A DNA stretch of 64,000 nt, from the NCBI GenBank assembly GCA_018822665.1, contig JAHJJX010000019.1, forward strand, positions 1-64,000, read 5' to 3'. The notes below the pieces were generated by a model. It was not told the origin of the DNA, did no database searches, and was given only the letters and a program-made list of their open reading frames with translations. Positions 1 through 64,000 of this stretch are shown one piece after another. The DNA comes from a bacterium. GTDB lineage: Bacteria; Campylobacterota; Campylobacteria; Campylobacterales; Sulfurimonadaceae. The translations under genes and the position numbers were made by a program. Position 1 is the first letter of the stretch. The number at the start of each line of letters is the position of its first letter.

Positions 1-333
1 CCTTACCATCGTATCGTACTGCGTCGATTTGCAGATCTTAAGCAGCCTTTTTCTCGCCTCTTCGTCAAGCTCCGACGGATGCTTCGCCCATAATGAAAGA
101 ATGTAGTCGTTTTTCAGCGGATCGGTATAGAGGCTTAGCTGCTCTATAAGTGAGGGACTGATGTTAAAGGTCGCTTTTAGCCCCTTGTAAGCGCTCAAAA
201 GCCATGGCATCTCATAGTAGTCTTTAATGGCATGGAGGAAAACCCATGGCATTATCATCACTCCATCACTGCCCCGGTAGTCGGGCTGGTGCATATGCCA
301 GAAAAAGCAGAGATTAAGTGATGGTTTTTTCAT
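1..333 (-). CDS. Glycoside hydrolase family 57 (amylase-type), N-terminal 111 residues; partial
   Basis: The reverse strand encodes the first 111 residues of a protein that continues beyond position 1. After a start at 333 it reads FFWHMHQPDYRG, the N-terminal GH57 signature, followed by PWVFLHAIKDYYEMPW, also typical of that family. GH57 enzymes are cytosolic alpha-amylases, amylopullulanases or branching enzymes of glycogen/alpha-glucan metabolism; the substrate cannot be set from this fragment. The start ATG overlaps the stop of the upstream gene (TAATG), so the two are translationally coupled. Base composition is near 48% GC in the lines I counted, far above the rest of the window. Confidence 0.85.
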   Translation of the reverse strand, partial: MKKPSLNLCFFWHMHQPDYRGSDGVMIMPWVFLHAIKDYYEMPWLLSAYKGLKATFNISPSLIEQLSLYTDPLKNDYILSLWAKHPSELDEEARKRLLKICKSTQYDTMVR

Positions 334-875
334 TACGTATTTGACCACTTCTTTATTTTAGCAGTGTACTCAGCCAAAATAGCTTCGCCTTTTTCGTCGT
401 TTTCAGCCTGAATATAGAGGTTGAGATGATCGTTATACTGGTTAGGAATCATTAAGATCCAATCGTTTTTGTCCAGCCAGATCTTGACACCGTCAAGCGT
501 CGAGGACTCTTTGTCCTTGGCATCTTCAAGGAACATACGCATCATCTTGCCCTTGAGCGACTGGGTGCACGGTGCCTTGGAAGTATGATAATAAAAACTC
601 GGAATCGAATTTATTATATCGGAAAGTTTGACATCGTTGTTGAGCATCATCTCAAGAATTTTCAGGGTCGCATACATCGAGTCGCGGTGTGTCGCAAATT
701 CGGTAAACGCAAAGTTCCCTTCGCCTGTTGCCACAAGATCATATTTTTTCATCTCTTCGGCCTTAAAGTTCGCATACTGCCCGCGTTCGATCTCAAGGTC
801 ATCAAAATAGACGATATCGGCAGCCCAAGTCGGCAGCAAGACGCGTTTTTTGCTTTTCGATGCCTTGGCTTCCAA
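333..875 (-). pseudogene. C-terminal fragment of a mannose-1-phosphate guanylyltransferase/phosphomannomutase (Mpg-type) fusion
   Basis: The 180 residues match only the end of the long (about 830 residue) nucleotidyltransferase-phosphomannomutase fusion family. Visible landmarks are the TGEGNFAF segment, SIPSFYYHTSKAPC followed by KGKMMR, and a final DGVKIWLDKNDW domain that corresponds to the PGM/PMM C-terminal domain. The N-terminal nucleotidyltransferase and most of the mutase core are missing. The only start is a TTG at 875 with no ribosome site, directly preceded by an in-frame TAA, exactly where GC-rich sequence changes to AT-rich. I read it as a 5'-truncated gene left by recombination or an assembly join, although a stand-alone short protein is possible. 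It overlaps the GH57 start by one base. Confidence 0.65.
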
Positions 876-902
876 TTAATATAAAAACAATCTTTATTTT
901 GG

Positions 903-908
903 TATTAT
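903..908 (+). promoter_or_regulatory. Candidate -10 box of rpsA
   Basis: TATTAT lies 33 bases before the rpsA start in an AT-rich leader. Ribosome site AAGAGGA (928-934) sits six bases before the ATG. No clear -35 is visible, which is usual for Campylobacterota sigma-70 promoters. Confidence 0.4.
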
Positions 909-940
909 TACGAAATTTTTATGTAACAAGAGGATAGGTA

Positions 941-2596
941 ATGGCGTTCGATAACGAATCATTTGAAGAAGAAAGTTTTGCAGAGCTGTTTGCTGCTAGT
1001 GAAAAACAGCAAGAAACAAGTCGTATTGTAGAGGGTGAGATTGTTGAAATCCAAGAGGATGAAAACAGAGCATTGGTTGGCGTTGGTGATAAACTAGAAG
1101 GTATTATTAGCTTAGATGAGATTCGCGATGAAAGCGGAAAATTAAAGTTTGGTACTGGCGATAAGATAAGAGTAATGGTAATGGGGCACTATAATGAGCG
1201 TCCTAAAATCTCTTATAAGAAAGTTCTTGAACAACAAAAAACTATAGACTTTATTGATGCAAACAAAGATGACTTTGAAGATGTTATTATTGAAGGTATT
1301 ATTACGAAGAAAAATCGCGGCGGATATGTTGTAGAAGCTGATGATATAGTTTTCTTTATGCCTCGCTCTTTAGCAGCATTTAAAGATACTGATGAAGTGG
1401 TAGGCCGTAAAATAAAAGCTCAAGTTGTTAAAATAGATGAAGCAGAAAACTCAATTGTAGTTTCTCGCCGTAAATTGTTTAATGAAGAGAGAAAGAAAAA
1501 GAAAGAAATTATTGATAAACTAATGCAAGATGATACGATCATTGAAGGTACTATCAAAAAAATCACAAGCTATGGCATGTTCGTAGATGTTGGTGGTGTT
1601 GATGGTTTGGTTCACTATAATGAAATCAGCTACAAAGGTCCCGTAAACCCTTCTAAGCTTTATAAAGACGGAGACGTAGTTACCGTTAAAGCTATATCGT
1701 ATGACAAAGACAAAAGACATCTTTCTCTTTCTATAAAAGCTGTTCAACCAGATCCATGGGCTGAAGTTGAGAGTGAATTGGATGAAGGCGACACAATCAC
1801 CGTAACTGTTTCAAATATTGAAAAGTATGGTGTTTTTGTTGATTTAGGAAATGATATAGAAGGTTTCTTACATATTTCTGAGATTACTTGGGATAAAAAT
1901 GTAAATGATCCAGCTGATTATTTGACAGTGGGTCAAGAAATTGATGTTGAAGTAATTGAGATAAATCCTAAAACTCACAAGCTTCGTGTTTCGTTAAAAC
2001 TTTTATTGCCAAAGCCGTTTGATGAATTTTTCAAAAAACACAATGAAGGCGATATCGTAAAAGGTAACGTAACATCATTAACTGATTTTGGTGCATTCGT
2101 TCGTATAGACGGAGTAGAAGGTCTTTTACATAACCAAGATGTTTCTTGGGACAAAAATGTTAAATGTAAAGATATCTTAAAGCCAGGCGATGAAGTTGAA
2201 GTTAAAATTGCTAAAATCAATCAAGAAGACCAAAAAATCTCTTTAAATCGTAAAACACTTCTTGAAAGCCCGATAGATAAATTTGCAGCAACTCACAAAG
2301 TGAATTCTGTTGTTACTGGAACTATTCGTGATATTAAAGATTTCGGTATTTTTGTATCTTTAGAAGATGGCGTGGATGCTCTTATTCGTGATGAAGATTT
2401 ATCTCCATTGGTAAAAGAAGAGCTTGCAGTCGGCAGTGAAATTGAAGCAGCGATAGCTGTAATCGATACGCGTCGTGACCGTATCCGTCTTTCTGTTAAA
2501 AAATTAGATTATATTAAAAATCAAGCGATGCTAGAAGAGATTAACGATAATGAATCACACTCTCTTGGTGATTTAATAAAAGATCAACTCAAGTAA
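941..2596 (+). CDS. rpsA: 30S ribosomal protein S1
   Basis: This 551-residue protein holds six consecutive S1 (OB-fold) repeats at roughly 34-100, 118-185, 203-270, 288-356, 373-440 and 457-523. The third to sixth carry the recurring pattern of a VxxIxxYGxFVDxG strand, a xGLxHxxE/D turn and a closing basic strand ending in LSxK. S1 binds mRNA leaders and brings them to the 30S subunit. Length matches bacterial S1 of about 550 residues. The ATG at 941 has a good ribosome site. The next gene begins one base after the stop, so S1 heads a small operon with the membrane protein and serA. It carries no copy of the TTCCACATGCC word. Confidence 0.97.
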   Translation: MAFDNESFEEESFAELFAASEKQQETSRIVEGEIVEIQEDENRALVGVGDKLEGIISLDEIRDESGKLKFGTGDKIRVMVMGHYNERPKISYKKVLEQQKTIDFIDANKDDFEDVIIEGIITKKNRGGYVVEADDIVFFMPRSLAAFKDTDEVVGRKIKAQVVKIDEAENSIVVSRRKLFNEERKKKKEIIDKLMQDDTIIEGTIKKITSYGMFVDVGGVDGLVHYNEISYKGPVNPSKLYKDGDVVTVKAISYDKDKRHLSLSIKAVQPDPWAEVESELDEGDTITVTVSNIEKYGVFVDLGNDIEGFLHISEITWDKNVNDPADYLTVGQEIDVEVIEINPKTHKLRVSLKLLLPKPFDEFFKKHNEGDIVKGNVTSLTDFGAFVRIDGVEGLLHNQDVSWDKNVKCKDILKPGDEVEVKIAKINQEDQKISLNRKTLLESPIDKFAATHKVNSVVTGTIRDIKDFGIFVSLEDGVDALIRDEDLSPLVKEELAVGSEIEAAIAVIDTRRDRIRLSVKKLDYIKNQAMLEEINDNESHSLGDLIKDQLK

Positions 2597-2597
2597 A

Positions 2598-3077
2598 ATG
2601 CAAAAGATTTTAAAATGGTTTGCTCCAGTCTTAGCGCTTGGAGTTGCCATTTTTATCGTCTTCTTTTTAATTTCTATAAATCCTTCTGAAGAGCTAGGCA
2701 GTGTTAAGCCTTTAGCTCATGCAAATGAAGCAGTTTTAAAACAACCAAAAAAGATTTGGTTAAATCATTTTTCGCAAACTGAAAGACTTGGATATTTTTA
2801 TCCTGTGAATGAAGTTTACATTAAAGTAGATTTGAATGAACAAGTTTCTAGCAATACAATTTATAGACTATCTGCTTCTCTTTTAGACCCATATCAACTT
2901 TTTTGTTTAAAAGAGGAATTAAAACAACATAAATTGCGATATTATCTCGAAAGAGATAGTAATGGTGTTGAATTGTTAATCTACTCAACAGATATTGAAA
3001 AATTAAATTCTTTAGTGAGAGTATTAAAAAACTATCAAATTTCGGCGAATGTTAAGCCATATAAAGAGGATGTATAA
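2598..3077 (+). CDS. Hypothetical single-pass inner-membrane protein
   Basis: A 159-residue protein with a short basic start (MQKILKWF), one hydrophobic anchor at about residues 9-27 and a periplasmic tail. The last 70 residues, from YRLSASLLDPYQLFCL to the end, look like a small alpha/beta fold of the SPOR or peptide-binding kind, but I cannot assign a family. It lies between rpsA (one base gap) and serA (TAATG, one-base overlap), so it is co-transcribed and translationally coupled to serA. Function unknown. Confidence 0.75.
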   Translation: MQKILKWFAPVLALGVAIFIVFFLISINPSEELGSVKPLAHANEAVLKQPKKIWLNHFSQTERLGYFYPVNEVYIKVDLNEQVSSNTIYRLSASLLDPYQLFCLKEELKQHKLRYYLERDSNGVELLIYSTDIEKLNSLVRVLKNYQISANVKPYKEDV

Positions 3078-4663
3078 TGCAAAAACATACAATAGTAGTT
3101 TGTGATCATATTCATGAAGCCGGATTGGAAATGCTTCGTAATGATGAGAGTATAAATTTTGTTATGGCTGCTGATGTTGATAAAGTATCACTTCTAGATA
3201 TTATTGCTACGGCAGATGTAGCTATCACTAGAAGTTCAACAGACGTAGATGATAAATTTATTGCACACGCAACAAATATGAAAGCAATTGTTCGTGCAGG
3301 TGTCGGTGTGGATAATGTTGATATCGACGGCTGTTCCAAAGAAGGCATAATAGTTATGAATGTACCGACTGCAAATACCATTGCAGCTGTTGAACTTACT
3401 ATGGCGCACATGCTTTCATGTATGAGAATGTTTCCATATTCACATGACCATCTTAAAAACCAGAGAATCTGGAAAAGAGAAAAATGGTATGGACATGAGA
3501 TGAAAGGCAAAAAGCTTGGTGTTATCGGATTTGGCAATATCGGTTCGCGTGTAGCTATTCGTTCAAAAGCCTTTGAAATGGATGTTATTGCTTATGACCC
3601 ATATATCAACGCATCTAAAGTGACAGATCTTGATATGGTTTATACTAAAAATTTTGAAGACATTTTAGCTTGCGATATCATAACAATCCATACTCCTAAA
3701 AATCAAGAAACTCTTAATATGATAAATGAAGCAGAGATAGCAAAGATGAAAGACGGAGTCGTTCTTATCAACTGTGCTAGAGGTGGTTTGTATAATGAAG
3801 AAGCACTTTATAATGGTCTAAAATCCGGAAAAATCCGTTTTGCGGGAATTGATGTATTTAATAAAGAGCCTGCTACAGACAATCCTTTACTTGATTTAGA
3901 CAATATTTGTGTTTCTCCGCATCTTGGTGCCAATACGTTTGAATCTCAGTACAATATAGGGGTGCAGGCTGCTCAACAAGCTATTGAAGCTGCAAAAAGT
4001 ATAGCATTTCCACATGCCATGAATTTACCTATTGATGAAAGTAAAATCCCTTTATTTGTTAAACCATTTTTAGAGATGGGTCAAAAGATAGGTTTTCTTG
4101 CTTCACAAATGAATAAATCTCAACTATTATCGATTAAGGTGAGCGGACAAGGCGAGATTGCCGAGTATGTTGGCAGCTTATCTACTTTCGTTGCTGTAGG
4201 CGCAATGAGCCAAAGCAGCGGAGATACAATTAACTATGTGAATGCAGAGTTTATTGCGCAGGAGAAAGGGATTAAAATAGAGTCAAAGGCTCTGAGTGAT
4301 TCATCTGTATATAAAAATTTGATTACAGTTAAACTTACGACAGCCAAGGGTACTACAAGCATATCTGCTACTATATTTGACGACAATGTATTTCGTATTG
4401 TGGAAATTGACGGTTTTGACATAGAAGTAGCACTTAAAGGCGATATGGTTCTTTTTAAAAATAGCGATGTCCCAGGTGTAATAGGAAGTATCGGTACGAT
4501 TCTTGGTAAAAACAATGTAAACATTGCAGACTTTTCATTAGCAAGAAATAATCAGTCACAAGCATTAGCCGTTATCTTAGTTGATAATGTAGTGAGTGAA
4601 GCTACCTTAAATGAGCTCTCAAAACTTGAAGCTTGTTTGAGTGTAAATTACGCCCGCTTATAG
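3077..4663 (+). CDS. serA: D-3-phosphoglycerate dehydrogenase
   Basis: A 528-residue, three-domain SerA of the long type, catalysing the first step of serine synthesis (3-phosphoglycerate + NAD+ to 3-phosphohydroxypyruvate). Visible are the NAD-binding GFGNIGSRVA motif, then the catalytic triad Arg235 (NCARGGL), Glu264 (FNKEP) and His282 (SPHLGAN). An intervening ASB-type domain spans about 320-450, and a C-terminal ACT domain (VPGVIGSIGTILG) suggests serine feedback. The start overlaps the stop of the upstream membrane protein. One exact copy of the TTCCACATGCC word lies in codons for FPHA at 4008-4018. Confidence 0.97.
   Translation: MQKHTIVVCDHIHEAGLEMLRNDESINFVMAADVDKVSLLDIIATADVAITRSSTDVDDKFIAHATNMKAIVRAGVGVDNVDIDGCSKEGIIVMNVPTANTIAAVELTMAHMLSCMRMFPYSHDHLKNQRIWKREKWYGHEMKGKKLGVIGFGNIGSRVAIRSKAFEMDVIAYDPYINASKVTDLDMVYTKNFEDILACDIITIHTPKNQETLNMINEAEIAKMKDGVVLINCARGGLYNEEALYNGLKSGKIRFAGIDVFNKEPATDNPLLDLDNICVSPHLGANTFESQYNIGVQAAQQAIEAAKSIAFPHAMNLPIDESKIPLFVKPFLEMGQKIGFLASQMNKSQLLSIKVSGQGEIAEYVGSLSTFVAVGAMSQSSGDTINYVNAEFIAQEKGIKIESKALSDSSVYKNLITVKLTTAKGTTSISATIFDDNVFRIVEIDGFDIEVALKGDMVLFKNSDVPGVIGSIGTILGKNNVNIADFSLARNNQSQALAVILVDNVVSEATLNELSKLEACLSVNYARL
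4008..4018 (+). repeat. TTCCACATGCC word in serA
   Basis: Exact copy, read here as Phe-Pro-His-Ala. Confidence 0.85.
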
Positions 4664-4687
4664 TCTATCGTAATCAACATAACTCTT

Positions 4688-4720
4688 AAAATAAGCAAAT
4701 TAGATTTTGCTTATTTTTAC
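4688..4720 (+). terminator. Intrinsic terminator after serA
   Basis: A 12-base stem (AAAATAAGCAAA at 4688-4699 with TTTGCTTATTTT at 4706-4717), a six-base loop and trailing T residues, 24 bases after the serA stop. Confidence 0.75.
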
Positions 4721-4839
4721 TAAATTTCTGCTTTTTTATTAATTGTTCTTCTCGCTTAACTTATCAATTATCTAATACATAGTATACTCAAAGAGCTTAT
4801 CACATCTATGTTACATCTCTAAACACTAAAGAAGATTTA

Positions 4840-6852
4840 ATGCCACATAATAAAACATTAGCGCCAAAGCTTTTTAATATCATAGATAGTATTGAGCTAG
4901 GTCGAAAAGAAATAGCCGACAGGTGGGTTGAGATACCGAGTGTCAGTGTCGTATTTAAATTGCATAATATCTCTACAAAAAAATTTGCAAGCGGATACGG
5001 CGTACCAATCATTGAATATTTTATTGCAGTCGTACGAGAAGAAAAGGAAGTGGGCGACTGTCCGATTATGAGCAAGTTTGTACATTTCTTGCTTGAAAAA
5101 AATATAACACCGAAAAATGTCTTTGATATATGTATGGGATTTAGACGTACGCTTGTTTCCTATATGTATGATGAAAAGCTTATAAATAAAAATGCTTCTC
5201 AAATAATGAATGAAATTGCAGATTTATTTGATGCAAATCTTTCAGGTGTTTTAGATATTTTTACAACTTTTTACAGCATGCAGCAGCAAAAAATAGAAAA
5301 AGCGTCTATCGGGCAAAAAAAGATAAAACATATACTGCAAATCATAAACTTCATTAATACTAAAATTATAATTATTCAAAACGGCCGTATTATCCTTGGA
5401 AATAGACCGTTTTTTGATGCTTTGGGTGTAGATGACATTAAGGAATATTATAACAAATATGAAGATGCATGGTCGTTTATGAAACGTGTAGATATTGAGA
5501 GTAAACTGTTTAGTGACAGAAATATTGAAGCATGGCTTCGTAAATTAGACCAAGTAAAAAAACATTTTAAAACTGATATTTTTCATCATAAAGCGGGAAA
5601 AAATTTTACATACAGCGGACGTATTACATCGCTTCCCGATACGGACCCTGTAGAATATATTATTGCTCTTAATAATATTGCAGCACACCTGGACGATGAG
5701 GCTGAAGCGCGAGAAAAGCTTATCCATGACGAATTAACCGGTTTATATAACTATAATAAATTTTGGCTACTTTTAGGTGAATCGCAAATAAATGCACTTA
5801 AAAACAACATCAATCTAGCGATGGTTGTTGTTGATATTCCTGAACTAAGACAGATTAACATAGAAAACGGACAAGAAAGCGGAAATAGGGTGATTGTGGA
5901 AGTGGCGGAAGATATACAGAGATGTACAGGGGAGGATACAATTTTTGCTCGTCTTGAAGGAAGCAGATTTGGAATTTTAATTTCTTACGAATCAGAGCAG
6001 GAGATTTATGATTGGTGCATTCAACTGTATATGTTATTGAGTGAAAAACCCCAAAGAAAGACACTCTCTTTAACCGCATTTGACCTTGCAGAAACACCAA
6101 ACAGACTTCAAATGAGAGCCTACGATTTAATTGATATTGCAAATAGTTCTGAGTCTGTGATTGTAAAAACTGATATGGAAAATATAGAACAATACAGTAT
6201 TCTGCCCGAACAGAAACTTTTTACCGATAAATTTAGAAATATTAAAAATATTAAAACGACAGTATATTACAAAGAGTTGCCGATAACTGTAAACAATACG
6301 GTTGTCTCTGTCAAAAAAGACAGCATTACCATTTCATTATCTAACAAACAATTTAACTGTGCGGTCTTGCACGACCCTATTTATTTCACTTTTGAGAAAT
6401 TAGGACATGTCAAAGCGCATATAGAGATGATTGATGCCAAGAACAGGGTAATAACTATCAATAAATTTCGTTTTGATAAACATTCTCCCTTGCAGAGAAA
6501 AAAATATAGAGTCCAAGCCGCAATGCCGATTAGTGTAAGTATTATTCACAATAACTCAGAATCCACAGGAACTCTAATCAATCTTAATGAGAATTGCATC
6601 GCCGTTGATATGAAACGTAAAAAAAATTTAGAAGAGGGCGCTTTGGTCGGATTGGATATGTTATTGCCAATTTCTCCGGAACATCTTCAAAATATTAATA
6701 CAGATGCGACAATACTAAGAATTGAAAAAACCCTAAGCGGGTATAAAATAGTATTTTTATGTCATTTAAATACGAATAATGAAAAATTAATAAACCAATA
6801 TATTTCAAAATGTCAAATTGACATAATCCAAGAGCTTAAAAATAAAATATAA
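4840..6852 (+). CDS. Cytosolic sensor with degenerate GGDEF and PilZ-like domains
   Basis: A 670-residue protein without membrane segments. Residues 1-150 are an all-helical sensory region that resembles RsbRD-N or globin-coupled sensors (weak). A PAS-like segment follows at about 165-280. A GGDEF domain starts at DELTGLYNYNKFW (about 295), but its active-site loop reads LEGSRF instead of GGDEF, so diguanylate cyclase activity is unlikely. The C-terminus (about 545-660) resembles PilZ: it keeps RKKYR (RxxxR), but the second motif is degenerate (NLNENC). I infer a receptor-type or scaffolding protein in c-di-GMP signalling. It stands alone, with terminators on both sides. Confidence 0.75.
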   Translation: MPHNKTLAPKLFNIIDSIELGRKEIADRWVEIPSVSVVFKLHNISTKKFASGYGVPIIEYFIAVVREEKEVGDCPIMSKFVHFLLEKNITPKNVFDICMGFRRTLVSYMYDEKLINKNASQIMNEIADLFDANLSGVLDIFTTFYSMQQQKIEKASIGQKKIKHILQIINFINTKIIIIQNGRIILGNRPFFDALGVDDIKEYYNKYEDAWSFMKRVDIESKLFSDRNIEAWLRKLDQVKKHFKTDIFHHKAGKNFTYSGRITSLPDTDPVEYIIALNNIAAHLDDEAEAREKLIHDELTGLYNYNKFWLLLGESQINALKNNINLAMVVVDIPELRQINIENGQESGNRVIVEVAEDIQRCTGEDTIFARLEGSRFGILISYESEQEIYDWCIQLYMLLSEKPQRKTLSLTAFDLAETPNRLQMRAYDLIDIANSSESVIVKTDMENIEQYSILPEQKLFTDKFRNIKNIKTTVYYKELPITVNNTVVSVKKDSITISLSNKQFNCAVLHDPIYFTFEKLGHVKAHIEMIDAKNRVITINKFRFDKHSPLQRKKYRVQAAMPISVSIIHNNSESTGTLINLNENCIAVDMKRKKNLEEGALVGLDMLLPISPEHLQNINTDATILRIEKTLSGYKIVFLCHLNTNNEKLINQYISKCQIDIIQELKNKI

Positions 6853-6862
6853 GATAGGTTAG

Positions 6863-6893
6863 TTTCCACATGCCGATGCTTGGCATGTGGAAA
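6863..6893. terminator. Bidirectional hairpin made of two inverted TTCCACATGCC copies
   Basis: TTTCCACATGCC (6863-6874) and its inverse GGCATGTGGAAA (6882-6893) form a 12-base stem with a seven-base loop between two convergent genes. Both arms are exact copies of the 11-base word at 6864-6874 and 6882-6892. Confidence 0.8.
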
Positions 6894-6898
6894 TGATT

Positions 6899-8611
6899 TT
6901 ACGGTTCAAATATAGAAACCGCTTTTTTCTCATGAAAGTTAAAATGTCTTTCAAGGTCTGAATTGTAGAGTAGCACAGGAACAATAATCAAGGAAGCAAC
7001 TACCGCTGCGATTGTTCCAAAAATAAGCGCTACTCCAAGTCCTCCAAATACAGCGTCCCCTGCAAGCAAGGTGGAAGCCAGTATAATCGCTGCCGCAGTT
7101 AAGAAAATTGGCTTTGCACGAGTTGCCGTTGCAAATGCTATGGCATCGGCCTTATGCATACCTTTTTCATGCATGAGGGATTTTGTAAAATCAATGAGAA
7201 GCAAAGAATTACGAGAACTGATTCCAATGAGAGCAATAAAACCTATGAGAGAGGTCGCCGTCAAAAAGAAAGTGTCTGTTGTAAAAATATCCATAATCCA
7301 ATGACCTACAATAACCCCTATGATAGAAAGAAAAGAGCCAAGTAAAATTATTCCGCTTAAAGTATAACTTTTGTAGTAAATAACCATAAGTAAAAATATA
7401 AGTATAAGTGCAGCTATAAAGGCACCTCCAAGTTCAACGAAGGTATCCAAAGTCACTTCCATTTCCCCGTCCCATACAAGTTTATAGACAGAACCATCCG
7501 TTTTCTTTTTGAGTGTCAGATTAAACAACCCCGTTTTTTCTATCTCATATTCATCAGAAAATGTATTGATAATTACATCTCTTGCTTCCATTAAAGGATA
7601 GACTTGAGATACCATATCTGTTTCAGCGACCACATTTGTCATTTTATGCAGATTTTTACTCATAATCATAGGATTAGATTTTTTAGGGGTGATAGTCACT
7701 AGCTCGGTTACCGGTATCATCATCCCAAGTTCATTCATTAATTTTAAAGAAGATAGTTTTAATTCAACAGAACGGATATCTTTATTTGTAAACTTTTTAG
7801 ATTCTTTACTTAATGATAAATAGATAGGAATCTGTTCATTGTGAATATTGGAGTTTTTTACGGCAATCTGCATCCCTTCAAAAGCGAGATAGAGTATGTC
7901 ATTGAGCTGTTTGATACTTACTCCGGATCGAACTACTTTTGTACTGTTTACATGAATTTCGTATGTATCATAGATATCATCTTCCATTATTTCAACATCC
8001 ACCAAGCCTTTGGTATTTTTCAAGACTTCAGATACTCTTTTTGCCAATACACTTATTCCGGTATTGTCATTTCCATATATTTCTGCAACTATGGCAGCTA
8101 GAACCGGAGGTCCTGCGGGCGGCTCTACAAAAGAGATATTTGTATTTTGAAACATGGAACCGCAGCTTTGTGTAATAATCGGTCTCATTCTTTGTACCAT
8201 AAAATAAGAAGGTTCATCTCTGTCGTGCTTTTTCGTAAGATTGAGAACTATCTCAGCAACATTTTCTGAATTTTTAAAGTGAGAACCTTTGATAAGTCCC
8301 GCAAAATCCAGAGGGGAACCCATTCCTAAAAACACTTCCGTATCGAGTACCTCTTTTTCTTTTTGTATAAATCCGACAACGCAATCACTCACTTGTTTTG
8401 TCTGTTCTATGGAACTTCCATTGGTAAGACTCACATAAATACTAAAGGTGTCATTATTTTTTCCAGGGAGCATTTTCGCTAAAACCATTTTGCTAGGAGC
8501 AATCATTAAAACTGATAATATAAACGCGACTAAAGTTCCAAAAAGAATTATTTTTCTTTGTGTAGGGCTTTGTATGCCGACTAAAACAGCATTTTCAAAT
8601 TTTTTATACAC
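6899..8611 (-). CDS. RND efflux transporter, C-terminal half encoded as a separate protein
   Basis: A 570-residue protein equivalent to the second half of an RND (AcrB/CzcA-type) pump. It has one membrane helix near the start (about 18-37), a large periplasmic loop (about 40-385), then five helices. The last block includes GFIALIGISSRNSLLLIDF and ATRAKPIFLTAAA, both typical RND motifs. It begins with GTG at 8611, which overlaps the TAG stop of the N-terminal half (TAGTG), so the halves are translated in tandem and probably assemble into one transporter. Conventional pumps are single chains of about 1000-1050 residues; the halves here sum to 1099. Last gene of the tolC operon. Confidence 0.88.
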   Translation of the reverse strand: MYKKFENAVLVGIQSPTQRKIILFGTLVAFILSVLMIAPSKMVLAKMLPGKNNDTFSIYVSLTNGSSIEQTKQVSDCVVGFIQKEKEVLDTEVFLGMGSPLDFAGLIKGSHFKNSENVAEIVLNLTKKHDRDEPSYFMVQRMRPIITQSCGSMFQNTNISFVEPPAGPPVLAAIVAEIYGNDNTGISVLAKRVSEVLKNTKGLVDVEIMEDDIYDTYEIHVNSTKVVRSGVSIKQLNDILYLAFEGMQIAVKNSNIHNEQIPIYLSLSKESKKFTNKDIRSVELKLSSLKLMNELGMMIPVTELVTITPKKSNPMIMSKNLHKMTNVVAETDMVSQVYPLMEARDVIINTFSDEYEIEKTGLFNLTLKKKTDGSVYKLVWDGEMEVTLDTFVELGGAFIAALILIFLLMVIYYKSYTLSGIILLGSFLSIIGVIVGHWIMDIFTTDTFFLTATSLIGFIALIGISSRNSLLLIDFTKSLMHEKGMHKADAIAFATATRAKPIFLTAAAIILASTLLAGDAVFGGLGVALIFGTIAAVVASLIIVPVLLYNSDLERHFNFHEKKAVSIFEP

Positions 8612-10200
8612 TAGTGTGCTCCTTTAGTGTGATCTGGTTTTTTCAGCATTCTAACTGCTAAATAAGGGGTAAAAATATAAGCGACAAAAAGTGAAGCTAT
8701 AAGAGAAACAGGCACATTGGCAGGAATCGGTTTCATAAATTGTCCCATCATCTGACCAACAAATGCCATAGGTACCATCGTCATAATGATGGCTAAAGTT
8801 GCTATGTTGGTTGGCGGTCCTATTTCATCTGTTGCTTTAATCATCAAATCATCTGCACTTTCATGCTGTGATTCTATAGAGTGATAGTGTCTGTGTATAT
8901 TTTCAATAACAATAATAGCGGCATCCACCAATAAACCAAGGGAGAGCAAAAATGCAAAAAGTGTAATTCGGTTTATCGTCTGCCCAGTTAAGTAGGCAAC
9001 AAAGAGAGTAATGGCCAAGATTGCAGGTACGGTAAAGGTAACGATGAGTGATTCTCTCCATCCAAGCACAAAAACAAGCAAGATTGCAATAATGACGATG
9101 GACAATATAAGGTGAAAAACAAGCTCATTTACCGCTTCATTTGCTCTTTCTCCATCATTTCTCGTAATGACATAATTCATCCCGTTTTGCGCTAAAAACT
9201 CTCTATAGGTTTCTAACTCTTTTTTTACGGCTTCGGCAATAATAACAGCATTTGTTCCCTGAAGTTTAGAAACAGTCAGAGTTACCTGTTCTTGAAGCGG
9301 TGTAAACTTACCGGATTCGTCTTGTACACTTATATGTGCCGATTTGAAGTTCTGAATGTCGTATGAACCTGTTACTTCTGCTACCTGATTAAGATAAATA
9401 GGAGAACCCATGTATTGCGCTACAATAATATTGCCTATGTCGCTTGCGCTCTCAACGGCATTTTTAACACCTACCATGACTATCTGGTTGTTTTTTGTTC
9501 GGTTTTTGACCGCAGGAACACTGTAAGAGAGGGATTGGACAGATTGAACAATTTGACCCATAGATAAATTGTATCCTGAGAGTTTATTTAAATCTACTTC
9601 TATATTAAATTGATGTTTATGCCCACCTTTTATCTGTGTTACGGCAACGTTATCTAGCCCGTTTATATGATGTTGAATATCTTTTACCTTGTCGTAAAGC
9701 TCGGTATGTGTCATATTTTTATTATTGGAAAAAAAAGCAACGGAAACAACTGGAATATCTATATCGATATCTAAAGGTTTGATAACCGGATTCATCGCAC
9801 CTTTTGGAAACATATCTGAATTTTGCATGATTTTGTCATAGACTTTTAGATTGGAGTCTTCTTTTTCTTCACCTATAAAAAATGCCGCATTGACTATACC
9901 GACATTGTCCATAGCCATACCATAGATATGCTCGACCCCTTTTACCTCTTTGAGTTTTCTCTCAAGCGGTTTTACTATAACTTTTTCTATTTCGGCAGCA
10001 CTGGCTCCGGGAAGAGCAACAATAACAGTGGAACCACTGACAACCATTTGTGGATTTTCTTCACGAGGCATAACCATTAAAGCTAAATAACCAATAGCAA
10101 GCAAAGAGATGCCTAGAACTAAACTAAGAGGATTTCTTAAAAATGCTTTAGCTAATTTTCCGGCGATATCTTTAGGTTCGTAAGGTTTTAAATGTTTCAT
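8611..10200 (-). CDS. RND efflux transporter, N-terminal half encoded as a separate protein
   Basis: A 529-residue protein matching the first half of an RND pump: helix 1 at about 24-45, porter domain with the ENPQMVVSGSTVIVALPGASA segment, then helices 2-6. Helix 4 carries GLLVDAAIIVIENIHRH, the conserved proton-relay region with its aspartate. It ends shortly after helix 6 (PYLAVRMLKKPD), just where the central cytosolic linker would lie in a full-length pump, and the next gene starts on the stop codon. The break is therefore at a domain boundary, which argues against a random frameshift. The adaptor gene lies ten bases upstream. Substrate unknown. Confidence 0.88.
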   Translation of the reverse strand: MKHLKPYEPKDIAGKLAKAFLRNPLSLVLGISLLAIGYLALMVMPREENPQMVVSGSTVIVALPGASAAEIEKVIVKPLERKLKEVKGVEHIYGMAMDNVGIVNAAFFIGEEKEDSNLKVYDKIMQNSDMFPKGAMNPVIKPLDIDIDIPVVSVAFFSNNKNMTHTELYDKVKDIQHHINGLDNVAVTQIKGGHKHQFNIEVDLNKLSGYNLSMGQIVQSVQSLSYSVPAVKNRTKNNQIVMVGVKNAVESASDIGNIIVAQYMGSPIYLNQVAEVTGSYDIQNFKSAHISVQDESGKFTPLQEQVTLTVSKLQGTNAVIIAEAVKKELETYREFLAQNGMNYVITRNDGERANEAVNELVFHLILSIVIIAILLVFVLGWRESLIVTFTVPAILAITLFVAYLTGQTINRITLFAFLLSLGLLVDAAIIVIENIHRHYHSIESQHESADDLMIKATDEIGPPTNIATLAIIMTMVPMAFVGQMMGQFMKPIPANVPVSLIASLFVAYIFTPYLAVRMLKKPDHTKGAH

Positions 10201-10210
10201 TATTTTCGCC

Positions 10211-10957
10211 TTAGTCTATATGTATCGTAGCATACATACCAGGATATACTGATTTATTTAATGTAGTAAATGAGACTTTGATTTTAAAAGTGTGGGTCAT
10301 AGGATTTGAACTTGGAATAATAGCTGTGATTGTACCTATCGCTTTTATTTGCAAAGAGGGAATTTCTATCGTTACTTTTTTACCATGTTGAATAAGACCT
10401 AAGTTGCTTTCCGCAATCTCTGCTGCTATTTTCAGGTTTGTTAAGTCTGAAAGTACAATGGCAGGCATGCCTGGCATTGCCATCTCGCCAACCTTAATAT
10501 TTTTAGACACGATTACACCGTCATTTGGAGCAGTTATGTTTAAATATCGATATTGATTTGTAACTTCTTGCAATCTTGCTTTTGAAATTGAAATCATATC
10601 TTGAAGATTTTTAGCAGCGAGCTCCAGATTTTCAACTTCATATTTTGAAACCATATCTTTTTCTAAAAGTCTTTTGTGTCTATTAAGGTTAATCTGAACA
10701 TTCGTGAATTGATTTTCGTACATCTGAAGACTTAGTTCCGCTTGAGTTTTTGCAGAGTCTATTTCTCTTGAGTCAATAGAATAAAGAATTTGATTTTTCT
10801 TAACATTTTCCCCCTCCGATACTTTGACGTCTGTAACAAAACCCATAAATCTGCTTGTAATCATTTTCTGATTATCAGAAATAACACTTCCTGAAAGAGT
10901 TAAACCCTCTGCCATAAGTGAAGCACCTAATGCTAGTAGTATGAAAAGTTGTCTCAT
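10211..10957 (-). CDS. Periplasmic adaptor (membrane fusion protein) of the RND system
   Basis: A 248-residue HlyD/AcrA-family adaptor linking the pump to TolC. It has a signal peptide (first 16 residues, cleaved near LMAEG), a barrel-sandwich half-motif, a coiled-coil hairpin at about 75-130, a second lipoyl half (APNDGVIVSKNIKVGEMAMPG) and a beta-barrel at 165-248. It is shorter than the common 350-400 residues because the membrane-proximal domain is absent. It overlaps the upstream tolC-like gene by four bases (ATGA) and is followed after ten bases by the pump halves. Confidence 0.9.
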   Translation of the reverse strand: MRQLFILLALGASLMAEGLTLSGSVISDNQKMITSRFMGFVTDVKVSEGENVKKNQILYSIDSREIDSAKTQAELSLQMYENQFTNVQINLNRHKRLLEKDMVSKYEVENLELAAKNLQDMISISKARLQEVTNQYRYLNITAPNDGVIVSKNIKVGEMAMPGMPAIVLSDLTNLKIAAEIAESNLGLIQHGKKVTIEIPSLQIKAIGTITAIIPSSNPMTHTFKIKVSFTTLNKSVYPGMYATIHID

Positions 10958-12315
10958 TTTTGTTCTCCGTTTGCTAATTTTTCAAGTGCGAAAATTCTTT
11001 CATTTCGTTTGTTGTGTGCTTGTTGTAATTGTAAAATCTTTTGAATCTGTTCTGATTGTTTAATGATTACATCACTCATTGAGGAGAGTTTTTCTCTGTA
11101 TCTGCCCTCATAGTTTTTGTAAATCTCATCTGCTAAAATCAACTCTTTTTCTAAAGATGCTATCTCTGAATCAAAAGTTTCTATCTCTGTTCTTATTTTG
11201 TCAATTTGAAGTGAAATACCTTTTTTTGCCAATTGAACTTCTGTTTGTGTTTTCATCTGCTCAATGCGGGATTTTTCTATTTTTGCTTCATCTATTCCGC
11301 CATTAAAGATATTCCAAGTAAGTCTTGCCCCGACAGAATACGCTTTATGATCGCTTGCATCGCCTAAAAAAGTGTTATCAGCCGTAGATATCTCTGCAAA
11401 AGCTCCAACCATCGGATAATAAGATGATTTAGCAACATTGAGCATACTTTTTCTAATCTCAAGACCCGTGGAAGCTCTTTGAATATCGATGTTGTTGTTT
11501 AGAATCTTTTCATTGCTACAAGAAGGAAGAGGCACATCCGAAGATGGAGTTTGGATGCTTCTAACCTCTTTGTTTAATAAAAAGCTAATGTAATGGTAGA
11601 GAAGTTTTTGGTTTGAATTCATTTGCGCTATAAGTCGCTCAACATTGCCCTTTTTTGCTTGCACTTCTAACAAGTCAACTTTTTTTGCATAACCGACTTC
11701 TATCATATTTTGTGTCATTTTTTCCAAGGTGACAATATTTTCTAAAATAGTGCTTAAATGTTTTGTGGAGTTTTTCAAAAGAGCCATGTCATAAAAACTT
11801 TTTATAAGCTGATAAATTTTTTCATTTACGACCTGCTCTTTTTCCAAGGTTTTCATTTGAGTCATAGAAGTCATTATCTCTTCATAGCTGCTTATTTGAA
11901 AGCCGGTAAAAAGAGGGACTTCATATTTGAGTTTGCTCTGAAAAAACGTTCTTGCATCAGGGTAATTTAAATCGTTTGGCTGAACAGTCAGTATATTTGG
12001 ATTTGTACCATCAAATTCTGCAAACCCAAAATCCCCAAAAGAAGCTTCTCTTGAAGCTAGTTTAAACCCAAAAACATTTCCCGCATCATTTGAATTTGCA
12101 ACATCTTGAATAAAATCCAATTTACCCCAATGATTTCCCGAAGCCGTGTCCGCGTCCGCCTTGGCAGAATCCACGTCAAGCTTCGCAACTTTAATTTCCA
12201 AATTCTCAGATTTTAAAATTTCTATGGCCTCATCAAGTGTCAATGGGCTAGAATTTATCGTATCTGAAGCATTTAGCAGTAATGCGAACAAGAGCATACT
12301 TACTATTATTTTCAT
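10954..12315 (-). CDS. TolC-family outer-membrane efflux protein
   Basis: A 453-residue protein with a signal peptide (MKIIVSMLLFALLLNA) and the repeated long helices of the OEP/TolC family: PLTLDEAIEILKSENLEIKVAKLD near the start and an equivalent helical pair in the second half (WNIFNGGIDEAKIEKSRIEQ). It forms the outer-membrane exit duct of the tripartite pump. It is the first gene of the four-gene operon and has a strong GGAGG ribosome site. Upstream DNA (12316-12420) is AT-rich and should hold the operon promoter. No regulator gene adjoins the operon. Confidence 0.9.
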   Translation of the reverse strand: MKIIVSMLLFALLLNASDTINSSPLTLDEAIEILKSENLEIKVAKLDVDSAKADADTASGNHWGKLDFIQDVANSNDAGNVFGFKLASREASFGDFGFAEFDGTNPNILTVQPNDLNYPDARTFFQSKLKYEVPLFTGFQISSYEEIMTSMTQMKTLEKEQVVNEKIYQLIKSFYDMALLKNSTKHLSTILENIVTLEKMTQNMIEVGYAKKVDLLEVQAKKGNVERLIAQMNSNQKLLYHYISFLLNKEVRSIQTPSSDVPLPSCSNEKILNNNIDIQRASTGLEIRKSMLNVAKSSYYPMVGAFAEISTADNTFLGDASDHKAYSVGARLTWNIFNGGIDEAKIEKSRIEQMKTQTEVQLAKKGISLQIDKIRTEIETFDSEIASLEKELILADEIYKNYEGRYREKLSSMSDVIIKQSEQIQKILQLQQAHNKRNERIFALEKLANGEQK

Positions 12316-12422
12316 TCGTTTTCCTCCGAAATTTTGTAAAAATTTTAAGCTTAAATTATAACATATATTTCATTTTCATATATCACAATAAAATCAAATT
12401 TTATAATAGAGGGTATTGCTAA

Positions 12423-12617
12423 GATGACACAAAATTTAATCCGTATGGCATCCTTGAAAGGGATGCTCTAGATATTCAACGCATTCAACATCTCTATGTT
12501 TTAAGCAAAAAAGATATTTTGGATGAATATTTGGCATGTACGATGAGCAGATGTTTTGCCATAGATAAAGAGCTGTTGAATGTTAAAAAATCAATAGAAT
12601 TAAATATAAGAAAATAA
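12423..12617 (+). pseudogene. Start-less 64-codon open frame, probable gene remnant
   Basis: An open frame of 64 codons ending in TAA runs from just after an in-frame TAA to 12617. It has coding character (FNPYGILERDALDIQRIQHL, a basic C-terminus) but no ATG, GTG or TTG at its beginning. A nearby ATG at 12424 is in another frame and stops after 15 codons, which suggests a frameshift near the start. I do not recognise the family. It fills the gap between the tolC promoter and the DUF4395 gene. Confidence 0.4.
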
Positions 12618-12678
12618 AATAATGCTTCTTTTAAGTAATTATCACTAAAATTCGATCTAATTTTTTAAAAGGCTCTTT

Positions 12679-13122
12679 ATGTCTTACTCTTGCCCTGTTA
12701 CGTTTGTACAAATTGATACAAATGTATCGAGATTTAACTCTTTATTTGTAAGTTCATTGGTGGTAGCGTATCTGGGGAGTTCAAATGTTTTTATCCTTTA
12801 TTTTTTGGCCTTGGATTTTTTAATAAAACTCTACATCAATAAAAAGTATTCCCCCCTCTACATACTTTCTCGGTTAATGAAAAAAAGTTTGGGACTTAAA
12901 AATAATTTTACCGATGGCGGTGCAAAAAGATTGGCGGCTTATTTTGGTTTGCTTTTTATGCTTTTATTAATCATCACACATCTTTTTAACCTGTGGATAC
13001 TCTCTTTGCTTGTAGCCGCTTTCTATTTATCTTGTGCGCTTTTGGATGTTGTACTGAACTACTGTCTTGGATGCAAGGTTTACTTCATCATCAAAAAGAT
13101 ATACCCCCATTTTATGAATTGA
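12679..13122 (+). CDS. DUF4395 family membrane protein
   Basis: A 147-residue integral membrane protein with the DUF4395 layout: an N-terminal SCPVTFVQIDTNVSRFNS segment, a helix pair at about 24-52, a cytosolic basic loop with DGGAKRLAAYFG, a second helix pair at about 93-128, and the closing FALLEAV-like/CLGCKVYF motif. The paired cysteines in CLGC and the N-terminal CPV are hallmarks of the family. Related proteins are found near thiol-disulfide or sulfur-carrier genes, but its function is unknown. It is probably monocistronic. Confidence 0.85.
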   Translation: MSYSCPVTFVQIDTNVSRFNSLFVSSLVVAYLGSSNVFILYFLALDFLIKLYINKKYSPLYILSRLMKKSLGLKNNFTDGGAKRLAAYFGLLFMLLLIITHLFNLWILSLLVAAFYLSCALLDVVLNYCLGCKVYFIIKKIYPHFMN

Positions 13123-13191
13123 TTTTTTCATTATAATAACACTGCTACAATGTGTTTGTATTTTCATAAAATTAAATAAATTGGACAGAAC

Positions 13192-14772
13192 TTGCTAAAT
13201 AATATCTGCATGGATTTAATCCCTATTAACATTGTTATCTTCAGTGCGGCACAGAATGGTGATTTTGTGGTTGCAAATATAAATAAAATGGCACAAAATA
13301 CACAAAATGTTTTAAAAGAGGATGTGATTGGCAAAAAATTTACAGAGGTATTTAGAGATGTAAAAGATGCCGGACTTTTTGAAGTTTTTGAGAGAGTGTA
13401 TAAAAGCGGAATAAGCGAAGTCTATGAGTTAAATTATTACGAAGACAGCCGTAGATGCGGTTGGAGAAAAAATACCGTCATTAAGCTGAAAAACACAACG
13501 ATAATGACGATGTATGAAGATTTAAGTGCCCAGAAAAAGCTCGAAGATGAGCTTGTAAATCATAAATTATTAGAAGAGAAAATATTACAGACAAATAGAG
13601 ATTTGGAAGAAAAAGTACAACAAAGAACAGAAGAACAAAATATTTTATTATCTCTTTTTGACAAAGGTTCTTCTGTTTTATTTAAATGGAATAACGATGT
13701 GAATTGGAGTGTGGCCCACGTGTCTCAAAGCGTGGAGAGATTGCTTGGCTATTCAAAAAGTGATTTTATAGAAAATAAAATTGTTTATGCAGACTGTGTT
13801 TATAAAAAGGATTTGCCAAGAGTGATAAGAGAAGTGAATCAAGCCATTGAAGAGCAAAAAGATTATTTTGAACATGAACCTTACCGGGTTTATACAAGAA
13901 GCGGAACTATAAAATGGGTGTTTGATGGCACCGTTATCGTGAGAAACAATGAAAATAAAGTGATTAATTTTGTTGGTCATATCATTGATATTACGCTGAT
14001 TAAAGAAAAAGACAAACAGCTGCTGCAACATTACAAGCTGGCTCAAATGGGTGAAATGATTAGTATGATAGCGCATCAATGGCGTCAACCCCTCGGAGCA
14101 ATATCAGTGACGGCAGCAAATTTGAAAATGAGTATGATGCTAAAGAAATATGATTTTTCTCTTGCAAAAGATGTTGATGAATGCGTAAGATATTTTGATA
14201 AAAATCTTAGTAATATTGAAGATTTTACACAAACTCTTTCTCAGACTATTGACGACTTCAGATATTTTTACAAATCGAACAAAAAATCTGTTTTGCTTAC
14301 CATTGACAAACCGGTTGTAAAAGCTTTAAATATTATAGAAGCATCCTTGAAAAATAATGGAATTGCGCTTACGAAAGATTTTAAAAGCAAACAAGAACTC
14401 AACCTTTTTGATTCAGAGATGATGCAGGTAATTTTAAATATATTGAAAAATTCTCAAGATAATTTTTTGGAAAGAAGAACGAAAAACCCAAAATTAAAGA
14501 TAGTTTCTTATGACACAAACGAGAGTGTTGTCCTTGAAATCTGCGATAACGGCGGGGGAATACCCGAAGATATTATAAATAATATTTGTGAACCTTACTT
14601 TTCCACTAAAGATGAAAAAAATGGGACGGGATTGGGTCTTTATATGTCCAAAATTATTATTGAAGAGCATCATAAAGGCAGTTTGAAAATTAAAAATGTC
14701 AACGGCAGCGTTTGCTTTTGCATGGAGTTGTATTATGACAAACTCAAAGCAGCTTCAGGAAGCATTTGCTAA
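13192..14772 (+). CDS. Cytosolic PAS-domain sensor histidine kinase
   Basis: A 526-residue kinase with no membrane segments. PAS domain 1 covers about 10-115, a coiled coil 120-160, and PAS/PAC domain 2 about 160-275 (VNFVGHIIDITLIKEKD). The H-box is EMISMIAHQWRQPLGAI, a form common in Campylobacterota. ATP-binding boxes are NILKNSQDN (N), CDNGGGIPE (G1) and GTGLGLYMSKIIIEEH (G2). The start is TTG at 13192, weakly supported by GGACAG; ATG at 13210 is the alternative. No response regulator gene follows, so it is an orphan kinase here. Confidence 0.88.
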   Translation: MLNNICMDLIPINIVIFSAAQNGDFVVANINKMAQNTQNVLKEDVIGKKFTEVFRDVKDAGLFEVFERVYKSGISEVYELNYYEDSRRCGWRKNTVIKLKNTTIMTMYEDLSAQKKLEDELVNHKLLEEKILQTNRDLEEKVQQRTEEQNILLSLFDKGSSVLFKWNNDVNWSVAHVSQSVERLLGYSKSDFIENKIVYADCVYKKDLPRVIREVNQAIEEQKDYFEHEPYRVYTRSGTIKWVFDGTVIVRNNENKVINFVGHIIDITLIKEKDKQLLQHYKLAQMGEMISMIAHQWRQPLGAISVTAANLKMSMMLKKYDFSLAKDVDECVRYFDKNLSNIEDFTQTLSQTIDDFRYFYKSNKKSVLLTIDKPVVKALNIIEASLKNNGIALTKDFKSKQELNLFDSEMMQVILNILKNSQDNFLERRTKNPKLKIVSYDTNESVVLEICDNGGGIPEDIINNICEPYFSTKDEKNGTGLGLYMSKIIIEEHHKGSLKIKNVNGSVCFCMELYYDKLKAASGSIC

Positions 14773-14860
14773 GGTGATTCATAGAAAGAAGATTTTAAGG
14801 TGGATTGAAAATCGACTTTTAAAGGATAGTTTTGATAAAATGCCAAAACGAAAAAAGTAA
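14735..14860 (+). CDS. Possible 41-residue basic protein
   Basis: A small open frame (MTNSKQLQEAFAKVIHRKK...) starts inside the 3' end of the histidine kinase gene (38-base overlap, shifted frame) and ends at TAA 14858-14860. The product is strongly basic and helical, with FDKMPKRKK at the end. It fits between the kinase and the next gene with little spare DNA, which supports it. No family is recognised and its ribosome site is weak, so it may be fortuitous. Confidence 0.4.
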   Translation: MTNSKQLQEAFAKVIHRKKILRWIENRLLKDSFDKMPKRKK

Positions 14861-14880
14861 TAAAAGGTTCTGTAATAGAT

Positions 14881-15201
14881 ATGCAAATAGTAGTAGATTC
14901 TCTTAGAAAAAAGGGAAAAATTTATAAGAAGATGCAAGAAGTGGCTCCTAAAGAGCTGGGCATCAGAAATAAAATTAAAATGTATAAGGCTACGGATACT
15001 ACGGGCTATTTTTGGGCTATTTTTGCTGTCAGTCAAAAAAGTAAATTACTGATGAAAGATGTACATAAACTTGAAGAAATTTACAGCAAGCTCATCCTTT
15101 ACTTTGACCATAATTTTAAGCATAAAGTTATTTTTATAGATGCACCGCTTTGCTCAAAAGCAAAAGAAGCTTTTAAAAGTCAAGGCTGGAAAATCCAATA
15201 A
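14881..15201 (+). CDS. Hypothetical protein upstream of coaX
   Basis: A 106-residue, basic, soluble protein with no signal peptide or membrane segment. It has an alpha/beta pattern (YFWAIFAVSQKSKLLMKDV, KVIFIDAPLCSKAKEAF). I do not recognise the family. Its TAA stop overlaps the coaX ATG (TAATG), so the two are translationally coupled and probably always expressed together. Confidence 0.7.
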   Translation: MQIVVDSLRKKGKIYKKMQEVAPKELGIRNKIKMYKATDTTGYFWAIFAVSQKSKLLMKDVHKLEEIYSKLILYFDHNFKHKVIFIDAPLCSKAKEAFKSQGWKIQ

Positions 15202-15815
15202 TGCTTCTTTGTGACGTCGGAAACACCTCTTACCATTTTCAAAGCGGCGAGAGTCATTATAAAGAATCTGCAAAAACCTTCAATCCATCGACAATTCAAG
15301 AAACAGTTTATTATATCTGTGTAAATCCACATGCCAAGAAAGTTTTAAAAGAGCTGGAAAATTGGGTAGATTTAGCAGGGCATGTGCAAATGTCAAACTA
15401 TTATCCGACGATGGGAATAGACAGAATTATCGCCTGCGAGGCGGTGGAAGAGGGAATCATCATGGATGCAGGAAGTGCCGTCACCGTTGATTTGGTAAGG
15501 CGCGGTGTTTTTGAGGGCGGTTTTATTTATCCCGGACTCTCCGCCATGCAGAAGAGTTACACAAGCATATCGAGCGTGCTTGAATATCCCTTTAACTTTG
15601 ATGTCGATTTGACGAAGCTTCCTAAAAATTCACAAGATGCCATAAGTTACGGTTATCTTAAAACACTCTATTGTGAAGTAAACTCTCATCAAATGCCCCT
15701 GTTTTTAACGGGTGGAGATGCAAGAACATTTGCAAAAATATTTCCACATGCCAAGGTGGATGAACAGCTTTTATTTACAGGAATGAAAAAAATCATCAAA
15801 AATATTACTTTTTAA
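15201..15815 (+). CDS. coaX: Type III pantothenate kinase
   Basis: A 204-residue CoaX, an ASKHA-fold kinase that phosphorylates pantothenate, the first step of coenzyme A synthesis. The phosphate-1 motif MLLCDVGNT is at the N-terminus, GIDRIIACEAV at about 72-82 and the DAGSAVTVDLV phosphate-2 motif at about 92-102, followed by GGFIYPGLSAM. It is shorter than the usual 250 residues, as in other Campylobacterota. One exact TTCCACATGCC copy (15742) and two one-mismatch copies (15325, 15379) lie inside the gene. Confidence 0.92.
   Translation: MLLCDVGNTSYHFQSGESHYKESAKTFNPSTIQETVYYICVNPHAKKVLKELENWVDLAGHVQMSNYYPTMGIDRIIACEAVEEGIIMDAGSAVTVDLVRRGVFEGGFIYPGLSAMQKSYTSISSVLEYPFNFDVDLTKLPKNSQDAISYGYLKTLYCEVNSHQMPLFLTGGDARTFAKIFPHAKVDEQLLFTGMKKIIKNITF
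15742..15752 (+). repeat. TTCCACATGCC word in coaX
   Basis: Exact copy, read as Phe-Pro-His-Ala in the sequence IFPHAK. Confidence 0.85.
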
Positions 15816-15834
15816 GTTAGCCGGGTGTTTTGAG

Positions 15835-16259
15835 ATGATTAAAAATAGTAGAATTATTCAGATTGTTTTTATTTTCCCATCTTTTTTACCCACTTGTGTG
15901 CAAGTTTTATTGATGTGACTCTAAAAAATCAAAACATTTTAGAAAAAAGCGAATTCTTCATTGACAAAAATGAGGTGGTTTGGATTTGACTGACACTCAA
16001 AAATGATACAAAAGAAGATATAAGCAGAATTCTCGAGGTAAAAAATTCTCTTTTGGAAGAGGTGAGTTTATACCATCATGCGCAAACAAAGGTTTATAGC
16101 GGTAGAATCGTCAAAACCAAACAGGTATATTTCGACTATGTCATCAACTCAAAAACATCACTTTGCTTTACAAGTAAAAATAAAAATATAGATTTAGGTC
16201 CTATTGATTTGTACGGTAATGTTGATAAAGCCGCAAATCTTTTAAAAAGTTTCTTTTAA
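15835..16259 (+). pseudogene. Remnant of a secreted 7TMR-DISM extracellular (DISMED2-like) sensor domain
   Basis: The first frame from ATG 15835 gives a signal-peptide-like stretch (VFIFPSFLPTC) and stops at TGA after 27 codons. Another frame then continues with FIDVTLKNQNILEKSEFF, VVWI, a TGA stop, and LTLKNDTKEDISRILEVKNSLLEEVSLYH, ending at TAA 16257. The VVWI-x-LTLKND and LEVKNSLLEEVSLY parts match the 7TMR-DISM extracellular domain 2, which normally precedes seven membrane helices and a signalling output, all absent here. One frameshift, one nonsense codon and the missing C-terminal part make this a pseudogene. It lies between coaX and hisG. Confidence 0.65.
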
Positions 16260-16268
16260 TTCTTCATT

Positions 16269-16300
16269 ATTTCCACATGCCAAGCTTGGCATGTGGAAAT
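16269..16300. terminator. Perfect 32-base palindrome built from two TTCCACATGCC copies
   Basis: The two exact copies (16271-16281 and 16288-16298) face each other around AAGCTT and the symmetry extends over all 32 bases. It begins ten bases after the pseudogene stop and probably ended transcription from the coaX side before hisG. Confidence 0.8.
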
Positions 16301-16421
16301 ACAAATACTTCAATTACTTTCACTTTAGCTACTTTTAGATAAAATGCCGAAAATAAAAAGAGATGCTTTTTTAAAAAAAACTAGATTTCCATAAAAGCGT
16401 CGGAAACTACGAGGATACGTT

Positions 16422-17051
16422 ATGCTGACAGTTGCACTTCCAAAGGGTCGTATTGCACAAGAGACACTGGAAATTTTTGAGACTATTTTTGGGGAGTGTT
16501 TTGTGTTTGATGACAGAAAGCTTATATTGGAAACTCCAAATTTTCGTTTTTTACTTGTAAGAAATCAGGATGTGGCAACTTATGTTTTCCATCAGGCGGC
16601 CGATATCGGCGTGGTCGGGTTGGATACTTTGGAAGAACAGGGCTTAGATGTCATTAGGCTTCTGGATTTGAGAAGAGGTGTCTGTAAAGTTGCCATAGGT
16701 ATGCGCAAAGGTGAAAAATTGGACCTGAGCAAACCGGAGATAAAAGTAGCTACGAAGATGGTTAACATCACAAAACGATATTTTGCCGAGAGAGCGGTTT
16801 CTGCTGATATTATTAAACTCTACGGCTCCATCGAATTGGCACCTTTGGTCGGTCTTGCAGATATGATAGTCGACATCGTGGAAACCGGAACAACAATGAA
16901 ACAAAACGGTTTGGAAGTTGTTGAAAATATTATGGAATCATCAACGTACCTTATAGCAAATAAAAACAGTTATATCGCAAAAAAAGATGAAGTTCTCAAT
17001 ATCTATGAAAAAATAAACAAAGTTATCAAAGCAGAGCAAAAAGCAAAATGA
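16422..17051 (+). CDS. hisG: ATP phosphoribosyltransferase, short form
   Basis: A 209-residue HisG that condenses ATP and PRPP in the first step of histidine synthesis. It has the N-terminal LTVALPKGRIAQE, the DIGVVGLDTLEE segment and the PRPP-binding DMIVDIVETGTTMKQNGL loop. At this length it lacks the C-terminal ACT-like regulatory domain and normally needs HisZ, which is not in this window. The start ATG follows GAGGATACG. The methyltransferase gene overlaps its end by four bases. Confidence 0.95.
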   Translation: MLTVALPKGRIAQETLEIFETIFGECFVFDDRKLILETPNFRFLLVRNQDVATYVFHQAADIGVVGLDTLEEQGLDVIRLLDLRRGVCKVAIGMRKGEKLDLSKPEIKVATKMVNITKRYFAERAVSADIIKLYGSIELAPLVGLADMIVDIVETGTTMKQNGLEVVENIMESSTYLIANKNSYIAKKDEVLNIYEKINKVIKAEQKAK

Positions 17052-17731
17052 CAAATTTGGACCTTTATGCAAAAGCTGAACATCTCTTAGGAATAGAAGA
17101 AGCAACCGAAGCCCTTTATGATTTATACCGTTCGGAGTTAGATGAATATAAAATAAAAACTCTTTTAGATGTAGGATGCGGTCGCGGAGGCTTTATGCGC
17201 CGAATGATAAGCGATGGAGTAGAATGCAAGGGCATTGATTTGAGTGCTGTGATGATTGATGAATGCAAGGCACAGAACCTTGATGCCGAGTGGATTGATA
17301 TCAGCGAAGTAGAAGGCAAATATGATGCCGTTGTCGCAATTTTTGATGTATTGAACTTTTTAAACCACGATAAACTTTTGGCATTTTTAGATGATGTTGC
17401 CCAAAGATTGAATGATGAGGGTGTTTTTATAGCCGATATCAATACGCGTTACGGTTTTAGTGATGTAGCCGAGGGAACGATGAGTAGTGAAAATGAAAAA
17501 GAGTTTTTAAGCGTGGATGCCGTGTTTGAAGATGATGAACTTCACACAAAATTCACCTTATTTTTAAAAAATGAAGATGGAAATTACACAAAACATCAAG
17601 ATACTATTATTCAATATTTTCATAAAATGAAGATATTTCAAACGCTTGAGGGCTTAAAACTTGCCGATAAGCAAACCTTTTCACTTTATGACACCGAAGA
17701 TAAAACACTTCTAATCTTTAAAAAGAGATAA
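17048..17731 (+). CDS. Class I SAM-dependent methyltransferase
   Basis: A 227-residue Rossmann-fold methyltransferase. Motif I is LLDVGCGRGGFMRRM (about 39-53), motif II contains CKGIDLSAVMIDECK, and DAVVAIFDVLNFL is the motif IV region, followed by GVFIADINTRYGF. The substrate cannot be inferred. It is translationally coupled to hisG (ATGA overlap), but nothing in it points to histidine synthesis. Confidence 0.85.
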   Translation: MTNLDLYAKAEHLLGIEEATEALYDLYRSELDEYKIKTLLDVGCGRGGFMRRMISDGVECKGIDLSAVMIDECKAQNLDAEWIDISEVEGKYDAVVAIFDVLNFLNHDKLLAFLDDVAQRLNDEGVFIADINTRYGFSDVAEGTMSSENEKEFLSVDAVFEDDELHTKFTLFLKNEDGNYTKHQDTIIQYFHKMKIFQTLEGLKLADKQTFSLYDTEDKTLLIFKKR

Positions 17732-17889
17732 CTGCACCCTCTCTTTTTAAAGCCTTACTCTTCCCCTCTTGCAAACAAACTAAAGTTAAAAGACAAAAGA
17801 GACAACTTGTCTTGTACTTTAAGATGAGTATCTATATAATTTACCAGAGGGTAGGTTGATGTTTATAGATATTTCAAGAGGAGTATGAT

Positions 17890-19671
17890 ATGAGAACTCG
17901 TAATTTTTTAGCAATATTGTCAATGCTTGGGGTAATGGTATTTGTTTTGAGTGGTTGCAGCGGCGGCGGCAGCTCGGGCAGTGATGCGTTAAGTGTTTCT
18001 AGTGCATCGGCGGTTCCGGGTGAATACATCACGCTTACGCATGATTCTTTTAATACGGCTACTCCTGTTACTGTAACTTGGTCGGATGATCAAAATTACA
18101 GTGTAAAAGTTATAATCAAACCGATTGCGCAGAAGATACTAAAAGTTCCGGTTCCTGTTTATATCAGCTTGCAAGGCAGCGGCGTGGCAGAAGGCAACGT
18201 GAGTATTTTAGTTTCTGGAATAAGCGATACAAAACCTTTTACCATCCGTAAACCGATTACAATTACTTATGGAGACAGCGATAAACCGGGGGGAATTTTA
18301 ATGGAGTGGTTTAAGCAAAACCGCTCAGATTATAACAACACTTTAAATACAATTCAAACCTTTGGAGTGGATACGACAGATTTTGCATCGAGACTGAATG
18401 TTGAGATAGAGCGTATAAATAATATCGTTGCAGAGTATGATGCAAACAGTACTTTTACTCTTTATTATAATGATTCTACAAGCAAAACACTTTCGCAAGA
18501 TGAACTAAAAGAGGGGGATGCCCTGCTTTATACGGCGGCCTTAGGAATGTTGGCGGCGAATGAAGATATTACCGCATTGTCAAGTTCGCCTTATCGCGGA
18601 GATAGTCTGAATGATTTATTAAACAGTGAAACGGCAGACAATAATGCGGCATTGCAGATTGTTAAAAATCTAAGAGATGTGATACCTCAAATAATGGAAA
18701 ATGTAAAAGGGGGCTCTACGCTGCTTGTTGGAGGTGTAACCGTTGTGGCAGGTGTTGCCGTGTTGGTTGGGTCGATTTCTGCGGGAACAGCCCTTGTTAT
18801 CGGGGGACTTAGCGCAGGAACTTATGCGATTGTCACGGGGGTACATAGTGAAGGTTTGGATTGGATGAGCTCAAAAATAGATGAAGCGACTCTCACTCTC
18901 AGCGACTATGAATTTGGCGGCGAATTGGCAGATAAAGCGAAAGACGCAGCAATCAGCTTCGCTTTTAGTGTAGGTTCAACAGCGGCAGATGCGGCAGGAG
19001 GAGTGGCGGAGCTTGCCTATACCGGATGGAATCTGTTTACTTCAAAAATTCAATCCATTTGTGATGCAACAGAACCTGCTCCATCGAGTTCGCTCACGCT
19101 TTTGAGTACAAGTTTGAGCGATGAAGAGCAGTTTTGCAGCGAGATAGAGGTGCTATTAATTTATAAAGATTATTTTGAATTCACTATAAATATTCCGGGT
19201 TACACAGGTCCGTTTATCAAAGAAGCGGTTGCTTTTGGACGAGGTACGGTGGATGATGGTTCTGCAAGCTATCTTGTCATTACGGCTGTTTCTGCTTCGA
19301 GTAATTTTGACCCTTTGGCAGATGATGTTTTGAGTGTATTGTTCAATGAGAATCTCACTGCTCCGGGCAGTTATATCCTTGATGATACTTGGATAACCGA
19401 AGGCGGTTACACAGATGTTTTCTTTAGCAGTCATGAAATTCTTGAAGATATCGATTCTACGCATAAATGGCCTGTCGGGTTTGGACAGACAGGAGGAACT
19501 TTAGAACTTGAATATTATGGCACGGCATACGGCGACAGACTCAAAGGAAGTTTTGTCGTACATGTGGAGGGCAGTAAAGACACATGTGCCGATTTTGAGT
19601 GTGAAAATTATACGACAGAAATTATTACAGGTACAATCAGCGGCAGTTTTGACGGCTTGTTGAAAGAGTAA
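17890..19671 (+). CDS. Large lipoprotein of unknown function
   Basis: A 593-residue protein with a lipoprotein signal peptide ending in VLSGC (Cys23) followed by a flexible GGGSSGS linker. Residues about 30-125 look like an immunoglobulin-like beta domain. A helical part follows. Then comes a very glycine- and valine-rich hydrophobic stretch (about 275-315: GGSTLLVGGVTVVAGVAVLVG and continuing), which could insert in a membrane, and a second helical block. The C-terminal 180 residues are beta-rich and contain three cysteines (CADFEC and one earlier). I do not recognise the family. It has a strong AGAGGAG ribosome site and stands alone. Confidence 0.75.
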   Translation: MRTRNFLAILSMLGVMVFVLSGCSGGGSSGSDALSVSSASAVPGEYITLTHDSFNTATPVTVTWSDDQNYSVKVIIKPIAQKILKVPVPVYISLQGSGVAEGNVSILVSGISDTKPFTIRKPITITYGDSDKPGGILMEWFKQNRSDYNNTLNTIQTFGVDTTDFASRLNVEIERINNIVAEYDANSTFTLYYNDSTSKTLSQDELKEGDALLYTAALGMLAANEDITALSSSPYRGDSLNDLLNSETADNNAALQIVKNLRDVIPQIMENVKGGSTLLVGGVTVVAGVAVLVGSISAGTALVIGGLSAGTYAIVTGVHSEGLDWMSSKIDEATLTLSDYEFGGELADKAKDAAISFAFSVGSTAADAAGGVAELAYTGWNLFTSKIQSICDATEPAPSSSLTLLSTSLSDEEQFCSEIEVLLIYKDYFEFTINIPGYTGPFIKEAVAFGRGTVDDGSASYLVITAVSASSNFDPLADDVLSVLFNENLTAPGSYILDDTWITEGGYTDVFFSSHEILEDIDSTHKWPVGFGQTGGTLELEYYGTAYGDRLKGSFVVHVEGSKDTCADFECENYTTEIITGTISGSFDGLLKE

Positions 19672-19698
19672 TAGCCGAGAGTTTATGCACTCTTGGGT

Positions 19699-19721
19699 GG
19701 CATGTGGAACTTCCACATGCC
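19699..19721. terminator. Bidirectional hairpin made of two inverted TTCCACATGCC copies (opposite order)
   Basis: GGCATGTGGAA (19699-19709), one spacer base, then TTCCACATGCC (19711-19721). The 11-base arms lie between convergent genes. The arms face the opposite way from the pair at 6863, so the hairpin is the constant feature and not the arm order. Confidence 0.75.
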
Positions 19722-19734
19722 TATGAAAGAAATA

Positions 19735-20856
19735 TCAGACAGACGGTTCTAGAATAATTTCTGTTATTTCGGCGCTTGCGCCAAGCCTCATAGGCGGCCC
19801 CCAAAAACCCGTTCCCTTATTGACATAGATTTGCAAATCTTTATTATGTTGGTGAAGCCCGCTGATATAGGGCTGTTGGAGTTTTACTAAAAATTTAAAA
19901 GGGTAGAGTTGCCCGCCGTGGGTGTGCCCGCTTAAAACTAAATCGACGCCGTTTTTTACCTCGTGTATATATCTTGGCTGATGTGCCAAAAGTACAGTCG
20001 GAGAATCTTTTTTATGGAGGAGCGCTTTGTCTAAGTCCGGCATGTGGGATTGGACTCTGTAACCGAAAATATCATAAACTCCTGCGAGATTAAACCCTTT
20101 TGCCTCTTCTCCTATGTAAACATTTTCATTTTCAAGCACTTTAATTCCAAGAGATTGAACACTGTTGATAATGGTAGAGACTCCGTGAAAATACTCGTGA
20201 TTTCCGACGATAAAGAAAGTTCCATAAAGAGAGTTTAAGTTTGTGAATTCATGAAGCGCGTCTTTGGCATAATTAACATCCACGTCCACCAAATCTCCGG
20301 TGATAACTACCAAATCCGGTTTGAGCGCATTGACTCTGTGTACTATCTCTTTTATAAACTTTGCGTCAATAAGTCCGCCAATATGAATATCGCTGAGCTG
20401 AACAATTTTATAGGGCTGTTTTAAATTCCTGATTTGTATCTTCACCTGCTCCAAAGTAACAAATTTGGCTTCATACATAGCTCTCGCACTTAAAGCGCTT
20501 GCAACGATTAAAGAGGAAACATCCAAAGATTTTTTAAAGAATTTTCGCCTTGCATCGGACATGGGAGCGTAAAAACAAAATGTTCTGGAAATATCATAAA
20601 TAACAGCCGTGCAAAAAAGTAAAAAAAGAACGCCTATGGGGATAGAAAATAAAAAATAGAGCCAGTTGGGCATATTTGTATAGTATCTTCCCATCATGTA
20701 GCCAAGAATGCCAATAAAATTTATAAGAAGAAAGAAGCGCAGGTAGATTTTAGTTTGATGTTTTACGTCAAGTTTGGCAATCAGCCTTTTTGATATGTAC
20801 ATGTTGAGTAAACTAAAGACACCAAGAAAAGCAATTGCAAATAATATAATGTTCAT
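19735..20856 (-). CDS. Membrane-anchored metallophosphoesterase (YkuE/YaeI-like)
   Basis: A 373-residue protein with four hydrophobic segments in the first 130 residues and a calcineurin-type phosphoesterase domain after about 145. Metal-binding motifs are in order: LSDIHIGG, ITGDLVD, GNHEYFHG, LAHQP and GHTHGGQLYPF. Homologues include YaeI, a UDP-diacylglucosamine or phospholipid-type phosphodiesterase, and YkuE. The active site is predicted next to the membrane; the substrate is unknown. A one-mismatch copy of the 11-base word lies at 20039-20049. Confidence 0.88.
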   Translation of the reverse strand: MNIILFAIAFLGVFSLLNMYISKRLIAKLDVKHQTKIYLRFFLLINFIGILGYMMGRYYTNMPNWLYFLFSIPIGVLFLLFCTAVIYDISRTFCFYAPMSDARRKFFKKSLDVSSLIVASALSARAMYEAKFVTLEQVKIQIRNLKQPYKIVQLSDIHIGGLIDAKFIKEIVHRVNALKPDLVVITGDLVDVDVNYAKDALHEFTNLNSLYGTFFIVGNHEYFHGVSTIINSVQSLGIKVLENENVYIGEEAKGFNLAGVYDIFGYRVQSHMPDLDKALLHKKDSPTVLLAHQPRYIHEVKNGVDLVLSGHTHGGQLYPFKFLVKLQQPYISGLHQHNKDLQIYVNKGTGFWGPPMRLGASAEITEIILEPSV

Positions 20857-20899
20857 AGTCGCAATTATATCGAATTAAAGAATCTCTTTTTGATTTTGT

Positions 20900-20911
20900 T
20901 ACTAATTAGTA
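20900..20911. promoter_or_regulatory. Candidate MarR operator and yceI promoter
   Basis: TACTAATTAGTA is a perfect 12-base palindrome directly before TATAAT (20913-20918), a good -10 box for the yceI-marR operon. A palindrome touching the -10 of an operon that encodes a MarR-type repressor suggests autoregulation. Confidence 0.45.
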
Positions 20912-21000
20912 GTATAATTATTTCAGGTCAGGATACTCGTAATTTTATTGTGATGTGTCTGTTGAAAAATAGATAGAAAGAAAAGGTTTGCAAAAACCTA

Positions 21001-21019
21001 TATTGCCTTCAAGGCAATA
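21001..21019. promoter_or_regulatory. Inverted repeat in the yceI leader
   Basis: TATTGCCTT and AAGGCAATA flank a single C, giving nine-base arms 17 bases before the yceI start. It could be a second operator or a leader hairpin next to the ribosome site. Confidence 0.45.
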
Positions 21020-21035
21020 CACAAAGGATATGAAA

Positions 21036-21602
21036 ATGAAATTAGAAAATATAATACTGGCAACGCTTCTTGCTTCGAGTGCTTTATTTGCAGGAGTGTA
21101 TAAAGTAGATATTGCACATTCAAGCGTAGCTTTTAAAGTCAAACATTTGATGATAAGTAATGTCAAAGGCACATTTTCAGATTATAGCGGTACTTTTGAA
21201 TATGATGAAAAATCAAAGAAATTAAAAAGTTTAAGCGGAATCGTAAAAGTTGATTCCATTGACACAGGCATTGAAAAAAGAGATGAGCATTTAAAATCAG
21301 AGGAAATCTTTAACGCAGAGAAATATCCTGAAATTACATTCAAACTTTTAAAAGTTGAGGGTGATAAAGCGTATGGGGAGTTTACAATGCACGGTGTTAC
21401 AAAAGAGGTGAAATTTGATTATGATAACGGAGGAACTATTAAAGACCCATGGGGAAATACGAGAGCCGGTATCTCCTTAAGCGGTAAAATAGATAGAAGA
21501 GATTACGGAGTTTCATGGAATAAAATTCTTGAAGCAGGCGGTCTTACTATAAGCGATGAGGTGAAGCTGGAAGTGGAACTCGAGGGAATCCTTCAAAAGT
21601 AA
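21036..21602 (+). CDS. Periplasmic YceI-family protein
   Basis: A YceI-type lipocalin-fold protein of about 188 residues. The chosen ATG (21036) has AAAGG eight bases upstream; longer starts at 20988 or 21030 have no such spacing. A signal peptide (LENIILATLLASSALFA) precedes the mature start GVYKVDIAHSSVAFKVKHLMISNVKG, the family signature, and later VKFDYDNGGTIKDPWGN and SLSGKIDRRDYGVSW are also diagnostic. YceI proteins bind isoprenoid-type lipids in the periplasm. First gene of an operon with the MarR regulator. Confidence 0.92.
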   Translation: MKLENIILATLLASSALFAGVYKVDIAHSSVAFKVKHLMISNVKGTFSDYSGTFEYDEKSKKLKSLSGIVKVDSIDTGIEKRDEHLKSEEIFNAEKYPEITFKLLKVEGDKAYGEFTMHGVTKEVKFDYDNGGTIKDPWGNTRAGISLSGKIDRRDYGVSWNKILEAGGLTISDEVKLEVELEGILQK

Positions 21603-21609
21603 TTTTATT

Positions 21610-22059
21610 ATGAAAAGAGAGGTAATTGATTATGGAGCCAGAACAAATAAAAGTATGAAAACCTGGTTGGAACTTATCAAATCACAAACAAAGATAAGCG
21701 CCAAAGAAGTTGTGTACATACAAGAAAACAGTTTAACCATGAATCAGTTTAAAGTTTTGGAGGTTTTATACCATCGGGGAAATCTCAGCATAGGAGCGAT
21801 TACAAAGCTGACGAGGAGCACTCCCGGAAATATTACGGTAGTAGTAAGAAATCTTAAAAGAGATGCGCTTGTAGAGAGTGTGGTAGATGCCCAAGACAAG
21901 CGCTCAACACTCTTGTCTCTCACCCAAGCGGGTAAAAAAGTTATATCTGGCATGTTTGACAGGCATGCACACAACCTAAAAAGTTATTTTGATGCTCTTG
22001 ATGATGAAGAATTGGATACGCTCTTTACTCTTTTGAGGAAACTTCAAAAATCACAATGA
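21610..22059 (+). CDS. MarR-family transcriptional regulator
   Basis: A 149-residue winged-helix protein. The recognition part is LSIGAITKLTRSTPGNITVVVRNL (about 58-81), followed by the wing segment LVESVVDAQDKRSTLLSLTQAGKKV, a typical MarR DxRxxxLxLTxxG motif. It lies seven bases after yceI and probably represses its own operon through the palindrome at 20900-20911. Confidence 0.9.
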   Translation: MKREVIDYGARTNKSMKTWLELIKSQTKISAKEVVYIQENSLTMNQFKVLEVLYHRGNLSIGAITKLTRSTPGNITVVVRNLKRDALVESVVDAQDKRSTLLSLTQAGKKVISGMFDRHAHNLKSYFDALDDEELDTLFTLLRKLQKSQ

Positions 22060-22173
22060 CCTCAAAGCCCAAAGAGGCTTGGATATGTTAAAAAATCTTT
22101 ATCCTGCTTTTTGATAGTTTTAGCAAGGAAAGGATATGCTTATACCCTAAAATAAAACATGAAGGATTCACCT

Positions 22174-22797
22174 ATGTTTAAAATGCTTTTTTCTTTTCTT
22201 TTTATGGTTACATTACTCAACTCTTCTGAAATGGGTTTAAACGGCGGTAGTTGTGTATTGGCTCAAGAGGGTGCCGTTACGGTGAGTTTCAAAGCGTACA
22301 AAACCGCCGCAAAAGCTGGTGTCGGAGGAGTGTTTGAGAATGTAAAATACACGGCTTTTGCTCCAAGCGGTAAAAATTTTCGTGAAATTTTTGTAGGTTC
22401 TAGTGTAAATATTGATACTTCGAGTGTAAACTCGAACAATAAAGGACGTGACGATACGCTTGTAAAATTTTTCTTTGAAAAAATGAGCAGTAAAAATATC
22501 AGTGCAAAAATTACAGATTATCTTCCAAACAAAAGGGAAAAATCAAAGCCAAAAACAGGTGTCTTTATGGTTGACATCAGCATGAACGGCGTAACCAAAA
22601 ATATATCTATGCAATACAGTTTTGATGGAGGCATCATGCAGGCGGAGGGTGTTATTGATATTTTAGATTTTAGTGCAGGCAAAGCACTTTCCTCCATCAA
22701 TGAAGCATGTTACGATTTGCATGAGGGTAAAACTTGGAGTGATGTTACAATCGGATTTACAACGAATGTAAAATACGAACTTTGCAGCAGCAAATAA
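22174..22797 (+). CDS. Second YceI-like secreted protein
   Basis: About 207 residues with a signal peptide (MFKMLFSFLFMVTLLNSSEM). The ATG at 22174 is preferred because GAAGGA lies seven bases upstream; ATG 22159 lacks a site. The body follows the YceI pattern (AVTVSFKAYKTAAKAGVGG, MVDISMNGVTKNISMQYSF) but is more divergent and has three cysteines. It lies downstream of marR with a gap of about 110 bases, and may respond to the same signal. Confidence 0.75.
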   Translation: MFKMLFSFLFMVTLLNSSEMGLNGGSCVLAQEGAVTVSFKAYKTAAKAGVGGVFENVKYTAFAPSGKNFREIFVGSSVNIDTSSVNSNNKGRDDTLVKFFFEKMSSKNISAKITDYLPNKREKSKPKTGVFMVDISMNGVTKNISMQYSFDGGIMQAEGVIDILDFSAGKALSSINEACYDLHEGKTWSDVTIGFTTNVKYELCSSK

Positions 22798-22928
22798 TAA
22801 TTCTAAATCAGAGCACACTCTAGCAACATAATGTTGCCGTAGTATGTATTCATATCTCGCTTATTATATTTGTATTTTAAGATATTGGAGTACAATATTG
22901 TATAAAATTAAATAAAAAGGGGTGTGTG

Positions 22929-23783
22929 ATGATGGTTAGAAAATTTAAGTTATCATTAATAACTGTTGTTTGTCTTGTTTTTGGTGAGGTTGCGTTTGCG
23001 GGAAATAGTAATTTTCAAATAGCGCCGCCGCCGATTGCTTACCCTTATTTTGAAGAGGGGAAAACAGATTGGAAAATTGAACCTATGTTGATGAACATCG
23101 AGTCGTCGCAAGCAGATTTAAGCCTAGTGGGCGGTGGACTTAACTTTATAGGGCGTCAGGCTTTTTCAGAATATTTAGCTATTGACATGCAGGGTTCTAT
23201 TTCTGCTTTATCCGGTCAAATGGCGGGCATTGCGCCTATGTATTATTCTACATCATTTTATCCGCGTGTTGATGGCAAATCAGACGTAAGCATGGGTTCC
23301 ATGTCTATTAGTTTTAACATTGAAGCGCAATTAATAAAAGAGGATGCAGGAAGTTTGATTGTTTTCTTTGGTCCAAATTTAGGGCTTACCAATATGAATT
23401 TGACAACACCTTACAGTCTTGTTCGTATCTCAGACGGTGCAGTGACTTCTGGCTATACGGACCAAATGCAAATTCTAAGCAGTACGGTTGGCGCTCAGTT
23501 TGGTATGCAAGGCAGTTTGTCTTTTGGCAAAGGCTTGAGTATCAGCCCATTCTTTATGATAAGTTCAACTTCCGGAACAGCTACAATTACAGATGATCCA
23601 AATACAAGCGATACAAGTGAAAGCGAATATACAGTAGATATCCCTGAATCTACGACAACTTCATTCGGTATGGATATCATTATGGATGAGATAAGCATTG
23701 GTACAATACTCCAAAGCATTGCTACCGCGGACGATAACAGTGATGTGAATATTATTATGTTTAGATTTGGTTATCATTTTTAA
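22929..23783 (+). CDS. Putative outer-membrane beta-barrel protein
   Basis: About 284 residues with a signal peptide (cleaved near VAFAGNSNF). The rest is a series of amphipathic beta strands ending in IIMFRFGYHF, with a terminal phenylalanine typical of outer-membrane barrels. Start ATG 22929 has AAAAAGGGG upstream; GTG 22926 and ATG 22932 are alternatives. The family is not recognised. A terminator follows at once. Confidence 0.7.
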   Translation: MMVRKFKLSLITVVCLVFGEVAFAGNSNFQIAPPPIAYPYFEEGKTDWKIEPMLMNIESSQADLSLVGGGLNFIGRQAFSEYLAIDMQGSISALSGQMAGIAPMYYSTSFYPRVDGKSDVSMGSMSISFNIEAQLIKEDAGSLIVFFGPNLGLTNMNLTTPYSLVRISDGAVTSGYTDQMQILSSTVGAQFGMQGSLSFGKGLSISPFFMISSTSGTATITDDPNTSDTSESEYTVDIPESTTTSFGMDIIMDEISIGTILQSIATADDNSDVNIIMFRFGYHF

Positions 23784-23805
23784 GCTGATTTTTCAGCTTT
23801 CTCTT
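23783..23805. terminator. Terminator between convergent genes
   Basis: AAGCTGA and TCAGCTT form a seven-base stem around TTTT, overlapping the stop of the barrel protein gene and followed by a T-rich run before the pdxA stop. Confidence 0.65.
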
Positions 23806-23812
23806 TTAGAAT

Positions 23813-24727
23813 TTATTTTATAAAAGAGAGAGCACTTTTTACGGCATTGACGTAGCTGAGTGTTTTAGCTTCACCTTTGTAGGCGATGTCAAAAGCTGTT
23901 CCGTGGTCTACGGAGGTTCTGATAATGGGAAGATTCAAAGAGATATTTACACTCTCATCAAAGTAAAGAGCTTTAAGAGGCGCTAAGCCTTGGTCATGGT
24001 ACATTGCAATAAAGTATTTGAAGTTTTTTCTAAAGTGCGGAGTAAAGGCAATATCGGGAACAATGGCTCCAAAAAACAGTTCTTTGCCGAGTTTGGAGTT
24101 GACACTTTTTATGGCTGCTTCTATCTCTCTTTCTTCATCGCCAAGCACCCCGTTGTCTCCGGCATGTGGATTAAGTCCCAAAACCGCTACTTTTTCATTC
24201 GGTATGCTTTTATGGAGCTCAAGGAAGAAATTTTCCAGTTTCTTTTTTTTTACAGATAAGGGCACATCTTTGAGGGGAATATGTTCTGTGTATAAAGCGA
24301 CAAACATCTTCTCGCATCCCAGCATCATAATTGCATCTTTTTTAAAATGGTAGCGGAGCAGGTCTGTATGACCTTTGAACTTTAGTCCTGCCATCATCCA
24401 TGCTTCTTTGTGTATAGGCATAGTAACCAAAGCGTCGGTTTTCTTTTCTTCGCACAGTTTTATTGCGCTCATAAAAGAGTCATACGAATACCTTCCACAT
24501 GCCGGATTTACCTCACCCGGATGTATGTCAAAAAAACCTTCCACATGCCAAGTTTTAAAATCATTGGGTATAACAAAACCTAAAAGTTTTGCCGCTTGCG
24601 TGAGCATTAAATCATTTATGCAATAAAGAGGCTCACAAAGTTCAGATATTTCTTCATGTGTTTTTAAAGCTATTTCTATGCCTACGCCGTTTAAATCACC
24701 GACACTGACTGCAATGCGGGTTTTCAT
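23813..24727 (-). CDS. pdxA: 4-hydroxythreonine-4-phosphate dehydrogenase
   Basis: A 304-residue PdxA of the DXP-dependent pyridoxal phosphate pathway. It oxidises 4-phosphohydroxy-threonine, and its product is used by PdxJ. It begins RIAVSVGDLNGVGIEIALK, has the metal-binding region KGHTDLLRYHF, and ends with AMYHDQGLAPLK and RTSVDHGTAFDIAYKG, all family hallmarks. It overlaps pdxJ by four bases. The gene contains two exact (24493, 24539) and one near (24161) copies of the 11-base word, the densest in any gene here besides sbcD and bioV. Confidence 0.95.
   Translation of the reverse strand: MKTRIAVSVGDLNGVGIEIALKTHEEISELCEPLYCINDLMLTQAAKLLGFVIPNDFKTWHVEGFFDIHPGEVNPACGRYSYDSFMSAIKLCEEKKTDALVTMPIHKEAWMMAGLKFKGHTDLLRYHFKKDAIMMLGCEKMFVALYTEHIPLKDVPLSVKKKKLENFFLELHKSIPNEKVAVLGLNPHAGDNGVLGDEEREIEAAIKSVNSKLGKELFFGAIVPDIAFTPHFRKNFKYFIAMYHDQGLAPLKALYFDESVNISLNLPIIRTSVDHGTAFDIAYKGEAKTLSYVNAVKSALSFIK
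24493..24503 (+). repeat. TTCCACATGCC word in pdxA (first)
   Basis: Exact copy; the gene on the other strand reads it as Ala-Cys-Gly (PACGRY). Confidence 0.85.
24539..24549 (+). repeat. TTCCACATGCC word in pdxA (second)
   Basis: Exact copy, only 35 bases from the first; read as His-Val-Glu (TWHVEG), a different frame. Confidence 0.85.
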
Positions 24728-25506
24728 CGTGTCGTAATTCGCTTCATCTCTTTTACGGCATCTGCCAAACCGCTAAAAACGCTTCTTGCGATGATGCTTT
24801 GTCCGATATTTAATTCTATAATCTCTTTGATATCCATCATGTGAGATACATTATGATAGTTTAATCCGTGTCCGGCCGCAACTTCAAGCCCGAGGGAATG
24901 TGCGTGAACTGCAGCATTTTTTATATCTTCAAGCGATTTTTCCAGCATTGAAGCCAAGTGGTTGCGAGGAAGTTCCAACTCTTTGATGGAGTGGTTGGAG
25001 TAGCTTAGAGAAGAATGAAGCATTGCGTAGAGATTTGCGAATGTTCCTGTGTGAAGCTCAACCATCTCCGCACCAAGTTTTCTTGATTGATTTACCGCTT
25101 CTATGCTCGGGTCTATGAAAAGTGAAACCGGAATGACAGAATCATGCAACTGCTCAATTGCATAGGCTATCGCATCTTCATGGCCAAACACGTCAAGTCC
25201 TCCTTCGGTTGTAACTTCTTCCCTTTTTTCAGGAACTAAAGTGGCACGATGAGGCTTTAAAGCACAGACGATATTTAAAATATCTGTGTTGATAGAGCAC
25301 TCAAGATTTACGGGAATACTTGAACTTTGGATGATTTTTTTTGCATCACTGTCTTGAATGTGTCTTCTGTCTTCTCTTAAATGGATTGTTATCTGGTCCG
25401 CACCATTGGCAGATGCCACATAAAGAGCCTGCATAATATCTGGGTCATTCACTCGTCTTGCTTCTCTTAAAACTGCTACATGGTCGATGTTTACGCCTAA
25501 TTTCAT
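24724..25506 (-). CDS. pdxJ: Pyridoxine 5'-phosphate synthase
   Basis: About 260 residues, the TIM-barrel PdxJ that joins the PdxA product with deoxyxylulose phosphate to make pyridoxine phosphate. Landmarks are MKLGVNIDHVAVLREARR at the start, HLREDRRHIQD, the central ELHTGTFAN and AAGHGLNYHNV. ATG 25506 is preferred; a TTG at 25515 in the same frame overlaps the plsC stop. The operon order is plsC-pdxJ-pdxA. Confidence 0.95.
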   Translation of the reverse strand: MKLGVNIDHVAVLREARRVNDPDIMQALYVASANGADQITIHLREDRRHIQDSDAKKIIQSSSIPVNLECSINTDILNIVCALKPHRATLVPEKREEVTTEGGLDVFGHEDAIAYAIEQLHDSVIPVSLFIDPSIEAVNQSRKLGAEMVELHTGTFANLYAMLHSSLSYSNHSIKELELPRNHLASMLEKSLEDIKNAAVHAHSLGLEVAAGHGLNYHNVSHMMDIKEIIELNIGQSIIARSVFSGLADAVKEMKRITTR

Positions 25507-25511
25507 TGTAT

Positions 25512-26216
25512 TCAAATTAAATCCCTTTTTGCATTATTCATAAAGTTTGTATAGTCATTTTCTAAATTTTTTGCATCAAGGATATCTCCTATATGCACTT
25601 CAATAATTTTTGGACTTTTGTAGGGAGCATTTTTAAAAACACTCTCGAGTTTATCATTAATAAAAACGGGTACTACATCAAGATTATTTGTTTTTGCTAT
25701 TTTGGATGCACCGCTTTGAAACTCTTTTATCCCCTCTCCTTTATGTCTTTCACCTTCGGGAAAAATATAAATATTGAGGTCATTGACTCTTGAAAGTATA
25801 TGTTTTATCTCTTTGAAGAACTTTAAAAGTCCTTTGCCTGTTTCAACATCTACACTTATGCATCCGCTATATTTAAAAAAGTCACCATAAAAAGCATCAA
25901 AAAGTTCTTGTTTGGCTATCCATATTCCGCTTTTATTATGTTTTGAAAAAAGGTGTTCCATCACAATGATGTCAAGCAGAGAACGGTGGTTAATCGCATA
26001 GAGTATTTTATTTTTTTCAGGTATTTGACCTATGAGTTTTACTTCTATATTCAAATATTGCAAAACACTATTCGAATAGGATTGTCTATCGAGTGAGAGT
26101 TGTGTATGCGCTGCTTTTTGTGAGACAAAAGGGTGATGATAGGTTTTTTTATAAACCCTGATATATCGAAACCCAAGCTTTATCATATATGCAAATTTAG
26201 GGAGTGCTTTGAGCAT
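25512..26216 (-). CDS. 1-acyl-sn-glycerol-3-phosphate acyltransferase (PlsC family)
   Basis: A 234-residue lysophosphatidic acid acyltransferase homologue for phospholipid synthesis at the inner membrane. The catalytic HX4D motif is NHRSLLD (about 72-78), followed by IWIAKQELF and the substrate-binding IFPEGERHKGEG motif (about 153-164). The N-terminus lacks a clear long membrane helix. It is the first gene of the plsC-pdxJ-pdxA operon. Confidence 0.88.
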   Translation of the reverse strand: MLKALPKFAYMIKLGFRYIRVYKKTYHHPFVSQKAAHTQLSLDRQSYSNSVLQYLNIEVKLIGQIPEKNKILYAINHRSLLDIIVMEHLFSKHNKSGIWIAKQELFDAFYGDFFKYSGCISVDVETGKGLLKFFKEIKHILSRVNDLNIYIFPEGERHKGEGIKEFQSGASKIAKTNNLDVVPVFINDKLESVFKNAPYKSPKIIEVHIGDILDAKNLENDYTNFMNNAKRDLI

Positions 26217-26267
26217 ACGGAGCCTTTTTATTGGTAGAGAAAATTGTATCTAAAATTTGTAAAGCCC

Positions 26268-26294
26268 GGCATGTGGAAATGTTTTTCACATGCC
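26268..26294. terminator. Hairpin of one exact and one near TTCCACATGCC copy
   Basis: GGCATGTGGAA (26268-26278) pairs with TTTCACATGCC (26284-26294, one mismatch to the word). On the reverse strand it lies just after the small lipoprotein gene and before plsC, so it should end the lipoprotein transcript. Confidence 0.65.
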
Positions 26295-26307
26295 AAATCT
26301 TTGGAGC

Positions 26308-26409
26308 TTATTTTCTATGAAGCGGGTGCTGATAATCGGGTTTTTCACAAGCAGTAAAAAAAGTAGCCATACCAAGTGCTAGAAGTGCCGATAAAAATAG
26401 TACTTTCAT
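26308..26409 (-). CDS. 33-residue lipoprotein
   Basis: A very short gene on the reverse strand with a strong ribosome site (AAGGAG, seven bases before ATG at 26409). The product starts MKVLFLSALLALGMATFFTAC, a complete lipoprotein signal peptide ending in a lipobox (FTAC), and leaves a mature peptide of only 13 residues (CEKPDYQHPLHRK). TAA is at 26310-26308, directly before a hairpin. Size and layout recall entericidin-like small lipoproteins, but the family is not recognised. Confidence 0.7.
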   Translation of the reverse strand: MKVLFLSALLALGMATFFTACEKPDYQHPLHRK

Positions 26410-26466
26410 TCATTCTCCTTTTGAGTTGTATTTTTAAATAATGTTTTTATTATAAGTAAAATAATA

Positions 26467-28404
26467 TTAAAAAGAGTTTTTAATATTATGATTGACTTCA
26501 TCGATATTTTGCGTATTTGAAAAGCAGCTTTTATCTCCACAAATCATAAACCCGTTTTCCGAATTTGCCTTATATTGCACAAAAGGATACTCTAAACTGC
26601 TTAGTTTCAAAGAGTTTTTTTGTAAATTATCCAAGCTAGACTTGACAACTCTGTCCCCTTTTAAATATCGAAGCATCTGGCTTAACATATAGGGGTAGAA
26701 AATCGGTCTTCTGCCTAAATCATAAGAGTTGTATTCTAAGGTTTTAAAAGCAAAATGGGTGTATTTTTCATCTTCGAGAAGGGTTCCCAAAGAAAGCAGA
26801 ACATCAAGCATTATATTGACCGGGCTTGTATACGTGTTGTCGGAAATATCGGCTTTTGTTACAAACTCGCCGTTACTGAAATTCCACTCACCCTTGTTAT
26901 AAAACTCTTCCAAAGCTTTGTTGGCAAATCTTTGCGCATGTATGAGATACATCTCCTCTTGGGTAAATTTGTAGGCACAAAGAAGCGCCTGTGCTAAAAA
27001 GGCATAATCTTCCAAAAACGCTTCTATTTTCGGCTGTTTGTGTATAAGCGTAGTGTGATAAAGCGTTCCATTAACGTACATAGTCTCCAATAAGGCATCA
27101 AGACTTTTTATGGCTCTTTGTTTGTATTTTTCATCAAGAGCGCCTAGAGAAAATAAAGATTTTATCATCATGCTTGACCAAGAAGTTTGAATTTTTTTGT
27201 CAATAAACGGGTACGCTCTTGTTTTTCTAAGATTTTGCAATAAAATTTTTACATCATTAAAATATGCAGGTTTTTTTGTGCCTTTGAGTCTGATGATATT
27301 TTCCCCCTCAAAGTTTCCATGATGCGTAACTTCCATTTCATCCATCATAGCCTGTATATTCTCATAACCGTTTTCTGCGAGTGTTTTATATACTTCATCA
27401 TAAGAGTACACAAAGTACGTTCCCTCTTCCCCTTCGCTGTCGGCATCACTGGCAGAATAAAAAAGTGAATCTTCACTCATGAAATTGTGCCAAAAGTCTG
27501 CAATCTCTTTTGCTGTTTCTAAAAAGCTTTCCTCTTTGTAGGTAAGATAGGCCTGCGTATAAACATCACAAAGCAGGGCATTATCGTAAAGCATTTTTTC
27601 AAAGTGGGGAACTTTCCACATGCCGTCTACGCTGTAACGGCAGAACCCGCCATCTACAAGGTCGTACATGCCGCCTTTTTTCATAGATGTCAAAGTATGT
27701 ACAACCATAGATTCAACTGAAATATCTTTATGGAGCCTGTCAATAGTTAAAAGCGCCTGAAGGATGGATACTTGAGGAAACTTCGGAGCAAGGGAAAAAC
27801 CGCCGTCTGTCGTGTCGTAATTATTTTTTGCCTGAAGTATAAAGTTTTTAACAAAATCTTCTTTTAAAACGGTTGCTTCTTTTGGTTTGTCTTTTTGTTG
27901 AATGAATTTTTCAATTTCATCGGCATTTTCAAAAAGTTTCGGGTCATTTTCGCTAACTTTAGCAGCGATAAGTTTTGTAAGATCTTTAAAACCCATCCCC
28001 TCAACACTGCCTTGTTTTGATTCGGGAGGGATGTACGTTCCTGCAAAAAATGGCTTGTTGTCGGGTGTACAAAAGATAGAAGTCGGCCAGCCGCCGGAGC
28101 GGCGGTTGAGCAAGAGATGTACCTCTTGGTAGTGTTTGTCAATGTCGGGTCGCTCTTCGCGGTCTACCTTGATGCACACAAAATTTTTATTTAAAATGTC
28201 TGCACACTCCATATCTTCAAAAACTTTCTCTTCCATTACATGACACCAGTGGCAGGAGCTGTAACCAATACTTATAAATATGGCTTTATTCTCTGCTTTT
28301 GCCTTGGCAAACGCCTCGTCACACCAAGGATACCAATCTACCGGATTATTTTTGTGTTGTTGTAAATATGGGGAGTCTTCTGTAGCTAATCTGTTTGACA
28401 TCAT
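26467..28404 (-). CDS. Thioredoxin-domain protein of the YyaL/DUF255 family
   Basis: A 645-residue protein. The first 160 residues form the DUF255 thioredoxin-like domain: [20 protein letters not shown], then the redox-like motif SCHWCHVME (CxxC) and DREERPDID. The rest is an alpha/alpha-barrel of the six-hairpin type, with [25 protein letters not shown] at about 255-280. Relatives occur from bacteria to human SPATA20; their biochemical role is not established. The gene contains one exact copy of the 11-base word. It is transcribed alone; the small lipoprotein gene follows. Confidence 0.9.
27614..27624 (+). repeat. TTCCACATGCC word in the YyaL-type gene
   Basis: Exact copy; read on the gene strand as Gly-Met-Trp-Lys (GMWKVP), the third possible frame. 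Confidence 0.85.
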
Positions 28405-28601
28405 AATTCTCTGTATTTTAATTTTATGTAGAGTAGGGAAATCTTGATGATGTTTTGCTTAAATAAGAAGTTAGTGAAATATTTTTAGCATCGCTGCTAT
28501 GCATAACAATCGGTGTCCACTGTCTATTTTGAGATAATCTATCGCAAAATGTTTTAAATAAATATGTTTTATTTTAAATAATATTATTGTAAAATCAACG
28601 A

Positions 28602-31142
28602 ATGCATACATATTCAGAAGCTGTTTTAAGCTGTAACGACATTGGGCTTATTGTTGAGCAGAACAATATTCAAGATGGTTCTTCGCTTTTAATTCAGCTC
28701 TTTAGTGCAAGGACTGATATCTCCGCAATCAAAAAATTTCAAACTTTTTTTCAATCAAAATTTCCTCTAGCAACGCTGATAGGCTGTACAAGTGACGGTG
28801 TGATTAGCGGTGCGAATGTGTATCCCAAAGATAAAAGTGTTGTGAGCTTTACAATTTTTGAGGCAACAAATCTATCATCATATTTTATAGCACATGATGA
28901 AAAAGAATACGATGCATTTCAATCCGGAAGGAGGATTGCAACGCGTCTCATCAGTGAAAACACAAAACTCTTGATTACGTTCACAGACGGCATATACACA
29001 AACGGCGAAGAGTATATTCAAGGGATTAGCTCTATAAATGAAAATATTATCGTCGCAGGCGGTATGGCCGGCGATAATGGAATGCTTGTAAGAACATACG
29101 TATTTGACAAATACAATATCACTTCAAGCGGGGCGGTTGCAGTTGCTTTTGAGAGTGAAAGTTTGCAGGTTGTAACGGATTATAATTTTGACTGGACACC
29201 AATCGGTAAAAAGTTGCTGGTGACTAAAGCAATAAAAAACAGAGTTTATGAGATTGACGGCATGTCGGCAGTAGAGTTATATACCAAATATTTAGGTGAA
29301 GAACTTACGCGATATCTTCCTCAAATCGGCATAGAATTCCCTCTTATACTTGAGAGAGACGGTGTATTGATTGGTCGTGCGGTTCTTTTCAAGCACGATG
29401 ACGGGTCCCTGACTTTTGCAGGAAATATTCATGAGGAAGAAATAGTGCGTTTTGGAGTGGGCAATGTTGAAACGATACTTCGAAGCGGAAATTATAATCT
29501 GCGTAACCTTTTTAAAAAAAGTATATACCAACCGGAGACATTTTTTATCTACTCTTGCATGGCAAGGCAAAGATTTATTGGAAGCCTCATTGAAAGAGAG
29601 ATGAAAAAGTTTGCAGAAATTGCTCCAACAGCCGGATTTTTCACTTATGGAGAATTTTATCATGACAATGGAAAAAATCAGTTATTGAATGAAACGATGA
29701 CTGTCTTGTCACTTTCAGAAAGTAAAGTTCCAACAAGTGTTGTTATAGACAACGCCTTGGTTTATGATAAATATTTTAGTGTCAATCCCCTGCATATAAT
29801 TTCCCATTTGACAAATGTTGTCTCCAGCGAATTAGAAGAGATAAATGATATGCTTGAATCTCGTATAAAAGAGAGTACGGGTTACATTTATAATCAAGTA
29901 TATTCTGATAAATTAACCCAATTGCCAAATCGTTTAAAACTTATTAAAGAGTTGCCAAACCATACGGGTAGAATACTACTGCTCATCAACATTGATGATT
30001 TTACGCTTGTTAATGATTTTTATGGGCATATTGTCGGGGATTATGTCTTAAAGAACATTGCTTCTGTCATAAAAAAATGTGCTTCATCCGAAGATGCCAT
30101 AGCTTTTAAACTGCCTTCGGATGAATTTGTTTTAATTTTACAAAAAAACAATGAGAAAAAAATAATTGAGCAAATCATTGAAAGATTGATATTTGTCATC
30201 AAAAATACAAATATCAATTACAACGGTTTCATCATTAATATTAACGTGACAATATCGGCAGCTGTTATTAACAAAGAAGGAACAGGTTTAATCAATGCAG
30301 ATATGGCACTCAAACTTGCCAAGCAGGCAAATAAAAGCTTTTTATTTTTTGACGAATCTTTAATGCTGATTAAACATTATGAAAAAAATGTAAAGATGGC
30401 AGGCGCATTAAGAAATGCGATACAGACCGATAATATTATTCCCTATTTTCAGGCTATTTACGATTTGAATACGGGCAATATAGAAAAATATGAATCTCTT
30501 GTCAGGCTGCGCCAAGAAGATGGTGAAATATTGCTTCCCGCTACATTTTTAGAAATAGCACAAAAAATTAAACTTTATTCTCAAATTACAAAGATTATGA
30601 TTGAAAAAACATTTTCTTTTTTTAAAAAGAATGGCTTGCACTTTACCGTCAATCTTTCTTTTGAAGATATCGTTCATCAGGAAACACGAGATTTTATTTT
30701 TGAAAAAATAAAACAATTCGATATCGCCAAACAGCTGACTTTTGAAATTTTAGAAACGCAACAAATTGAAAATGAATATTTAGTTCAAAAATTTATACAA
30801 GAAGTGTATGCGTGCGGAGCAAAAATTGCGATTGATGACTTTGGAAGCGGATTTGCAAATTTTGAGCACATGACGAGAATGCGGGCTAGTTATATAAAAA
30901 TTGACGGTTCCCTTATAAAAAATATAGATACCGATAATAATGCTCGGCTTGTTGTAGAAACAATTATTGCATTCGCCCAAAAGTTAAATATGAAAACGGT
31001 GGCAGAATTTGTACATTCCAAAGAGATTTTGGAAATAGTTCGCGAACTGAAGGTGGATTTTGCCCAAGGGTATTATCTGAATATGCCCTCTGCGGATGCC
31101 ACATGCCAAGTGCCGTTATTTTCTCAGGAAATGTATACTTAA
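28602..31142 (+). CDS. FIST-GGDEF-EAL signalling protein
   Basis: An 846-residue cytosolic protein. FIST N and C sensory domains occupy about 20-205 and 206-370, with the LIGCTSDGVISG and GGMAGDNG segments; FIST domains are predicted ligand sensors. A GGDEF domain follows at about 435-590, with LTQLPNRLKLI but PSDEF in place of GGDEF, so cyclase activity is probably lost. The EAL domain (about 600-840) keeps ExLxR (ESLVR), FEILET, IDDFGSG, the lysine in YIKID and the final FAQGYY, so c-di-GMP phosphodiesterase activity is plausible. A one-mismatch copy of the 11-base word lies at 31097-31107. The 28405-28601 leader is AT-rich with no other gene. Confidence 0.9.
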   Translation: MHTYSEAVLSCNDIGLIVEQNNIQDGSSLLIQLFSARTDISAIKKFQTFFQSKFPLATLIGCTSDGVISGANVYPKDKSVVSFTIFEATNLSSYFIAHDEKEYDAFQSGRRIATRLISENTKLLITFTDGIYTNGEEYIQGISSINENIIVAGGMAGDNGMLVRTYVFDKYNITSSGAVAVAFESESLQVVTDYNFDWTPIGKKLLVTKAIKNRVYEIDGMSAVELYTKYLGEELTRYLPQIGIEFPLILERDGVLIGRAVLFKHDDGSLTFAGNIHEEEIVRFGVGNVETILRSGNYNLRNLFKKSIYQPETFFIYSCMARQRFIGSLIEREMKKFAEIAPTAGFFTYGEFYHDNGKNQLLNETMTVLSLSESKVPTSVVIDNALVYDKYFSVNPLHIISHLTNVVSSELEEINDMLESRIKESTGYIYNQVYSDKLTQLPNRLKLIKELPNHTGRILLLINIDDFTLVNDFYGHIVGDYVLKNIASVIKKCASSEDAIAFKLPSDEFVLILQKNNEKKIIEQIIERLIFVIKNTNINYNGFIININVTISAAVINKEGTGLINADMALKLAKQANKSFLFFDESLMLIKHYEKNVKMAGALRNAIQTDNIIPYFQAIYDLNTGNIEKYESLVRLRQEDGEILLPATFLEIAQKIKLYSQITKIMIEKTFSFFKKNGLHFTVNLSFEDIVHQETRDFIFEKIKQFDIAKQLTFEILETQQIENEYLVQKFIQEVYACGAKIAIDDFGSGFANFEHMTRMRASYIKIDGSLIKNIDTDNNARLVVETIIAFAQKLNMKTVAEFVHSKEILEIVRELKVDFAQGYYLNMPSADATCQVPLFSQEMYT

Positions 31143-31151
31143 ATAAAATAA

Positions 31152-31241
31152 GCATGTGGATTTGGCTCAAAGCCAACAAGTTAGCTTTGAGCAATCTAAA
31201 TTTTAATTTAGATTGTTTTTTAGAGAGGTGTATATTCATTC
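31152..31241 (+). repeat. Direct repeat R1 (about 90 bases)
   Basis: Nearly the same as R2 at 32823-32913 and in the same orientation. In order it holds a near copy of the 11-base word at its left edge, TTGGCT/AGCCAA arms, GCTCAAAGC/GCTTTGAGC arms that compete with the first stem, then an 11-base stem CAATCTAAATT/AATTTAGATTG (31192-31215) and T6, a good terminator. It lies nine bases after the FIST-GGDEF-EAL stop. Confidence 0.8.
31192..31221 (+). terminator. Intrinsic terminator inside R1
   Basis: An 11-base stem with a two-base center, followed by six T residues, placed to end transcription of the FIST-GGDEF-EAL gene. Confidence 0.75.
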
Positions 31242-31292
31242 ACGAGCGTGTAACTTATTCCTCTGAATTTTTAAACGAGAAAAAAAGAATGT

Positions 31293-32030
31293 TTAGCTAT
31301 ATTTTTGAAATAAACCACCTGTGAGATTTGAACTGAGTGATTTGGTATATTTTTTGTAGAGATTTTTTTGCAGCTCTTGCGTTCCCGTTGTTGACTCCTC
31401 TTTGTCTTTATTCAGTTCTTGAATCAAGATGTCTGTCAAATCATTTTTCGTATCACTACTTGAGGTTGTATTTGTTTTTGTTTCATTTGACTCAGGATTA
31501 GCTTCTTTTTTCATCATAGTATAAATTTCGTTTAGATACTCAGAAAACTTACCAAGTCCTGACGACAATTCACCATTTGAAGCATAAATATCTTGAAATT
31601 TACTCAAAACATCATTAGCAGCTTTAAGGTCAAAATCAAAAGTGTCATTTTTACTCGTAGCAATTCCATCGCCATACTCGACATCACCTGAATAATTAAA
31701 CTTTACAATGCCCAGAACACCTTTAAGAATATTTTCATCCGTTTCTTCATTAAGCATTTTATTGGTCGTTTCAGTCACAGCATTTTTGAGGATAGGAGAT
31801 GTGCTTTCAGGCAAAATAACAACGCCTATTCCACCGCCATTCGCTTCATAATCTTTAAGTTCTGGGATACTGTCAATAACTTTATTGAGATAGTCATCTA
31901 AACTTGAATCGTATGGCTTATCCACAATTTTACCGGAAGCTTCAGCATCACGTTCTTCGAGTACTTGATTCGCGTATTTATTATTTTGGATATAAAGTGT
32001 ATAACCCACACCACTTTCATGAACATACAT
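31293..32030 (-). CDS. Hypothetical protein of the accessory region
   Basis: A 245-residue acidic, soluble protein. The start at 32030 is chosen because AAAGGG lies seven bases upstream; a longer frame reaches 32075 without a site. The N-terminus MYVHESGVGYTLYIQNNKYANQVLEE is followed by helical and polar stretches, and a low-complexity Ser/Thr/Asn/Lys region (about 185-225) precedes a basic end (LYKKYTKSLSSNLTGG). No signal peptide or known domain. It lies between direct repeats R1 and R2 on its own, which suggests a lineage-specific gene. Confidence 0.65.
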   Translation of the reverse strand: MYVHESGVGYTLYIQNNKYANQVLEERDAEASGKIVDKPYDSSLDDYLNKVIDSIPELKDYEANGGGIGVVILPESTSPILKNAVTETTNKMLNEETDENILKGVLGIVKFNYSGDVEYGDGIATSKNDTFDFDLKAANDVLSKFQDIYASNGELSSGLGKFSEYLNEIYTMMKKEANPESNETKTNTTSSSDTKNDLTDILIQELNKDKEESTTGTQELQKNLYKKYTKSLSSNLTGGLFQKYS

Positions 32031-32193
32031 ATTTTTTCCCTTTTGAACAGTTATAAAATAATTATAACTATTCAAGCAATATGTATTCCTTGCCTCTCTT
32101 GTACTTTATTTTAGACTATAATGTTTACATGTTAAGTAGAGAACAACAGGTGGTTTTCTGCAATCAAAAATCACCCTACCTCTGTCCATGAAT

Positions 32194-32346
32194 CTACACT
32201 ATAGAAACACCTTGTTCCGTGAAAGCAAAAGGCATTTTTCTAAGTCCCATTATCTCTTGATTGGAAGTCGCAAATTGCGACTCCCAATTTTCTAGCTCAT
32301 CTTTTAAACATAAACTCTTCAGGAAATCGTTCAATATTTCATTCAT
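32194..32346 (-). pseudogene. Fragment of an ORF6N-domain (phage antirepressor-type) gene
   Basis: A 50-codon frame on the reverse strand contains KDELENWESQFATSNQE and LRKMPFAFTEQGVSIV. The second matches the ORF6N signature (LPYAFTEQGVAML), and the preceding part matches its LRSQFVTSS segment. Everything before and after is missing, so this is a remnant of a phage-type DNA-binding gene. The rest of the 32031-32488 interval shows no gene. Confidence 0.55.
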
Positions 32347-32488
32347 AGCCAATCTTTGATACTTTTATGTATCATGGCATTAAAAAAAAGCTTTGGCTAA
32401 AAATATGACATTTTGAAATGCATAAATCAGTAGCCGATGGCTTGCCTTCAGCAGACATTGCTTCAACGTAGACAATGACTTTTGATAT

Positions 32489-32771
32489 TTATTTTAAAGC
32501 AGATAATACTTGAAACTCATGCAAAGCAAAAACATCCGTCATTCCGCTTATAAAGTCGATAATGAGTCGTGCTCTATAGTAAAATTCAAGTATTTGACAT
32601 GTCTCTTTATTATCATTGTTTTCTAACACTTTGACATCATTTTTATAAGCTACAATCTGCTTTGATGATATTCTCTTGATAAGGCGCATTGTCACAAAGC
32701 ATTCAATTTTTTCATCATGTAGTAACTTCTCAAAATCTTTTGCATTAAGTTCAAGAAGGGGATTTGTTCGG
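32489..32771 (-). pseudogene. C-terminal fragment of a dGTP triphosphohydrolase
   Basis: The reverse strand encodes YRTNPLLELNAKDFEKLL, then MRLIKRISSKQIVAY, and RARLIIDFISGMTDVFALHEF before TAA. The ISGMTDxFAL motif is characteristic of the end of bacterial dGTPases. The HD catalytic part is absent, and the frame has only a GTG (32695) as a possible late start. It ends on the 5' side at an 11-base direct repeat (GATTTGTTCGG at 32761 and again at 32813) just before repeat R2. Confidence 0.5.
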
Positions 32772-32823
32772 TAGCGCTGTGAGCGAGTGCTCTGAAGTCC
32801 CCTTGGGGGATTGATTTGTTCGG
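32761..32823. repeat. 11-base direct repeat around a 41-base hairpin segment
   Basis: GATTTGTTCGG occurs at 32761-32771 and 32813-32823. The 41 bases between contain the inverted repeat TCCCC/GGGGA. The second copy runs straight into repeat R2. It looks like the footprint of a small insertion in the dGTPase gene. Confidence 0.5.
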
Positions 32824-32913
32824 CATGTGGATTTGGCTGAAAGCCAACAAGTTAGCTTTCTGCAATCTAAATTAAAATTTAGATTGTTTTTTTAGAGAGG
32901 TGGATGTTCATTC
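32823..32913 (+). repeat. Direct repeat R2 (about 91 bases)
   Basis: Second copy of the R1 element, about 90% identical by eye and in the same direction. The left edge is a one-mismatch copy of the 11-base word (32822-32832). The terminator stem is conserved (32863-32886) with its two-base center changed from TT to AA, followed by T7. In the first stem a C in one arm has become G with a matching G-to-C change in the other, so pairing is kept there. Confidence 0.8.
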
Positions 32914-32939
32914 TCAAGGTATAATTTTAATTTTAAGGC

Positions 32940-34865
32940 TTACACAGGTAAATTTACAGTCTCTTCTTGCTCAATATTTATGCCTAGTTCTGCACTACAA
33001 ACTTCTATAAAATTTTCAAGATTAAATGATGCATTAACTATATCTATCTGATATTGTTCAAAATCTTTAAATATTCTTTTTTTGAAAATATTGATACGCT
33101 CTTGATTTCTTTTACCAGATTGTAAGTGTGAGTTTAGCCTTTCCTTTAGACTTTTTTCAAAATATCCAAGTATGTCTTTATTAATTTTATCATTCTTTTT
33201 TCTGATATTATTTTTGATCTCTTCGTTTTTTAATTCTTCTTTTTCTTCGTTTTTCTTCCTTATTTTTTCTTCTTCTATTTCTTTCTTTCCCCAGTGACCT
33301 TTTTCGAGTTTCTTAAGTTTGTCGGCAATAATTTTCTTTCTTTCATCTTCACTTCGAGATATTTTATTCTTTCTTATTCTTGCATCATGTTGTTCTTTTT
33401 GTCTTATTTCTTCTAATTGATGCATGTTTATTCTGTCTCCATTTTTTTTTGAAATATTCTTAGAATTTTCGTTCTTTTTTCGTTCTTCTTCTAAAATTCT
33501 CACAAGAGATTTATTGCTAGTTGTTTTCTCATATTTTTTATTACCAACCTGAACAAATATTTCACTACCTGTATATTCAGATATTAAAGTCGGATATGGG
33601 CAAACATCACAATTTAACCACAATTTATTGCTTTTTTGACTAAATTTTGCATCATGCGTATAGGATTTGCCACAAAGTTTACATTCATAACTGCCATACT
33701 TTATATCCTTTATATGCCCACAGTCTTCACACTCCCAAAATGATTTTTCTTCTTTATATTTGAGTTTTAAATTTTTGCTCTCACAAAGTTCGCACTTTTG
33801 CCGGTTGTCGACAATCTCTTTCATTTGCTTAGCTTTGATAGGATCTAATGGCTCTCCTAAGTTTTCTATTACATTGCCACAATCTAAAAGTAATGCATGG
33901 GTTTTATTGTCGGCTATTCTTAATACTCTGCCGACCATTTGTTTGTAAAGATTTTGACTTTTTGTAGGTCTAGCAATTACTGCCACATCCGCATCTGGCA
34001 CATTAAAGCCAGTAGTAAGCATTGCAACAGAAACTAAAATTTTAGTTTGACCATTTTTAAAGTTTTTAATCTCTATTTTTTGTTCTTCTTGACTTAACTT
34101 AGAATGAATGACTTTCGCAGCAAAACCTTCATCTTGATAGGCTTTTGTTAAAAGTTCTGCATGACCAATGTCAACAGCAAATACAATCGTTTTTTTGTAT
34201 TTTGATATGTATTCTGCGGTGCTTCCTACTATTTCTAAGATTGTTTGGTTATTAGAGACGATTTTACTTAATTCTTGTTGATTATAGTCTCCAGCTGTAA
34301 TTTTTACAGTACCTAATTTAGTAATTCTTACTAAAACTTGACACTTAATATTTACTAAATATTTATTCTCAACCATATATTTCAAATCATATTTGTCAAG
34401 AATTAACTCAAATCCTTTTAATTGCTTTCCATCTTTATCATAGGGTGTAGCCGAGAGTCCTATAATTCTAGCGTTAGGATTATCTTTAATCAGATTTTGA
34501 ATCATCTTACCTTCATAGCCATAATGAACTTCGTCAATAATTATGATATCTGGTTTTATAACTCGTTTACTTGCAGTTTGATTTGTGCTAACTAAAACTT
34601 TATAATCTTTGTTAGATGTATTCGTTCCATGTAATTTATATGGATTTAGTCCTTTGAAAACTTCCGCCGTTTGTTCCATCAAAATAATTTTTGGTGCTAC
34701 AAATAAAACTTGTTTATTTAATTTTTCAACTAAATGCTGGATTATTTCTTTAGCAATGTGTGTTTTGCCGCCACCTGTTGGGAGTTGTATCAATGTAGAC
34801 TTATTGCTGTTTAGCGTTTGCTTGATTATATCTAGTTGATAATCTTTTGGTTTAAATTCTTCCAT
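32940..34865 (-). CDS. SF2 DEAD/DEAH-type helicase with zinc ribbons and a charged coiled coil
   Basis: A 641-residue protein. The helicase core has LIQLPTGGGKTHIAKEI (Walker A), IIIDEVHYG (DExH), GLSATP and QMVGRVLR. At about 350-440 follow four CxxC pairs (CELC, CEDC, CKLC and CDVC), probably two zinc ribbons. The last 200 residues are an extremely charged coiled coil (Lys/Glu-rich) ending in a globular tail. Such SF2 proteins occur in defence and mobile regions. ATG 34865 overlaps the TGA of a truncated upstream frame; GTG 34868 is an alternative. Confidence 0.8.
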   Translation of the reverse strand: MEEFKPKDYQLDIIKQTLNSNKSTLIQLPTGGGKTHIAKEIIQHLVEKLNKQVLFVAPKIILMEQTAEVFKGLNPYKLHGTNTSNKDYKVLVSTNQTASKRVIKPDIIIIDEVHYGYEGKMIQNLIKDNPNARIIGLSATPYDKDGKQLKGFELILDKYDLKYMVENKYLVNIKCQVLVRITKLGTVKITAGDYNQQELSKIVSNNQTILEIVGSTAEYISKYKKTIVFAVDIGHAELLTKAYQDEGFAAKVIHSKLSQEEQKIEIKNFKNGQTKILVSVAMLTTGFNVPDADVAVIARPTKSQNLYKQMVGRVLRIADNKTHALLLDCGNVIENLGEPLDPIKAKQMKEIVDNRQKCELCESKNLKLKYKEEKSFWECEDCGHIKDIKYGSYECKLCGKSYTHDAKFSQKSNKLWLNCDVCPYPTLISEYTGSEIFVQVGNKKYEKTTSNKSLVRILEEERKKNENSKNISKKNGDRINMHQLEEIRQKEQHDARIRKNKISRSEDERKKIIADKLKKLEKGHWGKKEIEEEKIRKKNEEKEELKNEEIKNNIRKKNDKINKDILGYFEKSLKERLNSHLQSGKRNQERINIFKKRIFKDFEQYQIDIVNASFNLENFIEVCSAELGINIEQEETVNLPV

Positions 34866-34948
34866 CACCCCTCCAACCTCTTCAAAATATCAAAACTCTC
34901 CATCTCAAACTTAGAAAAAGCGAACCATTTTTTGCCTGAATCTTTGAG
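34865..34948 (-). pseudogene. 3' end of a lost gene upstream of the helicase
   Basis: The frame ending at TGA 34867-34865 reads KDSGKKWFAFSKFEMESFDI then LKRLEG, a plausible protein C-terminus, and its stop overlaps the helicase ATG (TGATG). Upstream the frame runs into repeat-like sequence, so the rest has been deleted. It implies that the helicase was once the second gene of an operon. Family not recognised. Confidence 0.4.
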
Positions 34949-35160
34949 ACTGCCACGACTTCTTTGAAATCTCGCAGTGACTGGGCTTTGTCATTGCTAG
35001 GGAAGTGCTACAATCTAGTTTTTATGTGTGCTATACAAACACTTCATTGAAATTAAATATAAAATAACTTAAATTGAGGTCTAATTTATAGCTTAAATTA
35101 ACTTGATATTCACTTGCGTTTTGTTACAATTAGGCAGATAAAAAATTATTGGAGAATCTT

Positions 35161-35403
35161 ATGAAAACATTAACAATTCAGGTGGAAGATAATTTTATGA
35201 ATGATTTTTTAAATTTTGTCGGCAGTTGTAAAGATAAAATCAAAATTACAAAAGACAAAAATTTAGAGTACGACCCTTACTTTTATGAGAGACAAGCCCA
35301 GTTGCAACAAATCAGAGATGACATCAAAAGCGGTAAAGCTGAGATGATAAGTGACAAAGATTTTTGGGAAGATATTGACGTTTATACAAGCTCATTGCAA
35401 TAA
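35161..35403 (+). CDS. Antitoxin of a RelBE/ParDE-type pair
   Basis: An 80-residue acidic protein whose ATG (35161) has GGAG six bases upstream. The N-terminus MKTLTIQVEDNFMNDFLNFV has the short beta strand plus helix of ribbon-helix-helix or RelB-like antitoxins. The C-terminus (IKSGKAEMISDKDFWEDIDVYTSSL) is the toxin-binding tail. Its TAA overlaps the toxin ATG (TAATG). Such antitoxins bind their own promoter; AT-rich repeats upstream (35050-35140) are the likely site. Confidence 0.8.
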   Translation: MKTLTIQVEDNFMNDFLNFVGSCKDKIKITKDKNLEYDPYFYERQAQLQQIRDDIKSGKAEMISDKDFWEDIDVYTSSLQ

Positions 35404-35687
35404 TGAATATCATACATAATCGTACTTTTTCTCATGAGTTAAAAGGTATTTTAAAATATATTGCAGATGACAAGCCATCTGTGAGTTTAAAATTTAAAGA
35501 CGGGTTAAAGCTTAAAATCAGAGAAATTCCTGCTAATCCATTCAAATATAAGCAATCACTTTATTTTGATGATAAAAATATTAGGGATATGACTTATAAA
35601 ACTTATACAGTCGTTTATGAACTAAATTTTGAAAAAGATTCCGTTGAAATTTTAAAAATCTTTAATAGAAATAAGCCAAAAAACTAA
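35403..35687 (+). CDS. RelE/ParE-superfamily toxin
   Basis: A 94-residue basic protein with the RelE/ParE fold pattern: NIIHNRTFSHELKGILKYIADDKPSVSLKFKDGL (strand and two helices), ANPFKYKQSLYFDDKNIRDM and the final strands TYTVVYELNFEKDSVEILKIF. RelE types cut mRNA on the ribosome and ParE types inhibit gyrase; the type cannot be decided here. It is translated just after the antitoxin. Confidence 0.82.
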   Translation: MNIIHNRTFSHELKGILKYIADDKPSVSLKFKDGLKLKIREIPANPFKYKQSLYFDDKNIRDMTYKTYTVVYELNFEKDSVEILKIFNRNKPKN

Positions 35688-35706
35688 ACCGTTTCAATCT
35701 TAACTC

Positions 35707-38076
35707 TCACAACTCCACAACCCGCTCAAACATCTCTTTAATCTCCATCTCGTGGCTTATCAGAAATATCTGTCTGTATTGCTCTTTTATGGTGTGGAAA
35801 GCTTCTAGTATCTCCATTCTTCTTGCTTCGTCTTGACTTCCGAAAACTTCATCAAATGCCAAGAAACCTATGGAGCTTGCACCGCTTAGTTCTGTGAGAG
35901 TTTTTGAGATGGCAATGCGTAAAACTAAGTTTGCCAAGTCTATCTCTCCTCCTGAAAAACGCTCTATGGGGTACTTTTTGCCTTCGTCGTAGATGAAAAA
36001 GTCGAAGTCGTTGCTTACTTCTATGTGTTGGTATTTGCCTTTTGTTATCTGGCTGTACATGGTTGAGGCGATGTCGGAAATACGCGGTGCGACTTTTGCG
36101 TTGAGCTTGGTTTTGAACTCTGCGAGACTTGTTTTGATTTTCTCGTAGTCGAGCAAATCGTCTTTTTTATTCTGCACTTTTTTCTTTTGCAGTTCGTTGT
36201 TAAGAAGGGCATTTTGAATGGTTTTTATCTCCCCCTCTATGCTTGCAATTTTTACTTTTATTTCATTTAAAAGAGTTGTTTTTGAGTCTATGGTTCCCCG
36301 TGTTCCCTCATGTTCATCTTTGATGTGTTTGTGTTTGACATCTTCGTAGATGACGAGGTGAAACTCCGCTTCTTTGGCTTTTTCTGCTACCGTGAGTTCT
36401 TCTATCTTTTTTATAACGTTTGCAAGCTCTGTTTTTATGAGCGGTGCGCGTTTGAGTTCCGTCTCCAAGCTCATAACCTGTTTGTATTGCACTTCTAATA
36501 AAGTGAAACTGTTTTGGATATTTTCGTGTTGTTTTGCATCGTAAGAGTATTGCTCGAGCTCTTTGAGTTCTGCTTTGTTTTTTAAACCTTTTTGCTCCAC
36601 CTGTTTGAAATATTCTTGTGCAGATTTCAGGTCTCCCAGCTTGCTTTGTATCACTTTGAGTGTGTTTGAAAGCTCTAAAAACTCTTTGTCTTTTGGTTTC
36701 TTTTGTGTTTCAAATGCGGCTTTTTGGGTGAGCACATTTTGGAGCTGTTTTTGGTACTCGTTTATCTTCGTTTGGTGGGTGTTGTTTACGGCTTTGAGTA
36801 GTGAGTTTATAACATTGTCATACTCTTCTAAAAGCGGTCTTGTGCAGGTAGGGCAGGCTGATTTGCTTCCGAGTTCTTGGAGTTTTTTGATTTTTGCCTT
36901 TGTGAGGTCTATCTGCTTTTGTTCGCCCGCCATTTCTGCTTTGAGTTCGTTTTCTATAGTGTGTTTGGTGTTGATTTGCTCTTGCAACATGGCGAGGCTG
37001 AGTTCTAAGTTTTTTGCACCAAACACAAGCGCATCGTAATTTCCACATGCCAACTCTAAGGCTTGAATGTCGGTTTTGCTTTTGGTGTATTGTTCTCTGA
37101 GTTGTGTCTGCTCTTTAGTGAGTCCCTCTTTTTTGAGGTGAAACTCTTTGAGCTTTTCTTGACTTTTGAGCTGTTGTTGCAAGGAGAGATATTCCGTCTT
37201 TACTTTTTCGAGTTTTGTTAGTTTTTGCTGTTTGTGCTCGAGCTCATGATTTTCGGCGATGAGTTTTGCTTCGCTCAGCAGTTCGAGACTTTTTGTGTTT
37301 TGGAGGAGCTCGAGTTCTGAGAAGAGTTTTTGTTTTTGCTCTTTGGTTTTGGCAAAGATTTCAAGCTCTTTTTTTAGTTTCTGCTCGTGGAGTTTGATGG
37401 CTTCGAGCTCTTTTGATTTGAGCTCCACATCTTTGGCAAATGTCTCTTTTGCACTCTGGTTAGTATGAATCTGTTCTTGTTTTATTTTTACATCTTCAGC
37501 GCTTAATAGAACTTCATCAAAAGCGTTTATCTCACGTTTAAGCTCACGGCTTTTCTCTACCAGAGAGTTTTCTATGAAGTCGATTTTTTCTAAGCCTAAA
37601 AGCTTGCGTATCATCTTTTTTCTGTCTTCATTTTTGAGCGTGCTGAGGCTTGTAAGCTCTTTTTGAGAAGCGAAGAGGGTGTGCATGAAAGCATCTCTGC
37701 TCATCTTGGTGAGGTTCACTATGGCGGTGGTAACCTCTTTTGCTCCCGTGGTTGTTAGCGCTTCGTTTTTGTAGAGTTTTGCGTTTGCAGTGAGGCTTTT
37801 CCCGCGGAATTCGCGCATTACTTTATACTCGATGCCTTCAAACTCAAAGTCGAGTTCTACGACTACGGCCTCTTTTATCGAAGCGTTTGCATTTCGTATG
37901 ACATCTTTTGTGCCTCTGTTCTTGAGCTCGCCGTAGAGTGCGAAAAGTATCGCCTCAAAAATGGTCGATTTTCCGCTTCCGTTTTTGCCGATAATGCCTA
38001 TGAGACCAAGCTCAAAATCTATCTCATACGAGGTGTACTTTTTGAAGTTTTCAAGGCGGAGTTTAGAGAGAATCAT
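35707..38076 (-). CDS. sbcC: Exonuclease subunit SbcC
   Basis: A 789-residue SMC-like ATPase of the SbcCD (Mre11-Rad50 type) nuclease, which opens DNA hairpins and processes ends. Walker A is GIIGKNGSGKSTIFEA. Two long coiled-coil arms flank the zinc hook SACPTCTRP (about residue 415). The C-terminal lobe has RFSGGEIDLANLVLRI (signature) and FLAFDEVFGSQD (Walker B). It is shorter than E. coli SbcC because the arms are shorter. The start at 38076 has GAGGAGG upstream and overlaps sbcD by 14 bases. One exact 11-base word lies at 37041. Confidence 0.95.
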   Translation of the reverse strand: MILSKLRLENFKKYTSYEIDFELGLIGIIGKNGSGKSTIFEAILFALYGELKNRGTKDVIRNANASIKEAVVVELDFEFEGIEYKVMREFRGKSLTANAKLYKNEALTTTGAKEVTTAIVNLTKMSRDAFMHTLFASQKELTSLSTLKNEDRKKMIRKLLGLEKIDFIENSLVEKSRELKREINAFDEVLLSAEDVKIKQEQIHTNQSAKETFAKDVELKSKELEAIKLHEQKLKKELEIFAKTKEQKQKLFSELELLQNTKSLELLSEAKLIAENHELEHKQQKLTKLEKVKTEYLSLQQQLKSQEKLKEFHLKKEGLTKEQTQLREQYTKSKTDIQALELACGNYDALVFGAKNLELSLAMLQEQINTKHTIENELKAEMAGEQKQIDLTKAKIKKLQELGSKSACPTCTRPLLEEYDNVINSLLKAVNNTHQTKINEYQKQLQNVLTQKAAFETQKKPKDKEFLELSNTLKVIQSKLGDLKSAQEYFKQVEQKGLKNKAELKELEQYSYDAKQHENIQNSFTLLEVQYKQVMSLETELKRAPLIKTELANVIKKIEELTVAEKAKEAEFHLVIYEDVKHKHIKDEHEGTRGTIDSKTTLLNEIKVKIASIEGEIKTIQNALLNNELQKKKVQNKKDDLLDYEKIKTSLAEFKTKLNAKVAPRISDIASTMYSQITKGKYQHIEVSNDFDFFIYDEGKKYPIERFSGGEIDLANLVLRIAISKTLTELSGASSIGFLAFDEVFGSQDEARRMEILEAFHTIKEQYRQIFLISHEMEIKEMFERVVEL
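37041..37051 (+). repeat. TTCCACATGCC word in sbcC
   Basis: Exact copy; read on the gene strand as Ala-Cys-Gly-Asn (LACGNY). Confidence 0.85.
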
Positions 38077-39247
38077 CACGAGCCTCCTCATACTGTGCAA
38101 AAAGTTCCTGCACTTTGCCTTTGAGCCTCTCGTACTCTTTTTCGTTTGAGTCCTCTTTGATATGCTCTAAAAAAAACTCTTCCAAAGAGAGTGCTTCTAT
38201 GTCGGTTAGCTCTGTGTCGTTTATGCCGTGCTTGAACTCTCGTTTGACGGTGACGCTCATGGCATGTGGAAATAGTTTTTTGATGTCTGAGTTCTGAATC
38301 TCTATGGATTGCAGAGGCGTGAGGTTTATGAGTTTCACTTCGACTATGGCGTTTTGGGTGTCGCTTGCATCGATGAGTGCGTTTTCATAATCTGTGCAGT
38401 CAAGCTCTTTTTGGACGATGGGGCGTATGCGTATCTCTTTGAATTCTATAGTTCTTGGCACCCCAAGAGTACTTCCTCGGCAAGCCTCACCGCGTATGTG
38501 GAAAAGAGAAGCAGTTTTGGAGTTTGTAGCATCGTCTAAGTCAATCTCTACAAATCCCTTTGAGTTGCGTTTATCATTGAGGCTTGTGCGTTCTGTTGAA
38601 CCGCTGTAGTAGACGTTTTCATGTTTGCCGACACGCCCGAAACCGTGCCAATGTCCTAAGGCTACATAATCCATTTTTTTGAAAATATGTTCCTTGGCAT
38701 GTGGAAATACCCACTCGCCGAATTCTGCCATAAGGTAGTGTGTGCCGACGGAGCAGTGCATCATCATAATGTTCTTTTTACCCTTATCAATTCCCGCTTC
38801 GCAAAGCTCGATTTGTGAGAGAGCTGTTGTTTCATCGTTCATGTGGGGCAGAGTGTGGAAGATGGCATCTACAAACTCTACTTTTTTGTACTCTTGGTTG
38901 TAAGAGACATAGATGTTCTCAAAGTTCTCAAAAATCTTTAAAATAGGTGAGCTTAGGTTTGTCCGCGGAGTTGAATGGTTTCCTGCTATGAGAATGAATG
39001 GGATTTTGAGAGCGTTTATAATCTTGAACTGTTCAAGTGCAAAGGTGATGGCTCGATTAGATGGGCTTGAGCGGTGAAATAAATCGCCTGTATGGATGAT
39101 GTAGTCGGGTTTGATTTGTTTGATTTGCTCGATGACCTGAGAGAAAGCATCGTAAAAATCCGCCTCTCTTTGGTTGATGTTTTCATCGTTTAAAATGTCG
39201 AGGTCATTGTAGCCTAAGTGGGTGTCGCTGAAATGTATGATTTTCAA
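38063..39247 (-). CDS. sbcD: Exonuclease subunit SbcD
   Basis: A 394-residue Mre11-type phosphoesterase. Metal-binding motifs run in order: HFSDTHLGYND, IHTGDLFHRS, LIAGNHSTPR, MMHCSVGTH and ALGHWHGFGR. The C-terminal part (about 270-394) is the DNA/SbcC-binding region. It is the partner of the downstream sbcC. The gene holds two exact copies of the 11-base word (38261, 38696), both encoding FPHA. Confidence 0.95.
   Translation of the reverse strand: MKIIHFSDTHLGYNDLDILNDENINQREADFYDAFSQVIEQIKQIKPDYIIHTGDLFHRSSPSNRAITFALEQFKIINALKIPFILIAGNHSTPRTNLSSPILKIFENFENIYVSYNQEYKKVEFVDAIFHTLPHMNDETTALSQIELCEAGIDKGKKNIMMMHCSVGTHYLMAEFGEWVFPHAKEHIFKKMDYVALGHWHGFGRVGKHENVYYSGSTERTSLNDKRNSKGFVEIDLDDATNSKTASLFHIRGEACRGSTLGVPRTIEFKEIRIRPIVQKELDCTDYENALIDASDTQNAIVEVKLINLTPLQSIEIQNSDIKKLFPHAMSVTVKREFKHGINDTELTDIEALSLEEFFLEHIKEDSNEKEYERLKGKVQELFAQYEEARDDSL
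38261..38271 (-). repeat. TTCCACATGCC word in sbcD (first)
   Basis: Exact copy on the gene strand, read as Phe-Pro-His-Ala (LFPHAM). Confidence 0.85.
38696..38706 (-). repeat. TTCCACATGCC word in sbcD (second)
   Basis: Exact copy on the gene strand, read as Phe-Pro-His-Ala (VFPHAK). Confidence 0.85.
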
Positions 39248-39309
39248 GAGCTTTCCTGATAGTTTTGAATATTCTATCAGAAAAAATTACATTCAACAAT
39301 AAATGTTAT

Positions 39310-40617
39310 CTATTTTAATTCTTTACAAAAAAACCTGTAATAAAAATCTTTTATCAGTTTTATTTTTGTTCTGCTGATTGCCAGAGAGCCTTTTTCAACC
39401 CTACCGCTTGTGACCGTCGTTCCCGCGGCTATCATCACATCATCTTCGATTGTAAGGGGAGCTACGAGTTGGCTGTCGCTTCCTATGAAAACATTTTTGC
39501 CTATAATGGTTTTATACTTTTTAATCCCATCGTAGTTGCATGTAATCGTTCCCGCGCCGATATTTGTGCCTTCATCCACTTCAGCATCGCCTATGTAGCT
39601 TAAATGACCGGCTTTTACACCTTTGAGTGTACTTTTTTTAATCTCTACAAAGTTTCCTACATGGGTGTCTTCGAGATAAGATTCAGGGCGAAGATGCGCT
39701 AGCGGTCCAACATCAGAGTTTTTAACAATGGAGTTTTCTATCACGCTGGAAGCTTTTATGTGAGAAGCATGAATGTGCGTATTTCCGGTGATGCGACAAC
39801 CGTTTTCTATTATACACTCACTCTCAAACGTCACCCCTTCTTCTATGTAGATAGTTGAAGGAAGCTGCATAATAACACCTGCATTCATCCATAACGCTTT
39901 GATTCTGTTTTGCATTATCTCTTCTGCAACCGCCAAATCAAGTTTTGAGTTAATGCCCTTAAAATGCTCCTCATCAACCAAAAGAGGAGAGATGGCAAGT
40001 TTGTCTGCTCTGGCCATGGAGATAACATCTGTGAGGTAGTACTCTTCTTGCGCATTGTCGTTGCGCAGCAGAGGAATATATTTATCTAAAACACTTTTTG
40101 AAAAAGCGTAGATTCCTGCATTGACACTTGTTACGTTTAGCTCATCCAAAGAAGCATCTTTTTGCTCAACGATGCGCAGAACCTGCCCGTTTTCTATAAC
40201 AACGCGGCCGTATCCGTCGGGGTTTTGCAAATCAAAAATGGACATGATGATGTCGGAGTCATTGTCTAAAAAACCTTGCAAAGCACGTGAAGTTATAAGC
40301 GGCATGTCACCGTTGAGAACCAAAACTTTCTCATTTTTTGGTGCAACATTTTTCATTGCTCCGCCGGTTCCAGGAAAGTTTTCTGCATCTTGGACAACAA
40401 AGTTTATATTATCAAAATAGAGGCGCATTTGCTCTATTACGGCCTCTTTTTGGTGCGCTACAACAACACTGATATCGTTTGAAATCTCTTTTGAAGCTTT
40501 AATAATATGATAAAGCATCGGTTTTCCGCAAATACTGTGAAGAACTTTCGCTTTTGGAGATTTCATGCGGCTGCCTTTTCCGGCGGCTAGGATGACTATA
40601 CTTGTTTTATCTTTCAC
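39310..40617 (-). CDS. glmU: Bifunctional GlmU (UDP-N-acetylglucosamine synthesis)
   Basis: A 435-residue enzyme that acetylates glucosamine-1-phosphate and then uridylates it. The N-terminal pyrophosphorylase has [29 protein letters not shown] and [12 protein letters not shown]. From about 250 the left-handed beta-helix follows, with [46 protein letters not shown] and [17 protein letters not shown]-GlcNAc feeds peptidoglycan and LPS, which suits its place at the end of an envelope operon (four-base overlap with the phosphoesterase). Confidence 0.96.
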
Positions 40618-41960
40618 TTTATTCCTTCTTTGTACATCAAAGGCACTTCCTCATTTTTCACAGGGCATGCGGAGTTGTCTTTTTTGATGATAAATTCGTC
40701 TGCAATTTTACCATCAATTGTTAAAAATTTTGAATGGAGCGTTGTCGGAGTTACATCGAGAATGAGTGAACCCATCGTCTCAAAACTAAAAGGCAGTGCA
40801 GGGTGCTGAAGTTTAGCTCTGTCGAGTTTGGAAGAGGAACCGCATACCTGATAAATTGTTCCGCTGTTTTTAGTTTTTTCCAGAGGTTTAACGTAGCACT
40901 CTTTTGTATCTTGAACTATATGTTTTTGTGCATCAAAGGTTTTACTTTTACCTGTATGTCCCACTAAAAGTTTTGAACGCTCATAATCGTGTGAATGCCC
41001 GCTTATCACCAAGTCCACACCAAATTCATCAAAAATCGGAACTAAATTTTCTCGTATCTCTTTGAGTCTTCCTCCGCTGTCGTAATCGTTGTCGGAACTA
41101 TGTCCTCCATCCGTGTAGGGGGGAGAGTGAAGCACAACGATAACCCACGGTTTTTTATTTGCTTTTAAATCTTTTTTGAGCCATGTAAGCATATAACCTT
41201 CGGAATTTCGATCTTGTGTTTCGCTGTCAAGCATTACAAGGTGAAGATTGCCGTTGTCTATGGAGTAAAAGCCTTCGCTAGAGCTTGGCAAACCGCCGCT
41301 TTCTCCTTTTGTCGGAAAGTCCCAAATATCATAAAAAGCCCATCTTCTTGCATCATGATTGCCGATGACCGCCCATGGCACAAAGCGTTTTACAAGCTCT
41401 CTGTATGGAGTAAACAAAGCTTTATTGTATTGCTTTTGCGTTCCGCTTCTGTAGGCATTGTCACCAAGTAAAACCCACATATTAAGGGAATTGAAATCAT
41501 TATTTATATACTTGAGCATCTGCTCATACACTTTTGTCTGATCTTCACCCTCTTGACCGCTGTCGCCGATGAGCCAAAGTCTTTGTTTGTCGGCAGTTTT
41601 ACACAGGGTGCTGAAGCTTCTGTTTTGATTGTCTATACTCATAGACGGGGAGTGAACAGAGTAAAAATATTTTGTACATTCACTGAGGTTGGAGATAGTA
41701 AGAGAGTGCATATCCACCGCTGTTTCTTCAACAATCTTATTGTTCATCCCATCAGAAAAAAAGCCGTAATGAACTTCCCCTTTTTCTTTTTGCGGGCTTT
41801 GCCATTTTAGAGTGATGGAATTTTGTGTCTGCATTACCATATAGGGCTGTCTATCAACAAAAACATAACTGTCGTACGTGACAACACCTAGTCTGCCAAC
41901 ACCGTAAATAACAACAACAGCAACAAGAAACAGAAGTATTTTTTTGATGATATTTTTCAT
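40614..41960 (-). CDS. Membrane-anchored metallophosphoesterase, purple-acid-phosphatase-like
   Basis: A 448-residue protein with an N-terminal anchor (about 6-24), a fibronectin-III-like domain (about 35-120: [17 protein letters not shown]) as in purple acid phosphatases, and a calcineurin-type catalytic domain with [41 protein letters not shown] and [10 protein letters not shown]. It is probably periplasmic. In this operon it may remove phosphate from a lipid or sugar phosphate intermediate. It overlaps the genes on both sides by four bases. Confidence 0.85.
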
Positions 41961-42619
41961 AATTTTTTTCTCATTTTAGAATATATAAACATAGTGGAGA
42001 GTGTTCCTATCATAACGCCGGCAAAAAGATCGCTTAGGAAATGGTCATTTGCCAAAAGTCTGCTGCAAGCAAGCACAATCGCCATGCTCAACCATAGATA
42101 CACATACTTCGGAAAAAGTAAACTCAGGTATGTAAAAACTGCAAAAACTGTGGTCGTATGGCCTGATGGAAAAGATGAATAGGTCGTTGGAGCTTCCGCA
42201 AGCGTTGCAAAATGATACTTCATTTTTTCTATAAAACCCAAATCATAATTTTGAAATAATAAAAAACCGTATTCGTCACCCTCATTTCTCATACCCCACG
42301 GTCGGATACGTCCAAAAATATTTTTTAAAACAAGGCTTATTAATCCAGAAAAGATATTGATGTAAAGTAAAAATAAAAATCTTTGTTCATAAAGTTTGTT
42401 TTTTTTAAGATACTTAAAGAGTACAAAGCCGATGACGGCCGTTGCGATATACCAATGGGATTCTCCCCAAATACTGATAAAATCGCCTATTTTCTCATAG
42501 GTAGTAACATTTTGCAAAAAGTATTTTGCAATAGTTTTATCTAAAAAAAAGTAAGAAAGGAAGATAAACGCGACAAGAAAAATCAGATAAAAGAAATAGT
42601 GTTTTTTTGAGAAAATCAT
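41957..42619 (-). CDS. PAP2-family membrane phosphatase
   Basis: A 220-residue protein with about six membrane helices and all three PAP2 motifs: KNIFGRIRPWG, PSGHTTTVFAVF and SRLLANDHFLSD. Members dephosphorylate lipid phosphates such as undecaprenyl pyrophosphate, phosphatidylglycerol phosphate or lipid A. In this operon a role in recycling a polyprenyl carrier or trimming lipid A is plausible. Four-base overlaps on both sides. Confidence 0.9.
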   Translation of the reverse strand: MIFSKKHYFFYLIFLVAFIFLSYFFLDKTIAKYFLQNVTTYEKIGDFISIWGESHWYIATAVIGFVLFKYLKKNKLYEQRFLFLLYINIFSGLISLVLKNIFGRIRPWGMRNEGDEYGFLLFQNYDLGFIEKMKYHFATLAEAPTTYSSFPSGHTTTVFAVFTYLSLLFPKYVYLWLSMAIVLACSRLLANDHFLSDLFAGVMIGTLSTMFIYSKMRKKL

Positions 42620-44058
42620 CGAAGTCCCTGATAGTTTTTACATGTGATAAGTTCTATGGTATTGACTTTGTTGTTATTTAAAACAATATCAAATTCGGCA
42701 TGTGGAATGACTGCGTCGCATAAAGCGTAATCGGATATCTTTTTATTGAAAAAATGGGTATTTATAAACAGCAAATCTTTTCCCAGAGGACTCTCTTTTT
42801 CCCAAATATCGAACTGGTCATTTCTGTCATCAATGAGATAAACAGAGGAGGTATACGCACGGTTATAGTAAAGAGCGCGAGAAGCTAAAGTCCAGTTTAT
42901 CACCGCAAGAGCCTCTTTTTTGTTGTCGCATATCTGCGCATTTGCTTTTTTCATAATTTCATCCCAACCGTAGATGTCGCGATGCAAAGACTGATAATCA
43001 GGCAGAGGAATAAACTTAAAACCAAGCTCTGCGTAGGCAATAGAACTTAGTATAAGACCAAAGCCTATGGCGAACTTAAGATAGATGAGTGCTTTTTTTG
43101 AGCCTTGCAAAATATAATACGTTCCAATGGGGATAAAAAGCATATAAAAAAGTGCACTCCAGTGAGGCAGGGCAGTTTTATATAAGGATGCATAGGTGAA
43201 AAAACAGATGAGAACCAAACCAAAAAGAGCCGTTAAAAAAAGAGTGTCATTTTTACTGAAAAAAGATTTATAGAGTCCGTAAAAAGCCAAAGGAAATAAA
43301 AAAGGGTTGTATGCACCAATCTGCGCACCGATGGAACTAAAAAAACTTTTCCATTGTATGCCCGCATCTCCAACAACGTGGGCGCTTTGATACGCAAGGC
43401 TGGACCAGTCGTTTTGAATATTCCAGAATATAACAGGGACTATCATGAGCAGGGCGATGGAGGCAGTGAGAAAAATCTTATATGAGTAAAAAAACTCGTA
43501 TCTTTGTTTGATAATAAAATAAAAAATAATAGGAACGGCAAATAAAATAGCTGTATATTTTGAAAGCCCTGCTAAACCCAAAAGGACCCCAAGCAATATC
43601 CACATGCCAAGAGTATTGTTTTTTTCCAGCTCAATTACCGTAAAAATAAGAGGAAGAATGAGTAAAAAAAGTAAGGTATCGGGCATAAGCATAAGAAATA
43701 AAGCATTAAATAAAAATGAGGCATGAAGCGCTAAAACCGCTATGAAAGCTTCACTGCTTTTTTTATGGATGTTATAGATAAGTTTATAGATAAAAATGGA
43801 GGTAACAAAACCTATAAGTATGGCCGCAACGCGTGCGCCGAACTCGCCAGATCCAAAGATATGTGTAAAAATATACTGCGTCCAGCCAACCAAAGGAGGA
43901 TGGTCAAAATAGCTTAAATCAAGGTTGAACGCATAAAGCACATAGTGGGCTTCATCTACTCCAAGCCCAACAAATGGAGCAAGAAGCAGCCTTAAAAGAG
44001 CTACAAAAGTAATGAAATATAAAAAGAGAGCGTGCTCTTTAGTGCGTAAGTTCATCAA
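42616..44058 (-). CDS. GT39/ArnT-like membrane glycosyltransferase (second)
   Basis: A 480-residue protein with about 11-12 membrane helices. The first periplasmic loop carries GLGVDEAHYVLYA and YFDHPPLVGW, the active-site signature of polyprenyl-phosphate-sugar glycosyltransferases (PMT_2; ArnT type). The C-terminal 100 residues form a soluble periplasmic domain. It probably moves a sugar from a lipid-linked donor to lipid A, LPS or protein. It overlaps the GT9 gene by 20 bases. It contains one exact (42697) and one near (43598) copy of the 11-base word. Confidence 0.87.
   Translation of the reverse strand: MMNLRTKEHALFLYFITFVALLRLLLAPFVGLGVDEAHYVLYAFNLDLSYFDHPPLVGWTQYIFTHIFGSGEFGARVAAILIGFVTSIFIYKLIYNIHKKSSEAFIAVLALHASFLFNALFLMLMPDTLLFLLILPLIFTVIELEKNNTLGMWILLGVLLGLAGLSKYTAILFAVPIIFYFIIKQRYEFFYSYKIFLTASIALLMIVPVIFWNIQNDWSSLAYQSAHVVGDAGIQWKSFFSSIGAQIGAYNPFLFPLAFYGLYKSFFSKNDTLFLTALFGLVLICFFTYASLYKTALPHWSALFYMLFIPIGTYYILQGSKKALIYLKFAIGFGLILSSIAYAELGFKFIPLPDYQSLHRDIYGWDEIMKKANAQICDNKKEALAVINWTLASRALYYNRAYTSSVYLIDDRNDQFDIWEKESPLGKDLLFINTHFFNKKISDYALCDAVIPHAEFDIVLNNNKVNTIELITCKNYQGLR
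42697..42707 (-). repeat. TTCCACATGCC word in the second GT39 gene
   Basis: Exact copy on the gene strand, read as Ile-Pro-His-Ala. Confidence 0.85.
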
Positions 44059-45262
44059 GTTTAAATTTCAGCGTGTTAAATACCCACTCAGGTGTGATAA
44101 CTTGAATACATTGGTTGTCTGAACAAGGTGTTTTTCTATGGTTAGAAGCACTGACGCACGGGCTACAAGCCATACCCGCATAGATAGGGGTTGTCGGTCC
44201 AAGCGAGCCGTAAAGTGCGGGTGTTTCAGGACCGAAAATGACGAAAGTGTGCATATTTGTAATAGACGCAAAGTGCGCAGGACCTGAGTCGTTTGTAAGC
44301 ATAAATTTACATACGCTGTAAAGAGCCGGCAGTTGTAAAAATTTCACGGCACCCGCGAAATTTATACATCTTTTGTCGTTTACATAATCCGCTAAAAGCT
44401 GTGCACCCTCTTTTTCTGATGGAGCACCGGTTAATAAGATGATTGCCTCTGAATTGTAAGCGAGTATTTTTTTAATGACATCCCCATAATTTTCTCTGTC
44501 CCAGCGACGTTGAGGCAAGAGGTCTGAAGCATTTGAATTCACTAAGATAACAGGAGTGTTCTCTCTGGAAAATCCATCATATATTTGAGAAATAATAGCC
44601 AAAACACTTTGCTGCTCTTCATCGCTTATGGTTGCTTTTGCTATGAGGATTTCATTGTCGGGAATAATTCTTTTAGTATAAGGCAGTTCAATTTTTTCAC
44701 TTAAAAGCGCATCTACAAGTGATATGAAATTTTTTGCTATATGCTGGTGCGGATTGTAAGCCACTTTTCTCGTTAAAAAGTCGCCTCTGTAAAGCCCTTC
44801 ATTGTGAAAGGCATGAAAACCTACACAGTTGGCTGCTCCGCAAGAAGCTGTTAAAAGTGCTGTAAAACGGGAAAAAAGTTCCAAATCAATGACGGAATCT
44901 ATTTCATTTTTACGACACCAAAATAAAAATTCTAAGGAGCTTTTTGCAAGTGCAAACAAACCGCTCTCGTCAATACTGAAAATATTTTTTTCTTTTACAG
45001 TTTCTAAAAGCTGTAAACTGACTTTATTTTTAGAAAAAATGACAAAAAACAGTTCACCCTCTATGTTCGCCTTGAGTTTTCTCATGGCAGGGTCAACGAT
45101 GATTGCGCTTCCCATTTCTGAGAGTTCAATGAGAAGAACATTTTTTGGTTTTATCTTTTTTGGCGGTATGAAAAATTCCACGATTTTCTTGATTATTGTT
45201 CCTAAAAATGCGAGAGGAACACCTGCATAGTGGTCTATATTTCTCATAGTATCTACATTCAT
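44039..45262 (-). CDS. GT9 (heptosyltransferase-family) glycosyltransferase
   Basis: A 407-residue cytosolic glycosyltransferase of the GT9 family. It has the N-terminal KNVLLIELSEMGSAIIVDPAMRKL segment, a central linker, and the nucleotide-sugar site (NSNASDLLPQRRWDRENYGDVI, then LTNDSGPAHFASITNMHTFVIFGPETP). Late cysteines (ACSPCVSA, CSDNQC) are common in the family. Acceptor and sugar are unknown. It is third in the envelope operon. Confidence 0.88.
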   Translation of the reverse strand: MNVDTMRNIDHYAGVPLAFLGTIIKKIVEFFIPPKKIKPKNVLLIELSEMGSAIIVDPAMRKLKANIEGELFFVIFSKNKVSLQLLETVKEKNIFSIDESGLFALAKSSLEFLFWCRKNEIDSVIDLELFSRFTALLTASCGAANCVGFHAFHNEGLYRGDFLTRKVAYNPHQHIAKNFISLVDALLSEKIELPYTKRIIPDNEILIAKATISDEEQQSVLAIISQIYDGFSRENTPVILVNSNASDLLPQRRWDRENYGDVIKKILAYNSEAIILLTGAPSEKEGAQLLADYVNDKRCINFAGAVKFLQLPALYSVCKFMLTNDSGPAHFASITNMHTFVIFGPETPALYGSLGPTTPIYAGMACSPCVSASNHRKTPCSDNQCIQVITPEWVFNTLKFKLDELTH

Positions 45263-45283
45263 TCATTTGATCCTTGTTTAATT

Positions 45284-46189
45284 TTAAGTTGCTTTTTTAC
45301 TTTTTACCCAGAAATAAGAACCCGGAAGAGAACTGATGATGAGTAAGAGTCCATAGAGAATTGACATTGCCAAAATTTTAGTTTCATCTGCGCCTACAAG
45401 CATAAAAATACCTACCATGGCTCCTTCTCTTATTCCCCATCCGGCTAAGGAGATAGGAATAATCGTTAACAAAAAGACAGGAGGAACGGCGATAAGAAAT
45501 ATCTGAAAGGGCATGTGGAAATCTATGCTCAGAGCCAGAGCATAAAGAGTCAGAATAGACAAGATATGCACACCGACGGATATCGCAATATGCTGAAGAA
45601 GCAGGGTTTTTGATGTGTAAAGGTTATTGAGTCTCTTTGCCAAGCGATGAAAAAGGTTTAAGAACTTATAGTTGGCTAAAAAGGTGATTTTATGAAGATG
45701 AAACAAAAGGGCAAAACCGCTTATACCGCCGAGTGTTATTAAAATAATAAGTATGGAAAAGTCGCTGTCAAAAGCCCCGTAAAACAACAGTGTCGCTATC
45801 AGGTTAAGGACTAAAAGACCGACCAAACCTACGACTCTATCTACAAAAATTCCATAAAAAGCATCTTTTTTATCGTACCCTTTTTGGGTAAGGTCGATAA
45901 TTCTTACGGCATCTCCGCCTATACTGCTTGGAAGAACCTGATTAAAAAAACTACCTTTGAAGTAGCTTTTTACATAATATGAAACACTCTCCTTGAAGAC
46001 TAAAAGTCTCATAATGAGCCGCCATCTGTATGCCGCTAAATAGGTGCTTCCAAGTTGAAAAATGAGGGCTATGAGTATAGTCCCTCCATGCGATTTTGCA
46101 AGAATATCTATAAGATTTTGAAAATCTATATATTGAAATAGAAAATAAAACATAATAATAGTGATGATTAGTTTTATAGTGTTTTTCAT
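45284..46189 (-). CDS. YbhN/AglD-like membrane protein (lysylphosphatidylglycerol synthase TM region, UPF0104)
   Basis: A 301-residue protein with eight or so membrane helices. It has the family motifs SIGGDAVRIIDLTQKGYDKKDAFYGIFVDRVVG and the closing ISLAGWGIREGAMVGIF. Members are membrane domains without the lysyl-transferase part and are often found beside glycosyltransferases, where they may move lipid-linked sugars. It lies between the first GT39 gene and the GT9 gene. One exact copy of the 11-base word lies at 45510. Confidence 0.87.
   Translation of the reverse strand: MKNTIKLIITIIMFYFLFQYIDFQNLIDILAKSHGGTILIALIFQLGSTYLAAYRWRLIMRLLVFKESVSYYVKSYFKGSFFNQVLPSSIGGDAVRIIDLTQKGYDKKDAFYGIFVDRVVGLVGLLVLNLIATLLFYGAFDSDFSILIILITLGGISGFALLFHLHKITFLANYKFLNLFHRLAKRLNNLYTSKTLLLQHIAISVGVHILSILTLYALALSIDFHMPFQIFLIAVPPVFLLTIIPISLAGWGIREGAMVGIFMLVGADETKILAMSILYGLLLIISSLPGSYFWVKSKKAT
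45510..45520 (-). repeat. TTCCACATGCC word in the UPF0104 gene
   Basis: Exact copy on the gene strand, read as Phe-His-Met-Pro (DFHMPF), another frame from that in sbcD. Confidence 0.85.
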
Positions 46190-46241
46190 GCTTCACCGTC
46201 TTTAAAATTGATGTGATTTTATCAAAAATTGTATTAATTAT

Positions 46242-47636
46242 CTATTTTACACGGCTAACTCTGTATATATACAGGGTTTTTTCCCCATGCAAGCCTTTTT
46301 TTACACGGATACTCTCAACAAGTTTAACATCTTCATAAAGTTCTTCGAGCCTTCTTTGTTCAGGGTCTCTTGTTAAAACCAAACCATTTTTCAAATAACC
46401 CTCTTTTCTCCACATGTCGTACTGCGAAAAACGGGATTCCAAAGCTAAATCTGTCTCAGGATGATTTTGAAGATAGTATTTTAAATACGCCGCAATGGTT
46501 AAATGGTCTCCGTAGAAACTATCGCCGTCTTTAGCATGCGTCTGCACTAGTTCCACAGCCTCTTTATTGCCGTACATTCTGTCTTGAACCACTTCTAAGT
46601 AAAGCATGAAGGCAAAACGTGCCAATACGGTAAAAATCAAAGCAATAACAAGAGCAACTTTAAAGGTTTTTATAAGTTTGTAATTTTCAAAAATATAGGC
46701 AGTTAAAATAGCGCCGCCTATGTATGCCGGAGCGGTATAATTCAGCTCCATTCGAGTAAAAAAACTTTTATAAAAGAAAAATAGTAAAACTATTACAATG
46801 CTAAGAGAGAGAAAGAAGAGTTTGTTGTCTTTAAAATAGAGTTTTTCTTTTACTAAAAAGTAAAAAAGCAAAGCGGTAAAAACAGGAGAAAATATTCCGA
46901 ACTGTCCTGCAAAAAATTCAAAGAAAAGGTGAGGAAATATTTCAAAACTTTTTGTTGAACCATGGTCTAACTGAAAGGCAAAACTAATCCAGTCATTTTG
47001 AAAATTCCATAAGAGCATAGGAGACACAACAATAACAGCAATAACAGTCGCTAAATAAAAACGGAAGTTTATAAGAATATCTCTGCGTTTGAAGAGTATA
47101 TAAATTAAAATCATGAAAACAAAAAGAATAGCTGTATATTTACTCAGCATCATAAGTCCCAGCATGATTCCCGTAATGATAAAATCTTTAGTTTTTCCGT
47201 AAAAAATTGCTTTGTAGGAGTAATAAAGAGAGAGCGTCCAAAAGAGAATAAGAGGTGAATCCGGAGTGGTTAAAATGAACCCGGCATGCACCAAAACAAC
47301 GCTGGAAAATATTAATAAAGCGTTGAGAGCGATTTTATCGTTAAATATTTCGCGTGCGAACTTAAAAATATAGATTGCTGAAACGCTCATACTAAATACG
47401 TTTACAAGCCTGACTCCCCATTCAGATTCTGAAATAAAGTTTGTTAGGTAGATAAAATAAGCTATCATCGGCGGATGGTCATAATAGCCTGTTTGAAGAT
47501 GATGACTCCACATCCAGTAATAGGCTTCATCCCCGTGCAGAGGTAAAAAAGCATTGTAAACAGTGCTCGAAAGTGCCAAAAGAATGATAATTAAATAGGC
47601 GCTTTTTTGAGGCGTTTTGTGTAGAAATTCTAGCAT
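46242..47636 (-). CDS. GT39/ArnT-like membrane glycosyltransferase (first)
   Basis: A 464-residue homologue of the enzyme at 42616, with about 11 membrane helices. The signature loop is LHGDEAYYWMWSHHLQTGYYDHPPMIAY. It is the first gene of the operon GT39-UPF0104-GT9-GT39-PAP2-phosphoesterase-glmU. Two related enzymes in one operon suggest two sugars or two acceptors. The region between it and motA (47637-47823) holds divergent promoters only. Confidence 0.87.
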   Translation of the reverse strand: MLEFLHKTPQKSAYLIIILLALSSTVYNAFLPLHGDEAYYWMWSHHLQTGYYDHPPMIAYFIYLTNFISESEWGVRLVNVFSMSVSAIYIFKFAREIFNDKIALNALLIFSSVVLVHAGFILTTPDSPLILFWTLSLYYSYKAIFYGKTKDFIITGIMLGLMMLSKYTAILFVFMILIYILFKRRDILINFRFYLATVIAVIVVSPMLLWNFQNDWISFAFQLDHGSTKSFEIFPHLFFEFFAGQFGIFSPVFTALLFYFLVKEKLYFKDNKLFFLSLSIVIVLLFFFYKSFFTRMELNYTAPAYIGGAILTAYIFENYKLIKTFKVALVIALIFTVLARFAFMLYLEVVQDRMYGNKEAVELVQTHAKDGDSFYGDHLTIAAYLKYYLQNHPETDLALESRFSQYDMWRKEGYLKNGLVLTRDPEQRRLEELYEDVKLVESIRVKKGLHGEKTLYIYRVSRVK

Positions 47637-47802
47637 ATTGGGATTGTCCAGATGTGATTTGATTGCGTAATTGTACTCATAAAATACCTTGTCTTTAATA
47701 AAGTTATGCGTTCATTAATAAAATATCATTTAGAAAATAAAATTGGCAAAAAAATCTTTTTTAGTGTTTAGCCTAATATTTTTTGTGGTATTATAAGCCA
47801 AT

Positions 47803-47808
47803 TATAAT
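47803..47808 (+). promoter_or_regulatory. Candidate -10 box of motA
   Basis: TATAAT lies 15 bases before the motA ATG, followed by AAGG at 47813-47816 as ribosome site. The position is close to the gene, giving a very short leader. Confidence 0.35.
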
Positions 47809-47823
47809 TTGTAAGGTTTGCGA

Positions 47824-48588
47824 ATGGATTTAGGTACAGTCATTGGTTTAGTGTTAATCATGGCACTTCTTTTAGGTGCTATGGCAATGGGTGTTGGTGT
47901 TGGAGCGTACATCGATATTCCGTCGGTATTAATCGTTGTCGGTGGTAGTATTGGTGCTCTGATGATATCTTTTAAGCCTTCGCAGATGAAAGTGTTTGTG
48001 AAAGTTTTTATGATAGCTATCAAACCTCCTGAAGAAGATGTCGGACAACTTATAAAAAAACTTGTGGAATTTGCAACAAAGGCCAGAAAAGACGGTATCT
48101 TAGCCTTGGAGTCTGAAGTAAATGCGGAACCCAACCAATTCTTGAAAAAAGGTTTGTCTATGGCAATTGACGGAAGTGAACCCGATACCATAAGAGAACT
48201 TTTAGAGATAGAGATGGAACAAACCAGTACCAGACATAAAATTCACGGTTCTATTTTTAATCAATGGGCTGGACTCGCGGGAGCTATGGGTATGGTTGGT
48301 ACGCTCATCGGTCTTGTTGCGATGCTTTTAAATATGGCGGACCCTTCTGCGATTGGTCCGTCAATGGCTGTTGCCTTGCTTACAACGATGTACGGCGCTA
48401 TTATCGGAAATGTTTTCGGTACTCCTATTTATAATATTTTGAGTATTAGAAATGATGAAGAAACCTTGGTCAAAGAGATGATTCTATCCGGAATTATGTC
48501 CATACAATCGGGAGACGCACCAAGGGTTTTAGAGGCTAAACTTCTAAGCTATTTGGCTCCCGCAAACCGTGTGAGCCAGTTTGACTAA
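47824..48588 (+). CDS. motA: Flagellar motor stator protein MotA
   Basis: A 254-residue stator protein with four membrane helices: two near the N-terminus (about 4-22 and 28-48) and two at about 150-170 and 180-205 (GAMGMVGTLIGLVAMLL and AVALLTTMYGAIIGNVF). The cytosolic loop between them contacts FliG. The ATG at 47824 is preferred to the in-frame TTG at 47818 because of the AAGG spacing. One-base overlap with motB (TAATG). Confidence 0.95.
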   Translation: MDLGTVIGLVLIMALLLGAMAMGVGVGAYIDIPSVLIVVGGSIGALMISFKPSQMKVFVKVFMIAIKPPEEDVGQLIKKLVEFATKARKDGILALESEVNAEPNQFLKKGLSMAIDGSEPDTIRELLEIEMEQTSTRHKIHGSIFNQWAGLAGAMGMVGTLIGLVAMLLNMADPSAIGPSMAVALLTTMYGAIIGNVFGTPIYNILSIRNDEETLVKEMILSGIMSIQSGDAPRVLEAKLLSYLAPANRVSQFD

Positions 48589-49364
48589 TGGCTAAGAAAA
48601 AATGTCCGGATTGTCAGGAATGTTTACCGGCTTGGCTGGCCGCATTTGGGGATTTGATGTCTCTTTTATTATGTTTTTTCGTTTTACTCCTTTCTATGTC
48701 AAGCATGGACGCGAAAAAAATATCTGAAGCTATCGGGTCACTCTCCGGGGCTATGAGCGTTTTAGAGGGTGGTACAAAAACTGAAATTTCAAAACGCAGA
48801 ATTCAGGAATCTACTCCTATAGAATCTCAAGATGAAAGTACTGAGACTGTAAATAAAATAACACAAGCCGTTCTTGACGCGAATGAAATGATGGAAAAAG
48901 GACACGGACCTACAATATCATTGGAAGAAGCACAAGAGGGGTTTGTGATAAAACTTCCGGCTTCATTATTATTTAAGTCAGGCAGTGCCGTTATAGAAAA
49001 TGAAGATGCACTGCTATTTTTAAAAAGAGTTGCATTGATTATAGAAGAGTTGCCAAATGATATGGAAGTAAGCGTTAAAGGACATACAGACAATCAAGGA
49101 CCCGGAAATAAAAGTCCTTTTAAGGACAATTGGGAACTTTCATCTGCTAGAGCCATTTCTGTTTTACAAGAATTGCTTCTTGATGGTGTAGACCCAAGCA
49201 GAATAAGTGCTGCCGGATATGCGGAATTTACTCCTTTGGCAACGAATGCTACGGAGAGCGGACGAGAAAAAAACCGTAGAGTTGAGTTGCATTTCTTTGG
49301 CAAAAAATCAGAAAAAGAGGCGCAAGCCAAACGCTCTATTTTGGATAAGGCATCTTCTAAATAA
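48588..49364 (+). CDS. motB: Flagellar motor stator protein MotB
   Basis: A 258-residue partner of MotA. A short Cys-containing N-terminus (KKCPDCQECLPAW) leads to the single helix FGDLMSLLLCFFVLLLSMS, whose aspartate is the ion-carrying residue. An OmpA-type peptidoglycan-binding domain (about 135-240) has VKGHTDNQGPG and AGYAEFTPLATNATESGREKNRRVE. Together with MotA it forms the stator. One-base overlap with fliP. Confidence 0.95.
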   Translation: MAKKKCPDCQECLPAWLAAFGDLMSLLLCFFVLLLSMSSMDAKKISEAIGSLSGAMSVLEGGTKTEISKRRIQESTPIESQDESTETVNKITQAVLDANEMMEKGHGPTISLEEAQEGFVIKLPASLLFKSGSAVIENEDALLFLKRVALIIEELPNDMEVSVKGHTDNQGPGNKSPFKDNWELSSARAISVLQELLLDGVDPSRISAAGYAEFTPLATNATESGREKNRRVELHFFGKKSEKEAQAKRSILDKASSK

Positions 49365-50098
49365 TGTTAAAATTATTATTTTTAGTTTTTGGACTGGTTT
49401 CCATTTTGGGTGCCGAAGCTTTGAGTATACCTACTATGAATTTTGAGCTTTCCGCTCCTACGACTCCACAGCAACTGGTAAGTTCGTTGAATGTATTGGT
49501 TGTTTTAACGCTTCTGTTTTTAGCTCCAAGCATGGTTCTTGTAATGACAACGTTTACACGCTTTGTCATTGTCTTTGGCTTTTTGAGACAGGCTCTTGGA
49601 ACACAACAAGTTCCACCAACACAGCTTTTGGTTATGCTTGCGATGATTTTAACTTTCTTTGTAATGGAGCCGGTTGGAACCAAGGCCTATGAAGATGGCA
49701 TAAAGCCTTATATAGAAGAAAAGATTGGTTATGAAGAAGCTTTTGATAAAACAGCGCTTCCTTTTAAAAATTTTATGGTTAGAAATACAAGAGAGAAAGA
49801 CTTGGCACTTTTTTTTAGAATCAGAAAAATGGAAAATCCGCAAACTATAGCGGATGTGCCTTTATCTATTATCATCCCGGCATTTGTGATAAGTGAGCTA
49901 AAAACGGCTTTTGAGATAGGATTTTTACTTTTTTTACCATTTCTAGTCATTGATATGGTTGTTGCCTCCATTCTTATGTCTATGGGTATGATGATGCTTC
50001 CTCCGGTTATGATATCTCTGCCGTTTAAGATACTTGTATTTGTTCTTATCGATGGTTGGAATTTACTCATTGGTAATTTAATAGCTTCAATAAAATAA
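49364..50098 (+). CDS. fliP: Flagellar export apparatus protein FliP
   Basis: A 244-residue core protein of the flagellar type III export gate. It has an N-terminal signal sequence, then four helices with family motifs MTTFTRFVIVFGFLRQALGTQQVPP, DVPLSIIIPAFVISELKTAFEIGFLLFLPFLVIDMVV and MGMMMLPPVMISLPFKI. It overlaps motB by one base; linkage of fliP to motAB is less usual than its placement with fliQ and fliR. Confidence 0.95.
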   Translation: MLKLLFLVFGLVSILGAEALSIPTMNFELSAPTTPQQLVSSLNVLVVLTLLFLAPSMVLVMTTFTRFVIVFGFLRQALGTQQVPPTQLLVMLAMILTFFVMEPVGTKAYEDGIKPYIEEKIGYEEAFDKTALPFKNFMVRNTREKDLALFFRIRKMENPQTIADVPLSIIIPAFVISELKTAFEIGFLLFLPFLVIDMVVASILMSMGMMMLPPVMISLPFKILVFVLIDGWNLLIGNLIASIK

Positions 50099-50109
50099 AG
50101 GTGTAAAAT

Positions 50110-51219
50110 TTGGATTGTAAATATTTTGGTGAATGTGGAGCTTGCAAGCTTTATGATGGCGGATATGAAGTTCAATTGCAAGACAAAGCAGAAATAAACA
50201 AAGAGCGTTTTTCACCTTTTTACAAGGGAGAACTTTTAGTTTTTAAATCTCCACAATCACATTACCGTTCCCGAAGTGAATTTAAAATCTGGCATGTGGA
50301 AAGTGTAATCCATTATGCTATGAACACAATGGAGAAAAAAGGTGTTGTCTTAGTAGATGAGTGTCCTCAGGTAAATGAACATATATCTGCGCTTATGCCG
50401 AAACTTTTAGAGGCTATTCAAGCAGAAGATATAGGCTTTAAACTTTTCGGTGCGGATTTTTTAAGTACGATGGAGGGAGAAATTGTCGTTTCCCTTTTGT
50501 ATCATCGTAAACTGGACGCTTTATGGCAAGAACATGCTCTAAAAATATCCAAAAAGCTTGGCATTAATATTATTGGGAGAAGTCGTGGACAAAAGCTTGT
50601 CATAGGACAGGATTATGTCACTGAAACTCTCCATGTTGATGGAGAAAAATATAGATTTAAGCAGATTGAAAATAGTTTTACTCAGCCCAATCCAAGAGTG
50701 AATGAGCAGATGATTGCATGGTCTTTGAAAAACTTCTCCAACATGGAGGGAGATTTGCTGGAACTGTATTGCGGTGCAGGAAATTTTACTATACCTTTTT
50801 CGAGAAAATTCAACAAAGTCTTGGCAACCGAAATATCTAAATCGTCTATCAGTGCAGCAAAAGAAAATATGCTTTTAAATAATGTGCAAAATATTGAATT
50901 TGTAAGAATGAGTGTAGAAGAATTTGTCGAAGCCCTTGATGGGGTTAGAGAGTTTCGCCGAATGAAAGATATTAATTTAGATGCATACAATATCAAAAGT
51001 ATTTTTGTTGACCCGCCAAGAAGCGGAATGGATGAAGCTTCATGCAAATTTGCCTCAAGGCATCATCATATTCTATATATATCCTGTAACCCTGAAACCT
51101 TGCTAAGAGATTTGAATCTGCTTTGCAAAACACACGAGGTAGTAGATATGGCTCTTTTTGATCAATTCCCTTATACGCATCATGTTGAGATGGGTGTAAA
51201 ACTTGTCAAAAAGGTTTAA
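50110..51219 (+). CDS. trmA: tRNA (uracil-5-)-methyltransferase TrmA
   Basis: A 369-residue enzyme forming 5-methyluridine-54 in tRNA. It starts with TTG at 50110. Motifs are LLELYCGAGNFTIPF (SAM site), VDPPRSGMDEA, the nucleophile ISCNPETL and the general base in HHVEMGVKL. An N-terminal CKYFGECGACKLY cluster is present that E. coli TrmA lacks; it resembles part of the Fe-S cluster motif of the RlmD relatives. One exact copy of the 11-base word lies at 50291. Confidence 0.92.
   Translation: MDCKYFGECGACKLYDGGYEVQLQDKAEINKERFSPFYKGELLVFKSPQSHYRSRSEFKIWHVESVIHYAMNTMEKKGVVLVDECPQVNEHISALMPKLLEAIQAEDIGFKLFGADFLSTMEGEIVVSLLYHRKLDALWQEHALKISKKLGINIIGRSRGQKLVIGQDYVTETLHVDGEKYRFKQIENSFTQPNPRVNEQMIAWSLKNFSNMEGDLLELYCGAGNFTIPFSRKFNKVLATEISKSSISAAKENMLLNNVQNIEFVRMSVEEFVEALDGVREFRRMKDINLDAYNIKSIFVDPPRSGMDEASCKFASRHHHILYISCNPETLLRDLNLLCKTHEVVDMALFDQFPYTHHVEMGVKLVKKV
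50291..50301 (-). repeat. TTCCACATGCC word in trmA
   Basis: Exact copy in inverse orientation, read as His-Val-Glu (WHVESV). Confidence 0.85.
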
Positions 51220-51220
51220 T

Positions 51221-51529
51221 ATGAAATTCTTGCTTATGGGTCTCATGCTTGTGTCATTTATATCCGCAGATGAAATTCAAAGAATTGAGGAGATAAAAAA
51301 GCTGGAAAATATTGAAAAAAAGTATAAAAAAATATTAGAAACCAAAGATATTGAAATAAATAATCTAAAAACAACTTTAGAAAATCAAAAGCAAATGCTT
51401 ATTCTTAATGAAGAAACATGTGAAAAACCAAATAAATTTCCAAAATTAATAATGAAAGACGGATACGAGATTCAATTTTCGGAAGATAAAGATATGCGGA
51501 TTCAAGAAGCACAGATAGTGCAACGATGA
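51221..51529 (+). CDS. Small secreted coiled-coil protein
   Basis: About 102 residues. The start at 51221 follows AAGG and gives a signal peptide (MKFLLMGLMLVSFISA). A coiled coil at about 20-65 (EIKKLENIEKKYKKILETKD) follows, then a short domain with one cysteine. Function unknown. It overlaps recQ by four bases (ATGA), an odd partner for a helicase. Confidence 0.7.
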   Translation: MKFLLMGLMLVSFISADEIQRIEEIKKLENIEKKYKKILETKDIEINNLKTTLENQKQMLILNEETCEKPNKFPKLIMKDGYEIQFSEDKDMRIQEAQIVQR

Positions 51530-53610
51530 TACATCAACTTTTAAAAAATATATTTGGACATGATGCATTTAGGTCTTTTCAAAAAGATGCTGTCGATTGT
51601 ATAGTAAATAAAAGAGATTTGATTACCATTTTACCGACAGGCGGAGGCAAGTCTTTATGTTATCAGCTGCCTTCGCTTGTAATGAATGGAGTTACAGTTG
51701 TTATCTCTCCTCTCATCGCTCTGATGCAAGATCAGGTGAGAGGATTAAAAAGCAATGAAATAAAAGCTGAAATGATTAGTTCCTCTCAAAGTGTTGAAGA
51801 GATAGAAGATATTACTAAGAGATTATTGTTATCGGAGATAAAACTTCTTTATGTTTCACCGGAGCGTTTAAGCTCTAATGGCTTTATCGACCTTTTAAGA
51901 AAATTAAATATTAATTTTTTTGTCATTGATGAAGCGCACTGTGTCAGTGAATGGGGGCATGAATTTAGAGCGGATTATAGAAATCTCAATAGATTAAAAC
52001 AACTTTTTCCATCCACGGCAATCGCAGCTTTTACCGCAACGGCAACGAAAAAAGTTCAAGATGACATTGTTCAAACGCTTGGACTTGAGAACCCGCTTCA
52101 ACTTAGAGGAAAAACTTTAAGAGATAATCTTATGGTTTCTTCACAAAAACGAATTTCAAACGGCAGAGACCAGCTTATTGGATTTTTATCAAATTACAAA
52201 AATGATTCGGGAATTGTATATGCCTTTAGTCGAAAAGACGTAGAAGGAGTTGCAGAGTTTTTAAAAAGCAAAGGTTTGAGAGCAGAAGCATATCACGCCG
52301 GGCTTAGCAGTGAAACAAGAAGCAGTGTTTACGCGGATTTTTTATATGACAGAATAGACATTGTCGTAGCAACAATTGCTTTTGGCATGGGAATTGATAA
52401 AAGTAACATAAGATTTGTTGTGCACATGAGTATGCCAAAAACTATGGAAAATTATTATCAGGAAATCGGCAGGGCAGGTCGTGACGGCTTAGAATCTAAA
52501 ACACTTCTTTTATATACAAAAGCCGATGAGATGCAAAGAAGAATGCTTATAGATGATTTGCCCAGCCAAGAATATAAAGAACTTCTTTACAATAAACTAA
52601 ACAGAATGTATAGTTATTCTAACTCTTCACAATGCAGACATAAGCTTATCGCCAATTATTTTGATGATGATTTGGAGGCATGTGGAAATATGTGCGATAG
52701 CTGCATTCAAGGCGAGAGAGAACAAATGGATATTACACTGGAGTCGATGAAGTTGCTATCAGCTATTTACAGGTGTGATCAAAAATTTGGACTAACACAT
52801 ATTATAGACGTGCTCAAAGGGAGCAAAGTTCAAAAAATAATTCAATTTTCTCATGACAAGTTATCTGTTTATGGGATTGGAAATGATAAAAGTAAAAATG
52901 AATGGAATGCTGTCGCAGACAGACTTTTTGAAGTTGATGCCATTGAAATAGGTGAATTTAGAGTCATTAAAATAAAACAATTCGGATTTGATATCTTACA
53001 AAAAAAAGCAAGTGTTTTTATAGATATGGATAAAACAGGAGTCGCTGCAAAAAAAAGTGAAATTCGAAATTCAGAGAGTTTCTTAAATAAAAATTTTGAT
53101 AAATTTAAAGCTTTAAGATTGGAGCTTTCAAGCAAAGAAAAAGTTCCCGCGTATGTAATTTTTGGAGATAAAGTTTTATCTGAAATGAGCCAAAAACTTC
53201 CTCAAACAAAAGAGGCGATGCTCAAGATTAGCGGAATCGGAGAAGTTAAATTTGAGAAATACGGTGAGGATTTTTTAAACCTATGCAGAGAATTAGCACC
53301 ATCAGCGGATACAGCCTTAAAACCTCTGACAAAAACATATCTGGAGACTTTAGAATTGATTCAAAATTCTAAGAGTTTGAAAGAAATTGTAAAAATAAGA
53401 GAGCTACAGACAAATACCATTTTGGGGCATATTTTACTTTTGAGAGAACATGAAAAAATAAGCACCAAAGAGAAAGATACATTGTTTGAAGATATAAAAA
53501 ATAATTTTAATCCGCAAATAAAAGAGTGGTGTGAAAATGGACTTGAAATTACAGATATTCAAGAACTAAAGCAGCAACTGTTTCTTTATCAAAATATATT
53601 TTTGAATTAA
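51526..53610 (+). CDS. recQ: ATP-dependent DNA helicase RecQ
   Basis: A 694-residue RecQ with a DEAH core: FRSFQKDAVDCIV, LPTGGGKSLCYQLP (Walker A), VIDEAHCVSEWGHEFR and YQEIGRAGRDGL. The zinc-binding part is CRHKLIANYFDDDLEACGNMCDSC, and a winged helix follows. An HRDC domain lies at about 510-590 and extra helical sequence at the end. It unwinds recombination intermediates and stalled forks. An exact 11-base word (52677) covers codons of the zinc cysteine in EACGN. Confidence 0.94.
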   Translation: MIHQLLKNIFGHDAFRSFQKDAVDCIVNKRDLITILPTGGGKSLCYQLPSLVMNGVTVVISPLIALMQDQVRGLKSNEIKAEMISSSQSVEEIEDITKRLLLSEIKLLYVSPERLSSNGFIDLLRKLNINFFVIDEAHCVSEWGHEFRADYRNLNRLKQLFPSTAIAAFTATATKKVQDDIVQTLGLENPLQLRGKTLRDNLMVSSQKRISNGRDQLIGFLSNYKNDSGIVYAFSRKDVEGVAEFLKSKGLRAEAYHAGLSSETRSSVYADFLYDRIDIVVATIAFGMGIDKSNIRFVVHMSMPKTMENYYQEIGRAGRDGLESKTLLLYTKADEMQRRMLIDDLPSQEYKELLYNKLNRMYSYSNSSQCRHKLIANYFDDDLEACGNMCDSCIQGEREQMDITLESMKLLSAIYRCDQKFGLTHIIDVLKGSKVQKIIQFSHDKLSVYGIGNDKSKNEWNAVADRLFEVDAIEIGEFRVIKIKQFGFDILQKKASVFIDMDKTGVAAKKSEIRNSESFLNKNFDKFKALRLELSSKEKVPAYVIFGDKVLSEMSQKLPQTKEAMLKISGIGEVKFEKYGEDFLNLCRELAPSADTALKPLTKTYLETLELIQNSKSLKEIVKIRELQTNTILGHILLLREHEKISTKEKDTLFEDIKNNFNPQIKEWCENGLEITDIQELKQQLFLYQNIFLN
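52677..52687 (-). repeat. TTCCACATGCC word in recQ
   Basis: Exact copy in inverse orientation, read as Ala-Cys-Gly-Asn; the Cys is a predicted zinc ligand. Confidence 0.85.
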
Positions 53611-53636
53611 AATAACAGAAAAATCTGTTATTTTAT
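53609..53636. terminator. Bidirectional terminator between recQ and the rhodanese gene
   Basis: AAAATAACAGA and TCTGTTATTTT form an 11-base stem around AAAA, with A and T runs on either side, between two convergent genes. Confidence 0.8.
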
Positions 53637-54142
53637 TGTCCGTCCCAAGGCATTTTTTCTTCTTTCCATCCAAAGATAAAACCATCTTCAAGATTATAAG
53701 CTGTAATGCCCTCTTTTGCTAAGATATTTGCTGCGGAAATCGATCTGGGCCCACTGCGGCAAACAAGGATAACACTCTCGACACCTTGTATTTTCATAGC
53801 TTTCATAACTTCACTTACAAAGTTTTTATTGATAACTTCTTTTGCGTTATAAAGTTTCATTGAAGCTTTGTGGTCTTTCACCTTTGAATTTTTAATCTCA
53901 TAGTCAGCACTTTGGACGCGCGTCTCAATCGATTTAGGAACATACGTCCATTCATAAGCGGGAATGTTGATAAATCCTTCTCCATGTCCCGTATAGATAA
54001 ACTCCAATGTTGTTCTAACGTCTACAATAATAGCTTTTCCCTCTTTTTGCATATTATAAGCTTCTTGGGCACTTACATCAGCTTCGTAAGAGTTTCCAAA
54101 TACTAAAGTGGATAGAAAGAAAAGAGTCATAAGAAATTTCAT
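53633..54142 (-). CDS. Periplasmic rhodanese-domain protein
   Basis: A 169-residue single-domain rhodanese with a signal peptide (MKFLMTLFFLSTLVFG). It has AIIVDVRTTLEFIYTGHGEGFINIPA and the active-site loop VCRSGPRSISAANIL with its cysteine, then GFIFGW. Rhodaneses carry sulfane sulfur; a periplasmic one fits sulfur-oxidising or polysulfide-using Campylobacterota. Confidence 0.88.
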   Translation of the reverse strand: MKFLMTLFFLSTLVFGNSYEADVSAQEAYNMQKEGKAIIVDVRTTLEFIYTGHGEGFINIPAYEWTYVPKSIETRVQSADYEIKNSKVKDHKASMKLYNAKEVINKNFVSEVMKAMKIQGVESVILVCRSGPRSISAANILAKEGITAYNLEDGFIFGWKEEKMPWDGQ

Positions 54143-54250
54143 TTATTTTCCTTGTATCATTAATTCGTTGCTAATTATAGTTTGCATAAGTTAACACGAC
54201 TGTAAAAATGCTATAATTGCGAAAATTTGAAATAAAAAAATAGAAGAAAA

Positions 54251-55657
54251 ATGAAAAAAATTTTAATAATAGTCGACGGCAGCGTCGGTGAGCATTTCAT
54301 AAAAAGAGTTATAGATACATATACCAGTGAAAATATATATTACGTGGTTCAGTTAAAAGCAAAAGAGTATGCAGATGCAAATCCGGCCCGCTTTAAGTTT
54401 TATGAATTTGATCCTACAAGTTTTTACAAGCTCTCCAATTTGCTTAAAATGGAATTTGTTCAAGTTCTTATAGCAATGGATAATCTTCTTGATGTTGAAA
54501 ATACAATAAAAAATATTAGAATGGTCAAAAAGCAGCTTCGGGTTATTGTTTTAAACCAATGGGCGCTCAAAAATGAAGATTCAAATGTTGTATCCGTAAA
54601 TGTGAATGAAATTTTATCTTCAAGATTGTTGGATTATTTGCCAAATGTTCCTGTTATTGCTCAGAATGTCGGTATTGGCGAGGGTGAAATCATGGAAGTT
54701 TTAGTTCCGTTTGGAAGCTCTTTTGTTTATAGGCATATAGGAGTGATAGAACAAAAAAATTGGCGAATAGTTGCTATTTACAGGAACAGAAAACTTGTCA
54801 TGCCCTCTCGCCGCAGAATGATTCAACCAAATGATTTGCTTCTGTTGGTGGGTGAACCAGCCGTATTGAAGTCCGTTTATCGTGCCATTAAAAGAGAACT
54901 TGGTCAATTTCCGGAACCTTTTGGGTCTAATCTTTATCTTTATATCGACATGAATATAGTAAATAATGCAACAATTAAAGAATTGGTAAGAAGAGCAGTA
55001 TTTGCACACAAAAAATTCAAACATGAACTTATTATAAAAATAGTAAATCCCGGTAATATTTCTGTCATAGAATACATAAAAGAATTTAGAAACGATAATG
55101 TTACTATAGAGATAGAATATGAAAATGTAAACTTAAAGAGCGCTTTTCATCTGGATATAAAAAAATATCATGTCGGACTCGTCATTGTGTCCAAAGAGAT
55201 ATTTGCAAATTTTAAGATGAGAACAATACTATATGAATCGCATGTTCCCGTTTTGAAAATATCGGACAGATCTTTTTCTACCGTAAAAGATGCCGCTTTG
55301 ATTTTGAGTGATAATCGTGATTTGGAAAAAGTTTCAGCAACGATATTTGATATATCTGAGCAGATGGGATTTAATATAGAGCTGCACAATTATTTAAATG
55401 AGCATCAAGATGAAAAAGAACAGGTAATTGAACATTATTATAATTTATCTACAATATTCTCTAAGTCGATTAAAGTTATTAAAGAAAATGCTAACCCGAT
55501 AAAGACATTAAGACAAAAAGATAATTTTATTCATATATTGCCTTTTACAAGCAAATTGACAAAGAGGCATATTTACTCATTATTTTCTACGGACAGTGAA
55601 AGACTTTATTATAAACTAGATAATTATCATCAAATATTTATACCGGTACAACTATAG
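54251..55657 (+). CDS. TrkA/RCK-like protein of the COG3400 type
   Basis: A 468-residue soluble protein. The N-terminus KKILIIVDGSVGEHFIKRVID is a Rossmann-like nucleotide fold that lacks the full GxGxxG motif. An RCK-C/TrkA-C domain lies at about 140-215 (EVLVPFGSSFVYRHIGV to NDLLLLVGEPAVLKSVY). The C-terminal half is alpha/beta with no known domain. TrkA-type domains gate K+ channels and transporters, but no pore protein is encoded nearby; the MscS channel two genes on is a possible partner only by location. Confidence 0.75.
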   Translation: MKKILIIVDGSVGEHFIKRVIDTYTSENIYYVVQLKAKEYADANPARFKFYEFDPTSFYKLSNLLKMEFVQVLIAMDNLLDVENTIKNIRMVKKQLRVIVLNQWALKNEDSNVVSVNVNEILSSRLLDYLPNVPVIAQNVGIGEGEIMEVLVPFGSSFVYRHIGVIEQKNWRIVAIYRNRKLVMPSRRRMIQPNDLLLLVGEPAVLKSVYRAIKRELGQFPEPFGSNLYLYIDMNIVNNATIKELVRRAVFAHKKFKHELIIKIVNPGNISVIEYIKEFRNDNVTIEIEYENVNLKSAFHLDIKKYHVGLVIVSKEIFANFKMRTILYESHVPVLKISDRSFSTVKDAALILSDNRDLEKVSATIFDISEQMGFNIELHNYLNEHQDEKEQVIEHYYNLSTIFSKSIKVIKENANPIKTLRQKDNFIHILPFTSKLTKRHIYSLFSTDSERLYYKLDNYHQIFIPVQL

Positions 55658-55735
55658 AAATTATTGCTTTAGCGGTTTATTAGCATTTTTTAAGTATCAT
55701 ATATCCATTTAATAAATTTTATTTTTGGATAGACA

Positions 55736-56785
55736 ATGCAGGTAGATATTCCCCTAAAAAAAGTTATAGACAACTCATACAGCATCACAATTGACATGCT
55801 CCCACAGATTCACTTTGACCATAAAGTAGCCATAATAACAAACCCCAAAGTAGCCGGTCTTCATTTAGGGTATTTACTTTCAAAAATAAGTGCAAAAGAA
55901 CTTTACATTATTACGGTTGCCGATGGTGAAGAATATAAAAATCAACAATCCATAGATACTATTTTGGAATCTCTTTTTAACCACCGTTTTAACAGAAAAT
56001 CTTTACTTATTGCTTTTGGCGGCGGTGTTATCGGTGACATGAGCGGTTATGCGGCAAGTATATATCAAAGAGGAATCGATTTTATACAAATACCCACAAC
56101 GCTTCTTTCTCAAGTGGATGCCAGTGTCGGCGGTAAAACAGGCATGAATAATCAATATGGAAAAAATCTCATTGGAGCCTTCCATCAACCAAAAGCTGTT
56201 TATATAGACCCGCATTTTTTAACAACACTGCCTTCAAGAGAATTTGCTGCAGGTGTGGCTGAAATAGTTAAAATGGCTGTTACTTTTAATAAAGAGTTTT
56301 TTGAGTTTTTAGAAAGTGCAGATTTAAAGAATCCAAAAATTTTACAAGAGGCTATAAAGCAGGCAGTTCAAACTAAAGCCGATGTAGTATCTAAAGATGA
56401 AAAAGAACACGGATTAAGAGCAGCGCTAAACTATGGACATACCTTTGGTCATGTTATAGAAAATGAAACGCAATATAAAAAGTTTTTGCACGGTGAAGCT
56501 GTTGCCATTGGAATGATTATGGCAAATGAAACAGCAGTTAAAATGAATCTTATGAGTGAAAACGAGGCCAACAGAATACAAGCACTTTTACAAAAATATG
56601 ATTTGCCGACAACATATCTTATAAAAAATACACACACCTTTTATGAAACATTTTTCTTAGATAAAAAAAGTTCTGATTCAAGTATAACATTCATTATTCC
56701 CGTTGGTATAGGCGATGTTCGCATAGCAGACACAATAGACAAGAATACAATAATGCATGTTTTAAATAAATTTAAGGAATCTTGA
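55736..56785 (+). CDS. aroB: 3-dehydroquinate synthase
   Basis: A 349-residue AroB, the second step of the shikimate pathway. It has AFGGGVIGDMSGYAASIYQRGI, PTTLLSQVDASVGGKTGMN, the metal-binding EHGLRAALNYGHTFGHVIE and FLHGEAVAIGM. Its TGA stop overlaps the start of the MscS gene by one base. It leads an operon of five or six genes whose order I recall from Helicobacter pylori. Confidence 0.96.
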   Translation: MQVDIPLKKVIDNSYSITIDMLPQIHFDHKVAIITNPKVAGLHLGYLLSKISAKELYIITVADGEEYKNQQSIDTILESLFNHRFNRKSLLIAFGGGVIGDMSGYAASIYQRGIDFIQIPTTLLSQVDASVGGKTGMNNQYGKNLIGAFHQPKAVYIDPHFLTTLPSREFAAGVAEIVKMAVTFNKEFFEFLESADLKNPKILQEAIKQAVQTKADVVSKDEKEHGLRAALNYGHTFGHVIENETQYKKFLHGEAVAIGMIMANETAVKMNLMSENEANRIQALLQKYDLPTTYLIKNTHTFYETFFLDKKSSDSSITFIIPVGIGDVRIADTIDKNTIMHVLNKFKES

Positions 56786-58395
56786 TGAGTAAAATATTTT
56801 TATTTTTATTCTTAATATTCTCCTTAACATCAGCCGCAAGCGAAGAGAATAAAAAACTCGCCATAGAAAATGAAGAAATAAGAAAAAGTAAAATACTGGA
56901 GTATGTCTCTGCGCTGAATAAATTAGAGCATGAAATCTCTAAAGAAAAAGTTTGGATGAAAAGCTATGCTTCTTATCTCACTTCTATGGAAGTGCGAAAC
57001 AGTTTAAAAAATATTAAAAATAGAATAAGTTATTTGAAAAAAAGTGACGACAGCGCAAGTGGAGTGGATGAATTAAATGCACTTATTTCAAAAGAAAAGA
57101 TTCTGGCTTCTCAAATCGAACAGTTAAAAGAAAAGGATAGTGCCCCATTTTCTAAACTGCTTACTCCATCAGAAATTGATGACACTTTGGTGATATCAAA
57201 CCCCTTTGATATATTTACGGGAATCTCTCTTCTTAAAACTTTAAATGCCAATTATGATGATTATATAAAAAGAAAAGATGAACTGACTGAGCTCATTGCT
57301 CTCATTAGAAAAGAGAATGATATTTACAAAGAGATTGAAATCCTTGATAAAGAGAAAAAATATCAGCAAGAAATAACTCTTAAAGAAAAGCAGCTTGAAA
57401 GATTTGAAACGGCACTAGACACGATTACCGTGACAGCAGAAGTGTATCAAAAAAGATTAGAGATTATAGAATTAAATCTTAATAAAGAAGTTCAAGAACA
57501 GATATGGAAACTTGCCAATATAGGGATTATAATTTTAGTTATTTTTCTAATATTTTTCTTGTTGAAGCTAATCGTTAAAAAATACATAACGGATAATGAA
57601 AGATTTTATATGGCAAATAAAATCATTACTTTTATGAATGTGACTCTGGTTATTATCATTGTATTTTTTAGCTATATAGAAAATGCAAGTTATCTGATTA
57701 CTATCCTTGGTTTTGCTTCAGCGGGTATTGCCATTGCCATGAAAGATTGGTTTATGAGTATTTTAGGATGGTTGGTTATAGTCTTTGGCGGAAGCATACA
57801 TGTTGGAGACAGAATCAGAATCGAGATGGATGGAGTAGAATATGTCGGCGACGTGATGGATATAGCATTGCTTCGAATAACCCTTCTTGAGGACGTAACA
57901 CTCACAACGTACAAAATAAATAGAAGAGCCGGAAGAATCATCTTCGTGCCAAACAATTATATATTTACAAGAATGATTGCAAACTACTCTCATAGTTCGC
58001 TAAAAACTGTCTGGGATGGAATCGACATAGTGATTACCTTTGATTCAAACCATAAAAAAGCAATGAGCTTATGTAAAAAAATCGCTAAAAAATATTCCAA
58101 AGGTTATACCGATATCACGAGAAAGCAGTTAAATAAGCTTAGAAATCATTATAGTTTGAAAAATACAAACGTAGAGCCTAGAATATTTTCTTTCATAGAA
58201 CCAAACGGCATCAATATAAGTACCTGGTATTTGACGAATGCATACGCTACGCTTACTTTAAGAAGTATTATATCTACGGAAATCATTGATGCTTTTAATC
58301 TTGAAGACGACATTGTGATTGCATACCCTACTCAAAGACTGCATATTGAAAACTCTGAGAAGAAGATATCTTTTGATGATAAAGAAGTAGTGTAA
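56785..58395 (+). CDS. MscS-family mechanosensitive channel
   Basis: A 536-residue protein with a signal sequence (MSKIFLFLFLIFSLTSAASE), a periplasmic coiled-coil domain (about 20-235), three or so membrane helices and the MscS core (about 290-390: ASAGIAIAMKDWFMSILGWLVIVFGGSIHVGDRI). A cytosolic domain follows. Such large MscS relatives release solutes on hypo-osmotic shock. Start ATG 56785 has AAGGA six bases upstream. The next gene begins two bases after the stop. Confidence 0.9.
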   Translation: MSKIFLFLFLIFSLTSAASEENKKLAIENEEIRKSKILEYVSALNKLEHEISKEKVWMKSYASYLTSMEVRNSLKNIKNRISYLKKSDDSASGVDELNALISKEKILASQIEQLKEKDSAPFSKLLTPSEIDDTLVISNPFDIFTGISLLKTLNANYDDYIKRKDELTELIALIRKENDIYKEIEILDKEKKYQQEITLKEKQLERFETALDTITVTAEVYQKRLEIIELNLNKEVQEQIWKLANIGIIILVIFLIFFLLKLIVKKYITDNERFYMANKIITFMNVTLVIIIVFFSYIENASYLITILGFASAGIAIAMKDWFMSILGWLVIVFGGSIHVGDRIRIEMDGVEYVGDVMDIALLRITLLEDVTLTTYKINRRAGRIIFVPNNYIFTRMIANYSHSSLKTVWDGIDIVITFDSNHKKAMSLCKKIAKKYSKGYTDITRKQLNKLRNHYSLKNTNVEPRIFSFIEPNGINISTWYLTNAYATLTLRSIISTEIIDAFNLEDDIVIAYPTQRLHIENSEKKISFDDKEVV

Positions 58396-58396
58396 T

Positions 58397-59644
58397 ATGA
58401 AAAAAAAAGTATATTTTAAAACCTTCGGGTGCAGAACCAATCTTTATGATTCTCAAGTAATGATGAGCTCTTTAGAGGACTATGATATTACTTTGGATGA
58501 GAATGAAGCGGATGTTATCGTTGTTAATTCCTGCACCGTAACTAATGGGGCTGATTCTCATGTGCGTTCTTATATCGGGCATGTGGAAAAAAGCGGGAAT
58601 GCTAAAATATTTTTAACAGGATGCGGAGCTCACACCAAAGGTGAAAAGCTATTTGAAGAAAAACGGGTACAGGGTGTTTTCGGTCAAAGTGAAAAACAAA
58701 AAATAAATTTTTTACTTTCTCAAGACAAACCTTTTTATGAACTTGGTGATTTAAATCATATAGACGAGAGCGTTGTGGATGATTTTATCGGTAAGAGCAG
58801 GGCGTTTATTAAAATTCAAGAAGGGTGTAATTTTCGTTGTTCTTACTGTATTATTCCTTTTGTCCGCGGCGATGCCAGAAGCATGGATGAAGAGAGAATT
58901 TTGAAACAAATCTCCAGATTGGCAATTAACGGTTTTGGTGAATTTATCTTAACGGGAACAAATGTCGGCAGTTATGGGCAGGGCACCGGTACTTCTATCG
59001 CAAAATTAATGAAAAAAATCTCACAAATTCGCGGAGTAAGAAGAATTAGACTTGGAAGCGTAGAACCTATTCAAATAAGTGATGAATTTAAAGAGATACT
59101 GGATGAACCTTGGCTTGAACGACATCTCCATATTGCGCTTCAGCATACATCTCCTAAGATGTTAAAACTTATGAATAGAAGAAATGTTTATAAGCAAGAC
59201 AGGGAATTGTTTGAGTTTTTAGCCGATAAGGGTTTTGCAATCGGAACGGACTTTATCACAGGTCATCCCGGAGAGAGTGAAGAGTTATGGCAAGAAGCTA
59301 TGATTAATGCAAGAGCATTGCCCTTAACCCATTTGCACTCTTTTACTTATTCTAAAAGAGACGGTACTCCATCGGCTCAAATGAAACCCGAAGTAAACGG
59401 CAGGTTGGCAAAAGACAGACTGCATGAACTTGAAGCTTTGATACAAGCAAAAAATCTAGATTTCAGAAAATCTTATAAGGGTGCGTTGGACGTTTTGATA
59501 GAGGGTGAAAAGGGTGGCTTCTATCATGGACTGGACCAACATTTCAATAAAATCATAGTGGAATCTGATGAAGACCTAGTCGGAAATTGGATTCATATAC
59601 AAAACTATGAAATTAGAGGAGAGAGTAACTATGTTAAACTCTAA
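58397..59644 (+). CDS. mtaB: tRNA t6A methylthiotransferase (MtaB-type)
   Basis: A 415-residue radical-SAM enzyme that adds methylthio to t6A-37 of tRNA. The N-terminal cluster-binding domain has TFGCRTNLYDSQ, NSCTVTNGAD and a third cysteine at TGCGAHT. The radical SAM motif is EGCNFRCSYCIIPFVRG. The C-terminal TRAM domain is present. The 3' end overlaps the FtsH-like gene by 14 bases. One exact copy of the 11-base word lies at 58578. Confidence 0.93.
   Translation: MKKKVYFKTFGCRTNLYDSQVMMSSLEDYDITLDENEADVIVVNSCTVTNGADSHVRSYIGHVEKSGNAKIFLTGCGAHTKGEKLFEEKRVQGVFGQSEKQKINFLLSQDKPFYELGDLNHIDESVVDDFIGKSRAFIKIQEGCNFRCSYCIIPFVRGDARSMDEERILKQISRLAINGFGEFILTGTNVGSYGQGTGTSIAKLMKKISQIRGVRRIRLGSVEPIQISDEFKEILDEPWLERHLHIALQHTSPKMLKLMNRRNVYKQDRELFEFLADKGFAIGTDFITGHPGESEELWQEAMINARALPLTHLHSFTYSKRDGTPSAQMKPEVNGRLAKDRLHELEALIQAKNLDFRKSYKGALDVLIEGEKGGFYHGLDQHFNKIIVESDEDLVGNWIHIQNYEIRGESNYVKL
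58578..58588 (-). repeat. TTCCACATGCC word in mtaB
   Basis: Exact copy in inverse orientation, read as Gly-His-Val-Glu (IGHVEK). Confidence 0.85.
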
Positions 59645-61277
59645 GACAAATCGTATAGCGCTTTATGTTTCTGCATTTTTGGTTGTTGCTTTAGTTTTAT
59701 TTGCGATACTCAGAGATAATGCAAAACCGATAACATTGAAAGATGCTGTAAATATTCTGGATAATCACAGTGTGAAAAATGTAATTGTTACGAAAGAGTA
59801 CGTTTATCTCAAGACAGAGAACGATTATTATAAAATTGCATCTTCACAAGTAACACCGAAAATGTTTGTGGATTATAAAGTGGAAGTTGAAACGGGCTCC
59901 AATGTACTTGTTTATTTGCTTGTTTTGGTTTTAGTTTTGGGAATCGGAACGCTTGCATTTAGATGGTGGCAAAAGCGATTAAATTCTGATGAGTATTTTA
60001 GTACATCCAACAAAAGTTCAACTCCGAGCTTGAATTCCGATGGACTGATTGAATGTATAAAAAGTGATGTTACTTTTAACGACATCGGCGGGATTTCCGA
60101 TGTGAAGATGGAACTTGAAGAGATAATCGATTTTATGAAAAATCCAAAACGCTACAAAAGTTTTGGGGCAAGACTGCCCAAGGGTGTACTTTTAATAGGT
60201 CCTCCAGGTGTTGGAAAAACGATGATAGCTAAAGCTGTCGCACATGAAGCGGGGGTTCCGTTTTATTATCAAAGCGGTGCTTCTTTTGTTCAAATATATG
60301 TTGGCATGGGTGCCAAAAGAGTACATGAACTTTTTCGCGCTGCAAAAAACAATTCGCCTTCTATCATTTTTATAGATGAAATCGATGCTGTGGGTAAAAA
60401 AAGAGACGGGCAGAGAAATGATGAAAGAGAAGCTACTCTTAATCAGCTTTTGACAGAAATGGATGGTTTCGAAGGCTCCGGAAGTGTTATCGTTATAGCC
60501 GCAACAAACAAAATAGAAGTTTTGGATTCGGCACTTCTGAGAGCCGGCAGATTTGATAGAAGAATTTTTGTTGAGCTTCCGACAAAAATGGAAAGAGAAG
60601 CCATCCTCTCCAAGTATTTGCAAAAAGTTCCGCATGAGCTGGATATAAAAGTGGTTGCGAATATGACCGTTGGCTTTAACGGCGCTTCCCTTGCTGCGAT
60701 TGTAAATGAAGCGGCACTTCTTTCCCTAAGACAAAAAGATTTTCATGTAACCATAGAACACTTTTATCAGGTAAAAGACAAGGTGATGTTTGGAAAGAAA
60801 AAACTTCAAATGCTCAACGACAAACAAAAAGAATACCGTATTACCTATCAGGCAGGAAAAGTTGTGAGTGCTGCTTATTTTGATTTGCCTTTTGAAAAAC
60901 TGATGCTCTCCAATGAAAAACTGACACCGATGAATGATGCCCCCCTTATCAAGCATGAGTTAGAATCAAGAATAAAAATGCTTTTGGCAGGAATGGTGGC
61001 ATGTGGAATTCGATTTAATGAGCATGCCAGCAGTGCAAAAGATGATTTGGATGAAGCAAAAGGGCTTGTGAGGAATATGTTGGAAGATTATGGAATGGGT
61101 TCCTCTTTAATATCTACGGAGCATGAGGAAGAGATTGTAATGACTCGATTGTTTAATGAGTGTGAATCTCTTTTAAAGTCTATGGAAAGTGTTATGCGAA
61201 AAGTTGAAGCTATTTTCTATGAGAGAGAAAGTATCACAAAAAATGAAGTTGTGCAGTATATAAATGAAATTTTATAG
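59631..61277 (+). CDS. FtsH-like membrane AAA+ protein without the zinc-protease site
   Basis: A 548-residue protein with two N-terminal membrane helices (about 10-26 and 92-112) and an FtsH-type AAA+ module: GPPGVGKT (190-197), pore loop FVQIYVGMGAKRV, Walker B IIFIDEIDAVG and LLRAGRFDRR. The M41-like domain follows, but where FtsH has HEAGH this protein has YQAGK (406-410), so both zinc histidines and the catalytic glutamate are gone. The later acidic DDLDEAK segment, which holds the third ligand in FtsH, is kept. It is likely an ATP-driven unfoldase or chaperone. ATG 59631 has AGAGGAG upstream. Confidence 0.88.
   Translation: MLNSKTNRIALYVSAFLVVALVLFAILRDNAKPITLKDAVNILDNHSVKNVIVTKEYVYLKTENDYYKIASSQVTPKMFVDYKVEVETGSNVLVYLLVLVLVLGIGTLAFRWWQKRLNSDEYFSTSNKSSTPSLNSDGLIECIKSDVTFNDIGGISDVKMELEEIIDFMKNPKRYKSFGARLPKGVLLIGPPGVGKTMIAKAVAHEAGVPFYYQSGASFVQIYVGMGAKRVHELFRAAKNNSPSIIFIDEIDAVGKKRDGQRNDEREATLNQLLTEMDGFEGSGSVIVIAATNKIEVLDSALLRAGRFDRRIFVELPTKMEREAILSKYLQKVPHELDIKVVANMTVGFNGASLAAIVNEAALLSLRQKDFHVTIEHFYQVKDKVMFGKKKLQMLNDKQKEYRITYQAGKVVSAAYFDLPFEKLMLSNEKLTPMNDAPLIKHELESRIKMLLAGMVACGIRFNEHASSAKDDLDEAKGLVRNMLEDYGMGSSLISTEHEEEIVMTRLFNECESLLKSMESVMRKVEAIFYERESITKNEVVQYINEIL
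60998..61008 (-). repeat. TTCCACATGCC word in the FtsH-like gene
   Basis: Exact copy in inverse orientation, read as Ala-Cys-Gly (VACGIR). Confidence 0.85.
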
Positions 61278-61785
61278 TGGATTTTCTTTAAAAAATGAAT
61301 CTTTTCTTTTTCATAATTATCTAAAAAACTCAGAATATGCCGTCTGCGGTTTTAGTTATGGAGCTATCAAAGCATTTGAGATTGCAAAAGAAGGCTTGGC
61401 ATGTGGAAAAAGAATAGATACTTTACAATTGTTCTCTCCGGCATTTTTTCAAACAAAAACAGAGAGTTTTAAAAGACTTCAGTTGCTGGCATATAAAAAA
61501 AATCAGGAGCTTTACCTGCGTCAATTTATAAACTCCTGCTTTTTTCCACATGCCATCAAAAAAGTTGAGTTTAGTCCGACAAGTTCGGATGCGCTTGATG
61601 AATTGCTGAATTATGAGTGGAATTTAGGAGAGTTGGAAAATCTGACGAAAAAAGGTGTAGTTCTGGAGATATATCTTGGCGAAGAAGATAGAATAATAGA
61701 CGTAAATTCCGCAAAAGATTTTTTTCAACAAGTCGCTACCGTGACATATATTAAAAATGCAAACCATTTTTTACAAATAAATTAA
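61264..61785 (+). CDS. bioV: Pimeloyl-ACP methyl ester esterase BioV-like
   Basis: A 173-residue compact alpha/beta hydrolase. The nucleophile elbow is CGFSYGAIKAF (Ser at about 37), the acid is in LGEEDRIIDV and the histidine in NANHFLQIN. BioV is the Helicobacter esterase that releases pimeloyl-ACP for biotin synthesis, and size and motifs match it. No other bio gene is in the window. It overlaps the FtsH-like gene by 14 bases and carries two exact copies of the 11-base word, one in each orientation. Confidence 0.78.
   Translation: MKFYSGFSLKNESFLFHNYLKNSEYAVCGFSYGAIKAFEIAKEGLACGKRIDTLQLFSPAFFQTKTESFKRLQLLAYKKNQELYLRQFINSCFFPHAIKKVEFSPTSSDALDELLNYEWNLGELENLTKKGVVLEIYLGEEDRIIDVNSAKDFFQQVATVTYIKNANHFLQIN
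61398..61408 (-). repeat. TTCCACATGCC word in bioV (first)
   Basis: Exact copy in inverse orientation, read as Ala-Cys-Gly-Lys (LACGKR). Confidence 0.85.
61544..61554 (+). repeat. TTCCACATGCC word in bioV (second)
   Basis: Exact copy, read as Phe-Pro-His-Ala (FFPHAI). Confidence 0.85.
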
Positions 61786-61796
61786 AGGAAATGCGT

Positions 61797-62330
61797 ATGA
61801 GCGAGATTAAAATTGGTGTGATAACTGCAAGTGACAGAGCGAGTAAAGGGATATATGAAGATATTTCCGGAATAGCAATTCAAGATACTATGAAAGATTA
61901 TTTAAAGAGTGAATTTGAGATAGTTTACAGGTGTATTCCTGATGAGCAGGATATTTTGGAAGAAACTATGATAGAGCTTTGTGACAAAGAGGGTTGTTGT
62001 CTGGTTGTTACAACAGGAGGAACTGGACCGGCCTTGCGAGATGTTACCCCTGAAGCTACTGAAAATATATGTCAGAAGATGATGCCGGGGTTTGGAGAGC
62101 TTATGCGACAAGTGAGTTTACAGTATGTGCCGACTGCAATTTTATCGCGCCAGAGCGCAGGTATTAGAGGGAAAAGTTTAATAATCAATCTACCGGGAAA
62201 ACCAAAATCGATTCGTGAATGTTTGGATGCAGTTTTTCCGGCAGTTCCGTATTGTATAGATTTGATAGAGGGTCCTTATCTTGAAACAAATGAAGATGTT
62301 ATTAAAGCATTCAGACCAAAATCTAAATAA
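61797..62330 (+). CDS. mogA: Molybdopterin adenylyltransferase
   Basis: A 177-residue MogA/MoaB-fold enzyme that adenylylates molybdopterin before molybdenum insertion. It has IKIGVITASDRASKGIYED, LVVTTGGTGPALRDVTPEAT, the conserved SRQSAGIRGKSLIINLPGKPKSIRE and the closing LIEGP. The start is ATG 61797, with AAAGGA seven bases upstream; ATG 61791 is too close. Molybdenum enzymes such as nitrate or polysulfide reductases fit the presumed lifestyle. Confidence 0.94.
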   Translation: MSEIKIGVITASDRASKGIYEDISGIAIQDTMKDYLKSEFEIVYRCIPDEQDILEETMIELCDKEGCCLVVTTGGTGPALRDVTPEATENICQKMMPGFGELMRQVSLQYVPTAILSRQSAGIRGKSLIINLPGKPKSIRECLDAVFPAVPYCIDLIEGPYLETNEDVIKAFRPKSK

Positions 62331-62413
62331 ATTTTTTGCTTCAAGGTACGCATTCTAAATAATTATTTAAGTATGTTAAATATATCATTGAGTATACATT
62401 ATAAAGGATTATC

Positions 62414-63232
62414 ATGAAAAAAATCTCTCTTTCGATGCTGGCTGCTTCAACACTGCTTTTTGGCTTTCAGTATGATTATGAAACGACTGAGTTTCAGACG
62501 TATGTAACAAACCAGACGGTTGTAAATGAAGTTGTAAGCGATACGGCTATGGTTGATTTTGCAACAAGCGATAAAACGGTGGGTGTAACGGCTCAGTATA
62601 TTTATGCGGGGGATGTAAGTATTTTAAATATTCCTCTTAGTTTAAATATAGGTTCCAATTTTGGTTTGGATGCAATGCTTCCGCTAATCAAAATAAAAAA
62701 TTCTTCTACGGGTGATGACAATACAGGTATAGGTGATATATCTGTTGGAGGCAATTTTCATTTTGGCATGCCATCAGATGTTAGCGGAATCAATGTCACT
62801 TCACTTCGCTATAAAACAACAACGGGTGACGATACAAAAGGGCTAGGCTCCGGATATGACGCATATACGCTATCGCACAGAATTACAAAAAATATTGGAG
62901 ATAGATTTCAGGCGAATGGCTTATTGTCCTATACTCTAAATGATGAAAAAATCTCAGGAAACTCATACTTAGTTATGGCGGGCGGGTCTATGCCTTGTTT
63001 GTTTTGGGATAAAGTGAGAACGCATGCAAAAATAACTTATTTTGGAGTAGAGGCATTAAGTGGATTTGGCGAAGTTAAAACTGCAGATTTTTGGTTAGGA
63101 TGGAATAGTGACAAAATTGCCCAAGGGATTCCTCTTGGAATAGGTGTGAAAATTCCTTTGATAAATGAACTAGACGGCAAGGAAAAAAATAAAACCGTAC
63201 TATTTTATTTAAGCGCTTCAAGTTTCTTTTAA
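62414..63232 (+). CDS. Putative outer-membrane beta-barrel protein
   Basis: A 272-residue protein with a signal peptide (cleaved near LLFGFQYDY) and alternating amphipathic strands, ending in LFYLSASSFF with a C-terminal phenylalanine. The layout (NTGIGDISVGGNFHFGM, GYDAYTLSHRITKN) resembles the MetA-pathway phenol degradation/transporter-like barrels. Substrate unknown. It is monocistronic with AAAGGA before the ATG. Confidence 0.75.
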   Translation: MKKISLSMLAASTLLFGFQYDYETTEFQTYVTNQTVVNEVVSDTAMVDFATSDKTVGVTAQYIYAGDVSILNIPLSLNIGSNFGLDAMLPLIKIKNSSTGDDNTGIGDISVGGNFHFGMPSDVSGINVTSLRYKTTTGDDTKGLGSGYDAYTLSHRITKNIGDRFQANGLLSYTLNDEKISGNSYLVMAGGSMPCLFWDKVRTHAKITYFGVEALSGFGEVKTADFWLGWNSDKIAQGIPLGIGVKIPLINELDGKEKNKTVLFYLSASSFF

Positions 63233-63245
63233 ACGGTTAAAACAT

Positions 63246-63269
63246 GGCATGTGGAAGTTTCCACATGCC
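63246..63269. terminator. Bidirectional hairpin made of two inverted TTCCACATGCC copies
   Basis: GGCATGTGGAA (63246-63256), two bases, then TTCCACATGCC (63259-63269), between two convergent genes and ending five bases before the xth stop. Confidence 0.8.
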
Positions 63270-63273
63270 ACAA

Positions 63274-64000
63274 CTAAAAAGAAAGTCTAATGCCGACGGG
63301 GCAGTGGTCTGAGCCTTCTATGTAGTCGAGTATGAAAGCATCTTCCAAGCTTTCGGCTAAATCTTCTGAAATAAAAAAATAATCAATTCTCCATCCGACA
63401 TTTTTAAGTCTTGCGCTTGAACGGTAACTCCACCAACTGTACCTGTCTGCCTCATCTCCGTTTACGTATCGAAATGTATCGATGTAACCCGTATCGAGCA
63501 GTTTATCTATCCATTCTCTTTCCATCGGTAAAAATCCTGATGTTTTAGAATTTGCTTTTGGATTTTTAAGGTCTATCTCTTTATGGGCAGTATTGACATC
63601 TCCACAGATAATGATTGATTTGCCATTGTCTCTCAGTTTCTCGCAGTAGGTCAAAAAATCATCATAAAACTTCATTTTAACAGATAATCGCTCTTCATCC
63701 TTTTGCCCATTTGGAAAATAGACATTAAAAAGAACTATATCATCATAATGCGTTTCTACGATTCTGCCTTCGCTGAGAGTATCGATATCTTGGCATGTGG
63801 AATTATAATCGCTTTGAAGAGTACTCCAAGTCATTGTTCCGCTATAGCCTTTTTTTTGAGCTGAATTGACCAAAATCTCCTGATATTCTTTATTGAACAT
63901 ATTATTGGGTATTTGCTCTTGCAAAGCTTTTATTTCCTGGAGGCATAAGATATCAGGCTGTCTCTCTTCTATCCATTTGAGAGCTTCTTTATTTGCTACA
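63274..64000 (-). CDS. xth: Exodeoxyribonuclease III / AP endonuclease, N-terminus beyond the window
   Basis: The reverse strand encodes at least 241 residues; the open frame runs to the window edge, so the start is outside. It begins with VANKEALKWIEERQPDILCLQEIK, the first metal-binding motif with its glutamate, then DIVLFNVYFPNGQ, ICGDVNTAHKEIDL, NVGWRIDYFFIS and GSDHCPVGIRL, the full set of ExoIII motifs. It cuts DNA at abasic sites in base excision repair. One exact 11-base word lies at 63792. Confidence 0.94.
   Translation of the reverse strand, partial: VANKEALKWIEERQPDILCLQEIKALQEQIPNNMFNKEYQEILVNSAQKKGYSGTMTWSTLQSDYNSTCQDIDTLSEGRIVETHYDDIVLFNVYFPNGQKDEERLSVKMKFYDDFLTYCEKLRDNGKSIIICGDVNTAHKEIDLKNPKANSKTSGFLPMEREWIDKLLDTGYIDTFRYVNGDEADRYSWWSYRSSARLKNVGWRIDYFFISEDLAESLEDAFILDYIEGSDHCPVGIRLSF
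63792..63802 (-). repeat. TTCCACATGCC word in xth
   Basis: Exact copy on the gene strand, read as Ser-Thr-Cys (NSTCQD), the third frame for this orientation. Confidence 0.85.

Follow-up and report, generated by a model that had tools for sequence, protein, structure and literature searches.

The start of contig C9 in a Campylobacterota draft genome raises the question of whether two unlike stretches of DNA were joined there in a cell or in the making of the sequence. The draft, of probable metagenome origin, holds 2.507 Mb in 44 contigs, and the window analysed here is the stretch of 64,000 bases (G000:C9:1-64000) whose position 1 is the first base of C9. An earlier note on this DNA had described a drop in GC content at about 880, coinciding with the loss of the first 650 or so residues of a Mpg/phosphomannomutase frame, and had suggested that a glycogen/mannose cluster could have arrived there by recombination or that the assembly could be chimeric.

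Two gene fragments on the minus strand occupy the first 875 bases. The outer one, cut by the contig start, encodes the N-terminal 116 residues of a GH57 glycoside hydrolase (1-348; Pfam PF03065, E 7e-7), and the inner one the C-terminal 180 residues of Mpg/phosphomannomutase (333-875; Pfam PF02880, E 1.5e-5). The truncation reported in the earlier note is confirmed, as the piece aligns to the intact 835-aa copy in this genome only from residue 651 on; to be added are the minus strand of the frame and the continuation of the piece into a GH57 gene running off the contig. Behind the junction (873-880) the plus strand carries a conserved rpsA leader (876-940), rpsA for ribosomal protein S1 (941-2596; 551 aa, five S1 domain stretches, PF00575, E 2e-73), a hypothetical gene (2598-3077) and serA (3077-4663), the last two being native. 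Read by eye, a similar hypothetical gene stands 3′ of rpsA in L198, and the hypothetical gene together with serA in L200. A family scan of the five proteins of 1-4663 found no mobility families.

The break can be placed to the codon, at 875|876. DNA homology to Mpg-GH57 extends to 874 against G130 and L046 and stops at 874-875, whereas homology to rpsA leaders begins at about 873-876: query 860-1240 has matches in 127 of the 134 other genus genomes, with alignments mostly starting at 873-876. The letters CAATTAAT, found at window 873-880, open the leaders of L096 and L097 among others, and the intact Mpg gene of L046 diverges from the window past the shared codon. These homology limits and the divergence of L046 together place the join within about three bases, of which 2-3 appear common to both sides when L046 and the rpsA leaders stand in for the true donor. 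One in-frame TAA lies directly behind the join, as had been claimed, and the Mpg and GH57 pieces read as two clean open frames, with no decay, up to the junction. We found no direct or inverted repeats in 700-1100, no promoter or terminator in a scan of 800-960 and no exact match to the junction in viral_contigs. The same junction is absent from the 134 congeners, a set of one genome per species.

Composition changes at the same place. GC content falls from 0.451 in 1-875 to 0.20 in the leader and 0.346 in rpsA, against 0.359 for the whole window; the drop noted earlier is therefore real, with the first part at 0.451 rather than the estimated 0.48 or so. The likeliest single change point within 1-2500 is 873, with a log-likelihood ratio of 14.0 (internal controls: 95th percentile 11.7, maximum 18.7, n=96). 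The GC level of 1-875 is not unique: 2 of 2490 sliding pieces equal or exceed it, and 0.454 over 875 bp is reached near 18.7 and 37.6 kb of the window. The GC change is well placed, yet within what the window shows elsewhere; because the level is matched at two other places and 14.0 is below the control maximum of 18.7, composition alone does not suffice to make the case. Codon use and tetranucleotides set the piece further apart, with a GC3 of 0.56 for the Mpg piece and 0.59 for the GH57 piece against a native mean of 0.326 (sd 0.056, maximum 0.486; 43 window ORFs of 200 aa or more) and a tetranucleotide distance surpassed by 1 of 156 native pieces. The two sides also differ in their closest relatives. 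An ordinary GC swing within one genome was rejected, since gene content, codon use and closest relatives all switch at one place.

The origin of the piece was traced through its relatives. The genome does contain an intact Mpg gene elsewhere, in a complete but different cluster on contig C12 that comprises glucan phosphorylase-like, Mpg, GH57, second GH57-like and galT genes (ORFs read by eye). This cluster is 60-63% identical to the window piece; its Mpg (835 aa) is 60% identical over residues 651-834 and its GH57 60% identical over residues 4-110. From 63 sequences we removed those without either piece and those duplicating another row, which left a tree of 41 rows. A branch with 100/98 support separates the C12 copy from the window piece, which sits at an open fork with Sulfurimonas, Sulfurovum and unplaced Campylobacterota around it. 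The low identity and the separate place in the tree led us to reject the idea that the piece is a decayed duplicate of the C12 cluster.

L046 has both the shortest path to the piece and the highest identity with it (80%) of all rows. Its GC3 of 0.55/0.57 resembles that of the piece, and its intact 835-aa Mpg is directly followed by two GH57-like genes and by further genes read as galT and glgA. Gene order and sequence of the window piece are thus those of the Mpg-GH57 glycogen cluster of Sulfurimonas, Sulfurovum and Sulfuricurvum, but all that the window contains of it is the end of Mpg and the beginning of GH57, adjoining rpsA. The remainder of its GH57 gene is on no readable contig, six contigs shorter than 3 kb being read as N. 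At the DNA level the closest matches in the named set are L048 (77.7%) and L046 (77.1%), and a search of 398 genomes of the order, own included, gave any match in 128, the best being G481 (76%) and G475 (74%), both of another family. Another strain, or a close species living in the same sample, might have had its variation merged at the contig tip, so that the junction would exist in some cells and not in the genome as binned. The probable metagenome origin of the draft would allow for this, as would the spread of the piece's nearest relatives over several Campylobacterota groups, some in its own genus; we regard it as very improbable, given that neither the 134 congeners nor the 397 other genomes of the order hold a DNA match above 76% over most of the piece, and that the best of the named set is 77.7%.

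Second Mpg loci occur naturally among relatives. G044, G060 and G148 each have Mpg in two locations, on separate contigs. In Sulfuricurvum kujiense, from the same family, plasmid pSULKU01 carries a second Mpg-type gene (L214 4903-7440; NC_014754.1:104014-106551), beside which patatin-like, phospholipase A and HD-domain genes are listed and no GH57.

What normally precedes rpsA was read from 29 fetched relatives (L088-L116), 26 of which have readable DNA before the leader. The gene there is ispH in 23 of the 26, as it also is in G006 and G024 outside the 29, and other genes stand there in the remaining 3 (G095, G008 and G076; L097, L104 and L106), where ORFs read by eye are guaB-like, ilvB/ilvN-lpxD-like or ABC-transporter-like. 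In G081, G071 and G113 (L092, L108, L112) the contigs end less than 80 bases upstream of the leader or inside it, and in G081 the two sides of the leader region lie on two contigs, C47 and C6. A literature search on the ispH-rpsA-serA order found nothing of help. The window shares the leader, rpsA, the hypothetical gene and serA with the aroA-ispH-rpsA neighbourhood of the genus and differs in lacking ispH and aroA upstream. Both are on contig C7 of the same genome, with ispH about 2 kb inside the contig start. The DNA between ispH and the C7 tip holds an antitoxin-like scrap (about 1898-1997), followed by an HD-GYP frame of 638 aa that runs off the contig start, and this stretch past ispH has only short matches (up to about 100 bases) in other genus genomes. 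Within C7:1-2041 (L024 1-2041), the scrap downstream of ispH resembles a gene of antitoxin type in G149. We regard a stretch of 24 bp on C32 that nearly matches the leader as an AT-rich coincidence.

The separation of ispH from rpsA bears on a real and recent rearrangement, in which an insertion between the two genes would have left the Mpg-GH57 piece on C9 and HD-GYP with antitoxin-like debris on C7. That the two genes lie on different contigs with unrelated DNA beside each is what such an insertion would produce, and the non-ispH neighbours in 3 of 26 relatives, the plasmid-borne second Mpg gene in the same family and the whole rpsA leader all agree with it. Neither of its edges, however, could be more than about 2 kb from a contig end, the two sides are unlike in composition (45% on C9 vs 29-35% on C7), GH57 is continued on no readable contig and the piece is without decay, so that we hold this event to be possible but doubtful. 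It is still less likely that natural breaks recur immediately upstream of the leader in this genus, and that foreign DNA including a second, more GC-rich glycogen cluster has here split ispH from rpsA, selection sparing the rpsA promoter region. A real junction would illustrate, in a modest way, how gene order can break next to an essential gene that keeps its leader. Of the recombination reading in the earlier note, the origin of the foreign piece in a glycogen cluster is borne out; the incoming side would amount to the 875 bp running off the contig, and rpsA, the hypothetical gene and serA downstream are native.

The state of the assembly offers another explanation. Of the 88 contig tips, 74 were readable, the six contigs shorter than 3 kb being read as N and the far ends of C43 and C44 not included. 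The outermost 35 bases are common to another tip in 23 of the 74, several over exactly 141 bp, and one contig-end overlap is 39 bp. Both lengths fit the MEGAHIT k-mer list, and we infer from them a MEGAHIT-like assembly with k=141. At the starts of C9, C7 and C39, the outermost 35 bases are common to no other readable tip. In a composition screen of the 74 tips C39 was the one clear case besides C9: its start has 63% GC for about 315 bases and then 30%, positions 1 to about 340 encode a C-terminal FKBP piece (PF00254, E 7e-35), and genus matches begin at query 323, the longest at 354. The FKBP-type isomerase piece of C39:1-360 (L153 1-360) is, on these features of its sequence, probably another chimeric tip. 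Strong GC change points occur at other tips too, including the C9 end, the C32 end and the C18 start, none of them a clear case of foreign DNA; the C9 end and the C20 start have a repeat in common, and the C32 end reads by eye like a host alanine-rich gene. One benchmark gives, among its results, 22.15 chimeric contigs per genome with megahit vs 2.63 with SPAdes (PMC11261854).

We therefore consider the junction probably to be an assembly chimera where C9 begins, the reading of the earlier note that the evidence favours, short of proof. The native contig would start at the conserved rpsA leader (about 873-876), and short-read metagenome assembly, or library making, would have extended its tip into the 875-bp Mpg-GH57 piece of another Campylobacterota member of higher GC with a glycogen cluster; the native upstream neighbour would be ispH, as in most of the genus, here placed on C7. 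The join would accordingly have been made by the assembler or the library and not in a cell. This is favoured because the junction is 875 bp from a contig end (by arithmetic, 88 tips in 2.5 Mb would leave about 3.5% of random real junctions less than 1 kb from a tip), because the GC3 of the piece is far outside that of native genes and like that of L046, and because two foreign frames end at the join without decay. It is favoured also because a complete cluster is already in the genome, elsewhere in the tree, while no readable contig carries the remaining GH57, and because the overlaps are MEGAHIT-like, the C39 tip looks alike and the outermost 35 bases of the C9 start recur at none of the other readable tips. 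A chimeric tip needs the fewest coincidences. If the junction is such a chimera, 1-875 should be left out of the genome, since counting it would mimic a second glycogen cluster and a gene transfer that do not exist.

Several observations argue against a chimera. A de Bruijn chimera usually requires a shared k-mer, and only 2-3 bases are visibly common at the junction. The C9 tip resembles the inter-genome contigs of short-read metagenomes in its foreign, compositionally distinct DNA with truncated genes, as does the C39 tip, and is unlike them in that no long shared word is visible at the join with L046 and the rpsA leaders standing in for the donor. The rpsA leader is left whole, as expected under selection on a real rearrangement, and genes other than ispH adjoin it upstream in 3 of the 26 readable relatives. 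The C7 side of the ispH-rpsA break carries other DNA and could mark one boundary of a real island, second Mpg loci are natural (the S. kujiense plasmid; G044, G060, G148) and the GH57 remainder could sit in the six contigs read as N.
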